Below the pieces are notes generated by a model. It had not been told where the DNA came from. It was given only the letters and a program-made list of their open reading frames with translations, and made no database searches. Shown here in pieces: positions 1 through 64,000 of a stretch of DNA of 64,000 bases (its first letter is position 1; every line of letters begins with the position of its first letter). The stretch comes from Ferrimonas kyonanensis DSM 18153 (lineage in GTDB: Bacteria; Pseudomonadota; Gammaproteobacteria; Enterobacterales; Shewanellaceae): the NCBI RefSeq assembly GCF_000425405.1, contig NZ_AUDJ01000024.1:1-64000 (forward strand). The letters are read 5' to 3'. A program made the translations under genes and the position numbers.

Positions 1-3
1 TAC

Positions 4-79
4 GCTGATATAGCTCAGTTGGTAGAGCGCACCCTTGGTAAGGGTGAGGTCCCCAGTTCGACTCTGGGTATTAGCACCA
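4..79 (+). tRNA. tRNA-Thr (anticodon GGT)
   Basis: Complete 76-nt cloverleaf. The acceptor arms GCTGATA (4-10) and TATTAGC (69-75) pair with one G-U, the anticodon GGT lies at 37-39 in loop TTGGTAA, the T loop is TTCGACT, and the CCA end is encoded (77-79). It reads like the gammaproteobacterial threonine GGT tRNA. The window begins only three bases upstream, so it may be the last member of a tRNA cluster or of a tufB-linked operon whose rest lies outside. Confidence 0.97.
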
Positions 80-85
80 GACTTT

Positions 86-116
86 AAGCCCTGACCTGAC
101 GGTCAGGGCTTTTTTT
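86..116 (+). terminator. Rho-independent terminator after tRNA-Thr
   Basis: An 11-bp perfect stem (86-96 with 101-111) with a TGAC loop is followed by a T run. It closes the tRNA transcript and lies just before the cinA leader. Confidence 0.9.
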
Positions 117-182
117 ATGCCTGCGATTCATTGCTTTCCCGTTGGCGCTTCTCTAGTGTGGCTATCAACAAGGAGATGCACT

Positions 183-1484
183 ATGAAGATTGAGATGATC
201 TGCACCGGTGAAGAGGTGCTGTCGGGTCAAATTGTCGATACCAATGCCGCGTGGGTGGCCAATACTCTGATGGAACAGGGGTATGAACTGAGTCGAAAAA
301 CCACGGTTGGCGATCGAATGGATGATCTGGTGGCGGCGTTTCATCACAGCGCCGAACGGGCCGACCTGGTGATCGTTAATGGTGGCCTGGGGCCGACCAG
401 CGACGATCTCAGTGCCGAAGCCGCGGCACAGGCGCTGGGGGAGCCGGTAGTGATGTTTGAGCAGTGGCGAGCGGTGATGGAGCAGATGTTCAGCGCCCGG
501 GGCCGGGTTATGACGCCGAGCAACTTGAAACAGGCGATGCTGCCTCGTTCGGCCATTGTGGTGGACAACCCGGTGGGTACCGCCTGCGGATTTCGAGTGC
601 GGCTGGGCAAGGCCTGGCTGTTCTTCACTCCGGGGGTGCCCCATGAGCTGTTTCGTATGGTGAATGAACAACTGCTGCCGTTCTTACATGATCTGGATCC
701 TCAGCAAGGGGGCTCGGTCAGTGTGCACAAGTTGTTGACCCTGGGCCAGGCAGAGTCGGCCATGGCCAATGACATCGATGCGTTGACCGTGCCCTGTCCA
801 GAGGGGGTCACGGTAGGCTATCGGGCATCGATGCCCCATATTGAGGTTAAGCTGTTTCGGCGCTCGGCGGTGGATCTGGCACAGTGGCACGCCTATGTGG
901 AGGCGGTGAAGGCTGCCCTTGGCGATTCACTGGTGGCGGAAAATCAACCGCTGCTGGCCAATGAGATTCACCGATTGCTGACGGAGCAGGGGGCGACCCT
1001 GGCCCTGGCCGAGTCCTGTACCGGCGGTATGATCGCCGATCAGCTGGTGACGCTGGCAGGCAGTTCGGCCTATCTGCAGGGATCGCTGGTGACCTACAGC
1101 AATGAGGCCAAGCAAATCTGCTGTGGTGTCCAGGCCAGTACACTGCAGCAGCATGGGGCGGTGTCGTTGCCGACGGTGGTGGAGATGGCCGAGGGGGCCC
1201 GTGCTCGCCTGCGCAGCGACTACGGCGTCAGTGTTAGCGGCATCGCCGGCCCGGATGGTGGTACTGACGATAAGCCGGTGGGTACCGTCTGTTTCTGTGT
1301 CAGCGGCCCTACAGGCAGTTGGAGCCAGACCCTGGCCTTTGGTTCCGGTGCCAACCGTTCCAGAACGCTGATCCGCAAGCTGTCGGCAGCGGTTGCCCTG
1401 GATATGCTGCGGCGACTGTTATTGGGGCAGCCGGTTATTGCCGACTACCCGTTCCTGAAGCGGGTGGATCGCCTTCCCGGTTAA
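183..1484 (+). CDS. cinA: CinA family protein with C-terminal NMN deamidase domain
   Basis: 433-residue two-domain protein. The N-terminal half (from MKIEMICTGEEVLSGQ) is a molybdopterin-binding-like (MoCF) domain with the VNGGLGPTSDD motif. The C-terminal part has the CinA/PncC signature LALAESCTGG, whose Ser is the catalytic residue of nicotinamide mononucleotide deamidase, and a later SGIAGPDGG loop. Expected role: recycling of NMN to NaMN in the NAD pyridine cycle, in the cytoplasm. The frame is open from 117, but the ATG at 183 is preceded by a good AAGGAG and gives the family N-terminus. Its stop codon overlaps that of the convergent lipoprotein gene. The competence/damage name is historical. 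Confidence 0.93.
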   Translation: MKIEMICTGEEVLSGQIVDTNAAWVANTLMEQGYELSRKTTVGDRMDDLVAAFHHSAERADLVIVNGGLGPTSDDLSAEAAAQALGEPVVMFEQWRAVMEQMFSARGRVMTPSNLKQAMLPRSAIVVDNPVGTACGFRVRLGKAWLFFTPGVPHELFRMVNEQLLPFLHDLDPQQGGSVSVHKLLTLGQAESAMANDIDALTVPCPEGVTVGYRASMPHIEVKLFRRSAVDLAQWHAYVEAVKAALGDSLVAENQPLLANEIHRLLTEQGATLALAESCTGGMIADQLVTLAGSSAYLQGSLVTYSNEAKQICCGVQASTLQQHGAVSLPTVVEMAEGARARLRSDYGVSVSGIAGPDGGTDDKPVGTVCFCVSGPTGSWSQTLAFGSGANRSRTLIRKLSAAVALDMLRRLLLGQPVIADYPFLKRVDRLPG

Positions 1485-2023
1485 TCGCCGCTGCGTAAGT
1501 GAAACCTCAGGGCGCCGGGCTCAATGGTGAGTTCGCGCCCGAACTGGGCCAGCAACTCCTGCTTCCAGTCTTTTTGATCCAGGGTGTAGATGGGTTGATT
1601 GCTAAGGAATAGCTGCACCGCGGTCAGGCTCTGGCTGGACAGTTGTTGCAGCGGTCCGTTCAGCTCCTTCGGGGTGGCGGTGATCTCCACCACCTGCAGA
1701 TCCCTCAGGTAGATGCTCTGATCTTCCGGCCGGTACCAGGGGACAGCCGACAGGGTGGCGGTCAGCGAGGCCCGGATCGGCAGCAGTGGGGTTCGAATCA
1801 CCAACTCGGAAACGGTACTCACTTCCACGTTGTCGCCGCTGCGGCCAATGGCGACGTCGATGCGATTGAGGGTCATCTCGGCATCGACAAAGGGCAGTGG
1901 CGATTGCCGTTGCTGCACCGTCATGTTGTCGCTGAGGTAATCCTGCAGCTCATTCTCGGTCAGGGTGTAGCTGGTGGCGCAACCGGTCAGCGCCAGTATC
2001 CACGGGATCAACAGCCAGCGCAT
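1481..2023 (-). CDS. YceB-like lipoprotein (DUF1439)
   Basis: 180-residue predicted outer-membrane lipoprotein. It starts with a short signal peptide ending in a lipobox (LALTGC, Cys at about residue 15), followed by a mature domain resembling the DUF1439/YceB family (NELQDYLSDNM near the N-terminus). The start at 2023 has an AGGAGG-type ribosome site. Family function is unknown; the fold is a lipid-binding-like TULIP/SMP relative in some predictions, which is not visible here. It is convergent with cinA, the two stops overlapping in TTAA, and lies downstream of ppc past a terminator. Confidence 0.8.
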   Translation of the reverse strand: MRWLLIPWILALTGCATSYTLTENELQDYLSDNMTVQQRQSPLPFVDAEMTLNRIDVAIGRSGDNVEVSTVSELVIRTPLLPIRASLTATLSAVPWYRPEDQSIYLRDLQVVEITATPKELNGPLQQLSSQSLTAVQLFLSNQPIYTLDQKDWKQELLAQFGRELTIEPGALRFHLRSGD

Positions 2024-2036
2024 GAGCGTCCTCCTG

Positions 2037-2060
2037 TAAAAAAGCGGGCCGGAGCCCGCT
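2037..2060 (-). terminator. Rho-independent terminator of ppc
   Basis: On the minus strand AGCGGGC-loop-GCCCGCT (2054-2060 with 2043-2049) is followed by six T. It lies 12 bases past the ppc stop and upstream of the YceB-like gene start. Confidence 0.85.
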
Positions 2061-2071
2061 GTGATTGATGG

Positions 2072-4714
2072 TTAGCCGGTGTTGCGCATGCCGGCGGCGA
2101 TGCCGGCGATGGTGATCATCAGTGCCTGACGAATGTCGTCCAACTCCTCCTCCTTGCCTCGGCAACGTCGTAGCAGTTCCGCCTGCAGGAAATTAAGGGG
2201 ATCGATGTAGGGATGACGCAGCTCCACCGATTCCCGGTTCCAGGGGGTGTGCTCCATCAGTGCCTGTTCCTGAGTCAGTTGCAGCACGGTTTGAATGTCC
2301 TGCTCCAGCTGTTGGCGCAAGGTGGTACCCAGACCATGCAGATCCTGCGGTACCAGTACCCGGTCGTAGTAAGCCGCCAGGTGCGGTTCGGCCTTGGCGT
2401 ACACCATCTCCAGCATCGACAGTCGAGTGCGGAAGAATGGCCAGGATTGGAACATGGCGGTCAGGGTAGGCTGATCGCCGGCATCGATGGCTGTTTTCAA
2501 GCCGGCTCCGGCGCCGAGCCAGGCTGGCAACATCAGGCGGTTCTGAGTCCAGGCGAAGATCCACGGAATCGCCCGCAGGGACTCGACGCCGCCGTCGGCA
2601 CGGCGTTTGGCAGGGCGACTGCCCAGAGGCAGATCGGCCAGTTCCTGCTCCGGGGTTGCGGCACGGAAGTAGGGCACAAACTGTGGCTCGTCGCGGACGA
2701 TGCTGCGGTAGGCGTCCACCGAACTGGCGGCAATGCTGTCCATCAGCTCCCGCCAGGCCTGCTTAGGCTGAGGCGGTGGCAGCAGGGTGGCTTCCAGTAC
2801 TGCCGAGGTATAGAGGGCCAGGCTCTGAACTGCCACCTTGGGCAGGCCAAACTTAAAGCGGATCATCTCGCCTTGCTCGGTCACTCGCAGGCGACCGTCG
2901 ACTGAGCCCGGAGGCTGAGACAGGATCGCTTCGTGAGCCGGGCCGCCGCCTCGACCAATGCTGCCGCCACGGCCGTGGAACAGGGTCAAATCCACGTTGG
3001 CGGCTTTGCACACTTCAACCAGGGACTCCTGCGCCCGGTACTGGGCCCAGGAGGCGGCCATCACACCGGCGTCCTTGGCGGAGTCGGAGTAACCGATCAT
3101 CACCTGCTGTTTGCCGCGGATGTACCCATGGTACCAGTCGATGGCCAGCAACTGCTCTATGCTGTCGGCGGCGTTTTGCAGGTCATCCAGAGTTTCGAAC
3201 AGCGGCACGATGGGCATGGTGAACGGGCAGCCACACTCTTTGAGCAGCAGGGCTACCGCCAACACATCCGACGGTGAACTGGCCATGGAGATGACGTAGG
3301 AACCCATGGCTTCCGCCTGCTGTAGGGCGATCAGCTTGCAGGTGTCGAGTACCTCTTTGGTGTCGTCGGAAGGGGTCCAGTTGCCGGGCAGCAGCGGCCG
3401 TCGGTTGGCCAGCTCCCGCAGCAGGAAGGCTTGCTTCTCTTCCTCTTGCCAGTGTTCGTAGTCGCCCAGTCCCAGGAAGCGAGTGATCTCGGCCAGGGCA
3501 CTCTCGTGACGGGCCGCATCCTGACGAATATCGAGTCGAATCAGACCGATACCGAAGCAGTGAATCCGGCGCAGGGTATCAAGTAGCAGACCGTTGGCGA
3601 TCAGGCGCATCTTGCATTGCAGCAGGCTGTCGTAGATCAGTTGCAGTGGCTGCAACAGGTCGTCACGGGATTGAATTCGTTGTTCCGGCTCCAATGAGGA
3701 GGGGAATCCGTCCAGTTGGGCGTTGACCTCTTCCAGGTTGATCAGCAGGCGATCGCGCAGGCGGCGTAATTCCACCCGGTAGGGTTCGTTGGTGGTGCCG
3801 ACCCGGGCCGCCAACTCGTCGCTGCACTCAACCATGGACAGTTCGCTGATCAGGGTTTTGACGTCCTGCAGGTACAGGCTCAAGGCCATCTTGCGGTTTT
3901 TCAGCAGCACTCGGGCGCTGACTTTGGCGGTGACATTGGGGTTGCCGTCGCGGTCGCCTCCCATCCAGCTGGAGAACTTCACCGGTACGGTGTCTGGTGG
4001 TAACTGCACGCCGGCGTGGGCTTCGAGGCGATCGTTCAACTGGCGCAGGAAGTCCGGTACCGCGTGCCACAGGCTGTCTTCGACTGCGGCCCAGCCCCAG
4101 GAGGCTTCGTCTTCCGGTGTGGGGCGCTGGGTGCGAATCTCATTGGTGTGCCAGATCTGGGCAATCAGCTGACGCAGGCGCAGGCTCTGCTGGTGGCGTT
4201 CTCGCTCGCTCAGCTGAGGGTTTTCCAGTTCGGCCAGGCATTCAATGATGGCGCTGTATTTGGTGATCAGGGTGCGGCGGCTGATTTCGGTTGGGTGGGC
4301 GGTCAGGACCAGATCGATCTCCAGCCGTCCTAACTCCTTCAGCAACACCTGAGGATCCAGTTGCGCCTTGCCATTGAGCAGGCGTCCGAACAGCAGGTCC
4401 ACCGGATCTGGTACGCACACCAGCTGGTCGCAGTTGCGGGAGATGGTGTGGAACTGTTCGGCCAGATTGGCCAGGTTCAGAAACTGGTTAAAGGCGCGGG
4501 CAAAAGGGACCAATTCTTGATCGGAGAGCTGATTCAACAGTTCCAGCATCTTGTGGCGGGCGCCGGGCTCGCGCTGTCTGGAGGCTTTAGCCAACTGGCG
4601 GATGGTCTCCACCTTATCGACGAAACCTTCACCCAAATGATCGCCGATGGTGTCACCCAGCAGCTGCCCCAACAGGTTGACGTTGGCTTTGAGTGGTGCG
4701 TTGATATCGCTCAT
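2072..4714 (-). CDS. ppc: Phosphoenolpyruvate carboxylase
   Basis: 880-residue anaplerotic enzyme that converts PEP and bicarbonate to oxaloacetate and phosphate. Full-length bacterial type, with the expected landmarks: VLTAHPTE near residue 140 (catalytic His), the [14 protein letters not shown] glycine loop, the [10 protein letters not shown] segment, and the C-terminal [14 protein letters not shown], where the terminal Gly is functionally conserved in the family. The open frame extends to 4735, but the ATG at 4714 ([11 protein letters not shown]) follows AAGGAG and is chosen. It lies downstream of argE in the same direction with about 100 bp between them and no terminator seen, so partial read-through from argE is possible. 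Confidence 0.98.
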
Positions 4715-4814
4715 CTTGATCGTACTCCTTAGCAAAGATACCGCTTTCGCAATCGTTCAAAGTATCACGAATGACCCGGCTCAGATAGCCTCGGTCACCA
4801 TATTAACCAGTGGT

Positions 4815-5975
4815 TTACTCGGCCAATAAACAGAATTTATTGATGAAATTACTTAATAGCCTGGGGGTGGCGGTGAGATAGTCCATGTGAACAAACTCAT
4901 CCGGCTGGTGGGCTTGCTCGATGCTTCCCGGGCCAAGCACCAGCGTCTGGCAACCCAACTGGTTGATGTAGGGGGCCTCGGTGGCGTAGTTCACCGCCTC
5001 GGCGTCCTGGCCACTGAGTTGCTGGGCCAGATCCAGCAGGGTGTTGTCCCCCTGGTAGGCAAATGGCTCCGACCCAGGAAACAGCGGAGTAATGCTGATG
5101 CAATCCGGGTATCGGTTCATTACGGGGGCCAGCGCCTGCTCCAGCAAATGCTGCAGTTGCGACAGGTTCATGCCGGGCAGGGGGCGCATGTCGAGGTTGA
5201 GCTGGCAGCAGCCGCAGATGCGGTTGACTGCGTCACCCCCATGGATGTGGCCAAAGTTCAGGGTCGGGTAGGGCACACTGAAGCCTGGTTGATTGTAGCG
5301 GTCTGCCAGAGTGCGCTTCAGGGTCATCAATTCGCCAATCACCCCATGCATGACTTCGATGGCGTTGAGCCCCTTTGCGGGGTCCGACGAGTGGCCGCTG
5401 CGACCGCTGACCCGAATGCCATGAGCGGCGTGGCCTTTATGCATGTGCACCGGGCGCAGGCCGGTGGGCTCGCCAATCAAGGCGTAATCCGGTGCGATCT
5501 GTTTGCTGGCGGCGAAGGCTTTGGCACCGGCCATGGTGGTCTCTTCGTCGGCGGTGGCCAGGATGTACAGTGGCCGCTTCAGTGTCGACAGGTCGAATTG
5601 CAGCGCCGCTTCCAGGATCAGGGCGAAGAAGCCCTTCATGTCACAGGTGCCCAGGCCATACCAGCGCTGATCCTTTTCGGTAAGCTGAAACGGATCCTGA
5701 CTCCAGCGTCCCTCATCATAGGGAACGGTGTCGGTATGCCCGGCCAGCAACAGGCCGCCGGCACCCGCCGGGCCGATGCGGGCCAATAGGTTGGCCTTGT
5801 TCGTTTGGCCGGGCAGTGGCAGTACCTCACACTGAAATCCCAGATGGCTGAACCAACCGTACAGCAACTCAATGACCGGCAGGTTGCTCTGATCCCATTC
5901 CCCCTCCAGGCCGCTGATGGAGGGGGTGGCGATGAGTTGCTGGAAGCGCTGTTTCAGGTCCGGGAAATTCTTCAT
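4815..5975 (-). CDS. argE: Acetylornithine deacetylase
   Basis: 386-residue M20-family metallohydrolase that releases ornithine from N-acetylornithine, step five of arginine synthesis. Visible motifs are GHTDTVP (metal His and the Asp that positions it), GLGTCDMKG (bridging Asp) and ADEETTMAG (catalytic Glu and metal ligand). It is divergent from argCBFGH(A), the classical bipolar argE/argC arrangement. The start codon at 5975 has no obvious Shine-Dalgarno and abuts candidate ArgR boxes, so an ArgR dimer of trimers bound there would cover its initiation region. An ArgE is needed here even though ArgH carries an ArgA domain, which fits the linear (non-recycling) pathway. Confidence 0.96.
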   Translation of the reverse strand: MKNFPDLKQRFQQLIATPSISGLEGEWDQSNLPVIELLYGWFSHLGFQCEVLPLPGQTNKANLLARIGPAGAGGLLLAGHTDTVPYDEGRWSQDPFQLTEKDQRWYGLGTCDMKGFFALILEAALQFDLSTLKRPLYILATADEETTMAGAKAFAASKQIAPDYALIGEPTGLRPVHMHKGHAAHGIRVSGRSGHSSDPAKGLNAIEVMHGVIGELMTLKRTLADRYNQPGFSVPYPTLNFGHIHGGDAVNRICGCCQLNLDMRPLPGMNLSQLQHLLEQALAPVMNRYPDCISITPLFPGSEPFAYQGDNTLLDLAQQLSGQDAEAVNYATEAPYINQLGCQTLVLGPGSIEQAHQPDEFVHMDYLTATPRLLSNFINKFCLLAE

Positions 5976-6011
5976 AATTATTTATTCAAATTATTTGCAT
6001 AAGTATAAATT
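5973..6011. promoter_or_regulatory. Candidate tandem ArgR operator between argE and argC
   Basis: Two 18-bp ARG-box-like sequences, 5973-5990 and 5994-6011, are separated by 3 bp, so that their centres are 21 bp apart. This is the spacing used by ArgR hexamers. Against the core TGAATWWWWATTCA, box 1 matches about 12 of 14 positions and box 2 (TGCATAAGTATAAA) about 10. A possible argC -35 (TTGCAT, 5995-6000) lies inside box 2, with a weak -10 near 6017-6022. Binding would repress both argE and argC transcription. Confidence 0.7.
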
Positions 6012-6057
6012 AGTGGTAGTCTATCAGGGTGACAGTAAATAGACGACAACTACCGCT

Positions 6058-6108
6058 ATGAAATTTGCATTCTGGAAACATCAGCCCGCCCCACTACGAC
6101 GACGATAA
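6058..6108 (+). CDS. Putative arginine leader peptide MKFAFWKHQPAPLRRR
   Basis: A 16-codon frame lies in the long (about 150-nt) 5' leader of argC. It ends in three consecutive CGA codons, the rare Arg codon, then TAA. Those codons form the 5' arm of a hairpin (6097-6103 with 6114-6120). This is the layout of an amino-acid-sensing leader. Against it: no clear Shine-Dalgarno precedes the ATG, and no intrinsic terminator follows before argC. The frame is blocked upstream by TAG at 6040-6042, so it cannot be longer. The family is not recognised; treat it as a candidate only. Confidence 0.35.
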   Translation: MKFAFWKHQPAPLRRR

Positions 6109-6120
6109 AGTCGGTCGTCG
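6097..6120 (+). promoter_or_regulatory. Leader hairpin containing the Arg codons
   Basis: CGACGAC (6097-6103) pairs with GTCGTCG (6114-6120). The 3' arm can pair instead with GACGAC at 6042-6047, giving two mutually exclusive structures. A ribosome stalled on the CGA codons would melt the downstream hairpin. From 6121 to 6180 the RNA is C-rich and G-poor (about 21 C to 11 G), compatible with Rho loading. All of this is inference from sequence. Confidence 0.4.
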
Positions 6121-6180
6121 CCTCCGTTATGGCTGCCCCCACGTTTTCCTGTTGTTACGTTTGCCAATGGACTCTTCCTC

Positions 6181-7188
6181 ATGACCACTATAGCCATAAT
6201 TGGTGCATCCGGGTATGCCGGTGCCACGCTGGCCAAATTGATTGCCACCGATGACTCCCTGACCCTGGGCGGGTTGTACGTTTCCGAAGCCAGCGTCGAC
6301 GCCGGCACGCCGCTCAGCAGCTTGTATCCGGAGATGCTCGGGCTGGTGGACCAACCGCTGCAAGGGCTGAGTGCCGAGGCGTTGCAGCAACTGTGTCAGG
6401 ATCACCAGGGCGTGTGCCTGGCCACCGAGCATCAGGTCAGCGCGACTCTGGTCCCAACCCTGTTGGAGGCCGGACTCAGCGTGTTTGACCTGTCCGGCGG
6501 CCATCGCTTCAAGGATGCCGCCATCTACCCCGAGTACTACGGCTTCGAACATCCCCACCCAGAGCACCTGCTGCAGGCGGAATACGGCCTGGTGGACTGG
6601 TACCCGCACACCCTGAATAAGAGCAAGCTCATTGCCGTGCCCGGGTGTTACCCCACCGCCTCTCTGTTGGCGCTCAAGCCGTTGCAGCAAGCCGGTTTGC
6701 TGGCCGAGTCGGCGATGCCGGTGATCAATGCGGTCAGTGGGGTCAGTGGCGCTGGTCGCAAGGCACAACTCAACACCCATTTCTGCCAGGTCAGCCTGAC
6801 CCCCTACGGCGTTCTGGGGCATCGGCATCAGCCAGAGATCGAGACCTACCTGGGGCATCCGGTGGTGTTTACCCCACACCTCGGAAATTTTAAGCGCGGC
6901 ATCCTGGCGACCATCGTCTGCCAACTGAAAGCGGGAATTACCGATTCTGAGATTGCCGAGGCTTATGCGGTGTATCAAGGCAATGCCGGCGTCAAACTGC
7001 TACCACAGGGGAGCTGGCCTAAGGTGGATGACGTCGCCGGCAGTGACCGCTGCCTGCTGGCCTGGAAGTTCGATGCCGGCAAACAGACTCTGGTGGTGGT
7101 CAGTGCCATCGACAACCTGATGAAGGGGGCGGCCAGTCAGGCGCGCGATTGCATAAACATTCATTTTGGTCATGAGGTGTATTCATGA
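6181..7188 (+). CDS. argC: N-acetyl-gamma-glutamyl-phosphate reductase
   Basis: 335-residue NADPH-dependent reductase, third step of arginine synthesis. The N-terminus AIIGASGYAG is the dinucleotide-binding loop, and the catalytic Cys sits in VPGCYPTA. The conserved SGVSGAGRKA segment and the C-terminal IDNLMKGAASQA helix are present. Length is typical of type 1 ArgC. It is the first gene of argCBFGH(A); the start is confirmed by the N-terminal Rossmann motif, although the Shine-Dalgarno is weak. Expression is probably set by the ArgR boxes and possibly by the upstream leader. Its stop overlaps the argB start (ATGA). Confidence 0.97.
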   Translation: MTTIAIIGASGYAGATLAKLIATDDSLTLGGLYVSEASVDAGTPLSSLYPEMLGLVDQPLQGLSAEALQQLCQDHQGVCLATEHQVSATLVPTLLEAGLSVFDLSGGHRFKDAAIYPEYYGFEHPHPEHLLQAEYGLVDWYPHTLNKSKLIAVPGCYPTASLLALKPLQQAGLLAESAMPVINAVSGVSGAGRKAQLNTHFCQVSLTPYGVLGHRHQPEIETYLGHPVVFTPHLGNFKRGILATIVCQLKAGITDSEIAEAYAVYQGNAGVKLLPQGSWPKVDDVAGSDRCLLAWKFDAGKQTLVVVSAIDNLMKGAASQARDCINIHFGHEVYS

Positions 7189-7955
7189 AGACGATGGTCA
7201 TAAAAGTGGGCGGCGCGCTGCTGGAGTGCGACAAGGGCATGGTGCGCTTGTTCGACACCCTGACCCAGTTGCAGCACAAGGGCTGGCAACCGGTGCTGGT
7301 GCACGGTGGCGGCGTATTGGTGGAGCAGCAGTTGAGCGCCAACGGCATGACCACCACCAAGCATCAGGGGCTGCGGGTGACCCCCGAGGCGCAGATGCCC
7401 ATCGTCGCCGGCGCGCTGGCAGGCATTGCCAATACCAAGCTGGTGGCTGCCGCCAAGCAAGTGGGTTTGGTGCCTGTGGGGCTGACTCTGGCGGACGGCA
7501 ACCTGGTGCAGGCACAGGTGCAGGACCCCGAACTGGGCTGCGTCGGGCAGGTGACCGCCAACCAACCTCAACTGCTGCAGCAACTGTTAAGTCTGGGTAT
7601 GTTACCCATTATCTCTTCGGTGGCGGCCGACGCTCAGGGGCAGTTGCTGAACGTCAATGCCGACCAGGCGGCCACGGTCATCTGTCAGTTACTGAAGGCC
7701 CCGCTGACCCTGCTGTCAGACGTGTCCGGCGTGCTGGACGGCAAGGGGCAGTTGATTCCCGAGCTGACTCCGGAGCTGGCCCAAAGCCTGGTCAAAAGCG
7801 GGGTCATCGATGGCGGCATGAAGGTCAAAGTGGAGGCGGCTCAGGCGGCGGCCCGGGCCATCGATAATCGGGTTCTGGTGGCCAGTTGGCGCTACCCGGA
7901 ACAGCTGGCTGGTCTGATTGAGGGCCACAGCGTTGGCACTCAGGTTTACCCCTAA
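7185..7955 (+). CDS. argB: Acetylglutamate kinase
   Basis: 256-residue amino-acid kinase that phosphorylates N-acetylglutamate with ATP, second step of the pathway. Motifs: VIKVGGALL (phosphate-binding Lys and glycine loop), VLVHGGGVLVEQ, and NVNADQAA near the active site, followed by a DVSGVLDGKG loop. The short length and lack of an N-terminal extension indicate the E. coli-like, non-hexameric type that is usually not feedback-inhibited by arginine; that is family knowledge, not seen directly. It is translationally coupled to argC by a 4-bp overlap and separated from argF by 9 bp. Confidence 0.97.
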   Translation: MKTMVIKVGGALLECDKGMVRLFDTLTQLQHKGWQPVLVHGGGVLVEQQLSANGMTTTKHQGLRVTPEAQMPIVAGALAGIANTKLVAAAKQVGLVPVGLTLADGNLVQAQVQDPELGCVGQVTANQPQLLQQLLSLGMLPIISSVAADAQGQLLNVNADQAATVICQLLKAPLTLLSDVSGVLDGKGQLIPELTPELAQSLVKSGVIDGGMKVKVEAAQAAARAIDNRVLVASWRYPEQLAGLIEGHSVGTQVYP

Positions 7956-7964
7956 AGGAATTGA

Positions 7965-8870
7965 ATGATGCAGAACTTGTTGACGTTGAAAGACTGGACG
8001 CCGGAACAGATTCTGGCGGTGCTGGATAAAGCCAAAACCCTGAAGGCCGATTACGGCCCTTATCAGGACGCCCTCAAGGGGAAGAGCGTGGCCACCCTGT
8101 TTGAAAAGCCATCGCTGCGGACCCGGGTCAGTTTCGATGTGGGCATCAATAAGCTCGGTGGCCATGCGGTCTACCTGGATCAACAGAATGGCGCCCTGGG
8201 TAAACGCGAGTCGGTAAAAGACTTCGCCCAGAACCTGTCGCGCTGGTGTGATGCCATCGTGGCACGGGTGTTCGATCATGCCACCCTGGTGGAGCTGGCT
8301 GAGCATGCGACGGTGCCGGTGGTCAATTCGCTGTGCGATCTGTACCACCCGTGCCAGGCGATGGCCGACATGCTGACCATCATGGAACACAACCCCAATT
8401 GGCAGCAGTCCAAGCTGGCGTACGTCGGCGACGGCAACAACGTCACCCATTCGCTGATGATCATCGCCGCCAAGCTGGGCGTCGACATGGTGGTGGTGTG
8501 CCCTGCGGGCCACTTCCCCGATGGCCAGCAGGTACTGGAAGCGCAGGCGTTGGCGACTCAGTCGGGCGCCAGCCTGACCCTCAGCAGTGACGTCGCCGCC
8601 CTGGAAGGGGTGGACGTTATCTACGCCGATACCTGGATCTCCATGGGCGATGCCACGCCGATGGAAGAGATCAAAGCCAAGTTCGCCCCTTATCAGGTGA
8701 ATGCACAGATGATGGCCGCCAGCGGCGCCAGTCATTTCCTGCATTGCCAACCCGCCCACCGCGAGGTGGAAGTGACTTCAGAGGTGATGGACTCGGAGCA
8801 GTCGCTGGTCATGGACCAGGCTGAAAACCGGATGCACGCCCAAAACGCAATTCTACTGACTCTGATTTAA
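7965..8870 (+). CDS. argF: Ornithine carbamoyltransferase, unusual HCQP motif
   Basis: 301-residue short-type OTCase that makes citrulline from ornithine and carbamoyl phosphate. Carbamoyl-phosphate site motifs are SLRTR (the variant of STRT seen in short OTCases) and YHPCQ. The ornithine-closing SMG loop is present as WISMGDATP, which argues for ornithine rather than an acetylated or succinylated substrate. Odd: the otherwise near-invariant HCLP motif reads HCQP (Gln codon CAA at 8748-8750) and is followed by AHREVE rather than the usual AHRGVE. Two adjacent ATGs (7965, 7968) both fit the AAAGGA site. It sits mid-operon between argB and argG. Function is probably retained but altered kinetics or a sequence error are possible. 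Confidence 0.93.
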
Positions 8871-8881
8871 AGGACACCCCC

Positions 8882-10090
8882 ATGACAAAGATTAACAAAG
8901 TGGTACTGGCTTATTCCGGCGGCCTGGATACTTCCGCCATTATCCCTTACCTGAAAGAGCAGTACGATTGCGAAGTGGTGGCCTTTGTGGCCGATGTTGG
9001 CCAGGGCGCCGAGGAGTTGGTGGGCGTTGAGGAGAAAGCGATTGCTTCCGGTGCCTCCAGCTGCCACGTGGTGGATCTGAAGGAGGAGTTCGTCGGTCAC
9101 TACATCAACCCGATCCTGCAGACCGGCGCCCTGTATGAAGGCACCTATCTGTTGGGTACCGCCATGGCCCGTCCCATTATCGCCAAGGCCCAGGTAGAAC
9201 TGGCGCTGCAGGTGGGCGCCGACGCGGTGTCCCACGGCTGTACCGGCAAGGGCAACGATCAGGTGCGTTTCGAGTCCACTTATGCCGCCCTGGCGCCGCA
9301 GTTGAAGGTGATTGCCCCCTGGCGGGACTGGACCATGAAGTCGCGGACCGACCTGCTCAACTACCTGGCCAGCAAAAACATTCCGACCACCGCTTCGGCG
9401 GAAAAGATCTACAGCCGTGATGCCAACTGTTGGCACATCTCCCACGAAGGGGGGGAGCTGGAGGATCCAAACTGTGAGCCGTCCGAACAGGTATGGACCT
9501 GGAGCGTGTCGCCAGAGCAGGCGCCGGATGCGGCCGAGTACGTCACCCTGGGCTATGAGCACGGCGTGCTGACTCAGGTTAATGGCGAAGCCGTAACCCC
9601 GTTTAACGGCCTGAGCGTGCTCAACGAATTGGGGGCCAAGCATGGGGTCGGTCGCATCGACATCGTCGAGAACCGCCTGGTGGGCATGAAGTCCCGCGGC
9701 TGTTACGAAACCCCGGGTGGCACCATCGTCAATGCCGGCCTGCGTGGCCTGGAGACGCTGGTACTGGATAAGTCGGCGTTCAAGTTCCGGGAACAGATTG
9801 GGCTGGAGTTCTCCCACGTGCTGTATGACGGTCGCTGGTTTACTCCGGTGTCCAAGGCATTGCTGGCGGCGGCCGCCAGCCTGGCCGAGCCCCTGACCGG
9901 CGAGATCGTGGTTAAGCTGTACAAAGGTCAGGCGGTGGTGGTGAAGCGGACCAGCCCCAACAGCCTGTACTCGGAAGCGTTCTCCACCTTTGAAGAGGAC
10001 GAAGTCTACAACCAGAAGCACGCGGAAGGCTTCATTCGGTTGTTCTCATTGTCGAGCCGGATTGCGGCCCTGCATAAGGAGCAGAACTGA
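8882..10090 (+). CDS. argG: Argininosuccinate synthase
   Basis: 402-residue ATP pyrophosphatase-type enzyme that joins citrulline and aspartate. The N-terminus [14 protein letters not shown] is the PP-loop (SGGxD[ST]S). Downstream are [15 protein letters not shown] and the [18 protein letters not shown] block that contact substrates. Length is typical of the type 1 enzyme of Shewanella and other gammaproteobacteria. A Shine-Dalgarno AAAGGA precedes the ATG. The argH start is at 10092, one base after the argG stop, so the two are tightly coupled. Confidence 0.98.
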
Positions 10091-10091
10091 T

Positions 10092-11978
10092 ATGGCGTTA
10101 TGGGGTGGGCGGTTCAGCGGCGCTGCAGACAGTCGCTTTAAGCAGTTTAACGATTCTCTGCCGGTGGACTACCGTCTGCTGCAGCAGGACATCACCGGAT
10201 CCATCGCCTGGGCCGGTGCCCTGACCCAGGTGGGGGTGCTGGATCAGCTGGAGCACGGCCAATTGGTTCGTGCCCTGCATCAGCTGGCCGAGGAGGTGAC
10301 CGAAGAGCAGATCCTGGCGTCCGGCGCCGAGGACATCCACAGCTTTGTGGAGCAACAACTGATCGCCAAGGTCGGTGACCTGGGCAAGAAACTGCACACC
10401 GGCCGCTCCCGTAATGATCAGGTGGCCACGGATCTGAAACTCTGGTGTAAAGATCAGGGCCAGATTCTGGTGGAGGCGCTGGTGAAGGCGCAGCAGCAGT
10501 TGCTGATCCTGGCCGAACGCGAAGCCCAGACCGTGCTGCCTGGCTACACCCACCTGCAGCGGGCTCAGCCGATCACCTTTGGTCACTGGTGTCTGTGTTA
10601 TGTGGAGATGCTGGAGCGGGACCTGACCCGGCTTAAAGATGCCCTTAACCGGCTCGACACCTGCCCCCTGGGCAGTGGCGCACTGGCGGGAACCGCCTAC
10701 CCGGTGGACCGGCTTAAGCTGGCTCAGGAGCTGGGTTTTCGCGGAGCCGTCAGCAACAGCCTGGACGCGGTCTCCGATCGGGATCATGTGATCGAGCTGT
10801 GTGGGGTGGCCGCCACCTCGATGATGCACCTGTCGCGGCTGGCGGAAGACATGATCTTCTACAACAGCGGCGAAGCCGGTTTTATCGAGCTGGCGGACGC
10901 GGTCACGTCCGGGTCCTCGCTGATGCCGCAGAAGAAAAATCCCGATGCACTGGAATTGATTCGGGGCAAGACCGGCCGGGTCTACGGCTCGCTGATGACC
11001 ATCATGACCACCATGAAAGCGCTGCCGATGGCCTACAACAAGGACATGCAGGAGGACAAGGAGGGGTTGTTTGACGCCCTGGATACCTGGCTGATGTGCC
11101 TGGACATGGCGACGCTGGTGCTGGAAGGGGTGCAGGTCAACAGTCAGCGGACCCTGGCGGCGGCGCAGCAGGGCTACGCCAATGCGACCGAACTGGCGGA
11201 TTACCTGGTGGCCAAAGGGATTCCGTTCCGGGAAGCCCACCACATTGTCGGTGAGGTGGTGCTCGGCGCCATCGCCCAGGGCAAGCCGCTGGAGGACTTT
11301 ACCCTGCAGGAGTTGCAGGTGTATAGCTACCGCATCGAGTCGGACGTGTATCAGCACCTGACCATCGATGCTTGCCTGGCCAAGCGGGAAGCCTTGGGGG
11401 GCACCTCCATCAAGCAGGTTCAGCATGCGCTGTCACTGCAAAACGACTCGCAGATCGAATCGCCGGCCATCGAAGAGGCGCTGGGAGCCAGTCAGCAGCG
11501 ACTCAATGCCCACAAGGCCGAGATGCTGATGGTGCGCCCGGCCCGATTGTCGGACGTGGATGCCATTCACACCATCAATGGTCACTGGGCCCTCAAGGGC
11601 GAGACCCTGCCGCGCAGTCGCGACGATCTGCTGCGTGACATTCTCGATTTTGCGGTGGCGGAACAGGACGGCGAAGTCGTCGGCTGTGCCTCTCTGTACA
11701 TCTATGAGACCGGGCTGGCGGAGATGCGTTCCCTGGGGGTAGACCCCAACAACCATGGTCAGGGACAGGGTAAGGCGCTGGTGGATTACATGCTGCAGCG
11801 GGCGCGTGAGTTGGAACTGAAACGGGTGATTGTGCTGACCCGAGTACCACAGTTCTTTACCAAGGCGGGCTTCAATCACACCGATAAGGAGACCTTGCCG
11901 GAGAAGGTGATGAAGGATTGCGACCTGTGTCCGAGAAAGCATGCCTGTGACGAGATCGCCATGGAGTACTGCTTCTGA
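10092..11978 (+). CDS. argH(A): Bifunctional argininosuccinate lyase / N-acetylglutamate synthase
   Basis: 628-residue fusion. Residues 1 to about 460 are an argininosuccinate lyase ([10 protein letters not shown] start, HTGRSRNDQ, and the fumarase-superfamily signature [11 protein letters not shown]). From about residue 478 ([13 protein letters not shown]) a GNAT acetyltransferase begins, with acetyl-CoA loop [16 protein letters not shown] and a Cys-containing tail ([14 protein letters not shown]) typical of stand-alone ArgA GNAT domains. The fused domain lacks the amino-acid-kinase part of classical ArgA. This argH(A) fusion is known from Moritella, Vibrio and Alteromonadales; it catalyses the last and first steps of the pathway. 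The open frame reaches back into argG, but ATG 10092 is the family start. It is the last gene of the arg operon. Confidence 0.96.
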
Positions 11979-11994
11979 TTTCGATCCGAGCCAG

Positions 11995-12026
11995 AAAAAA
12001 CGCCGCTGTTTAGCGGCGTTTTTTTA
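11995..12026. terminator. Bidirectional terminator between argH(A) and mrcA
   Basis: ACGCCGCT-GTTT-AGCGGCGT flanked by an A run on the left and a T run on the right, placed between two convergent stops. It can end both transcripts. Confidence 0.9.
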
Positions 12027-12036
12027 TGGTGGCGGG

Positions 12037-14598
12037 TTAGAACAGCTCTTCGGTTTCCTGTTCGAATACCGGCTGCTCTTGTTGCTGGTTGTCCGCGTAC
12101 TCGGTCGGCTCGGTGCCGGCGACAAAGAACTCGAACCGAGAGGTGTAATCGTTGCGCCGTGACAGTTTACCGGACGCCAGATCGATGCGGGCGGTGACCA
12201 CCCCTTCCGGTGGTGTCATCGGTACCGTGGGTACCCCCTTGAGGGCCTGGTTCATAAACTGGTTCCAGGCCGGGCCGGCGGTCTTGGCACCGGACTCGGC
12301 GCCGGTGATCTGGTTGCGGGGGCCGTAGTTGTCCCAGGCGGTGCGCCCTAACTGGCGGCTGTGGTTATCAAAGCCAACCCAGGAGGTGGCGACGATGCCG
12401 GGGCCAAAGCCGCTGAACCAGGTGTCTCTGGATTCGTTGGTGGTACCGGTTTTACCACCGATGTCCCGACGTTTGATCAGCTGAGCCGCCCGCCAGGCGG
12501 TGCCGTTCCAGCCGGTGCCCTTGCTCCAGTCGCCGCCGCCCCAGATGACGCTGCTGAGGGTGTCTTTGATCAGGAAGGCCACCTGAGGAGACAAAATTCG
12601 CGGCGCCAACTGGCTGGCGGGGATCAGGCATTGGGCCTGAATGTCGACGGCGTACTGCTCAGGTTGCTGTTGCAATGCCTGCTCACACTCGGCACAGGCG
12701 ATCTTGGGCTGGGCCTGATACAGCACCTGACCGAAGCTGTTCTCGATGCGCTCGATGACGTAGGGCTCGACCTTAAAGCCGCCGTTGGTGAAGGTGGCAA
12801 ATCCTCGGGCCACGTCCATGGGCGTGGCGACGGCACTGCCCAGTGCCAGCGATTCGTTGCGCGGCAGGTCGTTGCGATCAAAGCCAAACTTCTGCAGTTG
12901 GGCGATGGCACCATCGATGCCGACATGGCGCAGCGTCCGTACCGCCATGACGTTGACCGACTGACCCAGACCCCGTCGGACCCGGGTGGGACCGGTGTAG
13001 ACGTCGGGGGAGTTCTTGGGGCGCCAGGCGGTTCCCTGGCTGCGATCCCACTGGTTAATGGGGGCGTTGTTGACCAGAGTCGCCAGGGTATAGCCCTGTT
13101 CCAGTGCCGCAGAATAAATAAAGGGTTTAATGTTGGAGCCTAACTGGCGCTTGGCCTGGGTGACCCGGTTGTACTGGCTGTCCTGGAAGTTGTATCCGCC
13201 CACCAGGGCCCGCACGGCACCGTCGTCGGGGTTCAGAGCCACCAGGGCACTGCTGACCTGGGGTACCTGCGCCAGCATCAGTCGTTGCGGCTGCTGGCGC
13301 ACCCAGATGAGATCCCCTTCACTGAGGATATCGCTGGCCTGTTTCGGGGCGGCACCCTGGCGGGTGTCAGAAATAAACTCCCGTCCCCAGTTCATGCCTT
13401 CCCAGCTCAGAACCGCATCGCTGCCGTCGGCCATCATCAGCATCGCTTGTTTGGCTTCGGTGCTCATGACCACGGCCGGCAGCAGATCCTGAATCGGCTT
13501 GGTGTCGGCCAGGGTCTGCAGAATGCGGTCGCGCTCCCATGGGGTGCTGGCGCTGGCATCGTTGCGGGCGGTGTCCAGTGAGCCGGTGCTGGCCAGGGCG
13601 GTATCGGCCGCCGGCTGCGGTTGCCACAACGAAGCGATGGGGCCACGGTAGCCATGGCGGCGATCGTAGCTGTACAGATTGTCGCGCAGGGCCTGCTGAG
13701 CCTGACGCTGGGTGGTGGTTTCGATGGAGGTATACACCTGGTAGCCACCGGTGTAGGCGGCGTCTTCGCCGAAACGCTCCACCATGATCTCACGGGCCAT
13801 TTCGGCCACGTAAGGGGCATCCAGTTCGATCTCGGCACCGTGGTAGCGAGCAGAAATAGGCTGAACCCGGGTGTCGTCGAACTGTTGTTGCGAGATAAAG
13901 CCGACGTCCAGCATGCGTCCGAGCACCACGTTGCGGCGGGTGAAGGCGCGCTGCGGATTGCGAATCGGGTTGGCGGCGGAAGGTGCCTGTGGCAGTCCGG
14001 CGATCATCGCCATCTGCGCCAGCGTCAGCTGATCGACGTCTTTGCCGTAATACACCTGGGCGGCGGCGCCAACTCCGTAGGCCCGGTTGCCGAGGAAACT
14101 GCGGTTCAGGTACAGCTCCAGGATCTCCTCCTTGGACAGCAGCTGCTCGATCTTCAGGGCCAGAAAAATCTCTTTGACCTTTCGAATGTAGGTTTTTTCC
14201 CGGCTGAGGAAGAAGTTACGGGCCACCTGCATGGTGATGGTGCTGGCTCCCTGGGCTTTTCGACCTGTGGTGATCAGCACCACTGCCGCCCGAATAACAC
14301 CGATGGGATCGACCCCTTTATGCTCGAAAAAGCGGGCATCCTCGGTGGCCAGGAAAGCATCGATCAGCGGCTGTGGCACATCCTCGTAACGCACCGGGAT
14401 GCGGCGTTTTTCACCAAACTGGGACAGCAGGGCACCGTCTTTGCTGTAGATGCGCATCGGGGTTTGAAGCTGCACCGTTTTCAGGCTGTCGACGTCCGGC
14501 AGGGTCGGCGCAATCCACAGATACAGCGCCGCCAGAGCCCCCAGACCCAATACCCCACAAAGCACCAAAAACAGAAAAATTCGCTTAAACCAGCTCAC
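12037..14598 (-). CDS. mrcA: Penicillin-binding protein 1A
   Basis: 853-residue bifunctional murein synthase anchored in the inner membrane by one N-terminal helix (FLFLVLCGVLGLGALAALYL). The GT51 transglycosylase domain follows (ATEDARFFEHKG with the catalytic Glu, then QGASTITMQVARN), then an OB-like insert. The transpeptidase has SxxK as SNIKPF, SxN as SVN, and KTG as GKTGTTNESRD. The open frame begins at TTG 14619; GTG 14598 (VSWFKRIF) is preferred as it matches family N-termini and has an AGGTGG upstream. It is divergent from pilM, as in related genomes. Its activator LpoA is encoded at 28.8-30.6 kb. Confidence 0.96.
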   Translation of the reverse strand: MSWFKRIFLFLVLCGVLGLGALAALYLWIAPTLPDVDSLKTVQLQTPMRIYSKDGALLSQFGEKRRIPVRYEDVPQPLIDAFLATEDARFFEHKGVDPIGVIRAAVVLITTGRKAQGASTITMQVARNFFLSREKTYIRKVKEIFLALKIEQLLSKEEILELYLNRSFLGNRAYGVGAAAQVYYGKDVDQLTLAQMAMIAGLPQAPSAANPIRNPQRAFTRRNVVLGRMLDVGFISQQQFDDTRVQPISARYHGAEIELDAPYVAEMAREIMVERFGEDAAYTGGYQVYTSIETTTQRQAQQALRDNLYSYDRRHGYRGPIASLWQPQPAADTALASTGSLDTARNDASASTPWERDRILQTLADTKPIQDLLPAVVMSTEAKQAMLMMADGSDAVLSWEGMNWGREFISDTRQGAAPKQASDILSEGDLIWVRQQPQRLMLAQVPQVSSALVALNPDDGAVRALVGGYNFQDSQYNRVTQAKRQLGSNIKPFIYSAALEQGYTLATLVNNAPINQWDRSQGTAWRPKNSPDVYTGPTRVRRGLGQSVNVMAVRTLRHVGIDGAIAQLQKFGFDRNDLPRNESLALGSAVATPMDVARGFATFTNGGFKVEPYVIERIENSFGQVLYQAQPKIACAECEQALQQQPEQYAVDIQAQCLIPASQLAPRILSPQVAFLIKDTLSSVIWGGGDWSKGTGWNGTAWRAAQLIKRRDIGGKTGTTNESRDTWFSGFGPGIVATSWVGFDNHSRQLGRTAWDNYGPRNQITGAESGAKTAGPAWNQFMNQALKGVPTVPMTPPEGVVTARIDLASGKLSRRNDYTSRFEFFVAGTEPTEYADNQQQEQPVFEQETEELF

Positions 14599-14762
14599 CA
14601 GCCACCTACTCAGGATCAATCACAGCGGACCAGTATACTAAGATGGGCCTGAATGCTCAAAAATCATCAGGCTGAGTTTTGAGCAAGCCGACGCCGGTCT
14701 GGCCGGCTTGTGCTACGCTCAAAAGACGCAAACGGAATTGCGGCCGCTCAGGATACAGGTGG

Positions 14763-15677
14763 ATGCTGTCTTTGTTTTCCCGCTCTGCCCCCACTTTCGT
14801 TGGGGTCGACATCGGAACCTCCCAAATAAAAGCCGTGGTGTTGGACAACAGCGGCGCGGCCCCCCGCATTGGTCATGCCTGCAGTGTGGCCATCGATCCC
14901 AGCGACGGTGCCGACGCCCTGGCGGCGGCCATGAAACGATTGCGACAGCAGTTGCCGGCCGGCAGTGAACGGGGCGCAACGGCGGTCAGTGGTGCCACGG
15001 TGATGACCAAGGTGATCACCATGGAGGCCGGCCTCAACGATCTGGAGCTGGAGACTCAGATCGAAATCGAAGCCGATAGCCTGATTCCCTATCCCCTCGA
15101 CGAAGTGAATCTGGACTTTGAGCGCCTGGATAGCATCGATGGCAACCGGGTCGAGATCCTGCTCAGCGCCTGTCGGCGGGAGGACGTGCATGCCCGGGTG
15201 GAGGCGCTGGCGGCGGCGGAGCTGCGCACTGAGGTGGTGGACGTCGAAGCCTACGCGCTGGGGCGGGCCGCCGCCATGATGGTGGTCTCCGAAACGGTGG
15301 TGGCCTTGGTGGAGGTCGGCGTCAGCAAGACCTGTGTGGCCATCAACTGCGGTGACCAAACCACGTTTGTGCGTGAGCTGTCACCGGGTTCGAGTGCTCT
15401 GGATCCTGACGACAGCGACCCCGATGTGGCGCAGTTGGCCCAGCAGCTGCAGCGTACCTTTCAGATCTACGTTAACGGTGACACCAGCAAGGCCATTGGT
15501 CGGGTGTTGATCTGCGGCGCCATGGCGGAATCGTTGCTGGCACCGTTGCAATCCGCCCTGTCCATTCCCTGTTCGTTGGCCGAGCCCAGATCGGTGTCGC
15601 TGCCTGAGCCGCTGCCCGCCAGCGCCTACATGGTGGCTTGTGGGCTGGCCCTGAGGGGGAGCGATGGCACACATTAA
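14763..15677 (+). CDS. pilM: Type IV pilus assembly protein PilM
   Basis: 304-residue cytoplasmic actin-like ATPase. It begins MLSLFSRSAPTFVGVDIGTSQIKAV, where the GVDIGTSQIK loop is the phosphate-1 motif of the FtsA/PilM fold. It binds the cytoplasmic tail of PilN and links the inner-membrane alignment complex to the pilus motor. The open frame extends to 14679 but the ATG at 14763 gives the conserved N-terminus. First of pilMNOPQ, overlapping pilN by 14 bp. The promoter presumably lies in the 165-bp gap to mrcA. Confidence 0.95.
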   Translation: MLSLFSRSAPTFVGVDIGTSQIKAVVLDNSGAAPRIGHACSVAIDPSDGADALAAAMKRLRQQLPAGSERGATAVSGATVMTKVITMEAGLNDLELETQIEIEADSLIPYPLDEVNLDFERLDSIDGNRVEILLSACRREDVHARVEALAAAELRTEVVDVEAYALGRAAAMMVVSETVVALVEVGVSKTCVAINCGDQTTFVRELSPGSSALDPDDSDPDVAQLAQQLQRTFQIYVNGDTSKAIGRVLICGAMAESLLAPLQSALSIPCSLAEPRSVSLPEPLPASAYMVACGLALRGSDGTH

Positions 15678-16233
15678 CTTACTGCCGTGGCGAGAGACCC
15701 GACGTCAGCAACTGAAACGCCGGTACCTGGGACTGTTGCTGGTGTCAGTGCTGGCGGCGGTGGTGTTGGTGGTGGCGGTAGAGCAGGTGTTGTCGGCGCT
15801 GGTGGCGTCTCAGCAGCAGCGCAATCAGTTTTTGCAGCAGCAGATCGGCGAGGTGGAGCGGCGCATCGCCGAGGTGGCCGAGGTACAGCGCCAGTCTGAT
15901 GCTTTGCATCAGCGGCTGGACCTGATCGTGGATCTGCAGCGTCACCGCAGTGTGCCGGTGCACCTGATGTCGGAGCTGCACCGGGTGGTGGTGCCCGGAG
16001 TGTACCTAACCGAACTGATGTTGCAGGGATCGACTCTGCGTCTCAGCGGCTTCTGTGAATCCAACAATCACCTGGCCAACCTGCTGCGCCAGGTGGATGC
16101 CTCGCCATGGTTGTTCAATGCCCGAGTACAGGAGATCGTCGCCAGCCGTCAGCAGTCGTTGCGTCAGCACCGTTTTAGCCTGTCGATGTCGCTGTCGGCC
16201 CAGCCGCGACCGACCGAGGAGGCGACCCCATGA
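15664..16233 (+). CDS. pilN: Type IV pilus inner-membrane protein PilN
   Basis: 189 residues. The start MAHINLLPWRETRR contains the conserved INLLPWR motif that docks into PilM. A single transmembrane helix follows (LGLLLVSVLAAVVLVVAV), then a coiled coil rich in Gln/Glu and a periplasmic ferredoxin-like domain. It forms heterodimers with PilO. Overlaps pilM and, by 4 bp, pilO. Confidence 0.95.
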   Translation: MAHINLLPWRETRRQQLKRRYLGLLLVSVLAAVVLVVAVEQVLSALVASQQQRNQFLQQQIGEVERRIAEVAEVQRQSDALHQRLDLIVDLQRHRSVPVHLMSELHRVVVPGVYLTELMLQGSTLRLSGFCESNNHLANLLRQVDASPWLFNARVQEIVASRQQSLRQHRFSLSMSLSAQPRPTEEATP

Positions 16234-16814
16234 ACCTTGAGCAGTTTAACGAGCTGGATTTTGACAGCATCGGCAGCTGGCCGCCGATGGCGCGCTGGGC
16301 TCTGAACCTGATGCTGGTGATGTTAGTGCTGGCGGCGGGGGGCTACCTGTGGATTGGCGAGCGCTACGGCGAGTTGCAGGCCGGCGTTCGCCAGGAGCGG
16401 CAGTTGAAGCAGGAGTACCGGGACAAGTATCAGTTTTCCGCTCACCTGGAGCGTCATCAGCTGGAGTTACAACAGACTCGGCTGGAACTGCATCAACTGT
16501 TGAGCATGCTGCCGAGCCGGGATGAGATGCCGGGGCTGTTGGATGACGTCACCTTCCTGGCGACTGAAACCAATCTGTCCATTGTCAGCATCGGCTGGCT
16601 GCCGGAGCGCACCGGTGAGCTGTATATCGAACTGCCGCTGAGCATCGAACTGCGAGGTGGCTACGTGGAGTTCGGTCATTTTGTGGCTGGAATGGCGGCG
16701 CTGCCACGGATCGTTAGCCTGGATGATTTTTCCGTTACCCGGCAGGAGACACAGCTATCGATGAAAGTGGTGGCCACCACCTACCGGTTGTTGGCGTCGG
16801 CGGAGGCACCGTGA
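16230..16814 (+). CDS. pilO: Type IV pilus inner-membrane protein PilO
   Basis: 194 residues: short cytoplasmic N-terminus, one membrane helix (ALNLMLVMLVLAAGGYLWIG), a coiled-coil stretch, then a periplasmic domain in which the PilO pattern YGEL...RDEMPGLLDDVTFLA is visible. It pairs with PilN and contacts PilP. Coupled to both neighbours by ATGA-type overlaps. Confidence 0.94.
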   Translation: MNLEQFNELDFDSIGSWPPMARWALNLMLVMLVLAAGGYLWIGERYGELQAGVRQERQLKQEYRDKYQFSAHLERHQLELQQTRLELHQLLSMLPSRDEMPGLLDDVTFLATETNLSIVSIGWLPERTGELYIELPLSIELRGGYVEFGHFVAGMAALPRIVSLDDFSVTRQETQLSMKVVATTYRLLASAEAP

Positions 16815-17347
16815 GCGGCGGTCGGTGGTGGTTGTGGGCAGGGCTGCTGTTGAGCGGTTGCCAGGGGGATACCGGCGATCTGCAGCGGTATCTGGATCAG
16901 GTTCATGCCAATCCGCCCCCGTATCAGGGGCGCCCCCGCAGTCTGCCCCACTTCGAACCGGCTCGTTATGATCCAGGCGCAGGCCGCAGTCCGTTTATGG
17001 CAGCCCCCATGGTAACGACGTCGGCGGCTCAGACCGCAGATCGGCCCGGTTGCCTGGGCCCGCCCGCCGGAGTGTCTGGCCATCCGCTGCAGGGTGTGGC
17101 GCTGGACAGCCTGGTGATGCGGGGCACCCTCAGTGACCGTCATAATCGCTGGGCGCTGCTGGAAACCGCCGATGGTCTGGTGCACCGGGTTCGGAAAGGG
17201 GATTTGGTGGGGATCTTTGCCGGGCGGGTGGTGGCAGTGCACGGCGATCGGGTGGAGTTGGTGGAACGGGTCGAGCAGGGGCTGGGCTGTTACGTCGAAC
17301 GTCAGGCCAGAATCGTGTTGGTGAGTCAGGACAAGGAGCGACTGTGA
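16811..17347 (+). CDS. pilP: Type IV pilus lipoprotein PilP
   Basis: 178 residues, GTG start overlapping pilO. The signal peptide ends with lipobox LLLSGC (Cys at about 17), which anchors it in the inner membrane. A low-complexity linker carries the region that binds PilN/PilO, and the C-terminal beta domain (from about residue 95, LDSLVMRGTL...VRKGDLVG) binds the N-domain of the secretin PilQ. It joins the inner-membrane complex to the outer-membrane pore. Confidence 0.94.
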   Translation: MSGGRWWLWAGLLLSGCQGDTGDLQRYLDQVHANPPPYQGRPRSLPHFEPARYDPGAGRSPFMAAPMVTTSAAQTADRPGCLGPPAGVSGHPLQGVALDSLVMRGTLSDRHNRWALLETADGLVHRVRKGDLVGIFAGRVVAVHGDRVELVERVEQGLGCYVERQARIVLVSQDKERL

Positions 17348-19356
17348 TGAGAGGGCGGGCATTCTGGGCGGCGGTGCTGATGATGATGGCAACCTCGGTG
17401 CAGTCGGCGTCATTGCTGCGGGTAACGGTGGCGGATGAACCGGGCAACCAGTTGCAGCTGGGGTTGGAGTTTGATGGCCCCACCCAGACACCCCAGATTC
17501 AGTATCAGGCCCAGTCGCAGCAACTGTGGCTGGACTTTGACGGCGCCGAGTCTGCTCTGCCCGACGGGGTGATCGAGGTGGACGCCCAGGGCGTGGAACA
17601 ACTGCAGGCACGCAACCGGCCCCAGGGGTTAAGGGTGGCACTTCAATTGACGGCGGCACGTCCGTATCAGGGCCGTTGGCAGGGCGATCGTTACCTGCTG
17701 ACCTTTGCCGACGCCAATGCCGAGGTGGCGGCGCTGCGCCAGGGCAGTGACAGCGCGGTGGCACTGACACAGGTGCGCGGCATCGAGTTTCAGTCGCCTC
17801 AGCCTGGCGTGGGGCTGCTGAGTCTGCATCTGAATCAAGCCCTGGGCGGGGTGCAGGTGATTGAACAGGGGCGGGAGGTACGTTTGCTGTTGCCGGACAG
17901 CGAACTTGCCGCTGACCAGTTGCTGGTGATGGACGTGTCGGAGCTGGAGACACCGGTACACAGCTATGAAACTTTCTCCGAGCCGGGGCTGACTTCGGTG
18001 TTACTCAGAGTCAGTGAGGCGGTGTCGGTGTCCCAGAGCCGCCAGGGGCAGACGCTGCAGATTCGGGTTGCCGGGCAGCGGTCCGAGACCGTGGCCGACA
18101 CGGCCGTTTATCGGGGCAAACGACTGTCGATGAATTTTCAGGATGTGCCGGTGCGCACCGTGTTGCAGATCATTGCCGAGCATCAGGGGCTGAACCTGGT
18201 AACCAGTGATTCGGTGACTGGCAACGTGACCCTGAGGTTGAACGACGTGCCCTGGGATCAGGCGCTGGCGCTGGTGCTCAAGGTGCGGGGCTTGGCCAGC
18301 CGGCTGGATGGCAAGGTGCTGCTGGTGGCGCCCAGGGAGGAGCTGGCGGCGCAGCGGCAAAGCGAGTTGCAGCTGCAGCAGGAGGCTCGGCAGTTGGCTC
18401 CGCTGGTGGCCCGCCACTATAAGATCAACTACGCCAAGGCCGATGACATCGCTGCCCTGCTCAAGGGGGATTCCGGCAGCAATCGACTGCTGTCGGAACG
18501 GGGATCGGCCACGGTGGATGAGCGCACCAACATCCTGTTGTTGCAGGACACCCGGGCCCAACTGCAGGAGGTCGAGGCACTGATTGAGGTGTTGGATGTG
18601 CCGGTAAAGCAGGTGGTGATCGAATCAAGGATGGTCAATGTGCGGGACAACGTCGATTCGGAGCTGGGGATCCGCTGGGGGTTGTCGTCGGGTCAGAGTG
18701 ATGGCTCGTTTTCCGGCAGCATCGAAGGCAATGACAGCATCCGTCAGGGCGTGGTGCCCGCCATCGGCGATCGCCTCAACGTGAATCTGCCGGCGGTGGC
18801 CAACAACGCCTCGACTTTTGCGTTTCAGGTTGCCAATCTGGGGGACGAATTCATTCTGGACCTGGAGTTGTCGGCGCTGGAGGCGGAGGATCGGGGTGAG
18901 ATCATCGCCAGTCCCAGGTTGACCACCTCCAATCAGTACACCGCCTTTATCGAGCAAGGGGAGGAGATTCCTTACGAGGAAAGCACTTCCAGTGGTGCCA
19001 CCTCGGTGGCCTTTAAGAAGGCGGTGCTGAGCCTGACGGTGACCCCGAGGATCACCTCCGACAACAAGGTCGTGCTGGATCTGCTGGTGACCCAGGATAC
19101 GCGAGGACGGGAAAGCTCCAGCGGCGAAGTGGGCATCAATACTCAGAGAATTTCCACCCAGGTGCTGGCAAAAAATGGTGAAACCGTGGTACTCGGTGGT
19201 ATATTTCAGAAACAGGAGTTAAAAACCGTCACTAAGGTCCCTCTGCTGGGGGATATCCCGTACGCGGGCTGGTTGTTTCGCAATACCCGCAACACGGCGA
19301 TCAAATCGGAACTGCTGATTTTTGTGACACCTAAGATAATCATTGAGCAGTTTTAG
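17344..19356 (+). CDS. pilQ: Type IV pilus secretin PilQ
   Basis: 670-residue outer-membrane secretin with a cleavable signal peptide (AVLMMMATSVQSAS). It carries an N-terminal AMIN domain, which binds peptidoglycan in the family, then an STN/N0 domain (MNFQDVPVRTVLQIIAEHQGLN), an N1/KH-like domain with VDERTNILLLQDT, and the C-terminal secretin core ending in the signature VPLLGDIPYAGWLFRN. Two Met starts overlap (17344 or 17347). It is the last gene of the operon, with no obvious terminator in the 148 bp before aroK, so aroK may be partly co-transcribed. Confidence 0.96.
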   Translation: MMRGRAFWAAVLMMMATSVQSASLLRVTVADEPGNQLQLGLEFDGPTQTPQIQYQAQSQQLWLDFDGAESALPDGVIEVDAQGVEQLQARNRPQGLRVALQLTAARPYQGRWQGDRYLLTFADANAEVAALRQGSDSAVALTQVRGIEFQSPQPGVGLLSLHLNQALGGVQVIEQGREVRLLLPDSELAADQLLVMDVSELETPVHSYETFSEPGLTSVLLRVSEAVSVSQSRQGQTLQIRVAGQRSETVADTAVYRGKRLSMNFQDVPVRTVLQIIAEHQGLNLVTSDSVTGNVTLRLNDVPWDQALALVLKVRGLASRLDGKVLLVAPREELAAQRQSELQLQQEARQLAPLVARHYKINYAKADDIAALLKGDSGSNRLLSERGSATVDERTNILLLQDTRAQLQEVEALIEVLDVPVKQVVIESRMVNVRDNVDSELGIRWGLSSGQSDGSFSGSIEGNDSIRQGVVPAIGDRLNVNLPAVANNASTFAFQVANLGDEFILDLELSALEAEDRGEIIASPRLTTSNQYTAFIEQGEEIPYEESTSSGATSVAFKKAVLSLTVTPRITSDNKVVLDLLVTQDTRGRESSSGEVGINTQRISTQVLAKNGETVVLGGIFQKQELKTVTKVPLLGDIPYAGWLFRNTRNTAIKSELLIFVTPKIIIEQF

Positions 19357-19504
19357 CTCCCTGCCTCAGAGGAAGGGTGAGTCTCTATTGCCTTCACCTA
19401 GTCTTCCTTGCGATAATCGACGACCAAATTTATGTCACAGTGGTGTTTTAAAGCCATCTGCTGATGGTCGATTAGTTATAGAATTGAGTAATTAGACGTA
19501 GAAA

Positions 19505-20020
19505 ATGGCTGAAAAAAGAAACATTTTCCTGATTGGCCCTATGGGTGCCGGTAAGAGCACCATTGGCCGCCATCTGGCTCAAATGCTGCATTTGGACTTT
19601 TACGATTCCGATCACGAGATCGAAGCACGCAGTGGTGCGGACATCGCCTGGGTGTTTGATGTTGAAGGTGAAGAGGGCTTCCGTCAGCGCGAAGCCAAGG
19701 TGATCGAAGAGCTGACCGAGAAGCAGGGCATCGTCCTGGCGACCGGTGGCGGCTCCGTCAACAGCAAAGACATCCGCAACCGTTTGTCCGCTCGCGGCAT
19801 CGTGGTGTACCTGGAAACCACCATCGATAAGCAGGTAGCCCGCACCCAGCGCGACAAGCGTCGCCCGCTGCTGCAGGTGGACGATCCGCGTGAAGTGCTG
19901 GAGAACCTGGCCGAAGAGCGTAACCCGCTGTACACCGAAGTGGCTGACGTGGTCGTTCGTACCGACGATCAGAGCGCCAAAGTGGTGGCCAGCCAGATCG
20001 TAGAACGCCTCGGCTTCTGA
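19505..20020 (+). CDS. aroK: Shikimate kinase I
   Basis: 171-residue NMP-kinase-fold enzyme that phosphorylates shikimate at O3. Walker [10 protein letters not shown] near the N-terminus, the shikimate-binding DSDHEIE (Asp) and the LATGGGSV glycine motif are visible. Length matches AroK rather than the longer AroL. It precedes aroB, the standard gammaproteobacterial aroK-aroB-damX-dam order. Confidence 0.97.
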
Positions 20021-20040
20021 TCCCAATAAGAAGAGTGACC

Positions 20041-21123
20041 ATGGAACGGATTCAGGTAGACCTGGGGCAGCGCAGCTACCCCATCATGATTGCCGAATCG
20101 GTACTGAAACAGCCGGATCTGTTTCAGCCCTATGTTGCCGGCCGCCGTTTACTGGTGGTCAGCAACGACGTGGTTGCTCCGCTCTACCTGTCGACCCTGA
20201 CCTCGACCCTGGAACAGGCGGGGGCGACGGTCGAGTCGCTGGTGCTGCCCGATGGCGAGCAGCACAAGAATTTAGACAACCTGAATGCCATCTTCACCCG
20301 CTTGCTGGAAGCCAACTTTGGCCGTGATGCAGTGCTGGTTGCCTTAGGTGGCGGCGTCATCGGTGACATGGTCGGCTTTGCTGCTGCCTGTTATCAGCGT
20401 GGCGTTTCCTTCATTCAGGTGCCCACCACCCTGCTGTCGCAGGTGGATTCCTCGGTCGGCGGTAAAACCGCCATCAATCATCCGTTGGCGAAAAACATGA
20501 TCGGGGCCTTCCATCAGCCTCAGGCGGTGTTTATCGATACCCTGTGTCTGGCGACGTTGCCGGCGCGGGAGTTTGCGGCAGGGATGGCCGAAGTCATTAA
20601 ATACGGCATCATCTGGGATCGGGCGTTTTTCGATTGGTTGGCAGAACACGCCAATGCCCTGCAGCATCTCGATAGCCAGTTGATTGCCCGTGCCATTGGT
20701 CGCTGCTGCGAGATCAAGGCCGAAGTGGTGGCCGAGGATGAGACTGAGCGCGGTGTCCGTGCCTTGTTGAATCTGGGTCATACCTTTGGTCATGCCATCG
20801 AGGCCGATCAGGGGTACGGCGTGTGGTTGCACGGTGAAGCCGTGGCCGCAGGCACTGTGATGGCCGCCAGACTGGCTCATCGCCGCCAGCAGATGACCGA
20901 CGACGAACTGGCTCAGGTGATCGCCATCCATGGCGCCTACAACCTGCCAGTGACGCCACCTCAGGAGATGGATTTGCAACGCTTCCTGGTGCCGATGCAG
21001 CGGGATAAGAAAGTGGTCGCCGGATCGCTGCGTTTCGTGTTGCCGGTTCACCTGGGTCAGGCCGAACTGGTTGCCGACGTGTCGCACCAGGAGCTGGCCG
21101 ACATCGTCAATGCCAATGGCTGA
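20041..21123 (+). CDS. aroB: 3-dehydroquinate synthase
   Basis: 360-residue NAD- and Zn-dependent enzyme that cyclises DAHP to 3-dehydroquinate. Visible: the NAD-binding [14 protein letters not shown], the catalytic block [21 protein letters not shown], and the metal-binding [11 protein letters not shown]. The ATG at 20041 ([15 protein letters not shown]) has AGAAGAG before it and is preferred over an upstream in-frame GTG (20035). The stop overlaps the damX start. Confidence 0.97.
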
Positions 21124-22591
21124 ATCGACGCTGCCCTTCTCTTTGCTGCCCAGCCAGCATGTCCTGCTGGAACGGCTGAAATACCTGATTGAATACGGTG
21201 ACCATGCGATTCTGTTGCATGGCCGTCCCGGTGTGGGCAAGTCGGTGGTGTCGCGGGCACTGCTGGACAAGGCCGAGGGCTTTAATCAGGGCCTGATTCA
21301 GTGCCAGCCACAACCGGACCCGGCCCAGTTGCGGGTGGACATCCTGCAGCAACTGTTTACCAATCCGCTGTTTGATCCCCATGAACCGCTGGTAGACAGC
21401 TTTGAACGCATTCTGGCGGACAGCCAGCAGCGGCTGTTTGTGGTGATCGACGATGCCCATTACCTGCCTCAGGTGATTTTGGCTGAGCTGCTGGCCATTC
21501 TGCTGGGGCAGGAGCAGCGTCACTGGCGCATGACCCTGGTGCTGGTGTCGCAGCCGGTACTGGTGGAGCACCTGCTGGCGGAGTTGCCGTCGGAGTGCCA
21601 ACAGCACCTGTTGCCGGTGACCATCGAGCCCTTGTCCCTGGCCGAGCAGAAACAGCTGTACCATCAGCTCACCGGCGATCGCCCTTTAGCGCGTTTTATC
21701 AGCCAGATGAGCATCGATGCTCAGTTGCAGCAATCCGATGGCAGTGCCGCGGCGGTGGTGGCTCTGGCTAAGGGGTTGTCCACCGGTAAGGCGATCCCGG
21801 TCAGTGCGCTGCGGCATCGGAACTGGATTATGGCCATCGCTACGGTCATTTTGATGTTGATGCTGTGGGTGTGGGTGTCGCCGACGCCGCCGGCAGAGAT
21901 CGAACCCGAGCATGGTGGTCGCTCCGCCAGCGTTAAGCTGGTTGAAGTGGCCCCGGGCCTGCAGGAAAACCACGCTTCGGCAGCGGAGGCTGTGGAGGGG
22001 AAGGGTGTCCCGGGCAACGCCGAAGCAGCCTCAGAGGTGGCCGAGTCGGCGCAGTTGGGACTGGCAGGCGAATGGCAGGCCATTAACCAACCGGCCGCTC
22101 CCCTGCCTCAGCGCAAACGGAAACAGGCCGAGGCAGCGGATCCGCTGCTGGAGTCAGCCCGGGCCGGTTTGCAGGAGCTGGAACAGGAGTTGTCCCGGCC
22201 TAAGCCTAAGGTGGAGAGCCAGCCTAAGCCGAAGCCGGCGCCGACAGCAACGGCCAAGCCGGTGCTACCGTTGCCGCAACAGCCGCTGATGGAACGCCCG
22301 GCCAGCGGTTATACCCTGCAGTTGGCGGTGTACTCCTACCCGCAACTGGCGCAGCGTTACCTTCGCCGCCTGCCCTCAACCGACGGGCTGGCGGTATACA
22401 AGAAGCGTCGCGACCCCCAACCTTGGTTTGTGGTGGTCTACGGCGGTTATGTCGATAAAGCGGCGGCTCAGGCGGCCGTGGCAACCTTGCCACAATCGAT
22501 TCAGGACAGTAAACCCTACGTGAAACCGGTACGGGATGTGCAGCGGGAGTTGCTTGAGCAACTCGATTTAGCTGCGTTTTTATCTGAGTGA
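21116..22591 (+). CDS. damX: DamX-like cell-division protein (AAA plus SPOR)
   Basis: About 491 residues. The N-terminal AAA/ATPase half has Walker A GRPGVGKS and a Walker [11 protein letters not shown] single transmembrane helix follows near residue 235 ([17 protein letters not shown]), then a periplasmic Pro/Lys/Gln-rich linker, and a C-terminal SPOR domain ([15 protein letters not shown]) that binds septal denuded glycan. E. coli DamX lacks a functional ATPase; the intact Walker A here suggests an ExeA/GspA-like N-terminal domain. The ATG at 21116 overlaps the aroB stop; the longer open frame inside aroB is not real. Confidence 0.92.
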
Positions 22592-22630
22592 CGGTAGAAT
22601 CACGTCTTTTCCACGGTGATTGGCGAGCGA

Positions 22631-23452
22631 ATGAACATTAAGACGCGGGCATTTTTGAAATGGGCAGGCGGGAAGTACTCTCTCGTCGAAGAGATTGCCC
22701 GTCGCCTGCCAGACACCGACAGGCTGGTGGAGCCTTTTGTGGGCGCCGGCTCGGTGTTTCTGAACACCGATTATCCCAGTTACCTGCTGAGTGACATCAA
22801 TCCGGATCTGATCAACCTGTATCAGACCCTGCAGACCGATTCCGATCACTACATTCAGGAAGCGCGGAAGCTGTTTGTGGCCGAGATGAACCACAAGCCG
22901 ACATACTACGACATGCGCACCCGCTTCAATGCCACCAACGATACCTTCGAGCGGGCGGTGATGTTCCTGTACCTGAACCGCCATGGCTACAACGGCCTGT
23001 GTCGTTACAATAAGAAGGGCGGTTTCAACGTGCCCTTTGGCTCCTACAAGCGCCCCTACTTTCCCCAGAAAGAGCTGGAGTTCTTCGCCGAAAAAGCCCA
23101 GAAAGCCACCTTTATCTGCGCCGACTATCACGCTACCTTTGCCCAGGTGAATGCCGGTGATGCGGTGTACTGCGATCCGCCGTACCTGCCGCTGTCCAAC
23201 ACCGCCAGTTTCACCAGCTACGCCAGTGGTGGCTTCAACCTCGATGCCCAGCAGGCCCTGGCCCAGTGTGCCTATGACGCCGCCGCCAAAGGGGCGACGG
23301 TGCTGATCAGCAACCACGATACCCAGCAGGCCAGAGAGATTTACTGCGATGCGGATCGGCACGAGTTTTTGATGGTGAAACGCACCATCAGCCAGAAAGG
23401 GGCCGGCCGTAAGAAGGTCAACGAGATTTTTGCCGGCTACGGTCAGGCCTGA
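22631..23452 (+). CDS. dam: DNA adenine methyltransferase (GATC)
   Basis: 273-residue N6-adenine methylase. The SAM-binding FLKWAGGKYS and FVGAGSVFLN motifs and the catalytic DPPY (VYCDPPYLPLS) are intact, in the alpha-class order of E. coli Dam. It methylates GATC and directs mismatch repair, replication timing and some promoters. A GTG lies five codons upstream (22616), but the ATG at 22631 gives the usual start. The damX-dam gap is about 40 bp, so they are probably one operon. Confidence 0.97.
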   Translation: MNIKTRAFLKWAGGKYSLVEEIARRLPDTDRLVEPFVGAGSVFLNTDYPSYLLSDINPDLINLYQTLQTDSDHYIQEARKLFVAEMNHKPTYYDMRTRFNATNDTFERAVMFLYLNRHGYNGLCRYNKKGGFNVPFGSYKRPYFPQKELEFFAEKAQKATFICADYHATFAQVNAGDAVYCDPPYLPLSNTASFTSYASGGFNLDAQQALAQCAYDAAAKGATVLISNHDTQQAREIYCDADRHEFLMVKRTISQKGAGRKKVNEIFAGYGQA

Positions 23453-23465
23453 GCGGCGGCGTCGC

Positions 23466-23645
23466 TCAGTCGAGCACCGCAGACACCACGGCCATCAGTC
23501 CGAGCACAAACAACACCACCATCACCACCGCGGTGATCATGTAAGGCAGTGGCGACTGTTGACTGAAATCGTGTTGCCGATTGGCTTCGCTCTGAACTCC
23601 CAGCAGGGCGGCGAGCACGCTGGCCACCACCCGCAGCGGATTCAT
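23466..23645 (-). CDS. DUF2970 small membrane protein
   Basis: 59 residues, starting MNPLRVVASVLAALLGVQSE with the DUF2970 pattern (LAALLGVQS...DFSQQSP), then one transmembrane helix (TAVVMVVLFVLGLMAVVSAV). DUF2970 proteins are widespread in gamma- and betaproteobacteria and of unknown function. It overlaps the upstream small gene by 4 bp (ATGA), suggesting coupled translation, and is convergent with dam. Confidence 0.8.
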   Translation of the reverse strand: MNPLRVVASVLAALLGVQSEANRQHDFSQQSPLPYMITAVVMVVLFVLGLMAVVSAVLD

Positions 23646-23893
23646 CGCTGCTCCATCGGCGAGTTGGCGTTGTCGGTGTCTTTATGAGTAGTGCGGTACA
23701 GCAGTTCCAGCAGATCCACATAGTGAAACTGATTCGAGCCGCTGCTGCCGGCCAGCCAGGTACGCCATTTCAGCGATTCGATGCTGGCATGGGCACACTG
23801 GTTGTCACAGTGATGCAGGTTCCACAGTACGGCTGCGCCCGTAGGCAGGGACAGGGTCAACACCAGTAGCCAAATTTTCCGTTTTTTCAGCAT
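23642..23893 (-). CDS. Small membrane-anchored protein of unknown function
   Basis: 83 residues. A basic N-terminus (MLKKRKIW) precedes one hydrophobic segment (LLVLTLSLPTGAAVLWNL), then a soluble part with two Cys (HHCDNQCAH). This looks like a signal anchor with a periplasmic domain whose cysteines could bind metal or form a disulfide. I do not recognise a family. Evidence that it is a gene: plausible start, 4-bp overlap with the DUF2970 gene, and codon usage in keeping with neighbours. Confidence 0.6.
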   Translation of the reverse strand: MLKKRKIWLLVLTLSLPTGAAVLWNLHHCDNQCAHASIESLKWRTWLAGSSGSNQFHYVDLLELLYRTTHKDTDNANSPMEQR

Positions 23894-23967
23894 GGTTGCT
23901 CAGTCCTGGAACATGAAAGGTTACACAGTATAACAACCTGGCCACAAATTGAACACCCTTAATCGAG

Positions 23968-23998
23968 CCGGTCGGTGACAGAGTCTGTCACCGACCGG
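23968..23998 (-). terminator. Perfect 15-bp inverted repeat after the TorF-type porin gene
   Basis: CCGGTCGGTGACAGA at 23968-23982 is repeated inverted at 23984-23998 around one base. It lies just past the porin stop on the minus strand. No T run follows, so it may be a Rho-dependent 3' end or an RNA-stabilising hairpin rather than an intrinsic terminator. Confidence 0.5.
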
Positions 23999-24011
23999 TT
24001 CATTCGCTGAA

Positions 24012-24656
24012 TCAGTAGCTGAAGGTGACACCGACCACGTAGGTGTCGTCCAACTCCTCGTGGTAGGCGGCGCCGGCATACAGGTCGATGTTGGGGTGCA
24101 CCACATAGCCGACGGTGGCCATCAGATCGTAGAAGCCGTCGCCCTTGTCCGGTTCGGCGTAGCCGCCGTGGAGGCTGACGTACAGCGGCTCGGTGATGTT
24201 GATGTCGTAGTTGACTTCACCGTACCAGGACTCCAGGGTTTGATCGTAGTGCAGGGCGGTACCGATGCCGTACAGATCCAGGCCGACGTGCCATTCGGTG
24301 GTGTGGCCACCGACATCGGCGTAGTAGTAGCGGATGGCACCGACATCGACACTGACGTCGTCGTTGATGGCAAAGGTGTAGCCACCGTACCAATCGATTT
24401 CGATCTCATCGTCGCCTTCCAGATCATAACTGGAGGCCCAGATTCCGGCATAGAGGCCGCTGTCATGGGCATAATCCACGCCGCCCTGATAGGCCACATC
24501 CTCATCGGACAGGGACACACCACGGAAGATGTAGTTGCTCACCAGACTGGCATTTACGCTGATTTCGTGCCCGCCATCCAATTCGACGGCGCAAACACTG
24601 GCGGAAGCCATTACCAGAGCGGCAACGGCAGAGGTTTTGAACAGAGTTGTCATCAT
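24012..24656 (-). CDS. TorF family putative outer-membrane protein
   Basis: 214 residues. A signal peptide (TSAVAALVMASASVCA) precedes a small beta-barrel-like protein with alternating aromatic strands (SNYIFRGVSLSDEDVAYQGGVDY, YAGIWASSYD) and a C-terminal aromatic residue (GVTFSY), the pattern of the TorF/TIGR02001 family. It has many Asp, Tyr and Gly and is acidic. Members are presumed porins; substrate is unknown. Monocistronic, divergent from rpe. Confidence 0.8.
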   Translation of the reverse strand: MMTTLFKTSAVAALVMASASVCAVELDGGHEISVNASLVSNYIFRGVSLSDEDVAYQGGVDYAHDSGLYAGIWASSYDLEGDDEIEIDWYGGYTFAINDDVSVDVGAIRYYYADVGGHTTEWHVGLDLYGIGTALHYDQTLESWYGEVNYDINITEPLYVSLHGGYAEPDKGDGFYDLMATVGYVVHPNIDLYAGAAYHEELDDTYVVGVTFSY

Positions 24657-24843
24657 CCTGACCCTTATTTATCAATTGGCATCAGTGCCATAAAAGCTTG
24701 AAAAACGAGTCGGACCTGGGGGGTAGTTATGAAACTAATTACTTTTTATTAACAATGCAAGGGCTTTTTGCCCCTTGGGTCGAATCGGTAATGGGGCTAA
24801 AATGAGCGCCAATAGAGTGACTTCAACCCCCCGAGGAAAGCTG

Positions 24844-25518
24844 ATGAGCAAGTTTCTGATCGCTCCGTCCATTTTGTCTGCCGATTTTGCCCGCCTGGGC
24901 GAAGAGGTCGAAAAGGTGCTGGCGGATGGCGCCGATGTGGTGCATTTCGATGTGATGGACAACCATTACGTCCCTAACCTGACCATTGGCCCCATGGTGT
25001 GCCAGGCCCTGCGTGACTACGGCATTCAGGCTCCCATCGACGTCCATCTGATGGTGAAGCCGGTGGATCGCATCATTCCCGATTTCGCCAAGGCCGGGGC
25101 ATCGATCATCACTTTCCACCCGGAAGCGTCTGAGCACGTCGACCGCAGCCTGCAGTTGATCAAGAGCCTTGGCTGTCAGGCCGGCCTGGTGTTCAACCCG
25201 GCGACGCCGCTGCACTACCTGGATTACGTCATGGACAAGGTGGATGTGATCCTGCTGATGAGCGTCAACCCGGGCTTTGGCGGTCAGTCATTCATTCCGG
25301 CCACCCTGGACAAGATTCGCGAAGTGCGTCAGCGTATCGATGCCAGCGGTCGCGACATTCGTCTGGAGATCGATGGCGGCGTGAAGGTCGACAACATCGG
25401 TGAGATTGCCGCGGCGGGTGCCGACATGTTTGTGGCCGGTTCCGCCATCTTCGCCAAAGATGACTACAAGGCCGAAATCGACAAAATGCGTGCCGAACTG
25501 GCTAAGGTCGCCGGCTAA
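24844..25518 (+). CDS. rpe: Ribulose-phosphate 3-epimerase
   Basis: 224-residue TIM barrel that interconverts ribulose-5-P and xylulose-5-P. Visible: [34 protein letters not shown] (catalytic Asp and metal His), [15 protein letters not shown] and the C-terminal IDGGVKVDN. The ATG at 24844, preceded by GAGGAAA, is the family start; the open frame upstream is spurious. Its TAA shares an A with the gph ATG. Confidence 0.97.
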
Positions 25519-26216
25519 TGACGGACTTCTCTGCCATCAAGGGCATAGGCTTCGATCTGGACGGCACCCTGGCGGACAGTGTGCCGGATCTGGCGGTGGC
25601 CTGTGATGCAGCCTTAAAACAGTTTAATCTTGGGGGCTGCACCGAGGCGCAAGTGCGCCACTGGGTCGGCAATGGTGCCCGGGTGTTGGTGCAACGGGCG
25701 TTGGAGTCGGTGATGACATCGCCGTCCGAGGCGCTGGTTTCCGAAGCACTGGCGGCGTTTGAGTGTCATTATCAGGCCACCAATAACCGCGGCAGTCGCC
25801 TTTATCCGGGCGTGGCTGACACCCTGGAAGTGCTGGCGCGTCGTGGCTATAAGATGGCGGTGATCACCAACAAGCCGATGCAGTTTGTGCCCGAACTGCT
25901 GGAGTCGCTGGGCATTGCCCACTACTTCAGTCAGTGCCTGGGAGGCGACTCGCTGGCCGAGAAAAAACCGTCGCCGCAACCCTTGCACCATGTGATGGGG
26001 CAGTGGCAACTGCCGGCCTCGGCGTTCCTGATGGTGGGAGACAGTCGCAACGACATTCTGGCTGCCGAGGCAGCCGGAGTGGCCAGTGTCGGCCTCAGCT
26101 ACGGTTACAATTACGGCGAGGACATTCGCCTGAGCCAGCCAACGCTGGCTCTGGATCATTTTGAAACTCTGCTGGCGCACCTGCCAGCGCAAACAGAAGA
26201 GAGCACAAGGGTATGA
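25518..26216 (+). CDS. gph: Phosphoglycolate phosphatase
   Basis: 232-residue HAD hydrolase that removes phosphate from 2-phosphoglycolate formed during DNA 3'-end repair. Motif [11 protein letters not shown], motif II ITNKP, and motif III/IV K...MVGDSRND are all present with a helical cap between I and II. TAATG overlap with rpe and ATGA overlap with trpS make rpe-gph-trpS a tightly coupled operon. Confidence 0.95.
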
Positions 26217-27214
26217 CTAAACCTGTCGTTTTGAGCGGCGCCCAGCCGTCCGGCGAACTGACCATCGGCAACTACATGGGGGCGCTGCGTCAGTGGGTCA
26301 AACTGCAGGAGAGCCACGATTGCCTGTTCTGTATTGTTGATCAGCACGCCATTACCGTGCGTCAGGATCCCGAGGCACTGCGTAAGGCTTGCCTGGATAC
26401 CCTGGCCCTGTACCTGGCGGTAGGGATCGATCCGAACAAGAGCACGGTGTTCGTGCAGTCCCATGTGCCGGAGCACGCGCAGTTGGCCTGGGTGCTGAAC
26501 TGCTACACCCAGATGGGTGAGCTGAACCGCATGACCCAGTTCAAGGACAAGTCTCAGAAGCACGCCAGCAACATCAACGTTGGCCTGTTCAGCTACCCGG
26601 CACTGATGGCGGCCGACATCCTGTTGTACCAGGCCGATGAGATTCCGGTGGGCAGCGATCAGAAGCAGCATCTGGAACTGACCCGCGACATCGCCGCTCG
26701 GTTCAACAACGTCCATGGTGACATCTTCACCATTCCTGAGCCGTTCATTCCGCCGGTGGGCGCTCGAGTGATGAGCCTGCAGGATCCGACCAAGAAGATG
26801 TCCAAGTCCGATGACAACAACAACAACGTCATCGGCTTGCTGGAAGATCCGAAGAAGGTCACTAAGAAGATCAAGCGAGCGGTGACCGACTCTGATGAGC
26901 CGCCAGTGGTGCGTTTCGATATCGACAACAAGCCTGGTGTGTCTAACCTGCTGAGTATCCTGTCCGGTGCGACCGGCAAGAGCTTTGAAGAGCTGGAAGC
27001 GGAGTTTGAAGGCAAGATGTATGGCCACCTGAAAGGCGCGACTGCCGAGGCAGTCGTGGCCATGTTGGAGCCGTTGCAGGAGCGCTACACCGCCATTCGT
27101 AATGACCAGGCCTATCTGGAGCAGGTGATGCGCGATGGCGCCGCCGCCGCTCGGGAACGTGCCGCCAAGACCCTGAAGCAGGTGTATCAGGCCATCGGTT
27201 TCCCGGTGCTGTAA
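26213..27214 (+). CDS. trpS: Tryptophanyl-tRNA synthetase
   Basis: 333-residue class Ic synthetase. The HIGH-equivalent motif is [12 protein letters not shown] and the KMSKS motif is KKMSKSDDN. Length and the DQHAITV and [14 protein letters not shown] segments fit the bacterial enzyme. Last gene of rpe-gph-trpS, followed by a strong terminator. Confidence 0.97.
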
Positions 27215-27225
27215 GGGTCAGACAC

Positions 27226-27257
27226 AAAAAAGCCGGGCAGCTGCCCGGCTTTTTTTA
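27226..27257. terminator. Bidirectional terminator between trpS and dolP
   Basis: AGCCGGGCAG/CTGCCCGGCT inverted repeat with A run before and T run after, between convergent stops. Confidence 0.9.
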
Positions 27258-27266
27258 TGCCTGAGA

Positions 27267-27827
27267 TCAGAGGAACTCGAACACCTTGACCACCTTGCGC
27301 ACTCCGGCGGTATTGCGGGCAATTTCTACCGCTTTCTCGGCTTCCTCCCGGGTCACCAGGCCCAGCAGAAACACCTCGGCGTTTTCGGTGATGACCTTGA
27401 CCCGGGTGCTGTCGAACTCGTCGGCGGTCAGCATGCGGCTTTTCACCTTGGTGGTGATCCAGCTGTCGTTGCTGATGGTGCTAAAGCCCACCGGGTTGCC
27501 GATGCGCACCTGGTTGTGTACCACCCGCACCTCCCGCAGGGGGCGCACCAGTTCAACGGCTTTGCTGCGCAGCATCTCGTTGGGCGCCTGCCCCACCAGC
27601 AGTATCGCCTGGTTCATGCTGATGGCGGTGATGTGGGTCTGGTTCTTGATGCCGTCATCGGCGCTCAGGGCGTTGTTGACCTTCACCTCCAGGGTTTGGT
27701 CATCAAACTGACTGCCCACACTGCGGCGATCGTTGAGCATCATCGCCCCGCCGACGGTGCCCACGACCACGGCGCCGGCACAGCCATTCAGGATCAGGAC
27801 GATGAGCGCCATTACCCCCCAGCGCAT
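27267..27827 (-). CDS. dolP: Outer-membrane BON-domain lipoprotein DolP (YraP)
   Basis: 186 residues. Signal peptide with lipobox ILNGC (Cys at about 16), then two BON domains (about 45-110 and 120-186, each with the VKVxNAL / TTKVKSRM plus V.LxGxV pattern). DolP binds anionic lipid near division sites and supports outer-membrane integrity and BAM quality. The ATG at 27827 has AGGAAG upstream; the longer open frame runs into diaA. One base separates it from the diaA stop. Confidence 0.93.
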   Translation of the reverse strand: MRWGVMALIVLILNGCAGAVVVGTVGGAMMLNDRRSVGSQFDDQTLEVKVNNALSADDGIKNQTHITAISMNQAILLVGQAPNEMLRSKAVELVRPLREVRVVHNQVRIGNPVGFSTISNDSWITTKVKSRMLTADEFDSTRVKVITENAEVFLLGLVTREEAEKAVEIARNTAGVRKVVKVFEFL

Positions 27828-27828
27828 A

Positions 27829-28762
<934 letters not shown>

Positions 28763-28766
<4 letters not shown>

Positions 28767-30592
28767 TGTTCAGCGCGTAACTTGCCGCGGCGGTATTGAG
28801 CCCAGCCCAGCTGACGGCTGAGAACGCCCTTATCGGTGACCGCTAACTGCCCCGACAGCCCTTGAACCCGGTAGCCGGAGAACACCCGCATCTGTGCCAG
28901 GCGGTCGATCAGGGCCCAGCTGTCGTGGCCCATGGCGTACAGGCGCAACTGACTGTCGCTGCGATCCGGCCACAGAGTGTGGACCTGCTGGCGATTGGTG
29001 GTGTTGCCCAGCAGCCACGGCATGTCACTGACGTACAAGCCATCGAGCTCGCCTCGAGCCTGACGGCTGTCGCTGCGGGCATTGGCGCGACTGCTGGTGT
29101 ACAGCTGTGGGGGCTCGGCGAACACCGCGATGTTGACGTCGATAAACGGCTTCAGCAGCCTAACCTCGTTGACGTCGGCCACCACGAAGATGGCGTCGAT
29201 GTCGCGGCGGGAGCGGAAGTCGGCAATGGTCTTGTTGCCAAAGGCCTGTTTCACTTCGGCAATTTGAGCCAGGCTGGCATCCACCAGCAGCGCGCTGCGA
29301 ACCGCCGCCTGCATGGTATCGGTGCGATCAAAGTAGTGTACTTCCACCGGCTTGCTGGTGAGGGTCTGCCAGGTGGCATCGAACTCCCTGGCCATGCGCC
29401 GGCCCACCGATGAGGCGGGAGCCAACACCAGTGGCGTGGTGCGTCCGTCCTGATACAGGCGTTCGGCCACGTGCATCGCTTCCTCTTCCGGCGACAGGGC
29501 GAAGAAGAAGTGGTTGTCTTCGTTATTGAACTCGATGCCCGGTTGATTGAGCATCAGCATCGGCAACTGCGGATCGGCGATGGCCATCACCTTGTCGACA
29601 TTGGTTTTCAGCAGCGGGCCGATGATGAACTCGGCGCCGTCGCTGACCGCCTGTTGATAGGCGTCGGCCGCATCCAGCTTGCCGGTGTCGTAGAAGCGCA
29701 CCTGACGGCCGGTTTCCTGCTCCAGGGCCCGGGCCAGGATGCCATCCTGAATCGACTTGGCCTGGGCGGCCACTCGGCCACTCAGGGGCAGCAGCACGGC
29801 TACGGCCTGGGGCCGGTAAGGCTGTACTGTCAGGGCCAGTTGCAGATCCGCCGGCAGATTACGGGCCGCCGGGTGCTGCGGATTATCCCGTTGCCAGCGG
29901 GCCAACTCGCCCACCAGGGTCGAGGGTTGAATGGCGAAATGCTTGGCCAGCCACGCCAGTTCCAGCCAGCCGCGCCACAGCGGATCCTGAGACTCGCCGA
30001 TGGCGGTTCTCAGCTGGGTTTCATCGGCCTGGCCCAGGCTTTGCCACAGGCTGTCCTGGCTTTGCTGGCGTTCCCCCTTGGGCTGGTAGCGGGACAGGGT
30101 GTAAAACGATGCCGCCGCCGGTAGCGGTGCCGCCGACGCCTGGTACAGCTCACCTTTCAATCGGTAGTAGTGTTGCCACTGGGCGTTGCTCAGGGGCCAG
30201 TTCAGGGGCCAGTCCAGCAGAGTCAGGGCTTCGGCGCGTTTCTGAGCCGCCATCGCCTGTTCACTGAGCAGCAGCCGGTATTCCGCCTGTAACTGGGGGG
30301 CCTGGCCCAGACGCGACTCCAGCCCAGTCAGGATCTGAGCGGCGTCGGCCAGATCCCCCTGTTCGGTGTAGGCCCGGGCTGCCAGCAGCAGCCAGCGCTG
30401 CTGTTTGTCGCCCTCAGCCTGGCTGGCTTGTTGCAGGTAATACTGCGGCGTGTCGGTGACCACCCCCAGCTCAACCTGAGTCTTTGGCGCCGACGTCGGG
30501 GCGCTGGGGCCCGAGGCGCAGGAGGCCAGCAGCATGGTCAAAGCCAACAGACTGGCGGTTTTTGCCAGTTTTGAGGAGAAGTTTTTCAACAC
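28763..30592 (-). CDS. lpoA: Penicillin-binding protein activator LpoA
   Basis: About 609-residue outer-membrane lipoprotein. Basic N-terminus, hydrophobic core and lipobox LLASC; then a TPR-like N domain and, from about residue 260 (AVAVLLPLSGRVAAQAKSIQDG), a type I periplasmic-binding-protein-like C domain that contacts PBP1A. The open frame begins at TTG 30622; the GTG at 30592 (VLKNFSSKLAKTASLL) gives a proper signal peptide and is preferred, though not certain. First gene of lpoA-yraN-diaA-dolP, divergent from rsmI. Its partner mrcA is also in this window. Confidence 0.93.
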
Positions 30593-30676
30593 CGGAACCC
30601 ACTCTGATAAAATCACAGCCAATAGTGTAACCCTCTGTCGATGCTAAACCAATCAACAGTCACCAAGAGTTTATCC

Positions 30677-31516
30677 ATGGAATCCAAGCCAACGCTCTAC
30701 ATCGTGCCAACCCCCATTGGCAATCTGGACGACATTACCCAGCGCGCGCTGACGGTGTTGGCTCAGGTGGATCTGATCGCCTGTGAAGATACTCGCCACA
30801 GCGGCAAGTTGCTGAGTCACTTTGGTATTAAAACCAAAACCTTGTCGGTTCACGACCACAACGAACGGCAACGGGCGCAGTGGCTGATCAGCAAGCTGGA
30901 CAGCGGCGAGTCCATTGCCCTGGTGTCGGATGCCGGTACGCCGCTGATCTCCGATCCGGGCTATCACCTGGTGTCTCAGGTGCGCGCCGCCGGCCACCCG
31001 GTGGTGCCGCTGCCGGGCCCCTGTGCCGCCACCACCGCCCTGTGCGCGGCGGGGCTGCCGTCAGACCGCTTCAGTTTTGAAGGTTTTTTGCCGGCCAAGA
31101 GTAAGGGCCGTCAGGATAAGCTGCAGGCGCTGTTGCAGGAGCCTCGCACCATGATTTTCTACGAATCGCCCCGGCGGGTGCTGGATACTCTGGCTGACGT
31201 GGTGGCGGTACTGGGGCCGGATCGGGACGTGGTGCTGGCGCGGGAGATCACCAAGACCTTTGAGACCATCGAAGGACGGCCGGCGGCGCAGCTGCTGGAA
31301 TGGTTGCAGGAAGACGACAACCGTACCCGTGGTGAGATGGTGCTGATGATTGCCGGTTTCCGCATGCAGGACGATACCCTGCCGGCGGAGACGGTGAAAG
31401 CGCTGAAACTGTTGGCGCAGGAGTTGCCTTTGAAGAAGGCCGCTGCCATCACCGCCGAACTGTTCGGTCAGAAAAAGAACGCTCTGTACAAGTATGGCTT
31501 GGAGCAGGGCTGGTAG
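30677..31516 (+). CDS. rsmI: 16S rRNA (cytidine1402-2'-O)-methyltransferase
   Basis: 279-residue tetrapyrrole-methylase-fold enzyme. The start [15 protein letters not shown] and the [25 protein letters not shown] and [12 protein letters not shown] blocks are diagnostic. With RsmH it makes m4Cm1402 in the P site of the ribosome. The ATG at 30677 is chosen over an upstream frame extension because it gives the family N-terminus. It is divergent from lpoA and followed directly by the rnpB promoter. Confidence 0.97.
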
Positions 31517-31527
31517 CGGGGTATACT
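31499..31527 (+). promoter_or_regulatory. Candidate rnpB promoter
   Basis: TTGGAG (31499-31504) and TATACT (31522-31527) with a 17-bp spacer, 8 bp before the predicted RNA 5' end. The -35 overlaps the last codons of rsmI. Confidence 0.65.
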
Positions 31528-31535
31528 CCCGCCTC

Positions 31536-31915
<380 letters not shown>

Positions 31916-31929
31916 AACCTACATTAGAA

Positions 31930-31970
31930 AAACCGCATCACCGTCAGGTGATGCGGTTTTTTGTTTTTTT
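31930..31970 (+). terminator. rnpB terminator
   Basis: A 13-bp perfect stem (31930-31942 with 31947-31959) with GTCA loop and a long T-rich tail. First of three terminator-like hairpins that follow the rnpB 3' end. Confidence 0.93.
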
Positions 31971-31989
31971 TGGGAGAAATTGGCTCAGG

Positions 31990-32265
31990 TGGCCGCAGGC
32001 AACGGCGGCGGTGCCGGGGAGAGCGTCCACTCCGCTAACATAAGAGCGGCGGCTTATGGGCCAACGCCAACCTACAATAGAAAACCCGCTGATTCGACAG
32101 AGTCAGCGGGTTTTTGTTTAAAAGGGATTTACCCTGATGGCCGCAGGCAACAGCAGCGGTGCCGGGGAGAGTGTCCACTTCGCTAACATAAGAGCGGCGG
32201 CTTATGGGCCAACGCCAACCTGCAACTGAAAACCCGCTGATTCGACAGAGTCAGAGGGGGTTTTC
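31990..32265 (+). repeat. Two tandem degenerate copies of the rnpB 3' end (148-bp period)
   Basis: Copy 1 starts at 31990 and copy 2 at 32138, both beginning TGGCCGCAGGCAAC and both carrying GGCTTATGGGCCAACGCCAACC. That block corresponds to GGCTTATCGGCCAACTCCAACC at the rnpB 3' end (31898 on), followed in each case by a hairpin. Distances between the GGCTTAT blocks are 153 and 148 bp. The copies look like partial duplications of the RNase P RNA tail plus its terminator. No protein is predicted here. Confidence 0.8.
32084..32117 (+). terminator. Second terminator in rnpB repeat copy 1
   Basis: ACCCGCTGA (32084-32092) pairs with TCAGCGGGT (32103-32111), then TTTTGTTT. The equivalent hairpin in copy 2 (about 32231-32265) is mutated and its stem is broken. 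Confidence 0.8.
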
Positions 32266-32563
32266 CTCTGTGACGGGCACCGGGTGAGTTGTGGGATCGG
32301 TACAGCGAACGGCTTGGTGGTGTGGATGTTTCTTCAAGATAGATTGGCGCTTCGGATCTCAAAATGGGGAAAAACATGATCCAGCTCGGCTTTGGTGTGG
32401 CGGGATCGTGGTACAACTCACATTGAAAAATTGAACCCGCTTCACAGAGTGGCGTTCAATCCACATTTTGCACTTACATGGATGGTGCATACGGTCGATA
32501 TCAAGATTTGTATGCCAGAAGAATCAAAGGCGGCAGTCGATCGCCGATAAAGGAGAGGTGTTC
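32266..32563. other. Intergenic region before the chemoreceptor gene
   Basis: About 300 bp without a convincing gene. It holds a 9-bp inverted repeat GTGAGTTGT (32284-32292) / ACAACTCAC (32413-32421) enclosing about 120 bp, and a structured hairpin at 32430-32460 whose outer arms are ATTGAAC and GTTCAAT. A 77-codon minus-strand frame crosses it but has no recognisable features. The promoter of the chemoreceptor gene must lie here; I cannot place it. Confidence 0.5.
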
Positions 32564-34168
32564 ATGGCGAACCAACTTAATCAGTGGCTTCATCAGTGTT
32601 TTAGGGCCGTCGGTATTCGGTCGGTTAAACGTCAGTTTTTGGTGATTTATGCCCTGCTGTTCCTGTTGGCATCGGTCAATGCGGTGATGTTGTACGCCAC
32701 TTCAGGCAATAGTGCCGAGATGATCAATGTCGCCGGGGCACAGCGAATGTTAAGTCAGCGCTATGCCAAGGAGGCGCTGCTGGTGGTGCAGGGCGGAGTC
32801 GATCACGCTGCCCTGGACAAAACTGTGGCCCGATTTGAGCGGGCCCATCGCCTATTGCTGGAGGGGGACGCCAATCGAGGCCTGCCACCGGTATCGGAAC
32901 CCGCCATTGTGCAGCAGTTGAATCGAGTCGGGGAGTTTTGGAGTAGCTATCGTCAGCAGGTGGATGCCTATTTAATGGCGCCGTCGCCTCAGCAGCTGCC
33001 TCAGATTCAGGAGTTGTCGGTACAGGTGCTGAAAAACATGCATCAGGCGGTGGGGATGATGGCCTCGTCGGCCAATGCCACGGTAGCCTTGCAACAGCAG
33101 GTGGCTCTGGGCACCTCGGTGGCCATTTTGCTGATGGTGTTGCTGGGGCAGTGGTATGGCCGTTGCAGTCTGATTGAGCCCTTGGCTCAGATGGCCGTGG
33201 CGTTGCAGAAAGTCGGCCGGGGTGAGTTCTCCCACCCTATTGCCGCCACGGTGATCAGTCAAGACAACGAACTGGAGCAGCTGCACAGCGCTTACAACAG
33301 TATGTTGAGTCAGGTCAGTGCCCTATTGACCCGAATTCAGACGGTGACCGAACAGGTCGAGCAGCGGGCGTTGTCGGTTCGGCAAACCGCATTAACTGCC
33401 AGTGAAGGCATGACCCGTCAGTCTGATGAAGTGGCGCGCATTGCCCAGTCCATGAACGAGATGAATCTTACCGTGCACCATGTTACCAGTAACATTGCTC
33501 AGGCGTCGGAAGCTGCCACTCGGGCCGATGGTGAAGCCCACCTGGGCTCAGAAACGGTGGCGGACACCGCGGTAAGCATCAATGCCATGGCCTGCCAGGT
33601 GGACTCGGCCTCAGAGGAACTGTTGAAACTGGAGCAAGAGAGTCGCCAAGTGGGACGGGTACTGGAGGTGATCACCGGCATTGCCGAGCAGACCAACTTA
33701 CTGGCGCTGAATGCCGCCATTGAAGCAGCACGGGCCGGAGAGCAGGGGCGTGGCTTTGCGGTGGTGGCCGATGAAGTCCGTTCCCTGGCGCAAAAAACCC
33801 AGCAGTCTACCGAGGAGATTGGCAACATCGTTCGGCGTCTTCAGAGCCAGGCTCGCAACGCAGTGTCTGTTATGGGGGAGAGTCGCGATCAGGCCCAGGG
33901 GAGTGTTCAGAAAACCGAACAGGCCAATGAAGCTCTGGGAAAAATCGTGACGTCGGTGTCGGTGATAAGCGATATGAATCGACAGGTTGCAACTGTGGCG
34001 GAGCAGCAAAGCGCGGTGGCCGAGGAGATGGATGCCAGCATGGTGAACGTGTCCAGTCTGGCTCAGGATACCTCCCAGGCGGCGGCCCGTATGCTGGCAT
34101 CGGCGCAGCAGATTGAGCAGGAGATGCAGGAGCTGCACGGCCTGGTGGCGCGCTTTACTCACTTGTAA
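32564..34168 (+). CDS. Methyl-accepting chemotaxis protein with PilJ/NarX-type sensor
   Basis: 534 residues. TM1 ([21 protein letters not shown]) is followed by a periplasmic helical domain with [19 protein letters not shown], the P-box-like signature of PilJ_N/NarX-type sensors. TM2 ([14 protein letters not shown]), a HAMP linker, and the cytoplasmic coiled-coil signalling domain with hairpin tip [32 protein letters not shown] follow. The ATG at 32564 is preceded by AAAGGAGAGG; the longer frame is not used. Related receptors of this type sense nitrate in Pseudomonas (McpN), which would fit the nitrate/nitrite genes at 58-62 kb, but the ligand is inference. Confidence 0.9.
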
Positions 34169-34172
34169 TTAT

Positions 34173-34200
34173 GCCGGCTCTCCGGTTCCGGGGAGCCGGC
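34173..34200. terminator. GC-rich hairpin between convergent genes
   Basis: GCCGGCTC (34173-34180) pairs with GAGCCGGC (34193-34200), four bases after the chemoreceptor stop. No clear T run on either strand, so termination efficiency is uncertain. Confidence 0.45.
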
Positions 34201-34242
34201 CTGTTGTCCGGTTCTGGGCAATCGCCGGGCGTCGCCCCGGAT

Positions 34243-35730
34243 TTAGTGCCCGGCCAGCAGCGCGTCCGCCTGCTCCGGTTTATGGTGCACGGCCAGTTTG
34301 TCGATGATGGCCTGGGTGGCCGGGTTCATCCCTTCCAGGTTGACCGTGGCGCCCTGGCGCCGAAACTTGATCACTACCTTGTCCAGTGCCGACACGGCGC
34401 TGATGTCCCAGAAGTGGGCCTGGGACAGATCCAGGGTGACGGTCTCCACTGTCTCTTTGAAGTCGAAGCCTTCCATAAAGTGGTCTGCCGAGGCAAAGAA
34501 CACCTGGCCGATCACCTGATATTCCCGCATCGACGGCTGCGGAGTCTGGCGTTTAACCACCATCAACCGGCTGATCTTATGGGCGAAGAACAACGAGGCC
34601 AGCAGCACGCCGACAAACACGCCCAGCGCCAGGTTGTGGGTCAGCACCACGATGCAGACGGTGGTCACCATCACGACGTTGGTGGACAGCGGATGCTGTT
34701 TCATCTGGGTAATGGAACGCCAGGAGAAGGTGCCGATGGCCACCATGATCATCACCGCCACCAGCGCGGCCATGGGGATCTGTTGTAACCACGGCCCCAG
34801 AAACACCACCATCAGCAACAACCAGGCGCCGGCTGCCAGTGACGACAGCCGGCCGCGGCCGCCGGACTGAATGTTGATGATCGACTGGCCGATCATGGCG
34901 CAACCGGCCATGCCGCCAATCAGTCCGGTGAGGATGTTGGCCATCCCCTGGCCCTTGCACTCGCGGTTTTTGTCACTGGCGCTGTCGGTCAGCTCGTCCA
35001 CGATGGTGGCGGTCATCATCGATTCCAGCAGGCCCACCACCGCCAGTGCCGCCGAGTAGGGCAGGATGATCAGCAGGGTGTCCAGGGTCAGAGGCACATC
35101 CGGCCACAGCAAAACCGGCAGGGTATCCGGCAATTGCCCCATGTCGCCGACGGTACGAACATCGATATGAAACACCATGGCGGTGGCGGTCAGCACCACG
35201 ATGCACACCAAGGGGGAGGGGAGGGTTTTGCCGATGAGCGGCAGGTAGGGAAACAAGTAGATGATCGCCAGTCCGGCGGCCGTCATCAGGTACACCTGCC
35301 AGGAGGCACCGGTCAGTTCCGGTAGTTGCGCCAATAGGATCAGGATTGCCAGTGCGTTGACAAAGCCGGTGACCACAGAGCGGGACACAAACCGCATCAG
35401 GCTGCCAAGCTTAAGGTAGCCACAGCCGATTTGCAGGACGCCGGTGAGCACCGTGGCGGCCAGCAGGTACGCCAGGCCATGTTCTTTGACCAGGGTGACC
35501 ATCAGCAAGGCCATGGCGCCGGTGGCGGCAGAGATCATGCCGGGCCGACCGCCACTGAAGGCGATGACCACCGCAATGCAGAAGGAGGCGTACAGCCCGA
35601 CTTTCGGGTCGACGCCGGCGATGATGGAGAAGGCGATGGCTTCGGGAATCAGGGCCAGGGCGACCACAATGCCGGCCAAAAGGTCGGCGCGAGTGTTGGA
35701 AAACCAGTGGGTTTTTAGGTGTTTTAGCAT
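34243..35730 (-). CDS. SulP-family anion transporter with STAS domain
   Basis: 495 residues. Multiple hydrophobic helices begin at about residue 15 ([21 protein letters not shown] is the SulP N-terminal signature), with later KTLPSPL and [20 protein letters not shown] segments. A C-terminal STAS domain begins at about 400 ([23 protein letters not shown]). SulP proteins exchange or import sulfate, bicarbonate or other anions; the HFWD... STAS variant is frequent in short bacterial members whose substrate is often bicarbonate. The ATG at 35730 is the family start; the frame to 35811 is not supported. Confidence 0.9.
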
Positions 35731-36277
35731 GAATATTCCAGGTTGCACACAGCCGCACGCCCTCCAGAAAGCCTGGAAGCGACTCGGTGTGTTAACAAAA
35801 GTGACGGGCACAACAAACCCTGCAGCGAGGTGCAGTCAGTCGCAGAGGACCAGAGTGTGTGGCGCGTGAATTGGCAATGAGTGCCGAGGGGGAGGATGAA
35901 TTAAGGCGGCGTAATGGACACGGGGATCGAATCGTTCTCTTGTGGATTGTGGGGGCCGCAGTGTAGCAAAAGTCGCGGTGAAGCGTCCATGTGAAATGCG
36001 GGTCACCTTCCGGGTTAGCCGGGCTAACGCCTCGAACGATTTATCCTGCTGCCGGTGTCGCCGCAGTGTTGTTGCGGGCAAAAAAGAAAATGCCCCACCA
36101 ACTCCGTGGCGGGGCAAAAGTAGGACGAACACAACCATTCAAGGTAGTCACAGTGTCAGTGACAGTTTCAACTTAACGTGGTGTGATTAAATATTCAACA
36201 TTTTAAAATAAATATTTAACCTTTTTTAAACCACATTTCAGTCATTGTCATTAATAGTCACCCGTGACTGCGTTTTG
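35731..36277. other. 547-bp intergenic region
   Basis: No coding frame I can support. It contains the promoter region of the SulP gene, a perfect 7-1-7 palindrome GTTAGCCGGGCTAAC (36014-36028), the terminator of the S9 peptidase (36079-36116), and an AT-rich segment (about 36180-36245) richer in A and T than anything else in the window. A small dyad AGTCACCCGTGACT lies at about 36256-36269. Confidence 0.6.
36079..36116 (-). terminator. Terminator downstream of the S9 peptidase gene
   Basis: On the minus strand a 6-bp plus 3-bp stem with one mismatch (36107-36116 with 36091-36100) is followed by TTTTCTTTTTT. It lies about 160 bp past the stop codon. Confidence 0.8.
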
Positions 36278-38740
36278 CTAGGGGTTGAGATTTTCCTCGA
36301 ACAACTCAAAAATGCGTCGATATTCATCCAGCCAACTGGAAGGCTGGCGGAATCCATGCGGCTCCACCGGGTAGATGGCGGTCTCAAACGTCGGCTTTTC
36401 CAGTTCAATCAGGCGCTGCACCAGGCGAACGCTGTCCTGGAAGAATACGTTGTCGTCCAGTACGCCGGTCATGATCAGCAGCGGTTTCTCCAGCCCCTGG
36501 GCAAACTCGATGGGCGAGCTGCGTTCGTAGGCGATGGGATCGACCTGCGGCGTATTGAGAATGTTGGAGGTGTAGCCGTAGTTGTAGTGGGCCCAGTCGG
36601 TGACCGGCCGCAGGGCGGCACCGGCCTGAAACGCCTGAGGCTGGGTAAATAGGGCCATAAAGGTCAGAAAGCCGCCGTAGGATCCACCGTAGGTGCCGAC
36701 GCGCTGCTCATCCACCTGCAGCGCCTGGGCCATCCAGTTGACCCCATCGAGCATGTCTTCCACCTCGCTGTGGCCCATGTTGCGGTAGATGGCGGTGCGC
36801 CAGTCGCGGCCATAGCCCTTGGAGCCGCGGTAATCGATGTCCATCACCACGTAACCCTGCTGAGCCAGCAGGTTGTGGAACATGAACTCACGGAAATAGC
36901 CGGACCAGCCATAGTGGGCATTCTGCAGGTAGCCGGCACCGTGATTGAAGATCACCGCCGGATAGCGGCCCTGCCGCTTCTTGCTGTCGTTCTGTGGACG
37001 GTAGATGCGGGCGTACACCGGTTTGTCCTGATGGCTGGAGGGGATGGCGACCACTTCTGGCGTTTGCCAGGCGTAATCAAGAAACGCGTCGCTGCTGGTG
37101 TGAGTCAGCTGGCGGGCCTGGCCGCCAATGGGCTGAATGAACAGCTCCGGCGGGCGGGTGCGGCTGGAGGCGCTCAGCAGCAGCTGGCTTTCGTCCGGGC
37201 TGAGCCGGTAGTCCAGTCCCCCTTTGAGGTCGGTCAATTGCTGAATGTCGCCGCTGGCGGTGGCCACGCTGAACACCTCGTACTGGCCCGGGTGGTTGGC
37301 GTTGGCCTTAAACAGAAACTGGCTGCCATCGCGGCTCTGGGTCAGGTTGGAGACCACGTACTGCCCCTGGGTCAGGGCACGGGCCTTGCCATTCAGCGGC
37401 TTCAGATACAGCTGCGAGTAACCGGACTCCTCAGACAGGTAGTACAGCGATTCGCCATCGCGGCTCCAGCCAAACTCATTGTGGGTGTAGTTGACCCAGG
37501 CGTCGTCATGGAGTCGATGCTGACTGGTCAGGGTGCCCCGCTGCAGATCGACGGTGGCCAGCCAGCGATCCTTGTTGTCGGCACCGGCCTCCACCATCAC
37601 CGCCAGCTTGCTGCCGTCCGGTGACCACTGAATGGCGCTCTGCTCCCAGCCCCAGTCCTGCATCAGCCGCAGGGTGCGCAGCGCCTTGGTCGACTGGTAT
37701 TTTTCGCCATTGCGGGCGGCATTTTCCCGCTTCACCTCGGCCAGAACGTCGGCGTCGAAACCGGGCAGTCCTTCCCAGCTGACGTCGGTATGCTGGCCGG
37801 TGTCAGTATCCAAAATCACCAGTCGCTGCGAGGCCACTTCGGCTTCGGCGACCCGGGCGCGGGCTTTGACCGCCTCGACGTAGCCGCTTTTATCCAGGTA
37901 GTTGGGCATGATGTCGTGGTCTTTGCGCCAACTGCCGTCTTTGTCGGTGACCACCGCCAACAGGTAGCGCCCTCGAGGAGACGGGCTCAGGGTTACCAGC
38001 TTTTCGCTGCCATTGAGGTAGAACGGGCGCGGCGCCAGGGTCGGATCCGCCTGTTGACGCTGCTGCTGACGTTGGGCCTTGTCGGCGGCATCTAGGTACT
38101 GCTTGTCGACGTAGCGGATCAGCCGCTTCTGTTGCTGGGCCAGGTAACTGTCCGGCACCTTGGTGGCATCCGGTTTCTGGCCGAACACCAATTCGCTGTG
38201 CAGCCGGGTCAGGCCTGAGCTGGGATCTATGCGAAACAGCTTATTGCCACGGCGGATCAGCAGTTGGTTGTCCAGGGTAAAGCTGAAGTCATCCAGGGCA
38301 CTGCTGTCCCGGGTCAGCTGACGCGGGCTACCGTCGGGAAGATCCATCACCATCAGGTTGCCTTCGTACAGCCAGGCGGCCAGTCGACCGTCTTCGCTCA
38401 GGCGCTTGTATTCGGCCCGGTGCCACTGTGGGTAGGCCAGGGCCTCGGTGTGGCCTTGAATGTCCACAAAAAACGGTACGCTCAGTTCAGAGCCGGCCTG
38501 TTTCTGCCAGTAAAAGAGGCCACTGCCGTCCAGGGCCCAGCTGGGGTCTTGCGGGGCGTTGCCCATCCAGTCCGGGTTGGCCATGATCCGCTTCAGGGTC
38601 AGGGGTTGGTCAACGGTCAGTGGTGCCAGTGCCGGCAGGGTGACGGCGGTGGCGGGGGAGGGGTCGGTGAAGGTGGGGGTGACCGAGGCGCAGGCCGTCA
38701 CCAGGCTGAGCGTGCAACCCAGTCCAATCCATTTTTTCAT
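36278..38740 (-). CDS. S9 family prolyl oligopeptidase, lipoprotein
   Basis: 820 residues. The signal peptide ends in a lipobox (SLVTAC, Cys at about 17). A beta-propeller N domain with WSPDGSKLAV and SRDGESLYYLS repeats is followed by an alpha/beta-hydrolase domain: catalytic Ser in GTYGGSYGGFLTF, Asp in GVLDDNVFF, His in PVEPHGF. This is the DPP-IV/acylaminoacyl-peptidase architecture. Expected role: cleaving peptides, often after Pro, at the cell envelope. Monocistronic with its own terminator. Exact specificity cannot be read from sequence. Confidence 0.9.
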   Translation of the reverse strand: MKKWIGLGCTLSLVTACASVTPTFTDPSPATAVTLPALAPLTVDQPLTLKRIMANPDWMGNAPQDPSWALDGSGLFYWQKQAGSELSVPFFVDIQGHTEALAYPQWHRAEYKRLSEDGRLAAWLYEGNLMVMDLPDGSPRQLTRDSSALDDFSFTLDNQLLIRRGNKLFRIDPSSGLTRLHSELVFGQKPDATKVPDSYLAQQQKRLIRYVDKQYLDAADKAQRQQQRQQADPTLAPRPFYLNGSEKLVTLSPSPRGRYLLAVVTDKDGSWRKDHDIMPNYLDKSGYVEAVKARARVAEAEVASQRLVILDTDTGQHTDVSWEGLPGFDADVLAEVKRENAARNGEKYQSTKALRTLRLMQDWGWEQSAIQWSPDGSKLAVMVEAGADNKDRWLATVDLQRGTLTSQHRLHDDAWVNYTHNEFGWSRDGESLYYLSEESGYSQLYLKPLNGKARALTQGQYVVSNLTQSRDGSQFLFKANANHPGQYEVFSVATASGDIQQLTDLKGGLDYRLSPDESQLLLSASSRTRPPELFIQPIGGQARQLTHTSSDAFLDYAWQTPEVVAIPSSHQDKPVYARIYRPQNDSKKRQGRYPAVIFNHGAGYLQNAHYGWSGYFREFMFHNLLAQQGYVVMDIDYRGSKGYGRDWRTAIYRNMGHSEVEDMLDGVNWMAQALQVDEQRVGTYGGSYGGFLTFMALFTQPQAFQAGAALRPVTDWAHYNYGYTSNILNTPQVDPIAYERSSPIEFAQGLEKPLLIMTGVLDDNVFFQDSVRLVQRLIELEKPTFETAIYPVEPHGFRQPSSWLDEYRRIFELFEENLNP

Positions 38741-38815
38741 TGTTGTGTTTCCTTCATGGGGGATAACTGTGGGTTATATCACACCTTGAAGGGCAGCTTA
38801 AAAGTTCGCGCCGGC

Positions 38816-39403
38816 TCAGTTGTGGCTGTTTTGTTTCAAGAAGTTATTCAGCAGTGTCAGCCCCTGTTCGGTCAGGATCGATTCCGGATGGAACTGCACC
38901 CCCTCCAGTGGCAACTGCCGGTGACGAAAGCCCATGATCTCTTGCTCGCCGGCGGCGTTGTCGCACCAGGCGGTTACCGTCAGGCACTCCGGCAGACTGG
39001 CAGGGTCCACCACCAGGGAATGGTAGCGGGTGACCCTCAGCGGCTGGTTGAGGCCCTGAAACACGCCGCGGCCATTGTGGTTGATCAGCGAGGTTTTGCC
39101 GTGCATTACGGTGTGGGCCCGCACCACCCGGGCTCCCAGGTGCTGGGCGATGGTCTGGTGGCCCAGACAAACGCCAAGAATCGGAATCCGGCCGGCAAAG
39201 TGGCGCACCAGCGCCAGCGACAGTCCCGCTTCATTGGGGCTGCAGGGGCCGGGGGAGATCACCAGGTAGTCCGGCGCCAACGCTTCGATCTCCGCCAGAC
39301 AGGTCTGGTCGTTGCGACGCACCACCACTTGCTGCCCCAACTGCTGGAAATACTGCACCAGGTTGTAGGTGAAAGAGTCGTAGTTGTCGAGCATCAAAAG
39401 CAT
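38816..39403 (-). CDS. pabA: Anthranilate/aminodeoxychorismate synthase glutamine amidotransferase
   Basis: 195-residue class I glutamine amidotransferase subunit. [12 protein letters not shown] start, oxyanion loop [11 protein letters not shown], nucleophile Cys in [17 protein letters not shown], and His-Glu in [11 protein letters not shown]. It supplies ammonia to PabB for folate or TrpE for tryptophan. Neither partner is adjacent, and PabA usually stands alone, so PabA is preferred to TrpG. The frame to 39670 reads antisense through the kelch gene and is rejected; ATG 39403 is the family start. Confidence 0.9.
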
Positions 39404-39508
39404 GCGGTCATCCGTTGTCTGCGGTTGCTGGGGGTAGTCGGGCGGTGGCATTCTACCTGTCCGGCACGCCAAGATCACCTTGGGGTGCACCATCAGTATG
39501 AGGTAAGG

Positions 39509-40537
39509 ATGTCTCTGTTTGCGCTTTTGTTGGCGACGGCGCCGCTGTCGCTGCCCCCCATGCCTGAGCCGGTCAGTAATAACGCGGTGGCTGGCGTTCA
39601 CGTCGATGGCCGAAATTACCTGCTCAGTTTTAATGGTTTGGGGTCGAACAAAGACCACCGGGATGTACACAACCGGGCCTGGGCACTGGCGCTGGATGGC
39701 GTCTCCCGTTGGCAGTCATTGGCTCCGGTACCCGGCCCGGGGCGATTGGCGTCGGTGGCGGTGGGCATCGGTGAATCGGCGTATGTGTTCGGTGGGTACA
39801 CGGTGGCGGCAGACCACTCTGAAGTGTCGCTGGCGGACGTATGGCGGTTCGATGTGGCCAGCAATCGCTATACCGCGCTGGCGCCGATGCCGGTGCCGGT
39901 GGATGATGCGGTAGCGGTGGCCTATCAGCAGCGCTACCTGTACCTGATCAGTGGCTGGCATAACGACGGCAACGTCAACCTGGTGCAGCTGTATGACACC
40001 CACACCGATCGCTGGCAGCAGGCCAGTCCCTACCCGGGCACGCCGGTATTTGGCCATGCCGGTGCCCTGGCCGGCAATAGCCTGGTGGTGTGCGACGGTG
40101 CCAAAGTGGTGTATCACGACAGTCGGCGCCGCAGTTTTGCCGCCGAACCGGCCTGTTACCGGGGCGAGATCGATGCCGATAATCCGGCTCGCATCGACTG
40201 GCGCCAGGCTGCGCATCACAGCGGTGTGGCCCGATACCGAATGGCCGCCATTGGCCTGCCCGAGCGCGGTGAGCTGTGGTTTATCGGTGGTACTGAGACC
40301 CCGTACAACTACGACGGTACCGGCTACGATGGCATTGCCGCCCGTCCCAGCGATCGCATCAGCGTGTATGAGCTGGCCAGTGGCCGCTGGCGCAACCATC
40401 AGGATGCGGTGGCCACGATGGACCACCGCGGTGCCCTGAAGCTGGGGCAGCAGTTGTTGATACTCGGCGGTATGGGGCCGCAGCAGCGGGTGCTCGACAC
40501 GGTGCGTCAGATTCCGTTGTCGGCGCCTACCCCCTGA
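39509..40537 (+). CDS. Exported kelch-repeat beta-propeller protein
   Basis: 342 residues with a short signal-peptide-like N-terminus ([16 protein letters not shown]). Kelch blades are visible as [61 protein letters not shown] and [13 protein letters not shown], each with the GG and the Y/W spacing. About five to six blades. Exported kelch proteins include sialic-acid mutarotases (NanM) and carbohydrate-binding modules, but no sialic acid genes are nearby, so function is unknown. The ATG at 39509 has GAGGTAAGG before it. Divergent from pabA with about 100 bp between starts. The very long frame from 38264 is spurious upstream of this ATG. Confidence 0.82.
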
Positions 40538-40549
40538 TTGCCGCCACGG

Positions 40550-41233
40550 TTACAGGTCTTTTTCTGCCGCTTCCGTCAGGCCTTCACTGGCGTCTTTGAT
40601 CAGGGTAATGGGCGCGGTCAGTACCCCTTTGACCGAGCCCTGGACCACCCCTTCGGTGGCTTTGGCCACCACTTGCTCGGCGTCTTGAGTCAACCGCTGT
40701 GCTTCAGCCAGCACCTGGGGCGTCAGGGTACGGACCTCGGCGGACTCCGCTAACAGGGCTGGAATGGTGTGATCCTGCAGTTGTCGGCTCTGGGCCAGCA
40801 GCGCCGGAATGGTGTGGTCCTGCAGTTGTCGGCTCTGGGTCAGTAGCGCCGGAAGGCTGTGTTCGTTGATCAGCGCCACTTGAGTCAGCAGCGGCGGCAT
40901 CACCTGAGTGCGAATCAGGGTCACCTCGTTGAGGATCGCCGGTACCGTCTGCTGCTGGAGCCGGGTCACCTGCTCCAGCAGCGCCGGCAGCTGTCGGTTA
41001 ACGGCTTCCACTTGCTTGAGGGCGCCGGGCAGTTGCTGATTCACCCGTTCCGCCAGAGTCAGCCAGCGGCCGATTTGCACGCTCTGCTCCAGAGTCTGAA
41101 CCTGCTGCACCAGTTGCGGCAGTTGCTGGCGAACCTGACGCACCTCCTGGCCGACCTGAATCAGGGCAAAAGCCAGGTAGGCGATGGCGGCGGCCAGGGC
41201 CAGCTGGACGATCGGTTTCAGTGTGGCTGTCAT
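40550..41233 (-). CDS. Membrane-anchored coiled-coil protein with 15-residue repeats
   Basis: 227 residues. An N-terminal signal anchor (LALAAAIAYLAFALIQVG) is followed by a long Gln/Leu-rich helical region (VRQQLPQLVQQVQTLEQ) and three 15-residue repeats around LLAQSRQLQDHTIPA. The C-terminus (VAKATEGVVQGSVKGVLTAPITLIKDA) is less helical. It resembles hypothetical membrane proteins found in Alteromonadales; no catalytic motif is visible. The predicted helical rod would lie in the periplasm. The ATG at 41233 is preceded by CGGAGCGGAA. Confidence 0.7.
   Translation of the reverse strand: MTATLKPIVQLALAAAIAYLAFALIQVGQEVRQVRQQLPQLVQQVQTLEQSVQIGRWLTLAERVNQQLPGALKQVEAVNRQLPALLEQVTRLQQQTVPAILNEVTLIRTQVMPPLLTQVALINEHSLPALLTQSRQLQDHTIPALLAQSRQLQDHTIPALLAESAEVRTLTPQVLAEAQRLTQDAEQVVAKATEGVVQGSVKGVLTAPITLIKDASEGLTEAAEKDL
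40761..40895 (-). repeat. Three tandem 45-bp repeats inside the coiled-coil gene
   Basis: Units at 40761-40805, 40806-40850 and 40851-40895 share GGAA-GTGT-ATCCTGCAGTTGTC-type sequence; the first two are nearly identical and the third has diverged. Each encodes 15 residues, so copy-number changes keep the frame. Confidence 0.85.
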
Positions 41234-41347
41234 GATGCGGCTTCCGCTCCGTAGGGTTGTCACTGCTCTAACGCCATGAAAATGGGGGGGATTTCTGTAT
41301 GAGGCGAGTGTATCACGTTGGCGGTGGGCGACGGCAGGGGCAAACAA

Positions 41348-41372
41348 CAACGCCGCTCGGTGAGCGGCGTTG
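41348..41372 (-). terminator. Terminator after grcA
   Basis: An 11-bp perfect stem CAACGCCGCTC/GAGCGGCGTTG with loop of three bases, 24 bases past the grcA stop. Followed on the minus strand by TTGTTTG, a weak T tract. Confidence 0.7.
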
Positions 41373-41396
41373 TGGGGGTAAGCGCGCAGGGCGAAC

Positions 41397-41828
41397 TTAC
41401 ATGCTCTGGGTAAAGGTACGGGTGATGACGTCCTTTTGCTGTTCCAGAGTCAGGGCGTTGAAACGCACGGCATAGCCGGAGACGCGAATGGTCAGCTGGG
41501 CGTTGTCCGCCAGCAGCGCATGGTCGTCGTCGTTGGCGGCACCGGCTTCGACGCGCTCGCGGGCGTCCATCAGCTGCTGCAGAACTTCACGCTTGAGCAC
41601 GTTGACGTTCAGGTGCTGACCGCCTTCACGGCCACTGGTGGTTTGACCTTCAACCGGCAGCTCCCGGTACTCAAACTCACCCAGTTGATCCAGAGAAACC
41701 GTTTCATCGGCTTGGTACTGGTCCTTGGCGGCCAGGCAGCGGGCTTGCTGTGCTTGCTTATCGATGAGCCAAATACTGCCTACCAGAGAAGCAGTTGCGG
41801 ATTGTGTAATTTGAATACCTGTAACCAT
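41397..41828 (-). CDS. grcA: Autonomous glycyl radical cofactor GrcA
   Basis: 143 residues. The C-terminal glycyl radical motif [17 protein letters not shown] and the [10 protein letters not shown] motif match GrcA (YfiD) and the C-terminus of PflB. It repairs oxygen-cleaved pyruvate formate-lyase by supplying a new radical domain. The second ATG (41828, MVTGIQITQ) is spaced 7 bases from AGGAAG and is preferred to 41834. It is about 16 residues longer than the E. coli protein because of an acidic insert ([16 protein letters not shown] region) just before the radical motif. An FNR-controlled promoter would be expected; no perfect FNR box is seen. Confidence 0.95.
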
Positions 41829-42103
41829 CTTCATACTTCCTATATTGAGGATTGGGTCAAGATTACGACATTCAAACCGCATTGACACATGATCAATTTC
41901 GTGGTGGTAAATGAAATCCACTCATCCGACAGGGTTTTTGCTTCATGCGAACCGTTGCTAATCCAGCTGTCACGGGCGCTGCAGCCGGATTTGGGTGTTG
42001 GAAAAATGATCAGAAAAAGCCGCTAACCCCCCGGAAAAGAAGTTGAAATTGAGTAAATTGATGCAGATTTTTAGTGCGGTTCCGGTAAATGCTTATGTTA
42101 TAA

Positions 42104-43219
42104 ATGGGACAAAATCATCGACACCGAGACTCCGTGAACGCCCATCTTCCCAAGCCTGAGGTTCTGCAAAACCTCGAACGCCAGTTCTGGCAATACCAAA
42201 GTCTGGCCGAGCCGGTGTTTTCCAACAAGCCCTCCATGGACGACGAAGTGGCCTTCGTCTGGCGTCATAAACTGGCGGTGGAGCGGGCGGCAGAGTTCAA
42301 GCGAATCCAGAGAAACCGTCAGCGGGACGAGCAGGAGCAGCGGCTGAGGCTGTTCTTTGATCGGGCCTATGCCGCCGAGCTGGATCGGCACCTGGAGCAG
42401 CCGCAATGGCTGCAGCGGGATCTCGGCATTCAGATCACTCAACTGGAGTTGCTGGAGGAGTTGCTGGACGACGACGGCGACATCCGCCGCCTCAGTCGCC
42501 TGATTGAGGCGGACATCTGGTTAAGTAAGGCACTGATTCGACACATCAACTCCAATCGATTCGATTTTCGGCGGGTCAATGACGTTCAGGATGTGCAACT
42601 GGCGATCAACTACCTCGGTTACGAGCGACTGCGCAACCTGTTGCCCGGGTTGATCTTCGAGCATTGGAGTTGGTCACCGAACCAGAGCCAGGGAATTCAT
42701 CAACGCAAACTGTGGCGCTGGTGCCGGTTGATGAAGACCCGCAGCGCCCATTGGTTGAAGCTGGAGGGGTTGGATCCGCAGACTGCGCGGGTGTATTCCT
42801 GTGTGTTTGCCCTGGGGGCGATTCTGGTGCACCGTCAGGCCACCACTCTGTATCAGAGTATGCGCCAGTCCTGGCTGAGCCAGGCACGGTTGGAGTCAGG
42901 CAGTGAGGTGTATGAGGGGGTGCGGTTCTTACGGATGCCTTGTCAGCCCATCGCCGGGCACCTGCAGCAGCACCTGAAAGTGGCAGAGGCCTTTCTGCAG
43001 GGGATCGGCTATGAGGGCCGGTTTCTTGCTCTGATGCAGGGGCTACAGACGCCCTGGTTTAACAGCGATGCCGAGGCGCGCGCCCTGAGCCGGGCTTTTG
43101 GTGAGGTGGTGTACCTGACACTGGGCAGTCGAGTGATCAAGCAGGTGGAGGGGTTGGAGGTGATCACCGCCTATTATCAGATCCCTGAGGCCCGAGTAAC
43201 GGCAGCGGTACGTTCCTGA
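42104..43219 (+). CDS. HDOD domain protein
   Basis: About 371 residues. An N-terminal region with a charged coiled coil (WRHKLAVERAAEFKRIQRNRQRDEQEQ) precedes an HDOD domain (ITQLELLEELLDDDGDIRRLSRLIEADIWLSKALIRHINSNRFDF, then VQLAINYLGYERLRNLL). HDOD domains are non-catalytic HD relatives used in signalling, often linked to motility or second messengers. The true start may be GTG 42134 (VNAHLPKPEVL), since the ATG at 42104 has no ribosome site. It lies upstream of argD-ast in the same direction, separated by 324 bp. Confidence 0.75.
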   Translation: MGQNHRHRDSVNAHLPKPEVLQNLERQFWQYQSLAEPVFSNKPSMDDEVAFVWRHKLAVERAAEFKRIQRNRQRDEQEQRLRLFFDRAYAAELDRHLEQPQWLQRDLGIQITQLELLEELLDDDGDIRRLSRLIEADIWLSKALIRHINSNRFDFRRVNDVQDVQLAINYLGYERLRNLLPGLIFEHWSWSPNQSQGIHQRKLWRWCRLMKTRSAHWLKLEGLDPQTARVYSCVFALGAILVHRQATTLYQSMRQSWLSQARLESGSEVYEGVRFLRMPCQPIAGHLQQHLKVAEAFLQGIGYEGRFLALMQGLQTPWFNSDAEARALSRAFGEVVYLTLGSRVIKQVEGLEVITAYYQIPEARVTAAVRS

Positions 43220-44761
<1,542 letters not shown>

Positions 44762-44801
44762 CTCCCTCCCCGCCAGGGGCGGGCTGGAGTGGAGACCGGC
44801 C

Positions 44802-45824
44802 ATGCTGAAAGTACGACCGATTGCGGAGCGGGATTACCCCGCCCTGCTGCAAATTGCTGAGGATTCCGGACACGGATTCACCTCGTTGCCCATCGATGAG
44901 ACCTTGCTGAAAAGCAAGATCCAGCGATCGCTGCGCAGCTTCGCCAGGCAGGTGGAGGTGCCCGGTGATGAGCTGTACCTGATGGTGTTGGAAGACACCA
45001 GCAGTGGCGATGTGGTGGGCACCTGTGCCATAGAAGCGGCGGTGGGCATCGAAGATGCCTTTTACCACTACCGGTTGGGGAAAGACGTGCATGTCTCGCC
45101 GCAACTGGGGATTCGCCGTGAAGTCAGCACCCTGACCCTGTGCAACGACTACACCGGTGCCGCCGAGCTGTGCACCCTGTATCTGAAACCGGATTGGCGC
45201 AAAGACGACAATGGCCGCTTCCTGTCCATGTGTCGTTTCCTGTTGATGGCGGCCCACCCGCAGCGCTTCGGCGACAAGGTGATCGCCGAGATGCGTGGCG
45301 TCTCCGATGGCGACGGATCGTCGCCGTTCTGGCAGTGGCTGGAGCGGCACTTCTTTGGCATCGATTTTCCCACTGCCGACTACCTTACCGGCATTGGTGA
45401 CAAGGTGTTTGTGGCTGAGCTGATGCCCCGCCACCCCATCTACGTCAACCTGCTGAGCCCGGAGGCCCAGGCGGTGGTCGGTGAGGTGCACGACAACACC
45501 CGTCCGGCACTGCGGTTGCTGGAGAACCAGGGCTTCCGTTGCCAGGGCTACGTCGACATCTTCGATGCCGGACCGACCGTCGAGTGTCAACGGGATCAAA
45601 TCAAAGCGGTGCGGGAATCCGCCAGCTATACCCTCAAAGTCAGCGAGCACACCAGTGACGCCAACCTGATCGTCTGCGGCAGCGAACTGGCGCAGCTGAG
45701 TATCATTAAAGCCAATGCCCACATCGATGCTGAGGCCGGGGAACTGACCCTGAAGCCTGCCGATGCCAAGGCACTGGGATTAACCAACGGGGCAAAAGTC
45801 TGGGCCCTGGGACTGAACCGATAA
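44802..45824 (+). CDS. astA: Arginine N-succinyltransferase
   Basis: 340-residue AstA. The start MLKVRPIAERDYPALLQIAEDSG and the EVSTLTLCNDYTGAAELCTLYLKPDWRKDDNGRFLSM core region (described in parts) are diagnostic. It transfers succinate from succinyl-CoA to arginine, committing step of the AST pathway. A GGAG site precedes the ATG, 40 bp after argD. Confidence 0.96.
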   Translation: MLKVRPIAERDYPALLQIAEDSGHGFTSLPIDETLLKSKIQRSLRSFARQVEVPGDELYLMVLEDTSSGDVVGTCAIEAAVGIEDAFYHYRLGKDVHVSPQLGIRREVSTLTLCNDYTGAAELCTLYLKPDWRKDDNGRFLSMCRFLLMAAHPQRFGDKVIAEMRGVSDGDGSSPFWQWLERHFFGIDFPTADYLTGIGDKVFVAELMPRHPIYVNLLSPEAQAVVGEVHDNTRPALRLLENQGFRCQGYVDIFDAGPTVECQRDQIKAVRESASYTLKVSEHTSDANLIVCGSELAQLSIIKANAHIDAEAGELTLKPADAKALGLTNGAKVWALGLNR

Positions 45825-45832
45825 GGATGTAA

Positions 45833-47296
<1,464 letters not shown>

Positions 47297-47310
47297 GGAG
47301 CGTTTGCGAT

Positions 47311-48102
47311 ATGGACATCAATACCTTGTTTAACCACATGTGGCAGGACTACCTGCATCAGTGCCCCAGTGCCGATGCCATTCATCGGTTGCTGGGCAAG
47401 GGTGAGGCGATCATCAATGACCACGTGGCTTTCCGTACCTTCCGGGCACCGGGGCTGGGCATCGACAAATTGGCTCAGCACTTCCTGGCGTTGGGCTACG
47501 AGGCCAAGGGTGAGTATCACTTCGAAGCCAAGAAGCTGTATGCCCGTCATTACGAGCATCCGGATGCCAGTCAACCAAAGGTGTTTATCTCCGAGCTGAT
47601 GCTGGAGCAATGCAGCGAAGCGCTGCAGGCCACCGTGGCCAAACTGGTGGCGCAACTGCCACCGGGCTACACCGACGAGGTGGCGCACCTGTACGGGGGC
47701 GCGCCCTGGCAGGTGACCCAGGAGCAGTATCGCAGCCTGCTGGCGGAGAGCGAGTACGCCGCCTGGTTGTCGGCCTTTGGTTTCAGAGCCAACCACTTCA
47801 CGGTCAGTGTCAATGACCTCAGTGGCTTTGACACCCTGGAGGCCGTCAATGAGGCCCTCAAGGGGGCAGGATTTGTACTCAACAGCGCCGGGGGGGAAAT
47901 CAAAGGCAGTGCCGAGGTGTTGCTGGAGCAATCCTCCACCATGGCCGATAAGGTGGCGGTGGCGTTTAACGATGGGGCGCTGGAGATTCCGGCCTGCTTC
48001 TATGAGTTTGCCCTGCGCTACCCCATGGCGGACGGTGCGCTGTACAGCGGCTTCGTGGCGGCCTCGGCGGACAAGATCTTCGAGTCCACCAACGCCGGTT
48101 GA
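47311..48102 (+). CDS. DUF1338 family protein (2-oxoadipate dioxygenase/decarboxylase-like)
   Basis: 263 residues in the DUF1338 family. An early INDHVAFRTFRAPGLGI segment carries the conserved metal-ligand His, and a later RANHFTVSVNDLSGF carries a second His. Characterised family members (HglS/YdcJ) are non-haem Fe(II) enzymes that act on 2-oxoadipate in D-lysine catabolism. This shorter type is regularly found after astD in Shewanella-like genomes; its substrate is not established. It has an AAGGAG site and sits 14 bp after astD, so it is part of the ast operon. Confidence 0.88.
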   Translation: MDINTLFNHMWQDYLHQCPSADAIHRLLGKGEAIINDHVAFRTFRAPGLGIDKLAQHFLALGYEAKGEYHFEAKKLYARHYEHPDASQPKVFISELMLEQCSEALQATVAKLVAQLPPGYTDEVAHLYGGAPWQVTQEQYRSLLAESEYAAWLSAFGFRANHFTVSVNDLSGFDTLEAVNEALKGAGFVLNSAGGEIKGSAEVLLEQSSTMADKVAVAFNDGALEIPACFYEFALRYPMADGALYSGFVAASADKIFESTNAG

Positions 48103-48119
48103 TCGCCGTTTGCCGGACA

Positions 48120-48152
48120 GAAAAAAACCTCGCCAAGGCGAGGTTTTTTTTA
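48120..48152. terminator. Bidirectional terminator between ast operon and crp
   Basis: AACCTCGCC-AA-GGCGAGGTT with A run before and T run after, between convergent stops. Confidence 0.92.
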
Positions 48153-48175
48153 TGCCATTGTCAGGGCGGTGTTCC

Positions 48176-48811
48176 TTAGCGGGTACCGTACACAACAATG
48201 GTCTTACCGTGGGCCTGAATCAGGTTCTGCTCTTCGAGCATCTTCAGGATACGACCAACGGTTTCACGAGAACAACCAACAATCTGGCCGATCTCCTGAC
48301 GGGTAATCTTAATCTGCATGCCATCAGGGTGGGTCATGGCATCAGGCTGTTTTGCCAGGCTCAGCAGAGTCTGGGCAATACGGCCGGCAACGTCGAGGAA
48401 GGCCAGATCACCGACTTTCTGAGAAGTGTTCTGCAGGCGGTTGGCCATTTGAGCAGACAACTTCATCAGGATGTCAGGGTTAACCTGAATCAGCTGACGG
48501 AATTTCTTGTAGGAGATCTCTGCGATTTCGCACGGAGACTTAGCGCGAACCCAAGCGGTACGTTCGGGCTGCTCTTCGAACAGTCCCAGCTCACCGATGA
48601 AGTCACCCTGGTTCAGGTAGGACAGGATCATCTCCTTGCCCTCTTCATCTTTGATCAGTACAGCCACTGAACCCTTTACGATGTAGTACAGGGTGTCAGA
48701 CTCTTCGCCAGCGTGGATGAGCGTGCTCTTCGCTGGGTACTTATGAATGTGACAGTGAGAGAGGAACCACTCTAGAGTAGGATCCGGTTTTGGCTTGCCG
48801 ATAAGCGCCAT
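48176..48811 (-). CDS. crp: cAMP receptor protein
   Basis: 211 residues, nearly E. coli-like. The cyclic-nucleotide pocket [20 protein letters not shown] has Glu and Arg ligands; the E. coli Ser83 position is Thr here, a change that still allows cAMP contacts. The DNA-recognition helix is in [25 protein letters not shown]. Global regulator of carbon use and, in Shewanella relatives, of anaerobic respiration. A GAGGGA site precedes the ATG. The 200-bp upstream region has no perfect CRP box that I can see. Confidence 0.98.
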
Positions 48812-49033
48812 AAGTGTTGTCCCTCAGTTTGGTAAGGAAAAGATAAACAACTCAGAATTCTAGGTTCAAATGTTAATTAGGTCTAGTCCAAAGCACTATG
48901 ACCTTGATCGAAGTTTTTTATATTAAATAAAAAAAATGCTCACTTCAGGTTAATTGTGTGCCTCCAGATGGCCATTTTTGGTCAAACACCATTACTCCAC
49001 TACGGAGATTTTGTCAGTTTGAGTCATTTCTGG

Positions 49034-49948
49034 CTATTGTTCGCTGTTGCCGGTCCCCAATTCAAATTGTTCGGTGATCAGGGTTTGTTTTCGTTGTTGA
49101 ATCAATTTTTTTATCACCGGAGTCAAAATCAGCTCCATGGCCAGGCCCATTTTGCCGCCTGGAACCACTAGCGTATTGATTCTGGACATAAAGCTGCCTT
49201 GAATCATCTGTAGATAATAGCTGAAGTCGACGTCCTTTACCCCTCGAAAGCGGATCACCACGAAGCTCTCATCATCGCTGGGAATGTCTTTGGCGCTGAA
49301 CGGGTTGGAGGTGTCTACCGTGGGTACCCGCTGAAAGTTGATGTGGGTGCGGGAGAACTGCGGTGTCATGTGGTTGACGTAATCGTCCATGGAGCGGACG
49401 ATGCTGCCCATCACTTTTTCGCGGCTGTGGCCCCGATCGCCGGTATCGCGGATGATCTTCTGAATCCACTCCAGGTTGACGATGGGCACCATGCCGATCA
49501 GCAGGTCGACCTTCTCGGCGACATTGGCGTCGTCGGTAACCACGCCGCCGTGCAGGCCTTCGTAATACAGTAGGTCGGTGTTTTCCGGCAACGGCTGGAA
49601 CGGGGTAAAGGTGCCGGGCATCTGGTTGAAAGGCACCGCTTCATCGAAGGTGTGCAGGTAGCGGCGCACCTGGCCCTCACCACTGCTGCCGTAGCTGTCA
49701 AACAGCGACGCCAATGCCGGGAAGTCGTTGGCTTCCGGGCCGAAGTAGCTGATGGAGTGGTTCTCCTCGCGGGCTTTTCGAATCGCCAGTTCCATTTCGG
49801 CACGGGTATAGCGGTGAAAGCTGTCCCCTTCCACCAATGCCGCTTCGATGCCCAGCTGTCGAAAGATGTGCTTAAAGGCCTTAGTGGTGGTGGTGGTGCC
49901 GGCACCGGAGCTGCCGGTAACCGCGATGATGGGGTGTTTGGCTGACAT
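49034..49948 (-). CDS. prkB: Phosphoribulokinase-like protein
   Basis: 304 residues. P-loop GSSGAGTTTTTKAF, Walker-B-like NTDLLYYEGLHGG, and DSFHRYTRAEME match the bacterial PrkB/phosphoribulokinase family of non-autotrophs. No RuBisCO genes are here, so the physiological role is unknown, as for E. coli PrkB beside crp. The C-terminal basic/hydrophilic tail is unremarkable. AAGGGCAAGGA upstream of the ATG. Confidence 0.92.
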   Translation of the reverse strand: MSAKHPIIAVTGSSGAGTTTTTKAFKHIFRQLGIEAALVEGDSFHRYTRAEMELAIRKAREENHSISYFGPEANDFPALASLFDSYGSSGEGQVRRYLHTFDEAVPFNQMPGTFTPFQPLPENTDLLYYEGLHGGVVTDDANVAEKVDLLIGMVPIVNLEWIQKIIRDTGDRGHSREKVMGSIVRSMDDYVNHMTPQFSRTHINFQRVPTVDTSNPFSAKDIPSDDESFVVIRFRGVKDVDFSYYLQMIQGSFMSRINTLVVPGGKMGLAMELILTPVIKKLIQQRKQTLITEQFELGTGNSEQ

Positions 49949-50064
49949 GTCCTTGCCCTTCCCTGCTGTTGGCCCTCTGTTATAAAAGGGTTACCGCCAT
50001 CAGGTCAAGTGTTACAGACCGCGGGTCAATGGCGATGCTCATGAATTGATGACGGTTTCTCGTG

Positions 50065-50310
50065 TCAGTCCTGCCCGGCCAGAGACTCGGCGGAACGGAT
50101 GGCCACCGACTCCTCCTCCTCGCTGAATTCCACCACCAACTCACCCCGCTTCAGGGCCGCCTCGATGCGGGGCAGGGCTTGGCTGACGCTGTCGCCATCC
50201 AGTTGGTCAAAGCCCTGATCGCCAATCTGCTGCAACAGGTACTCCTTGATCAGGTTGGCGAAGGCTTCCGGAGACAGGGCGGATTTCAGATCGTCATAGG
50301 GGATCAGCAT
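50065..50310 (-). CDS. yheU: YheU family protein
   Basis: 81 residues. The start MLIPYDDL and the helices LSPEAFANLIKEYLLQ...ALKRGELVVEFSEEEESVAI match YheU/UPF0270. Small acidic cytoplasmic protein of unknown function, kept beside yheT, prkB and crp in many gammaproteobacteria. It starts two bases after the upstream gene ends. Confidence 0.9.
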   Translation of the reverse strand: MLIPYDDLKSALSPEAFANLIKEYLLQQIGDQGFDQLDGDSVSQALPRIEAALKRGELVVEFSEEEESVAIRSAESLAGQD

Positions 50311-50312
50311 GG

Positions 50313-51260
50313 TCAGAATTGGTACCGTAGTTTGGCGACCAGCGCCACGTCGGCGCTGTTGTCCGGGTATTTGAAGTTTTCAATGATAACCCCTTCCAGC
50401 GCCAGTTGGCGATAGTGGTAACGGTAGCCGGCGTTGATCTCATGCACCGAGCTCTTAAATTGCCCCAGATTATGCAGGATGCCGTCGGCGGCGTTGTATT
50501 CCAGCAACAGCTGGTGCCTCGGCGCCAGTTGATGGCGGAACCCCAGCCCCCAGTGCCAGCTGCTGGTTTCCAGTTCGAAGCCGAACAGGGTATCGCCGTC
50601 GGTGTAGGCCATGGCCCCCATCAGGTAGGCCACGCTGTCGCCCCAGGCGTACTGGTAGTCCAGCTGCACGCTGCCATCCCAGCCGCCGCCACTCCTGGGG
50701 TTGTCGTCGTCTTCGTAAGCCAGCACCACGGTGGTGGAGAGGTTATGGCGATGGCGGTTGTACAGGGAGCGGCCGATGGAGAGCTCATACTGGCGGCCGA
50801 TGGACTCGCCGCTAAAGTCCGCCACCTCGAAGTCGGCCTTGGGAATACTCAGGTAGCTGCGGTGCTTCGGCACCTGGTCGCGGCCGTTCTGATCGATGCC
50901 GAACAGCTTATGGAAACTCAGGGTCAGTTGATCGAGATGGGCGTCGTTGGTGGTGCGACTGGCGATGGACCAGCCAAATTGCCACCGCTGCGACGGGCTC
51001 CACAGCATCCCCAGCCGGTACTCGATGGTGTAGTAGTCCATGACGTAGTCGGTATCGATGGCGTAGATGCTGGCGGCGTAGAAGGCGGCGTCAACCTGGG
51101 GGCCGCCGGGTTGGTAGTAGGCGGGCCGGAACATCGGGCTCAGTACCAGCGACTTTACCGGGGCCTGGGAGCGCACCATCAGTGGGCCATCGCTCCAGTT
51201 AACCGCCTGCACCAGGCCAGGAATAAATGCGATTAATAGACTGATTTTTATTGGTTTCAT
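50313..51260 (-). CDS. DUF3187 family protein, putative outer-membrane
   Basis: 315 residues. Signal peptide (KISLLIAFIPGLVQA) and a series of amphipathic strands ending in a C-terminal Phe (LVAKLRYQF), typical of a beta-barrel recognised by BAM. Sequence resembles DUF3187 (NWSDGPLMVRSQAPVKSLVL start). Function unknown. The ATG at 51260 follows GGGGGAAGG; the frame up to 51431 overlaps yheT and is not used. Inserted between yheU and yheT. Confidence 0.82.
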   Translation of the reverse strand: MKPIKISLLIAFIPGLVQAVNWSDGPLMVRSQAPVKSLVLSPMFRPAYYQPGGPQVDAAFYAASIYAIDTDYVMDYYTIEYRLGMLWSPSQRWQFGWSIASRTTNDAHLDQLTLSFHKLFGIDQNGRDQVPKHRSYLSIPKADFEVADFSGESIGRQYELSIGRSLYNRHRHNLSTTVVLAYEDDDNPRSGGGWDGSVQLDYQYAWGDSVAYLMGAMAYTDGDTLFGFELETSSWHWGLGFRHQLAPRHQLLLEYNAADGILHNLGQFKSSVHEINAGYRYHYRQLALEGVIIENFKYPDNSADVALVAKLRYQF

Positions 51261-51328
51261 TCTGCCTTCCCCCTGCATACTGCCTCTGATCCAGTGTAGG
51301 AGGGGTTTTTCGGCAATGACGGTTTTTC

Positions 51329-52291
51329 CTAGGCTGGGTTCAGGAAACTCTGAATTCTCGGCTCCAGATAGAACTGGGGTCGCCACGGTGGCCCATGGCT
51401 GATGAAGCCCACATGACCGCCCCGAGGGCACAACTCTAGGGTCACGGATTCAGACAACTCGTGGGCGGCCGGGATCACCGCCTCGGTCATAAAGGGATCG
51501 TCGGCGGCGTGCAGCAGCAACAGCGGCCGTTGCACCGTGCTCAGGAACTGCTTGCCACTGGCGCGGCGATAGTAATCGTCGGCGCTGGCGAAGCCATGCA
51601 GCGGAGCGGTGACCTGATGATCAAACTGGTAGAATGTCACCAGCTGCTGGCACTGGCTGGCCGTCACCGGAATCTGTGGGCCATGGGGGCCCGCCAGTTT
51701 CTGGTGAATCTTGTGGCGCAGCTTTTTCAGCAGGTAGTGCTGATAGACCCGGGAAAAGCCCCGTTCCATGCGGCTGGCACAGGCGGCCAGATCCAGCGGC
51801 GGAGACACCGCCACGCCGCGCTCCAGCAGGCTGGCGTCGCCGGTTTCACCCAGGTACTTGCACAGCACATTGGCCCCCAACGAGTAGCCTACCGCCCGCA
51901 GCGGGTGACCGGGGTAGCGCTGCGTCAGGTGGGTCAGCACCTGGGCCAGATCGCCGGTTTCACCGCTGTGGTAGGTACGGGGCAGGGCATTCATGACCCC
52001 GCTGCAGCTGCGCTGGTGCACCACCACACCGACCTGGTCTTGTTGAGCCAGGCTGTGCAGCATCCGCCGCACGTAATGGGAGTCTCTGTCGCCTTCCAGG
52101 CCGTGCAAGATCACCGTGATCGGGGCCAGCGGTTGCGGTTGGCCCATCCAGTCCAGGTGGACAAAGTCGCCGTCGTCCAGCGCCAGGGTGTGTCGCCGCA
52201 GCGGCAACGATTGAGGCTTGGTCAGCAGCGGCCAGATGGTCTGCAGATGGGGGTTGCGCCACCAGCGGCTGGGTTGAAATCGGGAAGTCAT
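51329..52291 (-). CDS. yheT: YheT family alpha/beta hydrolase
   Basis: 320 residues. The signature WWRNPHLQTIWP near the start, oxyanion HGLEGD, nucleophile Ser in GYSLGANVL, Asp in HAADDPFM and His in PRGGHVGFI are all in place. YheT hydrolases are cytoplasmic or membrane-associated esterases of unknown substrate. Located between DUF3187 and the yheS group. Confidence 0.93.
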   Translation of the reverse strand: MTSRFQPSRWWRNPHLQTIWPLLTKPQSLPLRRHTLALDDGDFVHLDWMGQPQPLAPITVILHGLEGDRDSHYVRRMLHSLAQQDQVGVVVHQRSCSGVMNALPRTYHSGETGDLAQVLTHLTQRYPGHPLRAVGYSLGANVLCKYLGETGDASLLERGVAVSPPLDLAACASRMERGFSRVYQHYLLKKLRHKIHQKLAGPHGPQIPVTASQCQQLVTFYQFDHQVTAPLHGFASADDYYRRASGKQFLSTVQRPLLLLHAADDPFMTEAVIPAAHELSESVTLELCPRGGHVGFISHGPPWRPQFYLEPRIQSFLNPA

Positions 52292-52379
52292 CCGTGTGGT
52301 CGAATCCTGAGTGTTCGAATTCGTTAGAGTAGCGGATTGGCGACAGAATTTCAGCCGGCCGGGGCCGGCTGATGGCAGG

Positions 52380-52880
52380 CTAGCGTACGGCGGCTAGCTG
52401 GGGCTGGTGAAACAACTGGCTGGCCAGATCGAACAGCTCCGACAATTGCCCCAACAATTCAGACGGCAGGTCGCCGTTGTTGAGGCCGTGGGCTTGCAAA
52501 CAGGCGCTGAGGTTATCGCCTTCGGGGTCGACGTTCAGGTGTTGCAGCGCTTTGACCATCAGTCGTTGGCTGCGTTTTTCCATCACCAATTCCACTTCCA
52601 GCATCTGGCGGTAGCTGTCCTCGGGCAGGCTGGACTTGGCCAGCTTGCGCAGTTGCCGGTAGGGGCCGACCATGCGCTCTTCCCATTCGTCTTTGGCCTT
52701 GCGCAGGGTGGTGAACTTGGCACCGTCGAGAAACATCTGTTCGTGTTCCATCAGGATGGCCAGCAGCAGCAGGTTGGGGTCGATCTGGTACTCGTCCTGC
52801 ATCAGCAGGCACAGCTGACGGGCCTGGGGTTGTTGCCAGACCTTGTCGCCAAATTGCCACAGGCTTTCATGGCTAATCAT
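52380..52880 (-). CDS. TIGR02444 family protein
   Basis: 166 residues, mostly helical. The start SLWQFGDKVWQQPQARQLCLLMQDEY and the LNLLLLAILMEHEQ-like segment match TIGR02444/DUF2390, which regularly follows yheS. Function unknown. It starts directly after the yheS stop with no gap, so the two are translated together. Confidence 0.87.
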   Translation of the reverse strand: MISHESLWQFGDKVWQQPQARQLCLLMQDEYQIDPNLLLLAILMEHEQMFLDGAKFTTLRKAKDEWEERMVGPYRQLRKLAKSSLPEDSYRQMLEVELVMEKRSQRLMVKALQHLNVDPEGDNLSACLQAHGLNNGDLPSELLGQLSELFDLASQLFHQPQLAAVR

Positions 52881-54785
52881 CTATTGGTGCTCCTTTGCGG
52901 CGTCCCGAATGGCTTCCATCTGTTCCTGGATGTCCAGCCATTCCATCTCCTGTTGTTCGAGTGAGGACTGCAGTTCGCCGCGCTCTTGTAAAAGCTCGTT
53001 GAGCGCTTTCTTGTGCTCATCGCTGTAAAGGCGACTGTCGGCCAGGGACTCTTCAATCTCAGTCAGTCGAGTTTGCGCCTTTGTCATGCGTTTATCGATG
53101 GCAGTTTCGATTTTTTTGAGCGGTGACAGTTTTTGCCGAAGCTCTGCTTCCTGACGCTTGCGATTCTTGCGCTGTTCTGACTGGGAGGGGCCGTTGTCAC
53201 TGTCATCGATGCTGCGGGCCTGCTGAATCAGCCAGCTGTGGTAGTCCTCCAGATCGCCGTCGAAGTCGGTGACCCGGCGCTGATCCACCAGGTAGAACTC
53301 GCTGCAGGTGGCGCGCAGCAGGTGGCGGTCGTGGGACACCACCACCATCGCCCCTTCAAATTGTTGCAGTGCCAGGGTCAGCGCTTCCCGCAGTTCCAAA
53401 TCCAGGTGGTTGGTGGGTTCATCCAGCAGCAGCAGGTTGGGCCGTTGCCAAATCACCAGTGCCAGTACCAGCCGGGCTTTCTCGCCACCGGAGAACGGTG
53501 CCACCACCTCCAGGGCCTTGTCGCCACTGAAGCCAAAGCCGCCGAGGTAGTCGCGCAGTTGCTGCTCGGTGGCGTCCGGCGCCAGCAGGGCCAGATGCTG
53601 CAATGGCGTCTGCTGAGGGTGCAGGGTTTCCAGCTGATGCTGGGCGAAGTAGCCAATCTTCAGCGCCGGGTTCGGCGACAGCTCGCCACTCATGGGCGTC
53701 AGTTCGCCGGCCAGCAGCTTGATCAGGGTCGACTTACCGGCGCCGTTGCGGCCCAGCAGGCCGATGCGGCTGCCCGGCACCAGGTTCAGTTTGATCTGCT
53801 CCAGTACCGTGGTTTGACCGTATCCCCCTTGGACCTTATCCATCTGAATCAGCGGATTGGGCAGGGCTTGTGGCTCTCGAAACTCGATGTGGAATTGGCT
53901 TTGGGCGTGCAGCGGTGCCAGTTCGGTCAGCTTCTCCAGTGCCTTGAGCCGGCTCTGGGCCTGGCGGGCCTTGCTGGCCTTGTAGCGGAAGCGATCCACA
54001 AACGCCTGCATGTGGGCTTTCTGCCGCTGCTGCTTGTCGTACTGGGCTTGCTGCTGCGCCAGTTGCTCGGCCCGTTGGCGTTCAAACTGGCTGTAGTTGC
54101 CCTTGTAGTGATTCAGTTTCTGGTGTTCGATGTGCACCACTTCGCCGGCCACCTGGTCGAGGAAGTCGCGGTCGTGGCTGATCAGCACCAGGGTGCCCTG
54201 ATAACGCTTTAACCAGGTTTCCAGCCAGATCAGGGTATCCAGATCCAAGTGGTTGGTGGGCTCGTCCAACAGCAGCAGATCCGAAGGGATCAGCAGGGCT
54301 CGGGCCAGGTTCAGGCGCATCCGCCAACCGCCGGAAAAGGCTTTCACCGGTTTGCCCTGGGCCTGTTGATCGAAGCCCAGGCCATCCAGCAGCTCCGCCG
54401 CCCGGGCCGGAACCTGGTAGCCATGATAGGCCTCGAAGGCATCGTGGCTGGCGGCAATGGCCCGGCCGTCGCCGCTGTCCTGGGCACTGACCAGATCCTG
54501 CTCCAGCTGGCGGTAGTGGCGATCGCCGTCGAGGACATAGTCCAGCGCAGTGGTGGCCAGTGCCGGGGTTTCCTGGTCGACGGTGGCCAGGCGCCAGCCC
54601 TTGGGCTGATACAGGTCGCCGGCGTCGGGTTGCACCTGTCCGGTCAGCATCGCCATCAGGCTGGTTTTACCGCAGCCGTTGGCGCCGACCAGGGCGACTT
54701 TGTGACCGGGGTAGATGGTCAGTGAGGCGTTATCCAGCAGGCGTTTGGCGCCGCGGATGAGTTGCACCTGATTTAGCGTTATCAT
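52881..54785 (-). CDS. yheS: ABC-F ATPase YheS
   Basis: 634 residues with two ABC cassettes and no membrane helices. Walker A: GANGCGKTSL and GRNGAGKSTL; signatures FSGGWRMRLNLA and FSGGEKARLVLA; Walker B LLLLDEPTNHLDL in both. A charged coiled-coil C-terminal tail (EAELRQKLSPLKKIE...). ABC-F proteins act on the ribosome; YheS has been linked to nascent-chain and arrest-peptide effects in E. coli. An ABC-F resolving stalls is worth noting given the arrest-like leader at argC, but there is no direct link. Confidence 0.95.
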   Translation of the reverse strand: MITLNQVQLIRGAKRLLDNASLTIYPGHKVALVGANGCGKTSLMAMLTGQVQPDAGDLYQPKGWRLATVDQETPALATTALDYVLDGDRHYRQLEQDLVSAQDSGDGRAIAASHDAFEAYHGYQVPARAAELLDGLGFDQQAQGKPVKAFSGGWRMRLNLARALLIPSDLLLLDEPTNHLDLDTLIWLETWLKRYQGTLVLISHDRDFLDQVAGEVVHIEHQKLNHYKGNYSQFERQRAEQLAQQQAQYDKQQRQKAHMQAFVDRFRYKASKARQAQSRLKALEKLTELAPLHAQSQFHIEFREPQALPNPLIQMDKVQGGYGQTTVLEQIKLNLVPGSRIGLLGRNGAGKSTLIKLLAGELTPMSGELSPNPALKIGYFAQHQLETLHPQQTPLQHLALLAPDATEQQLRDYLGGFGFSGDKALEVVAPFSGGEKARLVLALVIWQRPNLLLLDEPTNHLDLELREALTLALQQFEGAMVVVSHDRHLLRATCSEFYLVDQRRVTDFDGDLEDYHSWLIQQARSIDDSDNGPSQSEQRKNRKRQEAELRQKLSPLKKIETAIDKRMTKAQTRLTEIEESLADSRLYSDEHKKALNELLQERGELQSSLEQQEMEWLDIQEQMEAIRDAAKEHQ

Positions 54786-54858
54786 GGGGATCGGACATTA
54801 ACAGTGAATTGGTCGCAGTGTACCACAAGGGTCGCTGCCGACGCATGGGAGTCAGACA

Positions 54859-55062
54859 ATGGGATCCAACCGGAAGAAGCGGTTTATTGCCGGTGCCACC
54901 TGTCCACAATGTCATGCCATGGACAGCATCATGTTATACCTCGAGCAGAACGTGGAGGTGATGGAGTGCGTTGAGTGCGGCCATCAGCAGCGTCAGGCCG
55001 AGGCACCCGCCCAGAAGCAGGCGGGTACCGGTCAGGTTATCGGGGTGTTCCAGCCCGATTAG
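54859..55062 (+). CDS. yheV: YheV family zinc-ribbon protein
   Basis: 67 residues. Two CxxC pairs, CPQCH and CVECGH, form a zinc ribbon after a basic start (GSNRKKRFIAGATC). YheV/DUF2387 members are small proteins of unknown function beside kef or yheS. Divergent from yheS by 73 bp; its stop overlaps the lpoB stop by 4 bp. Confidence 0.9.
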   Translation: MGSNRKKRFIAGATCPQCHAMDSIMLYLEQNVEVMECVECGHQQRQAEAPAQKQAGTGQVIGVFQPD

Positions 55063-55652
55063 AGTCCCAGGAACGAGCGATTTTTCTGCTTACGAATCTC
55101 TTTCTCGTCGGCCCATTCGATCAGGCCGGTTTCCAGATCCATCAGTCGCATGGTCATCTTGTAGTACACATCCTTGGTGGAACCGTCCTGCTTAACGATG
55201 CTGGACAGGTTGCCGTACAGCATGTACTGGGCACCGATCTGGCGACCAAACTGAATGGCGGTGGAGGGGTTGACCAGGCCACCGTTGTTCTGGAAGTCCA
55301 GCTGTTTGCGCACGGTCTCGACCTTGGTCATGTCGACGAAGCGGAACTGACCGCTGCGCAGCAGACGGGTGCTGATGGTGTCGGTGATGGACTCGGTGTC
55401 GATGTGCTCCGAGGTCTTGTTCTTGATCTTGTCCACAAACACGATGGGACGATCATTGGCGGTCAGCACCATCACCGAGGGGGTGGTCAGCATCGAGTCC
55501 ACCATCTTGGCAGCCACCGACTGCAGATCGGAGGAGCCGAAGTCGACGGTGACGGTTTCAGTTTCCGTTGCGTCCCGGTACTCCACCTTTGACTGACAGC
55601 CGCCGAGTAGGGCGATGGCCGCCACGGCCACTACGAATTTCAAGCTTTTCAT
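55059..55652 (-). CDS. lpoB: Penicillin-binding protein activator LpoB
   Basis: 197 residues. Lipobox LLGGC (Cys at about 19), then a short linker and an LpoB globular domain (NRPIVFVDKIKNKTSEHIDTESI, LRSGQFRFVDM, QIGAQYMLYGNLS). It activates PBP1B from the outer membrane. The family start is ATG 55652 with AAGGA; the longer frame runs into COG3014. No PBP1B gene (mrcB) is in the window. Confidence 0.93.
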   Translation of the reverse strand: MKSLKFVVAVAAIALLGGCQSKVEYRDATETETVTVDFGSSDLQSVAAKMVDSMLTTPSVMVLTANDRPIVFVDKIKNKTSEHIDTESITDTISTRLLRSGQFRFVDMTKVETVRKQLDFQNNGGLVNPSTAIQFGRQIGAQYMLYGNLSSIVKQDGSTKDVYYKMTMRLMDLETGLIEWADEKEIRKQKNRSFLGL

Positions 55653-55666
55653 CTTCGGTTTCCTTC

Positions 55667-57013
55667 TTACAAAATTACGGAATGGATCCGGTAACGGGGT
55701 CCGGTCTGTACGGCCCAGATCAGGGTGGTTTTGCCCGCTTGTACCTCTATCGGCTGCGGGCTGCCGTTGATGGTCAGTTGGTACTGACCCGGGGTGACCT
55801 GATGGGGCCACATCCACGCCTGATGGGGCAAGGTTAACCAGCTGCGCCGGTCGGCCTGCTCCGTCAGGGCGTTAAACAGTTGCATGGCGATAGCGCCGAC
55901 GTCACCGCCTTTTTTCTCGGCCCACTGGTTGGTGCCGGCTTTGGCGGCCACCCTCAGTGCCTGGCGCACCAGGATGCCCGGGTACTGCTCCTGCAGGGCC
56001 CGCACCGCCAGATGGTCCATGTTGCCAATGACTTCCGCCTGGCCCTGGTATTGATGATCGCCGCTGAGGCGCACGGTCACCGGTTGGGTGATGGGGCGCT
56101 GACTGCGGTAGGTGGGCATGGAGACCTGCTGATAATAGCCATCGATGGTAAAGGGGATGGTGATCGCCTGCTTGGCGGCCACGAAGCCGGTTTCCACCAG
56201 TACCACTACCCGGCCCTGGCCCGCCTTGGTGGCCGGGGCTTGGCCGAAACGTTTGCGGGCGCCGTCACAATCGATCTGCAACTGACAGGAGAGGCGGACG
56301 TACTCGCCTCCCAGCAGTTGGTTGTCCGGGTAGGCCTGCAGCGCCTTGCGAATGTCGATCAGGGCGTCGTTGGCTTCGCCCTGAGCCTCAAACAGCACCG
56401 CATTCTGATACAGGGTGTAGCTGTTGAGGAAGGAGTTGAGGGCGGTGCCTCCCTGGCTGTCGAGCCGGGACAATTCGGCGTTGATGCTGGCGTTGTTGAG
56501 GGTTTTGACCTCGTCGCGGTTGCGGTACGCCTGCAGCGCCAGAGTCTGGGCCTGGTCGGCGCGGCGGGCTTCGACGGTGGCGCCGCTAAGATCGCCGCTG
56601 AACAGGTAGTTGAGCGCCTGGTACTGGTGCACCATGATCCGTTCGTAGGCCTGGCCACGGTAGGGGATCAGCTGATCGGACACCGTGCTGGCCGCGGCCT
56701 GGGCGCTCAGATCGGTGAGGCTGACCATGGCTTTCCAGTCCCGCTGGTCGTACTGTGCCATCGCTTGTTCGAAATAGCCGCGGCTCTGGTCAAAATCGCC
56801 CTGCAGCAGGGCCACCCGTCCCGCCTCTTGGGCGTACAGCAGCCCATCCTGGCTGTCGAGGCCGTTTTGCAGGGGCACCAGTGGCTGACCGTTGTCACGG
56901 CTGAGCTGGGTTTTGACCTCATCCAGTTGATGAGGGTAGGACTCCAGCAGGCCGCGAGAGGCGCAACCGGCCAGCAGCAGTGGGGTCATCAGCAGCAAAA
57001 TAAGGGATCGCAT
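55667..57013 (-). CDS. COG3014 family lipoprotein
   Basis: 448 residues. Signal peptide with lipobox LLLAGC (Cys at about 17), TPR-like helices in the first half (ALLQGDFDQSRGYFEQAMAQYDQRD, LNYLFSGDLSGATVEARRADQAQ), and a beta-rich second half. COG3014 proteins precede lpoB in Vibrio and Shewanella relatives. Function unknown, likely envelope assembly. Overlaps the def-like gene start/stop by one base. Confidence 0.85.
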   Translation of the reverse strand: MRSLILLLMTPLLLAGCASRGLLESYPHQLDEVKTQLSRDNGQPLVPLQNGLDSQDGLLYAQEAGRVALLQGDFDQSRGYFEQAMAQYDQRDWKAMVSLTDLSAQAAASTVSDQLIPYRGQAYERIMVHQYQALNYLFSGDLSGATVEARRADQAQTLALQAYRNRDEVKTLNNASINAELSRLDSQGGTALNSFLNSYTLYQNAVLFEAQGEANDALIDIRKALQAYPDNQLLGGEYVRLSCQLQIDCDGARKRFGQAPATKAGQGRVVVLVETGFVAAKQAITIPFTIDGYYQQVSMPTYRSQRPITQPVTVRLSGDHQYQGQAEVIGNMDHLAVRALQEQYPGILVRQALRVAAKAGTNQWAEKKGGDVGAIAMQLFNALTEQADRRSWLTLPHQAWMWPHQVTPGQYQLTINGSPQPIEVQAGKTTLIWAVQTGPRYRIHSVIL

Positions 57014-57561
57014 TAAGGCTGCTCCATCTGTCTGGCCAGCACCTCGGTGGCCATCAGGTTGCGGTTGTTGTCGACCCGATCCAGGAAAGTCAGTCCCTGC
57101 AGGTGGTCGTACTCATGGCAGAAGATGCGCGCCACGAACCCTTCCAGTCGGCGTTGATGCAGGCCGCCGTCGAGATCCTGGTAGGCCACCTCAACCCAAT
57201 CGGGACGACTGACCAGGCCGCGGATGCCGGGCACCGACAGGCACCCCTCCCAATCCTGGTTGCAGGCCTGGGCCTGGTTCAGCAACCTGGGATTGACCAT
57301 CACCAGTGGCGCCATCACTGGAGCCTGGGGATAACGGACATTGGGTCGGGAGGCGATGATCATCAGGGCCAGGCTGTGGTGTACCTGGGGGGCGGCGATG
57401 CCGACGCCGCTGCGGCTCAGCATCAGTTGCAGCATACGCTCACTGAGGGATCTGGCCTCGTCGCTGGGGAGACTCAGCTGACGAACCGGCTGGCGCAGCA
57501 CCGCCTCGCCCAGCAGGGCGATGGTCAGAGGGGGTGGCGTGGTGGCGTCTGTCATCATCAA
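57013..57561 (-). CDS. def: Peptide deformylase
   Basis: 182 residues. All three motifs are intact: GVGIAAPQ (motif 1), EGCLS (Cys metal ligand) and HEYDHLQG (two His ligands and the catalytic Glu). It removes the formyl group from nascent proteins. This is not the def-fmt housekeeping locus, so it is likely a second paralogue (Def2). Overlaps slyX by 4 bp and COG3014 by one base. Confidence 0.9.
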   Translation of the reverse strand: MMMTDATTPPPLTIALLGEAVLRQPVRQLSLPSDEARSLSERMLQLMLSRSGVGIAAPQVHHSLALMIIASRPNVRYPQAPVMAPLVMVNPRLLNQAQACNQDWEGCLSVPGIRGLVSRPDWVEVAYQDLDGGLHQRRLEGFVARIFCHEYDHLQGLTFLDRVDNNRNLMATEVLARQMEQP

Positions 57562-57770
57562 TAATGGGGTGGTGGGGTCTCTTCCGACGCCGACGCAATC
57601 TGGCTATGGCCGGCGTTCAGCAGTTTTTCCGCCAGCTGTTTGAGCTGTCGCTGCTGCCGTTCCAGTTGCTGGCTGAGATCAACCACGGTCTGGTTCAAGC
57701 TGTCGATGGTCATCTCCTGGAAGGCCAGTTTGGACTCCAGCTCGCTAATGCGGTGTTCTAAATCGGACAT
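57558..57770 (-). CDS. slyX: SlyX family protein
   Basis: 70-residue coiled coil (LEHRISELESKLAFQEMTIDSLNQTVVDLSQQ, quoted in part by family pattern) ending in PPHY. Matches SlyX/UPF0405; function unknown, often next to FkpA/SlyD. Here it begins the slyX-def-COG3014-lpoB cluster. The 3' TPPPHY tail is the usual family ending. Confidence 0.88.
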   Translation of the reverse strand: MSDLEHRISELESKLAFQEMTIDSLNQTVVDLSQQLERQQRQLKQLAEKLLNAGHSQIASASEETPPPHY

Positions 57771-57911
57771 GGGATACTGCTCAATTCAATTTGGCTAACT
57801 ATGATAGTGGAATGTGGTGTCGGTTTCATGTCCAAGCGTTCAGCCAGTGGACAGCCTTATGGGCCACTGTAGGTTACACTTTCGAATTCAATCTATTTTT
57901 AAGACCCTGAT

Positions 57912-58292
57912 ATGGAATACGAGTTCAAATCCGGATTGACCGGTGAGCGTCTTGCTCAGATGTCCATGGGACACGAAGCCTTCGGCCGGCTGTTGACCGA
58001 GGAACTGAATCGGCCCGAAGCGGTGGAGCAGTTACTGCAACAACTGCAGGCGCCGCTCAGCGACCCGTTTGAAGTGCGACAGCTGTTGCTGGGGGAGTGG
58101 GCACTGGTGCTGGAGCAGGGGGAGGTGGATCTGAAGGCCACCGCCCTGGGCATGGAGCAGGATCACGACCTGGAGCCGGACATCGAGTATTACGATGCCG
58201 AAAGCGCGGCCTGCTGTGGCCTGGAAGACCTGTGCCAACTGCTGAGCAGCTGGCACACCTTTCTCGGCACCGGCCGCCGTCGTCAGCCCTGA
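57912..58292 (+). CDS. UPF0231 family protein YacL-like
   Basis: 126 residues. MEYEF at the start, MSMGHEA, the EGEVDLKATAL-like core and DIEYYDAESAACCGLEDLCQLL match the YacL/UPF0231 pattern. Cytoplasmic acidic protein of unknown function. It is divergent from slyX and convergent with narP, the two stops overlapping by 10 bp. Confidence 0.85.
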   Translation: MEYEFKSGLTGERLAQMSMGHEAFGRLLTEELNRPEAVEQLLQQLQAPLSDPFEVRQLLLGEWALVLEQGEVDLKATALGMEQDHDLEPDIEYYDAESAACCGLEDLCQLLSSWHTFLGTGRRRQP

Positions 58293-58906
58293 AGGACTTT
58301 AACCGCCAGTTCCACCCGTGAACGGCAATCGGTTTTGCGCAGCAGGTTTTTGACGTGCACCTTGACGGTGCCTTCACTGATGAACAGCTTCTCGGCCAGA
58401 ATCTTGTTGCTCATCCCTTCGGCGATCAGGCGGGCGATCTCCTGTTCCCTTGGGGTCAACTCCTGCCACCAGCCGTCGCTCTCTTCGTTGCTGGACAACA
58501 GGTAGGCCTGCAGTCGTTCGGTAATCACCTGTTGGCCGTTCAGCACCAGCTCCACCTGGTCCAGGATCTGTTCCGGCTCGCTGTCCTTGAGCAGGTAGCC
58601 GTCGGCGCCGGACTGAATCAGGGTGCGTACGTCTTCGGCGGCGTCGGAGACGGTCAGAATGACGATGTGACTGGTGACCTGCTCCTGGCGCAGGGCCTTG
58701 AGGGTGTCGAGGCCGGACATGCCTTTCATGTTCAGATCCAACAGAATCAGGTCGGGCTCGTCGTCGCTGACGGCCGCCAACGCGTCGACCCCGGACCCCA
58801 CTTCGGCAAACAGGGTAAAGCGGTCATCCAGAGTCAATAATTGGCAGATGCCTCGGCGCAACAGCGGGTGGTCATCGACGACCATGACGCTCCTGGTCTC
58901 ACTCAT
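58283..58906 (-). CDS. narP: Nitrate/nitrite response regulator NarP
   Basis: 207 residues. Receiver domain with acidic pocket (VVDDHP), phospho-Asp in LILLDLNMKGMSG and Lys in YLLKDSE; C-terminal LuxR-type HTH (LTPREQEIARLIAEGMSNKILAEKLFISEGTVKVHVKNLL, in the NarL/NarP style with HVKNLLRK). Binds TACYYMT-type sites and typically activates nrfA, the divergent neighbour. Overlaps narQ by 8 bp. Confidence 0.93.
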   Translation of the reverse strand: MSETRSVMVVDDHPLLRRGICQLLTLDDRFTLFAEVGSGVDALAAVSDDEPDLILLDLNMKGMSGLDTLKALRQEQVTSHIVILTVSDAAEDVRTLIQSGADGYLLKDSEPEQILDQVELVLNGQQVITERLQAYLLSSNEESDGWWQELTPREQEIARLIAEGMSNKILAEKLFISEGTVKVHVKNLLRKTDCRSRVELAVKVLQG

Positions 58907-60599
58907 GGGTGGTTTCCTCTTGTGGTCGGAAGGTCACTTTTACACACAGGCCTCCGCCTGTGTTGGGGATAAACTGTAAGTCGCCTCCCAGTTTGCGGGC
59001 GCGCTCATGCATGATACCAATTCCGAAGTGATTTTCCCTCTCCTTCAGATTCTCAATGCCGACGCCGGTGTCGCACACGCTCAGTTCAATCTGCTGATCC
59101 AGGGCGGCGCAGGCGCGCAGGGTAATGGTATCGGCACCGGAGTGCTTGATGGCGTTCAGCACCGCCTCACGGCTTAACTGCAGAATATGGACATGCTGCT
59201 GGGCCGACAGCGACGGTGAGTTGAGCTCGTAGTTGAGGGTCAGCTTAGACTCGGTGCGAGACTCCAGTTGCGCCAGCATCTGTTCCAGGCTGGCTTGCAG
59301 ATCGTGTTCGGAGATGGTCAGGCGGAAGGTACTGAGCAGCTCTCGCAGTTGCTGGTAGGCCTGATTGGTGCTGGAGGTAATCTCGCTTAAGGTTTGCTCC
59401 ATCAGCTCATCATTGCCGCTGGAGATGGCGCGTTTCAGCAACGAGGTCTGAATTTTCATGTAGGCCAGCACCTGGCCCATGGAATCGTGCAGCTCCCGGG
59501 CAATGGTGCCGCGCTCCTCCATCAGGTACAGGCGCTCGCGCTGCTGTGAGGCCCGGTCCAGCAATACGGCCCGGGCAACGATGATGGTGAAGTTGTGCAG
59601 CAGCTGCGGCGGCAGTGGCTGGTGGCCGAACAGCGACAGGGTGCCCAGGCGCTCCTGCTCGAAAATCAGTGGTTCGCGGGTGGAGATGGGGCCGTTCTGG
59701 CCGGTGTCACCCAGGGCCACGTCCAGATCCGGGCGTTCGTCGATCATCAGTTGAATGCCGTGGGCGCCGCTGTGCTTGCGTAACCGGTCCAGGGCCTGGG
59801 TCAGGGTGTCGCTGCCGAGGCGGTCACGGTGGAACCACAGTGAGGTCTGGTACAGGAACAGCAGACCGGCGTTGGCCTGTTCCAGCTCCTGGGTTTTTTC
59901 CTCCACCTGCTGTTCCAGGTTGCTGTACAGGCTTTCCAGTTCCCGGGCTGTCTGTTCAAAGGTGTCACTGAGGGTCTGCAGCTCATGGAAATCACTGCTG
60001 GGCAGGTCCAGATTGAACTTGCGCCGGCTGATGGACAGGGCGGCATTTTCCAGCTGTTGCAGCGGGTGCAACACCCGCCGGCTGATGCCCCGCATCAACC
60101 AGAACCCCATGCCCATTACCGTAAACAGTCCCATCAGCTGGCTGGCCAGCAGCAGCATGATCTTGTTTTCCGCCTGTTGCTCCAGCATCGCCACCAAGCC
60201 ATCGATCTGGTCAACAAACTGGCGCACCTCGTTGACGTAGGAGCGGGAATTGCCGTTGACCGCATAGCGCTTCATCTGTTGCCAGCTGGCCATCACCTGA
60301 TCGTATTGCTGATGCAGTCTTTGCGGGTTGTACCAGCTGCGGGCCTTGCCCAGTTCGTCGGAGTAGAGGATCTGTTCAAACTCCTGAATCTTCTTATCCA
60401 GGGTGCCACTTTCGCTGTTGGCCAGAAAGATCAGCTGGTAGGAGCGCATGCGCAGGGAGCCGGAGGCGTTGATCGCCTTGGCGTCATCGACGCTGTACAT
60501 CAGGGTGATCAGGGAAAACGCCGCCAGACCACCAAAGATAAAGATGACGGTGACGATCAGCGACAGCACGGTGGCCGACAGGCTTTTGGTTCGGGTCAT
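58899..60599 (-). CDS. narQ: Nitrate/nitrite sensor histidine kinase NarQ
   Basis: 566 residues. TM1 (VLSLIVTVIFIFGGLAAFSL) and TM2 flank a periplasmic sensor with the P-box INASGSLRMRSYQLI that binds nitrate/nitrite. HAMP, then a GAF-like segment, a HisKA_3 dimerisation helix with phospho-His in ARELHDSMGQ, and an HATPase with N, G1 (DTGVGI) boxes. Pairs with NarP. The start codon lacks an obvious Shine-Dalgarno. In Shewanella and Ferrimonas relatives NarQ-NarP controls napC/nap and nrfA. Confidence 0.94.
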   Translation of the reverse strand: MTRTKSLSATVLSLIVTVIFIFGGLAAFSLITLMYSVDDAKAINASGSLRMRSYQLIFLANSESGTLDKKIQEFEQILYSDELGKARSWYNPQRLHQQYDQVMASWQQMKRYAVNGNSRSYVNEVRQFVDQIDGLVAMLEQQAENKIMLLLASQLMGLFTVMGMGFWLMRGISRRVLHPLQQLENAALSISRRKFNLDLPSSDFHELQTLSDTFEQTARELESLYSNLEQQVEEKTQELEQANAGLLFLYQTSLWFHRDRLGSDTLTQALDRLRKHSGAHGIQLMIDERPDLDVALGDTGQNGPISTREPLIFEQERLGTLSLFGHQPLPPQLLHNFTIIVARAVLLDRASQQRERLYLMEERGTIARELHDSMGQVLAYMKIQTSLLKRAISSGNDELMEQTLSEITSSTNQAYQQLRELLSTFRLTISEHDLQASLEQMLAQLESRTESKLTLNYELNSPSLSAQQHVHILQLSREAVLNAIKHSGADTITLRACAALDQQIELSVCDTGVGIENLKERENHFGIGIMHERARKLGGDLQFIPNTGGGLCVKVTFRPQEETTHE

Positions 60600-60754
60600 G
60601 GAGCGGCAACAATTAGAGACTGTGCGCCAAGCCTATCGCCTTCGTCGCTGGAATTACAAGCCACCGCCGTCCGGGGAGGCGAAATAATTCAGGTTATCTA
60701 TTCTTAGTGGGCAGTAATTGGATTCAAACAAACAACCAATAGTGGAGCGCAATC

Positions 60755-62110
60755 GTGAACAGGATGAAACGAATGGCCATTTTGGTCGGCTTGTGTGTCC
60801 CGATGGGGGCGTGGGCGGTCACTGAGGCGGACAGCAGCAAGTTTGCCAAGTTTAAGAATCAGTATGCCAGTTGGCAGCAGACGGAGCAGAGCAAAGAGAT
60901 CGTGGATGTGCTGGGTGAAGACCCCAGGCTGGTGGTGTTGTGGGCCGGCTATGGCTTCGCCAAGGACTACAACAAGGCCCGGGGCCATCACTACACCATT
61001 ACCGACCTGCGCAATACCCTGCGTACCGGGGCACCCAAGACCAAAGAGGATGGGCCGATGCCCATGGCTTGTTGGTCCTGCAAGAGTCCGGATGTGCCAC
61101 GCTTGATTGAAACCGAGGGGGAAAAGGAATACTTCCACGGTAAGTGGGCCAAGGGCGGCGATCAGATCACCAATGCCATCGGCTGTGGCAACTGCCACGA
61201 CAACAAGATTAAGTTGAGGCTGTCGGTGCCCTTTGCCGAACGGGCCCTGAAGACCGCCGGACTGGAGTGGAAGACCGCCTCCAAGTCAGACAAGCAGACC
61301 ATGGTCTGCAGCCAATGCCATGTGGAGTACTACTTTACCAAGCCCGACGTGATGGTGAAGTTCCCTTGGGATAACGGCACCTCGGTGGAGCAGATGGAGG
61401 CCTATTACGACGCCATTCAGTTTAAGGACTGGACCCACAAACTGTCTAAGGCGCCCATGCTCAAGGCTCAGCACCCCGGCTTCGAGACTTCACGCAACGG
61501 GCCTCACGGCCGCAATGACGTTTCCTGTACCGATTGCCACATGCCCAAGGTCACCAATGCCGACGGGCGCAAATTTACCGATCACAACGTCGGCAACCCG
61601 TTCGATCAGTTCGAGTTCACCTGTAAGCGTTGTCATGACCAGGATAAAGAGACCCTGGAGAAGGTGATCGCCGGTTACAAGAAGCAGGTCAATGATCTGA
61701 AGCTGCAGGCGGAAGACCAGTTGGTCAAGGCCCATTTCGAGGCCAAAGCGGCCTGGGATGCCGGTGCGACCGAGGCGCAGATGAAGGACGCGCTGACCGC
61801 CATCCGCCATGCCCAGTGGCGTTGGGATTACGCCATTGCGTCACACGGGGTGCATGCCCACAACCCGGCGGAAGCGATGCGGGTACTGGGTACCTCGTTG
61901 GAGCGCAGTGCCGAGGCCCGGGCGATGCTGGCGCGGGTGCTGGCAATGAACGGCGTCATGGCCGAGGTACAGGTGCCGGACATCTCCACCAAGGCCAAGG
62001 CCCAGGCGGTGGTCGGGCTGGACATGGAGAAACTGCGGGCCGAAAAGGCCGAGTTTAAGAAAACCGTGCTGCCCCAGTGGGACGCCAATTACCCGGGCAA
62101 AACCGACTGA
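60755..62110 (+). CDS. nrfA: Ammonia-forming cytochrome c nitrite reductase NrfA
   Basis: 451 residues. Signal peptide ([15 protein letters not shown]). Five haem-c sites: active-site CWSCK (about 106-110), then CGNCH, CSQCH, CTDCH and CKRCH, with His and Lys ligands and conserved WKDWTHK/active-site residues. Reduces nitrite to ammonium by six electrons in the periplasm. GTG start is preferred, 7 bp after GGAG. Monocistronic, with its own terminator; nrfBCD partners are absent, as in organisms using CymA or NrfH-like electron donors. Opposite NarQ, so the 155-bp gap should contain NarP sites; none matches perfectly. Confidence 0.97.
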
Positions 62111-62128
62111 GTTTGTGGTGTGACTGCC

Positions 62129-62154
62129 AGCCCCGCTTCGGCGGGGCTTTTTTG
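62129..62154 (+). terminator. nrfA terminator
   Basis: AGCCCCGC-TTCG-GCGGGGCT followed by TTTTT, 20 bases past the stop. Confidence 0.93.
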
Positions 62155-62164
62155 TGGCTGTGGC

Positions 62165-62212
62165 TGCACTAATTTGGGGCACTTACTGAATGACCATGCT
62201 TATTTTGGTGCA
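62165..62212 (+). promoter_or_regulatory. Two NtrC-like sites upstream of glnK
   Basis: TGCACT-N5-GGGGCA (62165-62181) matches the NtrC consensus TGCACY-N5-GGTGCA in 11 of 12 positions. A second site at about 62196-62212 has a perfect GGTGCA half (62207-62212) and a poorer left half. They lie 65-110 bp above the sigma-54 promoter, the normal enhancer position. Confidence 0.7.
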
Positions 62213-62274
62213 TAACCATGCTGCTCGTTTTTGTCGTTTAATCCATATCGTTGAAATATAAAGAAATAAATTTT

Positions 62275-62290
62275 TGGCACGGGAGTTGTA
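62275..62290 (+). promoter_or_regulatory. Sigma-54 (RpoN) promoter of glnK-amtB
   Basis: TGGCACG (62275-62281), four bases, then TTGTA (62286-62290): the -24/-12 pattern with TTGTA in place of the consensus TTGCA. Transcription would start near 62300, in time for the GlnK ATG at 62328. Confidence 0.8.
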
Positions 62291-62327
62291 AAGGATTGGT
62301 TAACTGATTTTGGTTGAGGGATTGGAC

Positions 62328-62666
62328 ATGAAACTGGTTAGCGTAATCATCAAACCGTTCAAGCTGGACGACGTTCGGGAAGCCATCGCCGGCATCGGCG
62401 TCGAAGGGCTGACGGTCACCGAAGTAAAAGGCTTTGGGCGTCAGAAGGGCCATACCGAGCTGTATCGCGGTGCGGAATATCAGGTGGATTTTCTGCCAAA
62501 GGTGAAGCTGGAGATCGCCACCTCTGCCGACAACGTGGATCACCTGATCGAGGTGATCAGCGAGGCCGCTCACACCGGCAAAATCGGTGACGGCAAGATC
62601 TTTGTGTATGACCTGGAGCGGGCGGTGCGGATTCGTACCGGCGAGCACGACGCAGAAGCGATTTAA
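62328..62666 (+). CDS. glnK: Nitrogen regulatory protein P-II (GlnK)
   Basis: 112 residues. The T-loop sequence QKGHTELYRGAEY carries the uridylylation Tyr (residue 51), and TGKIGDGKIFVYDLERAVRIRTGE is the second P-II signature. Adjacency to amtB and a sigma-54 promoter mark it as GlnK rather than GlnB. It blocks AmtB when ammonium is high and reports 2-oxoglutarate/ATP state. The ATG at 62328 follows GAGGG; the upstream frame is not used. Confidence 0.97.
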   Translation: MKLVSVIIKPFKLDDVREAIAGIGVEGLTVTEVKGFGRQKGHTELYRGAEYQVDFLPKVKLEIATSADNVDHLIEVISEAAHTGKIGDGKIFVYDLERAVRIRTGEHDAEAI

Positions 62667-62680
62667 CGGAGGGGGAAACC

Positions 62681-63931
62681 ATGGAAGAGTTATCAAAACT
62701 GGGTACCACGGTAACCGAATTACGATTTGCACTGGATACGTTTTACTTCCTGATGTCCGGCGCCCTGGTGATGTGGATGGCGGCGGGGTTCGCCATGTTG
62801 GAAGCGGGCCTGGTCCGCTCCAAGAACACCACCGAAATTCTGACTAAGAACATCTGTCTGTATGCCATTGCCTGCGTTATGTATCTGCTGGTGGGGTACA
62901 ACATCATGTACGTCGATAACGCCGAAGCGGGCTGGTTGCCGAGTCTGGGCAGCCTGATTGGCACTCAGGCCGAGGGGGCGGATCATGCCCTGGAGTCGGA
63001 CTTCTTCTTCCAGGTGGTGTTTGTGGCCACCGCCATGTCCATCGTGTCCGGGGCCGTGGCAGAGCGTATGAAATTGTGGGCATTCCTGGTGTTTGCTGTT
63101 GTCCTTACCGGTTTTATCTATCCAGTTGAGGGATATTGGACCTGGGGGGGTGGCTTTGTTTCTGAATTGGGCTTCGTGGATTTCGCCGGTTCCGGCATTG
63201 TTCACATGGCCGGTGCGGCAGCGGCAATCGCAGGAGTGCTCCTCTTAGGCGCCCGTAAGGGCAAATACGGTGCCGATGGCAGCGTGCACCCCATCCCCGG
63301 TTCCAACATGCCGATGGCAACCCTGGGAACCTTCATTCTGTGGTTGGGGTGGTTTGGCTTCAACGGTGGCTCCCAGCTGCTGGTGTCCGATGCGGAAAAT
63401 GCCTCGGCGGTAGCCAAGATCTTCGTCAACACCAACTCGGCAGCGGCCTTTGGCGCGGTAGCGGCATTGATTGTGTGTAAGCTGATGTGGGGCAAGGCGG
63501 ATTTGACCATGATTCTCAACGGTGCCCTGGCCGGGCTGGTGGCCATCACCGCCGACCCGCTGTCGCCGTCGCTGATGCTGGCAGGGGTCATTGGCTTGTC
63601 GGCCGGTGGTCTGGTGGTGTTCTCCATCGTCGCCATGGACAAAGTCAAGCTGGATGACCCGGTGGGCGCCATCTCGGTACACGGTGTCTGCGGCCTGTTT
63701 GGCCTGATGGCGGTGCCGCTGTCCAACGCCGATGCCGGTTTTGGCACTCAGGCCCTGGGGGCATTGATCATCTTTGCCTGGGTGTTCGGCGCCAGCCTGC
63801 TGGTGTGGCTGGCTCTGAAGCTGACCATGGGCATTCGAGTCACCGAAGAGGAGGAATATCGGGGCATGGACATCGCCGACTGTGGCATCGATGCCTATCC
63901 GGAGTTCGTGACGGTCAAAGGCAGCAACTAA
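62681..63931 (+). CDS. amtB: Ammonium transporter AmtB
   Basis: 416 residues, about 11 transmembrane helices without a cleaved signal. The twin pore His are in GSGIVHMAGAAAA and ISVHGVCGLFG; the Amt signature GARKGKYGADG and FILWLGWFGFNGGS are present. Forms a trimer gated by GlnK. GGAGGGGG precedes the ATG, 14 bp after glnK. Followed by a terminator. Confidence 0.97.
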   Translation: MEELSKLGTTVTELRFALDTFYFLMSGALVMWMAAGFAMLEAGLVRSKNTTEILTKNICLYAIACVMYLLVGYNIMYVDNAEAGWLPSLGSLIGTQAEGADHALESDFFFQVVFVATAMSIVSGAVAERMKLWAFLVFAVVLTGFIYPVEGYWTWGGGFVSELGFVDFAGSGIVHMAGAAAAIAGVLLLGARKGKYGADGSVHPIPGSNMPMATLGTFILWLGWFGFNGGSQLLVSDAENASAVAKIFVNTNSAAAFGAVAALIVCKLMWGKADLTMILNGALAGLVAITADPLSPSLMLAGVIGLSAGGLVVFSIVAMDKVKLDDPVGAISVHGVCGLFGLMAVPLSNADAGFGTQALGALIIFAWVFGASLLVWLALKLTMGIRVTEEEEYRGMDIADCGIDAYPEFVTVKGSN

Positions 63932-63956
63932 GCCCGAACCCTGTCGATACCCTGAC

Positions 63957-63981
63957 AACGCCTTCTTCGGAAGGCGTTTTT
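63957..63981 (+). terminator. amtB terminator
   Basis: AACGCCTTC-TTCG-GAAGGCGTT stem with T tail, about 25 bases after the amtB stop. Confidence 0.9.
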
Positions 63982-64000
63982 GTGTTTCGGCCGCCAGTGG

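Follow-up and report, generated by a model that had tools for sequence, protein, structure and literature searches.

A CGA-ending leader ORF upstream of argC in Ferrimonas and its relatives, a putative arginine attenuator

The trp operon is controlled by the TrpR repressor together with a leader that carries two Trp codons. The trp (trpL), his, leu, thr, phe and ilv leaders are short ORFs with clustered codons for the pathway product, placed between promoter and operon, and the ORF described here, located upstream of argC in Ferrimonas, has the same layout; like the trp leader, the argC leader can carry just two control codons beside a repressor. Unlike the classical leaders, it concerns arginine, its codons are nearly always CGA, and in Ferrimonas and a sister genus the control codons stand at the extreme end of the ORF; in the window (the whole 64,000-nt stretch of DNA analyzed here), no set of mutually exclusive hairpins is demonstrable, in contrast to classical attenuators. 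The fungal arg-2/CPA1 arginine attenuator peptide, a uORF peptide controlling arginine synthesis, is a eukaryotic arrest peptide that senses free arginine and is unrelated to the argC leader.

Leaders of the his, leu, thr, phe and ilv types in proteobacteria are named in PMC3223726 and PMC2659441 (papers are cited here for the portions of their text that were available). The earlier note on this DNA had offered SpeFL as a distant analogue; the arginine arm of the same leader (Salmonella orf34) proved the closer one. In orf34/SpeFL of speF-potE (Salmonella, E. coli), as is proposed for the argC leader, two consecutive Arg codons sense arginine, and leader translation influences Rho termination (PMC6386406). 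It differs from the argC leader in preceding a polyamine gene and in its conserved core, HIRRT..HIMM (DUF2618), and no sequence likeness was seen; the argC leader sits before argC, not speF, the HIRRT..HIMM core was not seen among argC leaders, and a Pfam search up to E 10 with five leaders of at least 20 aa found nothing (at 16 aa, the window peptide is too short for that scan). The cysS leader uORFC-8-2 of Rhodobacterales resembles the argC leader in its two tandem codons for one residue, short ORF, codon-containing stem and terminator (PMC8632094), and differs in its amino acid (cysteine), gene (an aminoacyl-tRNA synthetase) and host group (alphaproteobacteria). A leader peptide also precedes Pseudomonas aeruginosa carA, a gene common to arginine and pyrimidine synthesis; unlike the argC case, attenuation there is ascribed to pyrimidines and the gene is a different one (PMC4997734).

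According to the available text of PMC6245113, attenuation plays no part in the control of any E. coli arginine gene or operon. A Shewanella regulon study gives six attenuators (branched-chain, his, thr, trp, phe), with arginine absent from the text available (PMC3223726); argC is unnamed in the main text of a Shewanella RNA survey (PMC2659441), as is arginine in the main texts of PMC2965389 and PMC4833913, and in the available text of PMC1262725 arginine comes up only in connection with T-boxes and as undetected in Actinobacteria. No published argC leader of this kind was among the literature matches listed, and the suggestion in the earlier note that surveys include no arginine leader agrees with the available text of PMC3223726 and PMC6245113. 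Rfam gave no match at gathering score at the leader position of the window, and no leader family up to E 1 in eight loci, where the sole match was to SraC_RyeA (L068, 2545-2707, strand opposite argC, across the leader region; 30.2 bits against a gathering score of 37, E 0.019). Elsewhere the window holds a tRNA gene (4-76) and an RNase P RNA (class A, 31536-31919).

The arginine locus and its leader ORF

The window lies in a Ferrimonas genome, G000, whose argC is 98% identical to that of F. sediminum. The locus has the following features:

4815..5975, minus strand: argE, divergent (NCBIfam NF003474, acetylornithine deacetylase, 600 bits)
5973..5990, plus strand: candidate ARG box (ArgR operator) overlapping the argE start, 3 mismatches to WNTGAATWWWWATTCANW
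5995..6022, plus strand: putative promoter read from the sequence, TTGCAT (5995-6000), 16-nt spacer, TAGTCT (6017-6022)
6042..6047, plus strand: GACGAC, alternative partner of 6114-6119, paired in the predicted fold of 6036-6125
6058..6108, plus strand: leader peptide ORF, MKFAFWKHQPAPLRRR and stop, frame kept among relatives
6097..6105, plus strand: control codons CGA CGA CGA (6097-6099, 6100-6102, 6103-6105), showing the CGA bias of the Arg run
6097..6120, plus strand: hairpin with the control codons as its 5' arm (-10.5 kcal/mol, z -2.6)
6109..6180, plus strand: gap of 72 nt between leader stop and argC, without a clear intrinsic terminator, possible Rho entry region
6181..7188, plus strand: argC (TIGR01850, 336 bits)
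7185..7955, plus strand: argB (TIGR00761, 207 bits)
7965..8870, plus strand: argF (NF011380, ornithine carbamoyltransferase, 517 bits)
8882..10090, plus strand: argG (NF001770, 582 bits)
10092..11978, plus strand: argH(A), a fusion of argH with an N-acetyltransferase domain (NF008964, 1074 bits)

The gene order after the leader is argC-argB-argF-argG-argH(A), argC first, and the argCBFGH(A) genes presumably form a single transcript; residues 478-624 of argH(A) matched an N-acetyltransferase model at a score slightly below the model cut-off. The window (64 kb) was scanned for operators with WNTGAATWWWWATTCANW, which we take to be the ARG box consensus, and gave five matches of the quality of the site at the argE start (1.06 expected), two of which overlap each other at 5973..5990; two sites away from this region, at 7148 and 36182, match better (2 mismatches), and the region before argC has one weak candidate. 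A gene with an ArgR domain (PF01316) lies directly past the window end (G000:C14:65457-65663). The putative promoter was not picked up by a consensus promoter scan of the window; its TAGTCTATCA is identical throughout six aligned Ferrimonas, and transcription would be expected to start near 6029.

Translation confirmed the 16-codon frame ending in three CGA codons that had been described before argC. Frame 6058-6108 of the plus strand encodes MKFAFWKHQPAPLRRR, its final four codons are CGA CGA CGA TAA (stop, 6106-6108), and argC follows after 72 nt; no Shine-Dalgarno sequence was seen by eye upstream of the leader. CGA had been called rare, and eight ORFs taken from the window use it for 19 of their 185 Arg codons, so three in succession are unusual. 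CGACGACGATAA had one match in the 4.93-Mb genome, as did its reversed control pattern, and the short form CGACGATAR, with 55 matches in G000 versus 41 for its control, is unspecific. Rarity of the motif alone is thus no proof, because control patterns match about as often; the proof is conservation before argC.

Conservation of the leader, its frame and its CGA codons

A leader was scored as an ATG ORF of 8-45 codons with in-frame CGA-CGA within the last 250 nt before argC, a criterion drawn up after the pattern had already been noticed. We used 157 argC loci of the same order, a subset of the argC found, from overlapping sets of 60, 116 and 247 genomes. A leader was present in 121 of the 157 loci, a 77% that is not an order-wide frequency, since the set is weighted to g2 (the large sister genus of Ferrimonas, presumed to be Shewanella from its rank, size and species number) and f2, f12 and f25 g38 each consist of close relatives, and the species counted are not independent of one another. 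Leaders occurred in 8 of 18 families (Ferrimonas, 14/14; g2, 71/78; g5, 2/2; g4, 0/3; f2, 6/6; f6, 10/11; f10, 1/1; f12, 4/4; f15, 1/1; f16, 8/9; f25, g38 4/4 and g29 0/4), where the single loci of f10, f15 and f6 g90 (MRRYSFTI) carry little weight; the f6 exception is L212. The other 10 sampled families (f3, f8, f9, f11, f14, f18, f20, f21, f26 and f27; 20 loci) had no match.

The alignment among relatives that the earlier note had proposed as a check on conservation came out strongly in its favor (121/157, versus 1/157 on the reverse strand). Dinucleotide shuffles of the same loci gave 9/3140, other 250-nt windows from 57 of the loci gave 2/1492, and the 28 best of 108 argC-bearing genomes from other orders gave 0/28 loci; a chance ORF was rejected on these four controls. 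Among 11 named genomes, F. sediminum had the CGA-CGA ORF, which was absent before argC in Providencia, three Vibrio, Idiomarina, Psychrosphaera, three Ruminobacter and an uncultured proteobacterium. That a conserved arginine leader stands before argC we regard as highly likely.

All 14 Ferrimonas leaders close with three or four successive Arg codons (with one extra codon after the run in four), and their N-termini are highly diverse (MKFAFWKHQPAPLRRR, MKTQISTVQTPLLRRR, MKLTAFSTQSCLRRRR, MTQQHPLSLLRRR, MTMTCWTLPFPVIRRRS, MNQMLNMIFILSTSKLRRR, MVFLFCSIHERRR). Leaders of g2 mostly have 20, 21 or 24 codons and usually end in LRR (CTG CGA CGA TAG or TAA); five of the 78 g2 loci lack the element (L084, L104, L111, L025 and L133), and a further two lack an in-frame ATG. 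Two g2 variants were seen: L090 has CGACGATAA with the ATG frame shifted relative to its neighbors, and L124 has the element with GTG as start. Of 116 family genomes, 38 had the longer form CTGCGACGATARNCTTGTC, each as a single copy that lay about 70-110 nt upstream of argC, and the reversed control of this form had no match in the 116.

Reading frame was assessed in 103 loci of Ferrimonas, g2, g5 and f16, of which 97 had CGACGA within the last 200 nt. In 95 of these 97 leaders, the CGA frame could be followed back without a stop to an ATG 6-30 codons upstream (other two frames, 3 and 0); in the 26 representatives that remained after thinning to less than 60% identity ahead of the run, the counts were 25 for the CGA frame and 1 and 0 for the others. 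The stop followed the last CGA directly in 92/97 and one codon later in 5/97; where TAA was lost, an in-frame stop lay one codon on (TCC TGA, CCC TGA, TTC TGA, ATC TAA). The terminal Arg runs of the 97 leaders, which had been selected by CGACGA, comprise 221 codons, and 219 are CGA; when selection did not require CGA, the ORFs had 295 tandem Arg codons, 272 of them CGA. As far as these alignments tell, the conserved content of the leader peptide is the slow CGA run, the frame and the nearby stop, and the start of the peptide varies. Changes by codon position in g2 ORFs (third position, 837, versus 697 and 602) come from non-independent pairs and, like the uninformative gap lengths, were not counted as evidence.

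In a his-leader assay, every Arg-Arg pair with CGA, AGA or AGG caused strong derepression, and the tRNA that decodes CGU, CGC and CGA reads CGA poorly (PMC4046918). In speF, the response to arginine was no different with the frequent pair CGC-CGC than with rare codons (PMC6386406), so codon slowness is not needed there, which counts against a requirement for codon speed in that leader. In G000, tRNA-Arg(TCT) and tRNA-Arg(CCG) were located; two E. coli-like queries did not bring up tRNA-Arg(ACG), the expected CGA reader, and its absence may be an assembly gap.

RNA structure after the leader

In the window, the arms CGACGAC (6097-6103) and GTCGTCG (6114-6120) are complementary, and 3 of 200 shuffles folded as well as the 24-nt hairpin 6097-6120 (-10.5 kcal/mol); for the pairing between the CGA arm and downstream RNA, 2% of shuffles did as well (p 0.02). 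The hairpin reported for the CGA run is therefore present, and so is the alternative pairing with GACGAC at 6042-6047, seen in the predicted fold; the whole leader (6028-6185) is no better folded than shuffles (z 0.86). As the earlier note had it, no intrinsic terminator was found on the plus strand after the leader (the best hairpin from a separate finder was weak), and folds of 6110-6180 and 6097-6180 contained no clear switch at the argC start. The segment it had described as C-rich and G-poor is moderately enriched in C over G (33% against 22% in 6109-6180), an excess that 4.9% of equal windows on the plus strand and 21.6% on the minus strand of the 64 kb also reach.

In 43 diverged representatives we compared with shuffles how well the CGA arm pairs with the 36 nt after it, and p was below 0.05 in six (combined p, 0.0025): L001 (0.02), L003 (0.015), three from f16 and one of two from g5 (0.045). 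L006 (0.055) was near the threshold, and the second g5 representative had 0.10; in f16, p was 0.00-0.06 in five representatives and 0.18 in L020. Most g2 leaders were not above shuffles, and neither were seven Ferrimonas representatives outside the window group (L007, L008, L009 and L011-L014; 0.31-0.87), so the CGA hairpin was rejected as a general feature (6/43). The upstream GACGAC, in the form GACGAY, was seen by eye in 6/14 Ferrimonas, and on that count was likewise rejected as a general antiterminator. Judged by these pairings, the window shares its hairpin only with its close kin, one further family and some members of a third group.

Terminator-like structures, counted without a shuffle control, were seen in three other groups: in f16 a hairpin holds the CGA codons in its 5' arm and T-rich TCTTTTC or GCTTTTTTC comes after it (6/8 leaders), in g2 a GGGC/GCCC hairpin precedes a T run (26/73 leaders), and in f6 g32 a long hairpin (-25 to -32 kcal/mol) does so (6/6 leaders). 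In f16, therefore, the control codons would form the terminator itself, and a ribosome on them would cover the hairpin arm. The finder reported no terminator hairpin in 5/14 Ferrimonas (L003, L008-L011). Folds with a masked ribosome site in six type-A g2 leaders gave the terminator hairpin a value of 0.98-0.99 with a stalled ribosome versus 0.57-0.93 without in five, and a low value throughout in the sixth (L065); they revealed no antiterminator in any of the six.

Several further observations were made at these loci. In L168-L173 (f6 g32) the leader ORFs have 36-42 codons with CGA-CGA internal, and a near-invariant block, CTCCCCTGGCTRGCTAC, ends 15-18 nt upstream of the CGA pair; the block may be an RNA element, because its third codon positions are kept too. 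The leaderless g2 loci L084 and L104 retain the GGGC/GCCC terminator-like hairpin, with a loop that approximates the reverse complement of that in leader-bearing relatives. A conserved TATGCTRACAY, possibly a second promoter, lies between the leader position and argC in g2 loci including L015, L022, L082 and the leaderless L025 and L133. Two Ruminobacter and one uncultured proteobacterium (L032-L034; L149 is probably the same genome as L034) have, ahead of argC, a 28-codon ORF in which two Arg codons, AGG CGG, stand in tandem (..SSRRSLYGASLLQ); it may be a separate arginine leader and is absent from another Ruminobacter (L041).

Proposed mechanism, alternatives and significance

Our main reading, to which we give a probability of about 0.74, is that the leader would act as an arginine-sensing, ribosome-mediated attenuator beside ArgR; translation of the leader, stalling of the ribosome and the response to arginine are what we infer from the conserved arrangement. 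ArgR would act at the promoter via ARG boxes. When charged arginine tRNA is low, the ribosome would wait on the CGA codons, masking them (in the window's kin, the 5' hairpin arm) and keeping the following RNA from folding or from Rho, and RNA polymerase would proceed into argC. When arginine is ample, the ribosome would finish and depart, the hairpin or terminator would form or Rho would gain free RNA, and transcription would stop before argC. The leader would add a sensor of charging level to ArgR control, as in the trp operon. In the window, Rho would be the likeliest termination agent by exclusion, because no intrinsic terminator is visible.

What the computation supports is the existence of the leader, the frame and the CGA usage within it, its recurrence ahead of argC in many species and, for some relatives, hairpins that resemble terminators. 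Two hallmarks of an attenuator are present: a conserved short ORF before the structural genes (downstream of a putative promoter) and a cluster of codons for the end product.

The earlier note had proposed a leader sensing arginine or ornithine. Conservation upholds the arginine-codon leader; ornithine is unlikely, with no common residue seen by eye before the Arg run. The same lack bears on a SpeFL-like arrest peptide that would bind free arginine or ornithine in the ribosome tunnel, an idea suggested by a short peptide preceding arginine/ornithine pathway genes and by MKFA, common to the window leader and to SpeFL, which we take to contain that stretch. MKFA is found in only 2 of the 14 Ferrimonas leaders, however, and the likeness is probably coincidence; the five longer leaders have no Pfam match, and the codon is kept, beyond the residue (CGA 272/295). 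Nascent-peptide arrest was rejected as the main reading on the missing common residue and Pfam match, and we hold it highly improbable. A DNA or RNA element in CGACGA (a binding or pairing site), with the frame incidental, would explain why the exact nucleotides are conserved and why certain lineages have a downstream arm with which the CGA codons pair; the ATG frame open in 95/97 leaders versus 3 and 0 for the other frames, and the compensation of TAA loss by an in-frame stop one codon later, leave such an element scarcely any probability.

CGA pairs are slow in the his-leader assay (PMC4046918), and the run might be a general slow-translation or peptidyl-tRNA drop-off device that senses no arginine; this is very unlikely given that the longer form CTGCGACGATARNCTTGTC was found before argC only, once per genome in 38 genomes. 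Control could also be post-transcriptional, the speed of passage over the Arg codons selecting mRNA folds that alter argC translation or mRNA decay: Salmonella speF orf34, with two Arg codons, acts partly via RNase G and translation (PMC6386406), and the window is without a clear intrinsic terminator. We think this unlikely, as the leader is followed in three other groups by hairpins that resemble terminators and have T-rich sequence, and the window folds (6110-6180, 6097-6180) offer no clear switch at the argC start.

Returning to the attenuator reading, the argC leader is a new instance of the known leader-peptide attenuator type, and its RNA device in Ferrimonas is putative. We put at even odds the wider proposal that an unrecognized attenuator reading the speed of CGA decoding governs arginine operons across much of the Ferrimonas/Shewanella order, with the peptide kept and the RNA part repeatedly rebuilt (codons as a terminator arm, separate intrinsic terminators, or Rho). 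An arginine leader would be a type of control reported absent for the arginine genes of E. coli in the available text of PMC6245113. If true, a conserved arginine leader in E. coli-related families would mean that ArgR is not the sole control there, and the argC leaders would be a natural test for the reason behind the CGA choice. The reading predicts a small ORF in many Shewanella genomes, and one peptide theme with varied termination devices would provide material for studying the evolution of attenuators.
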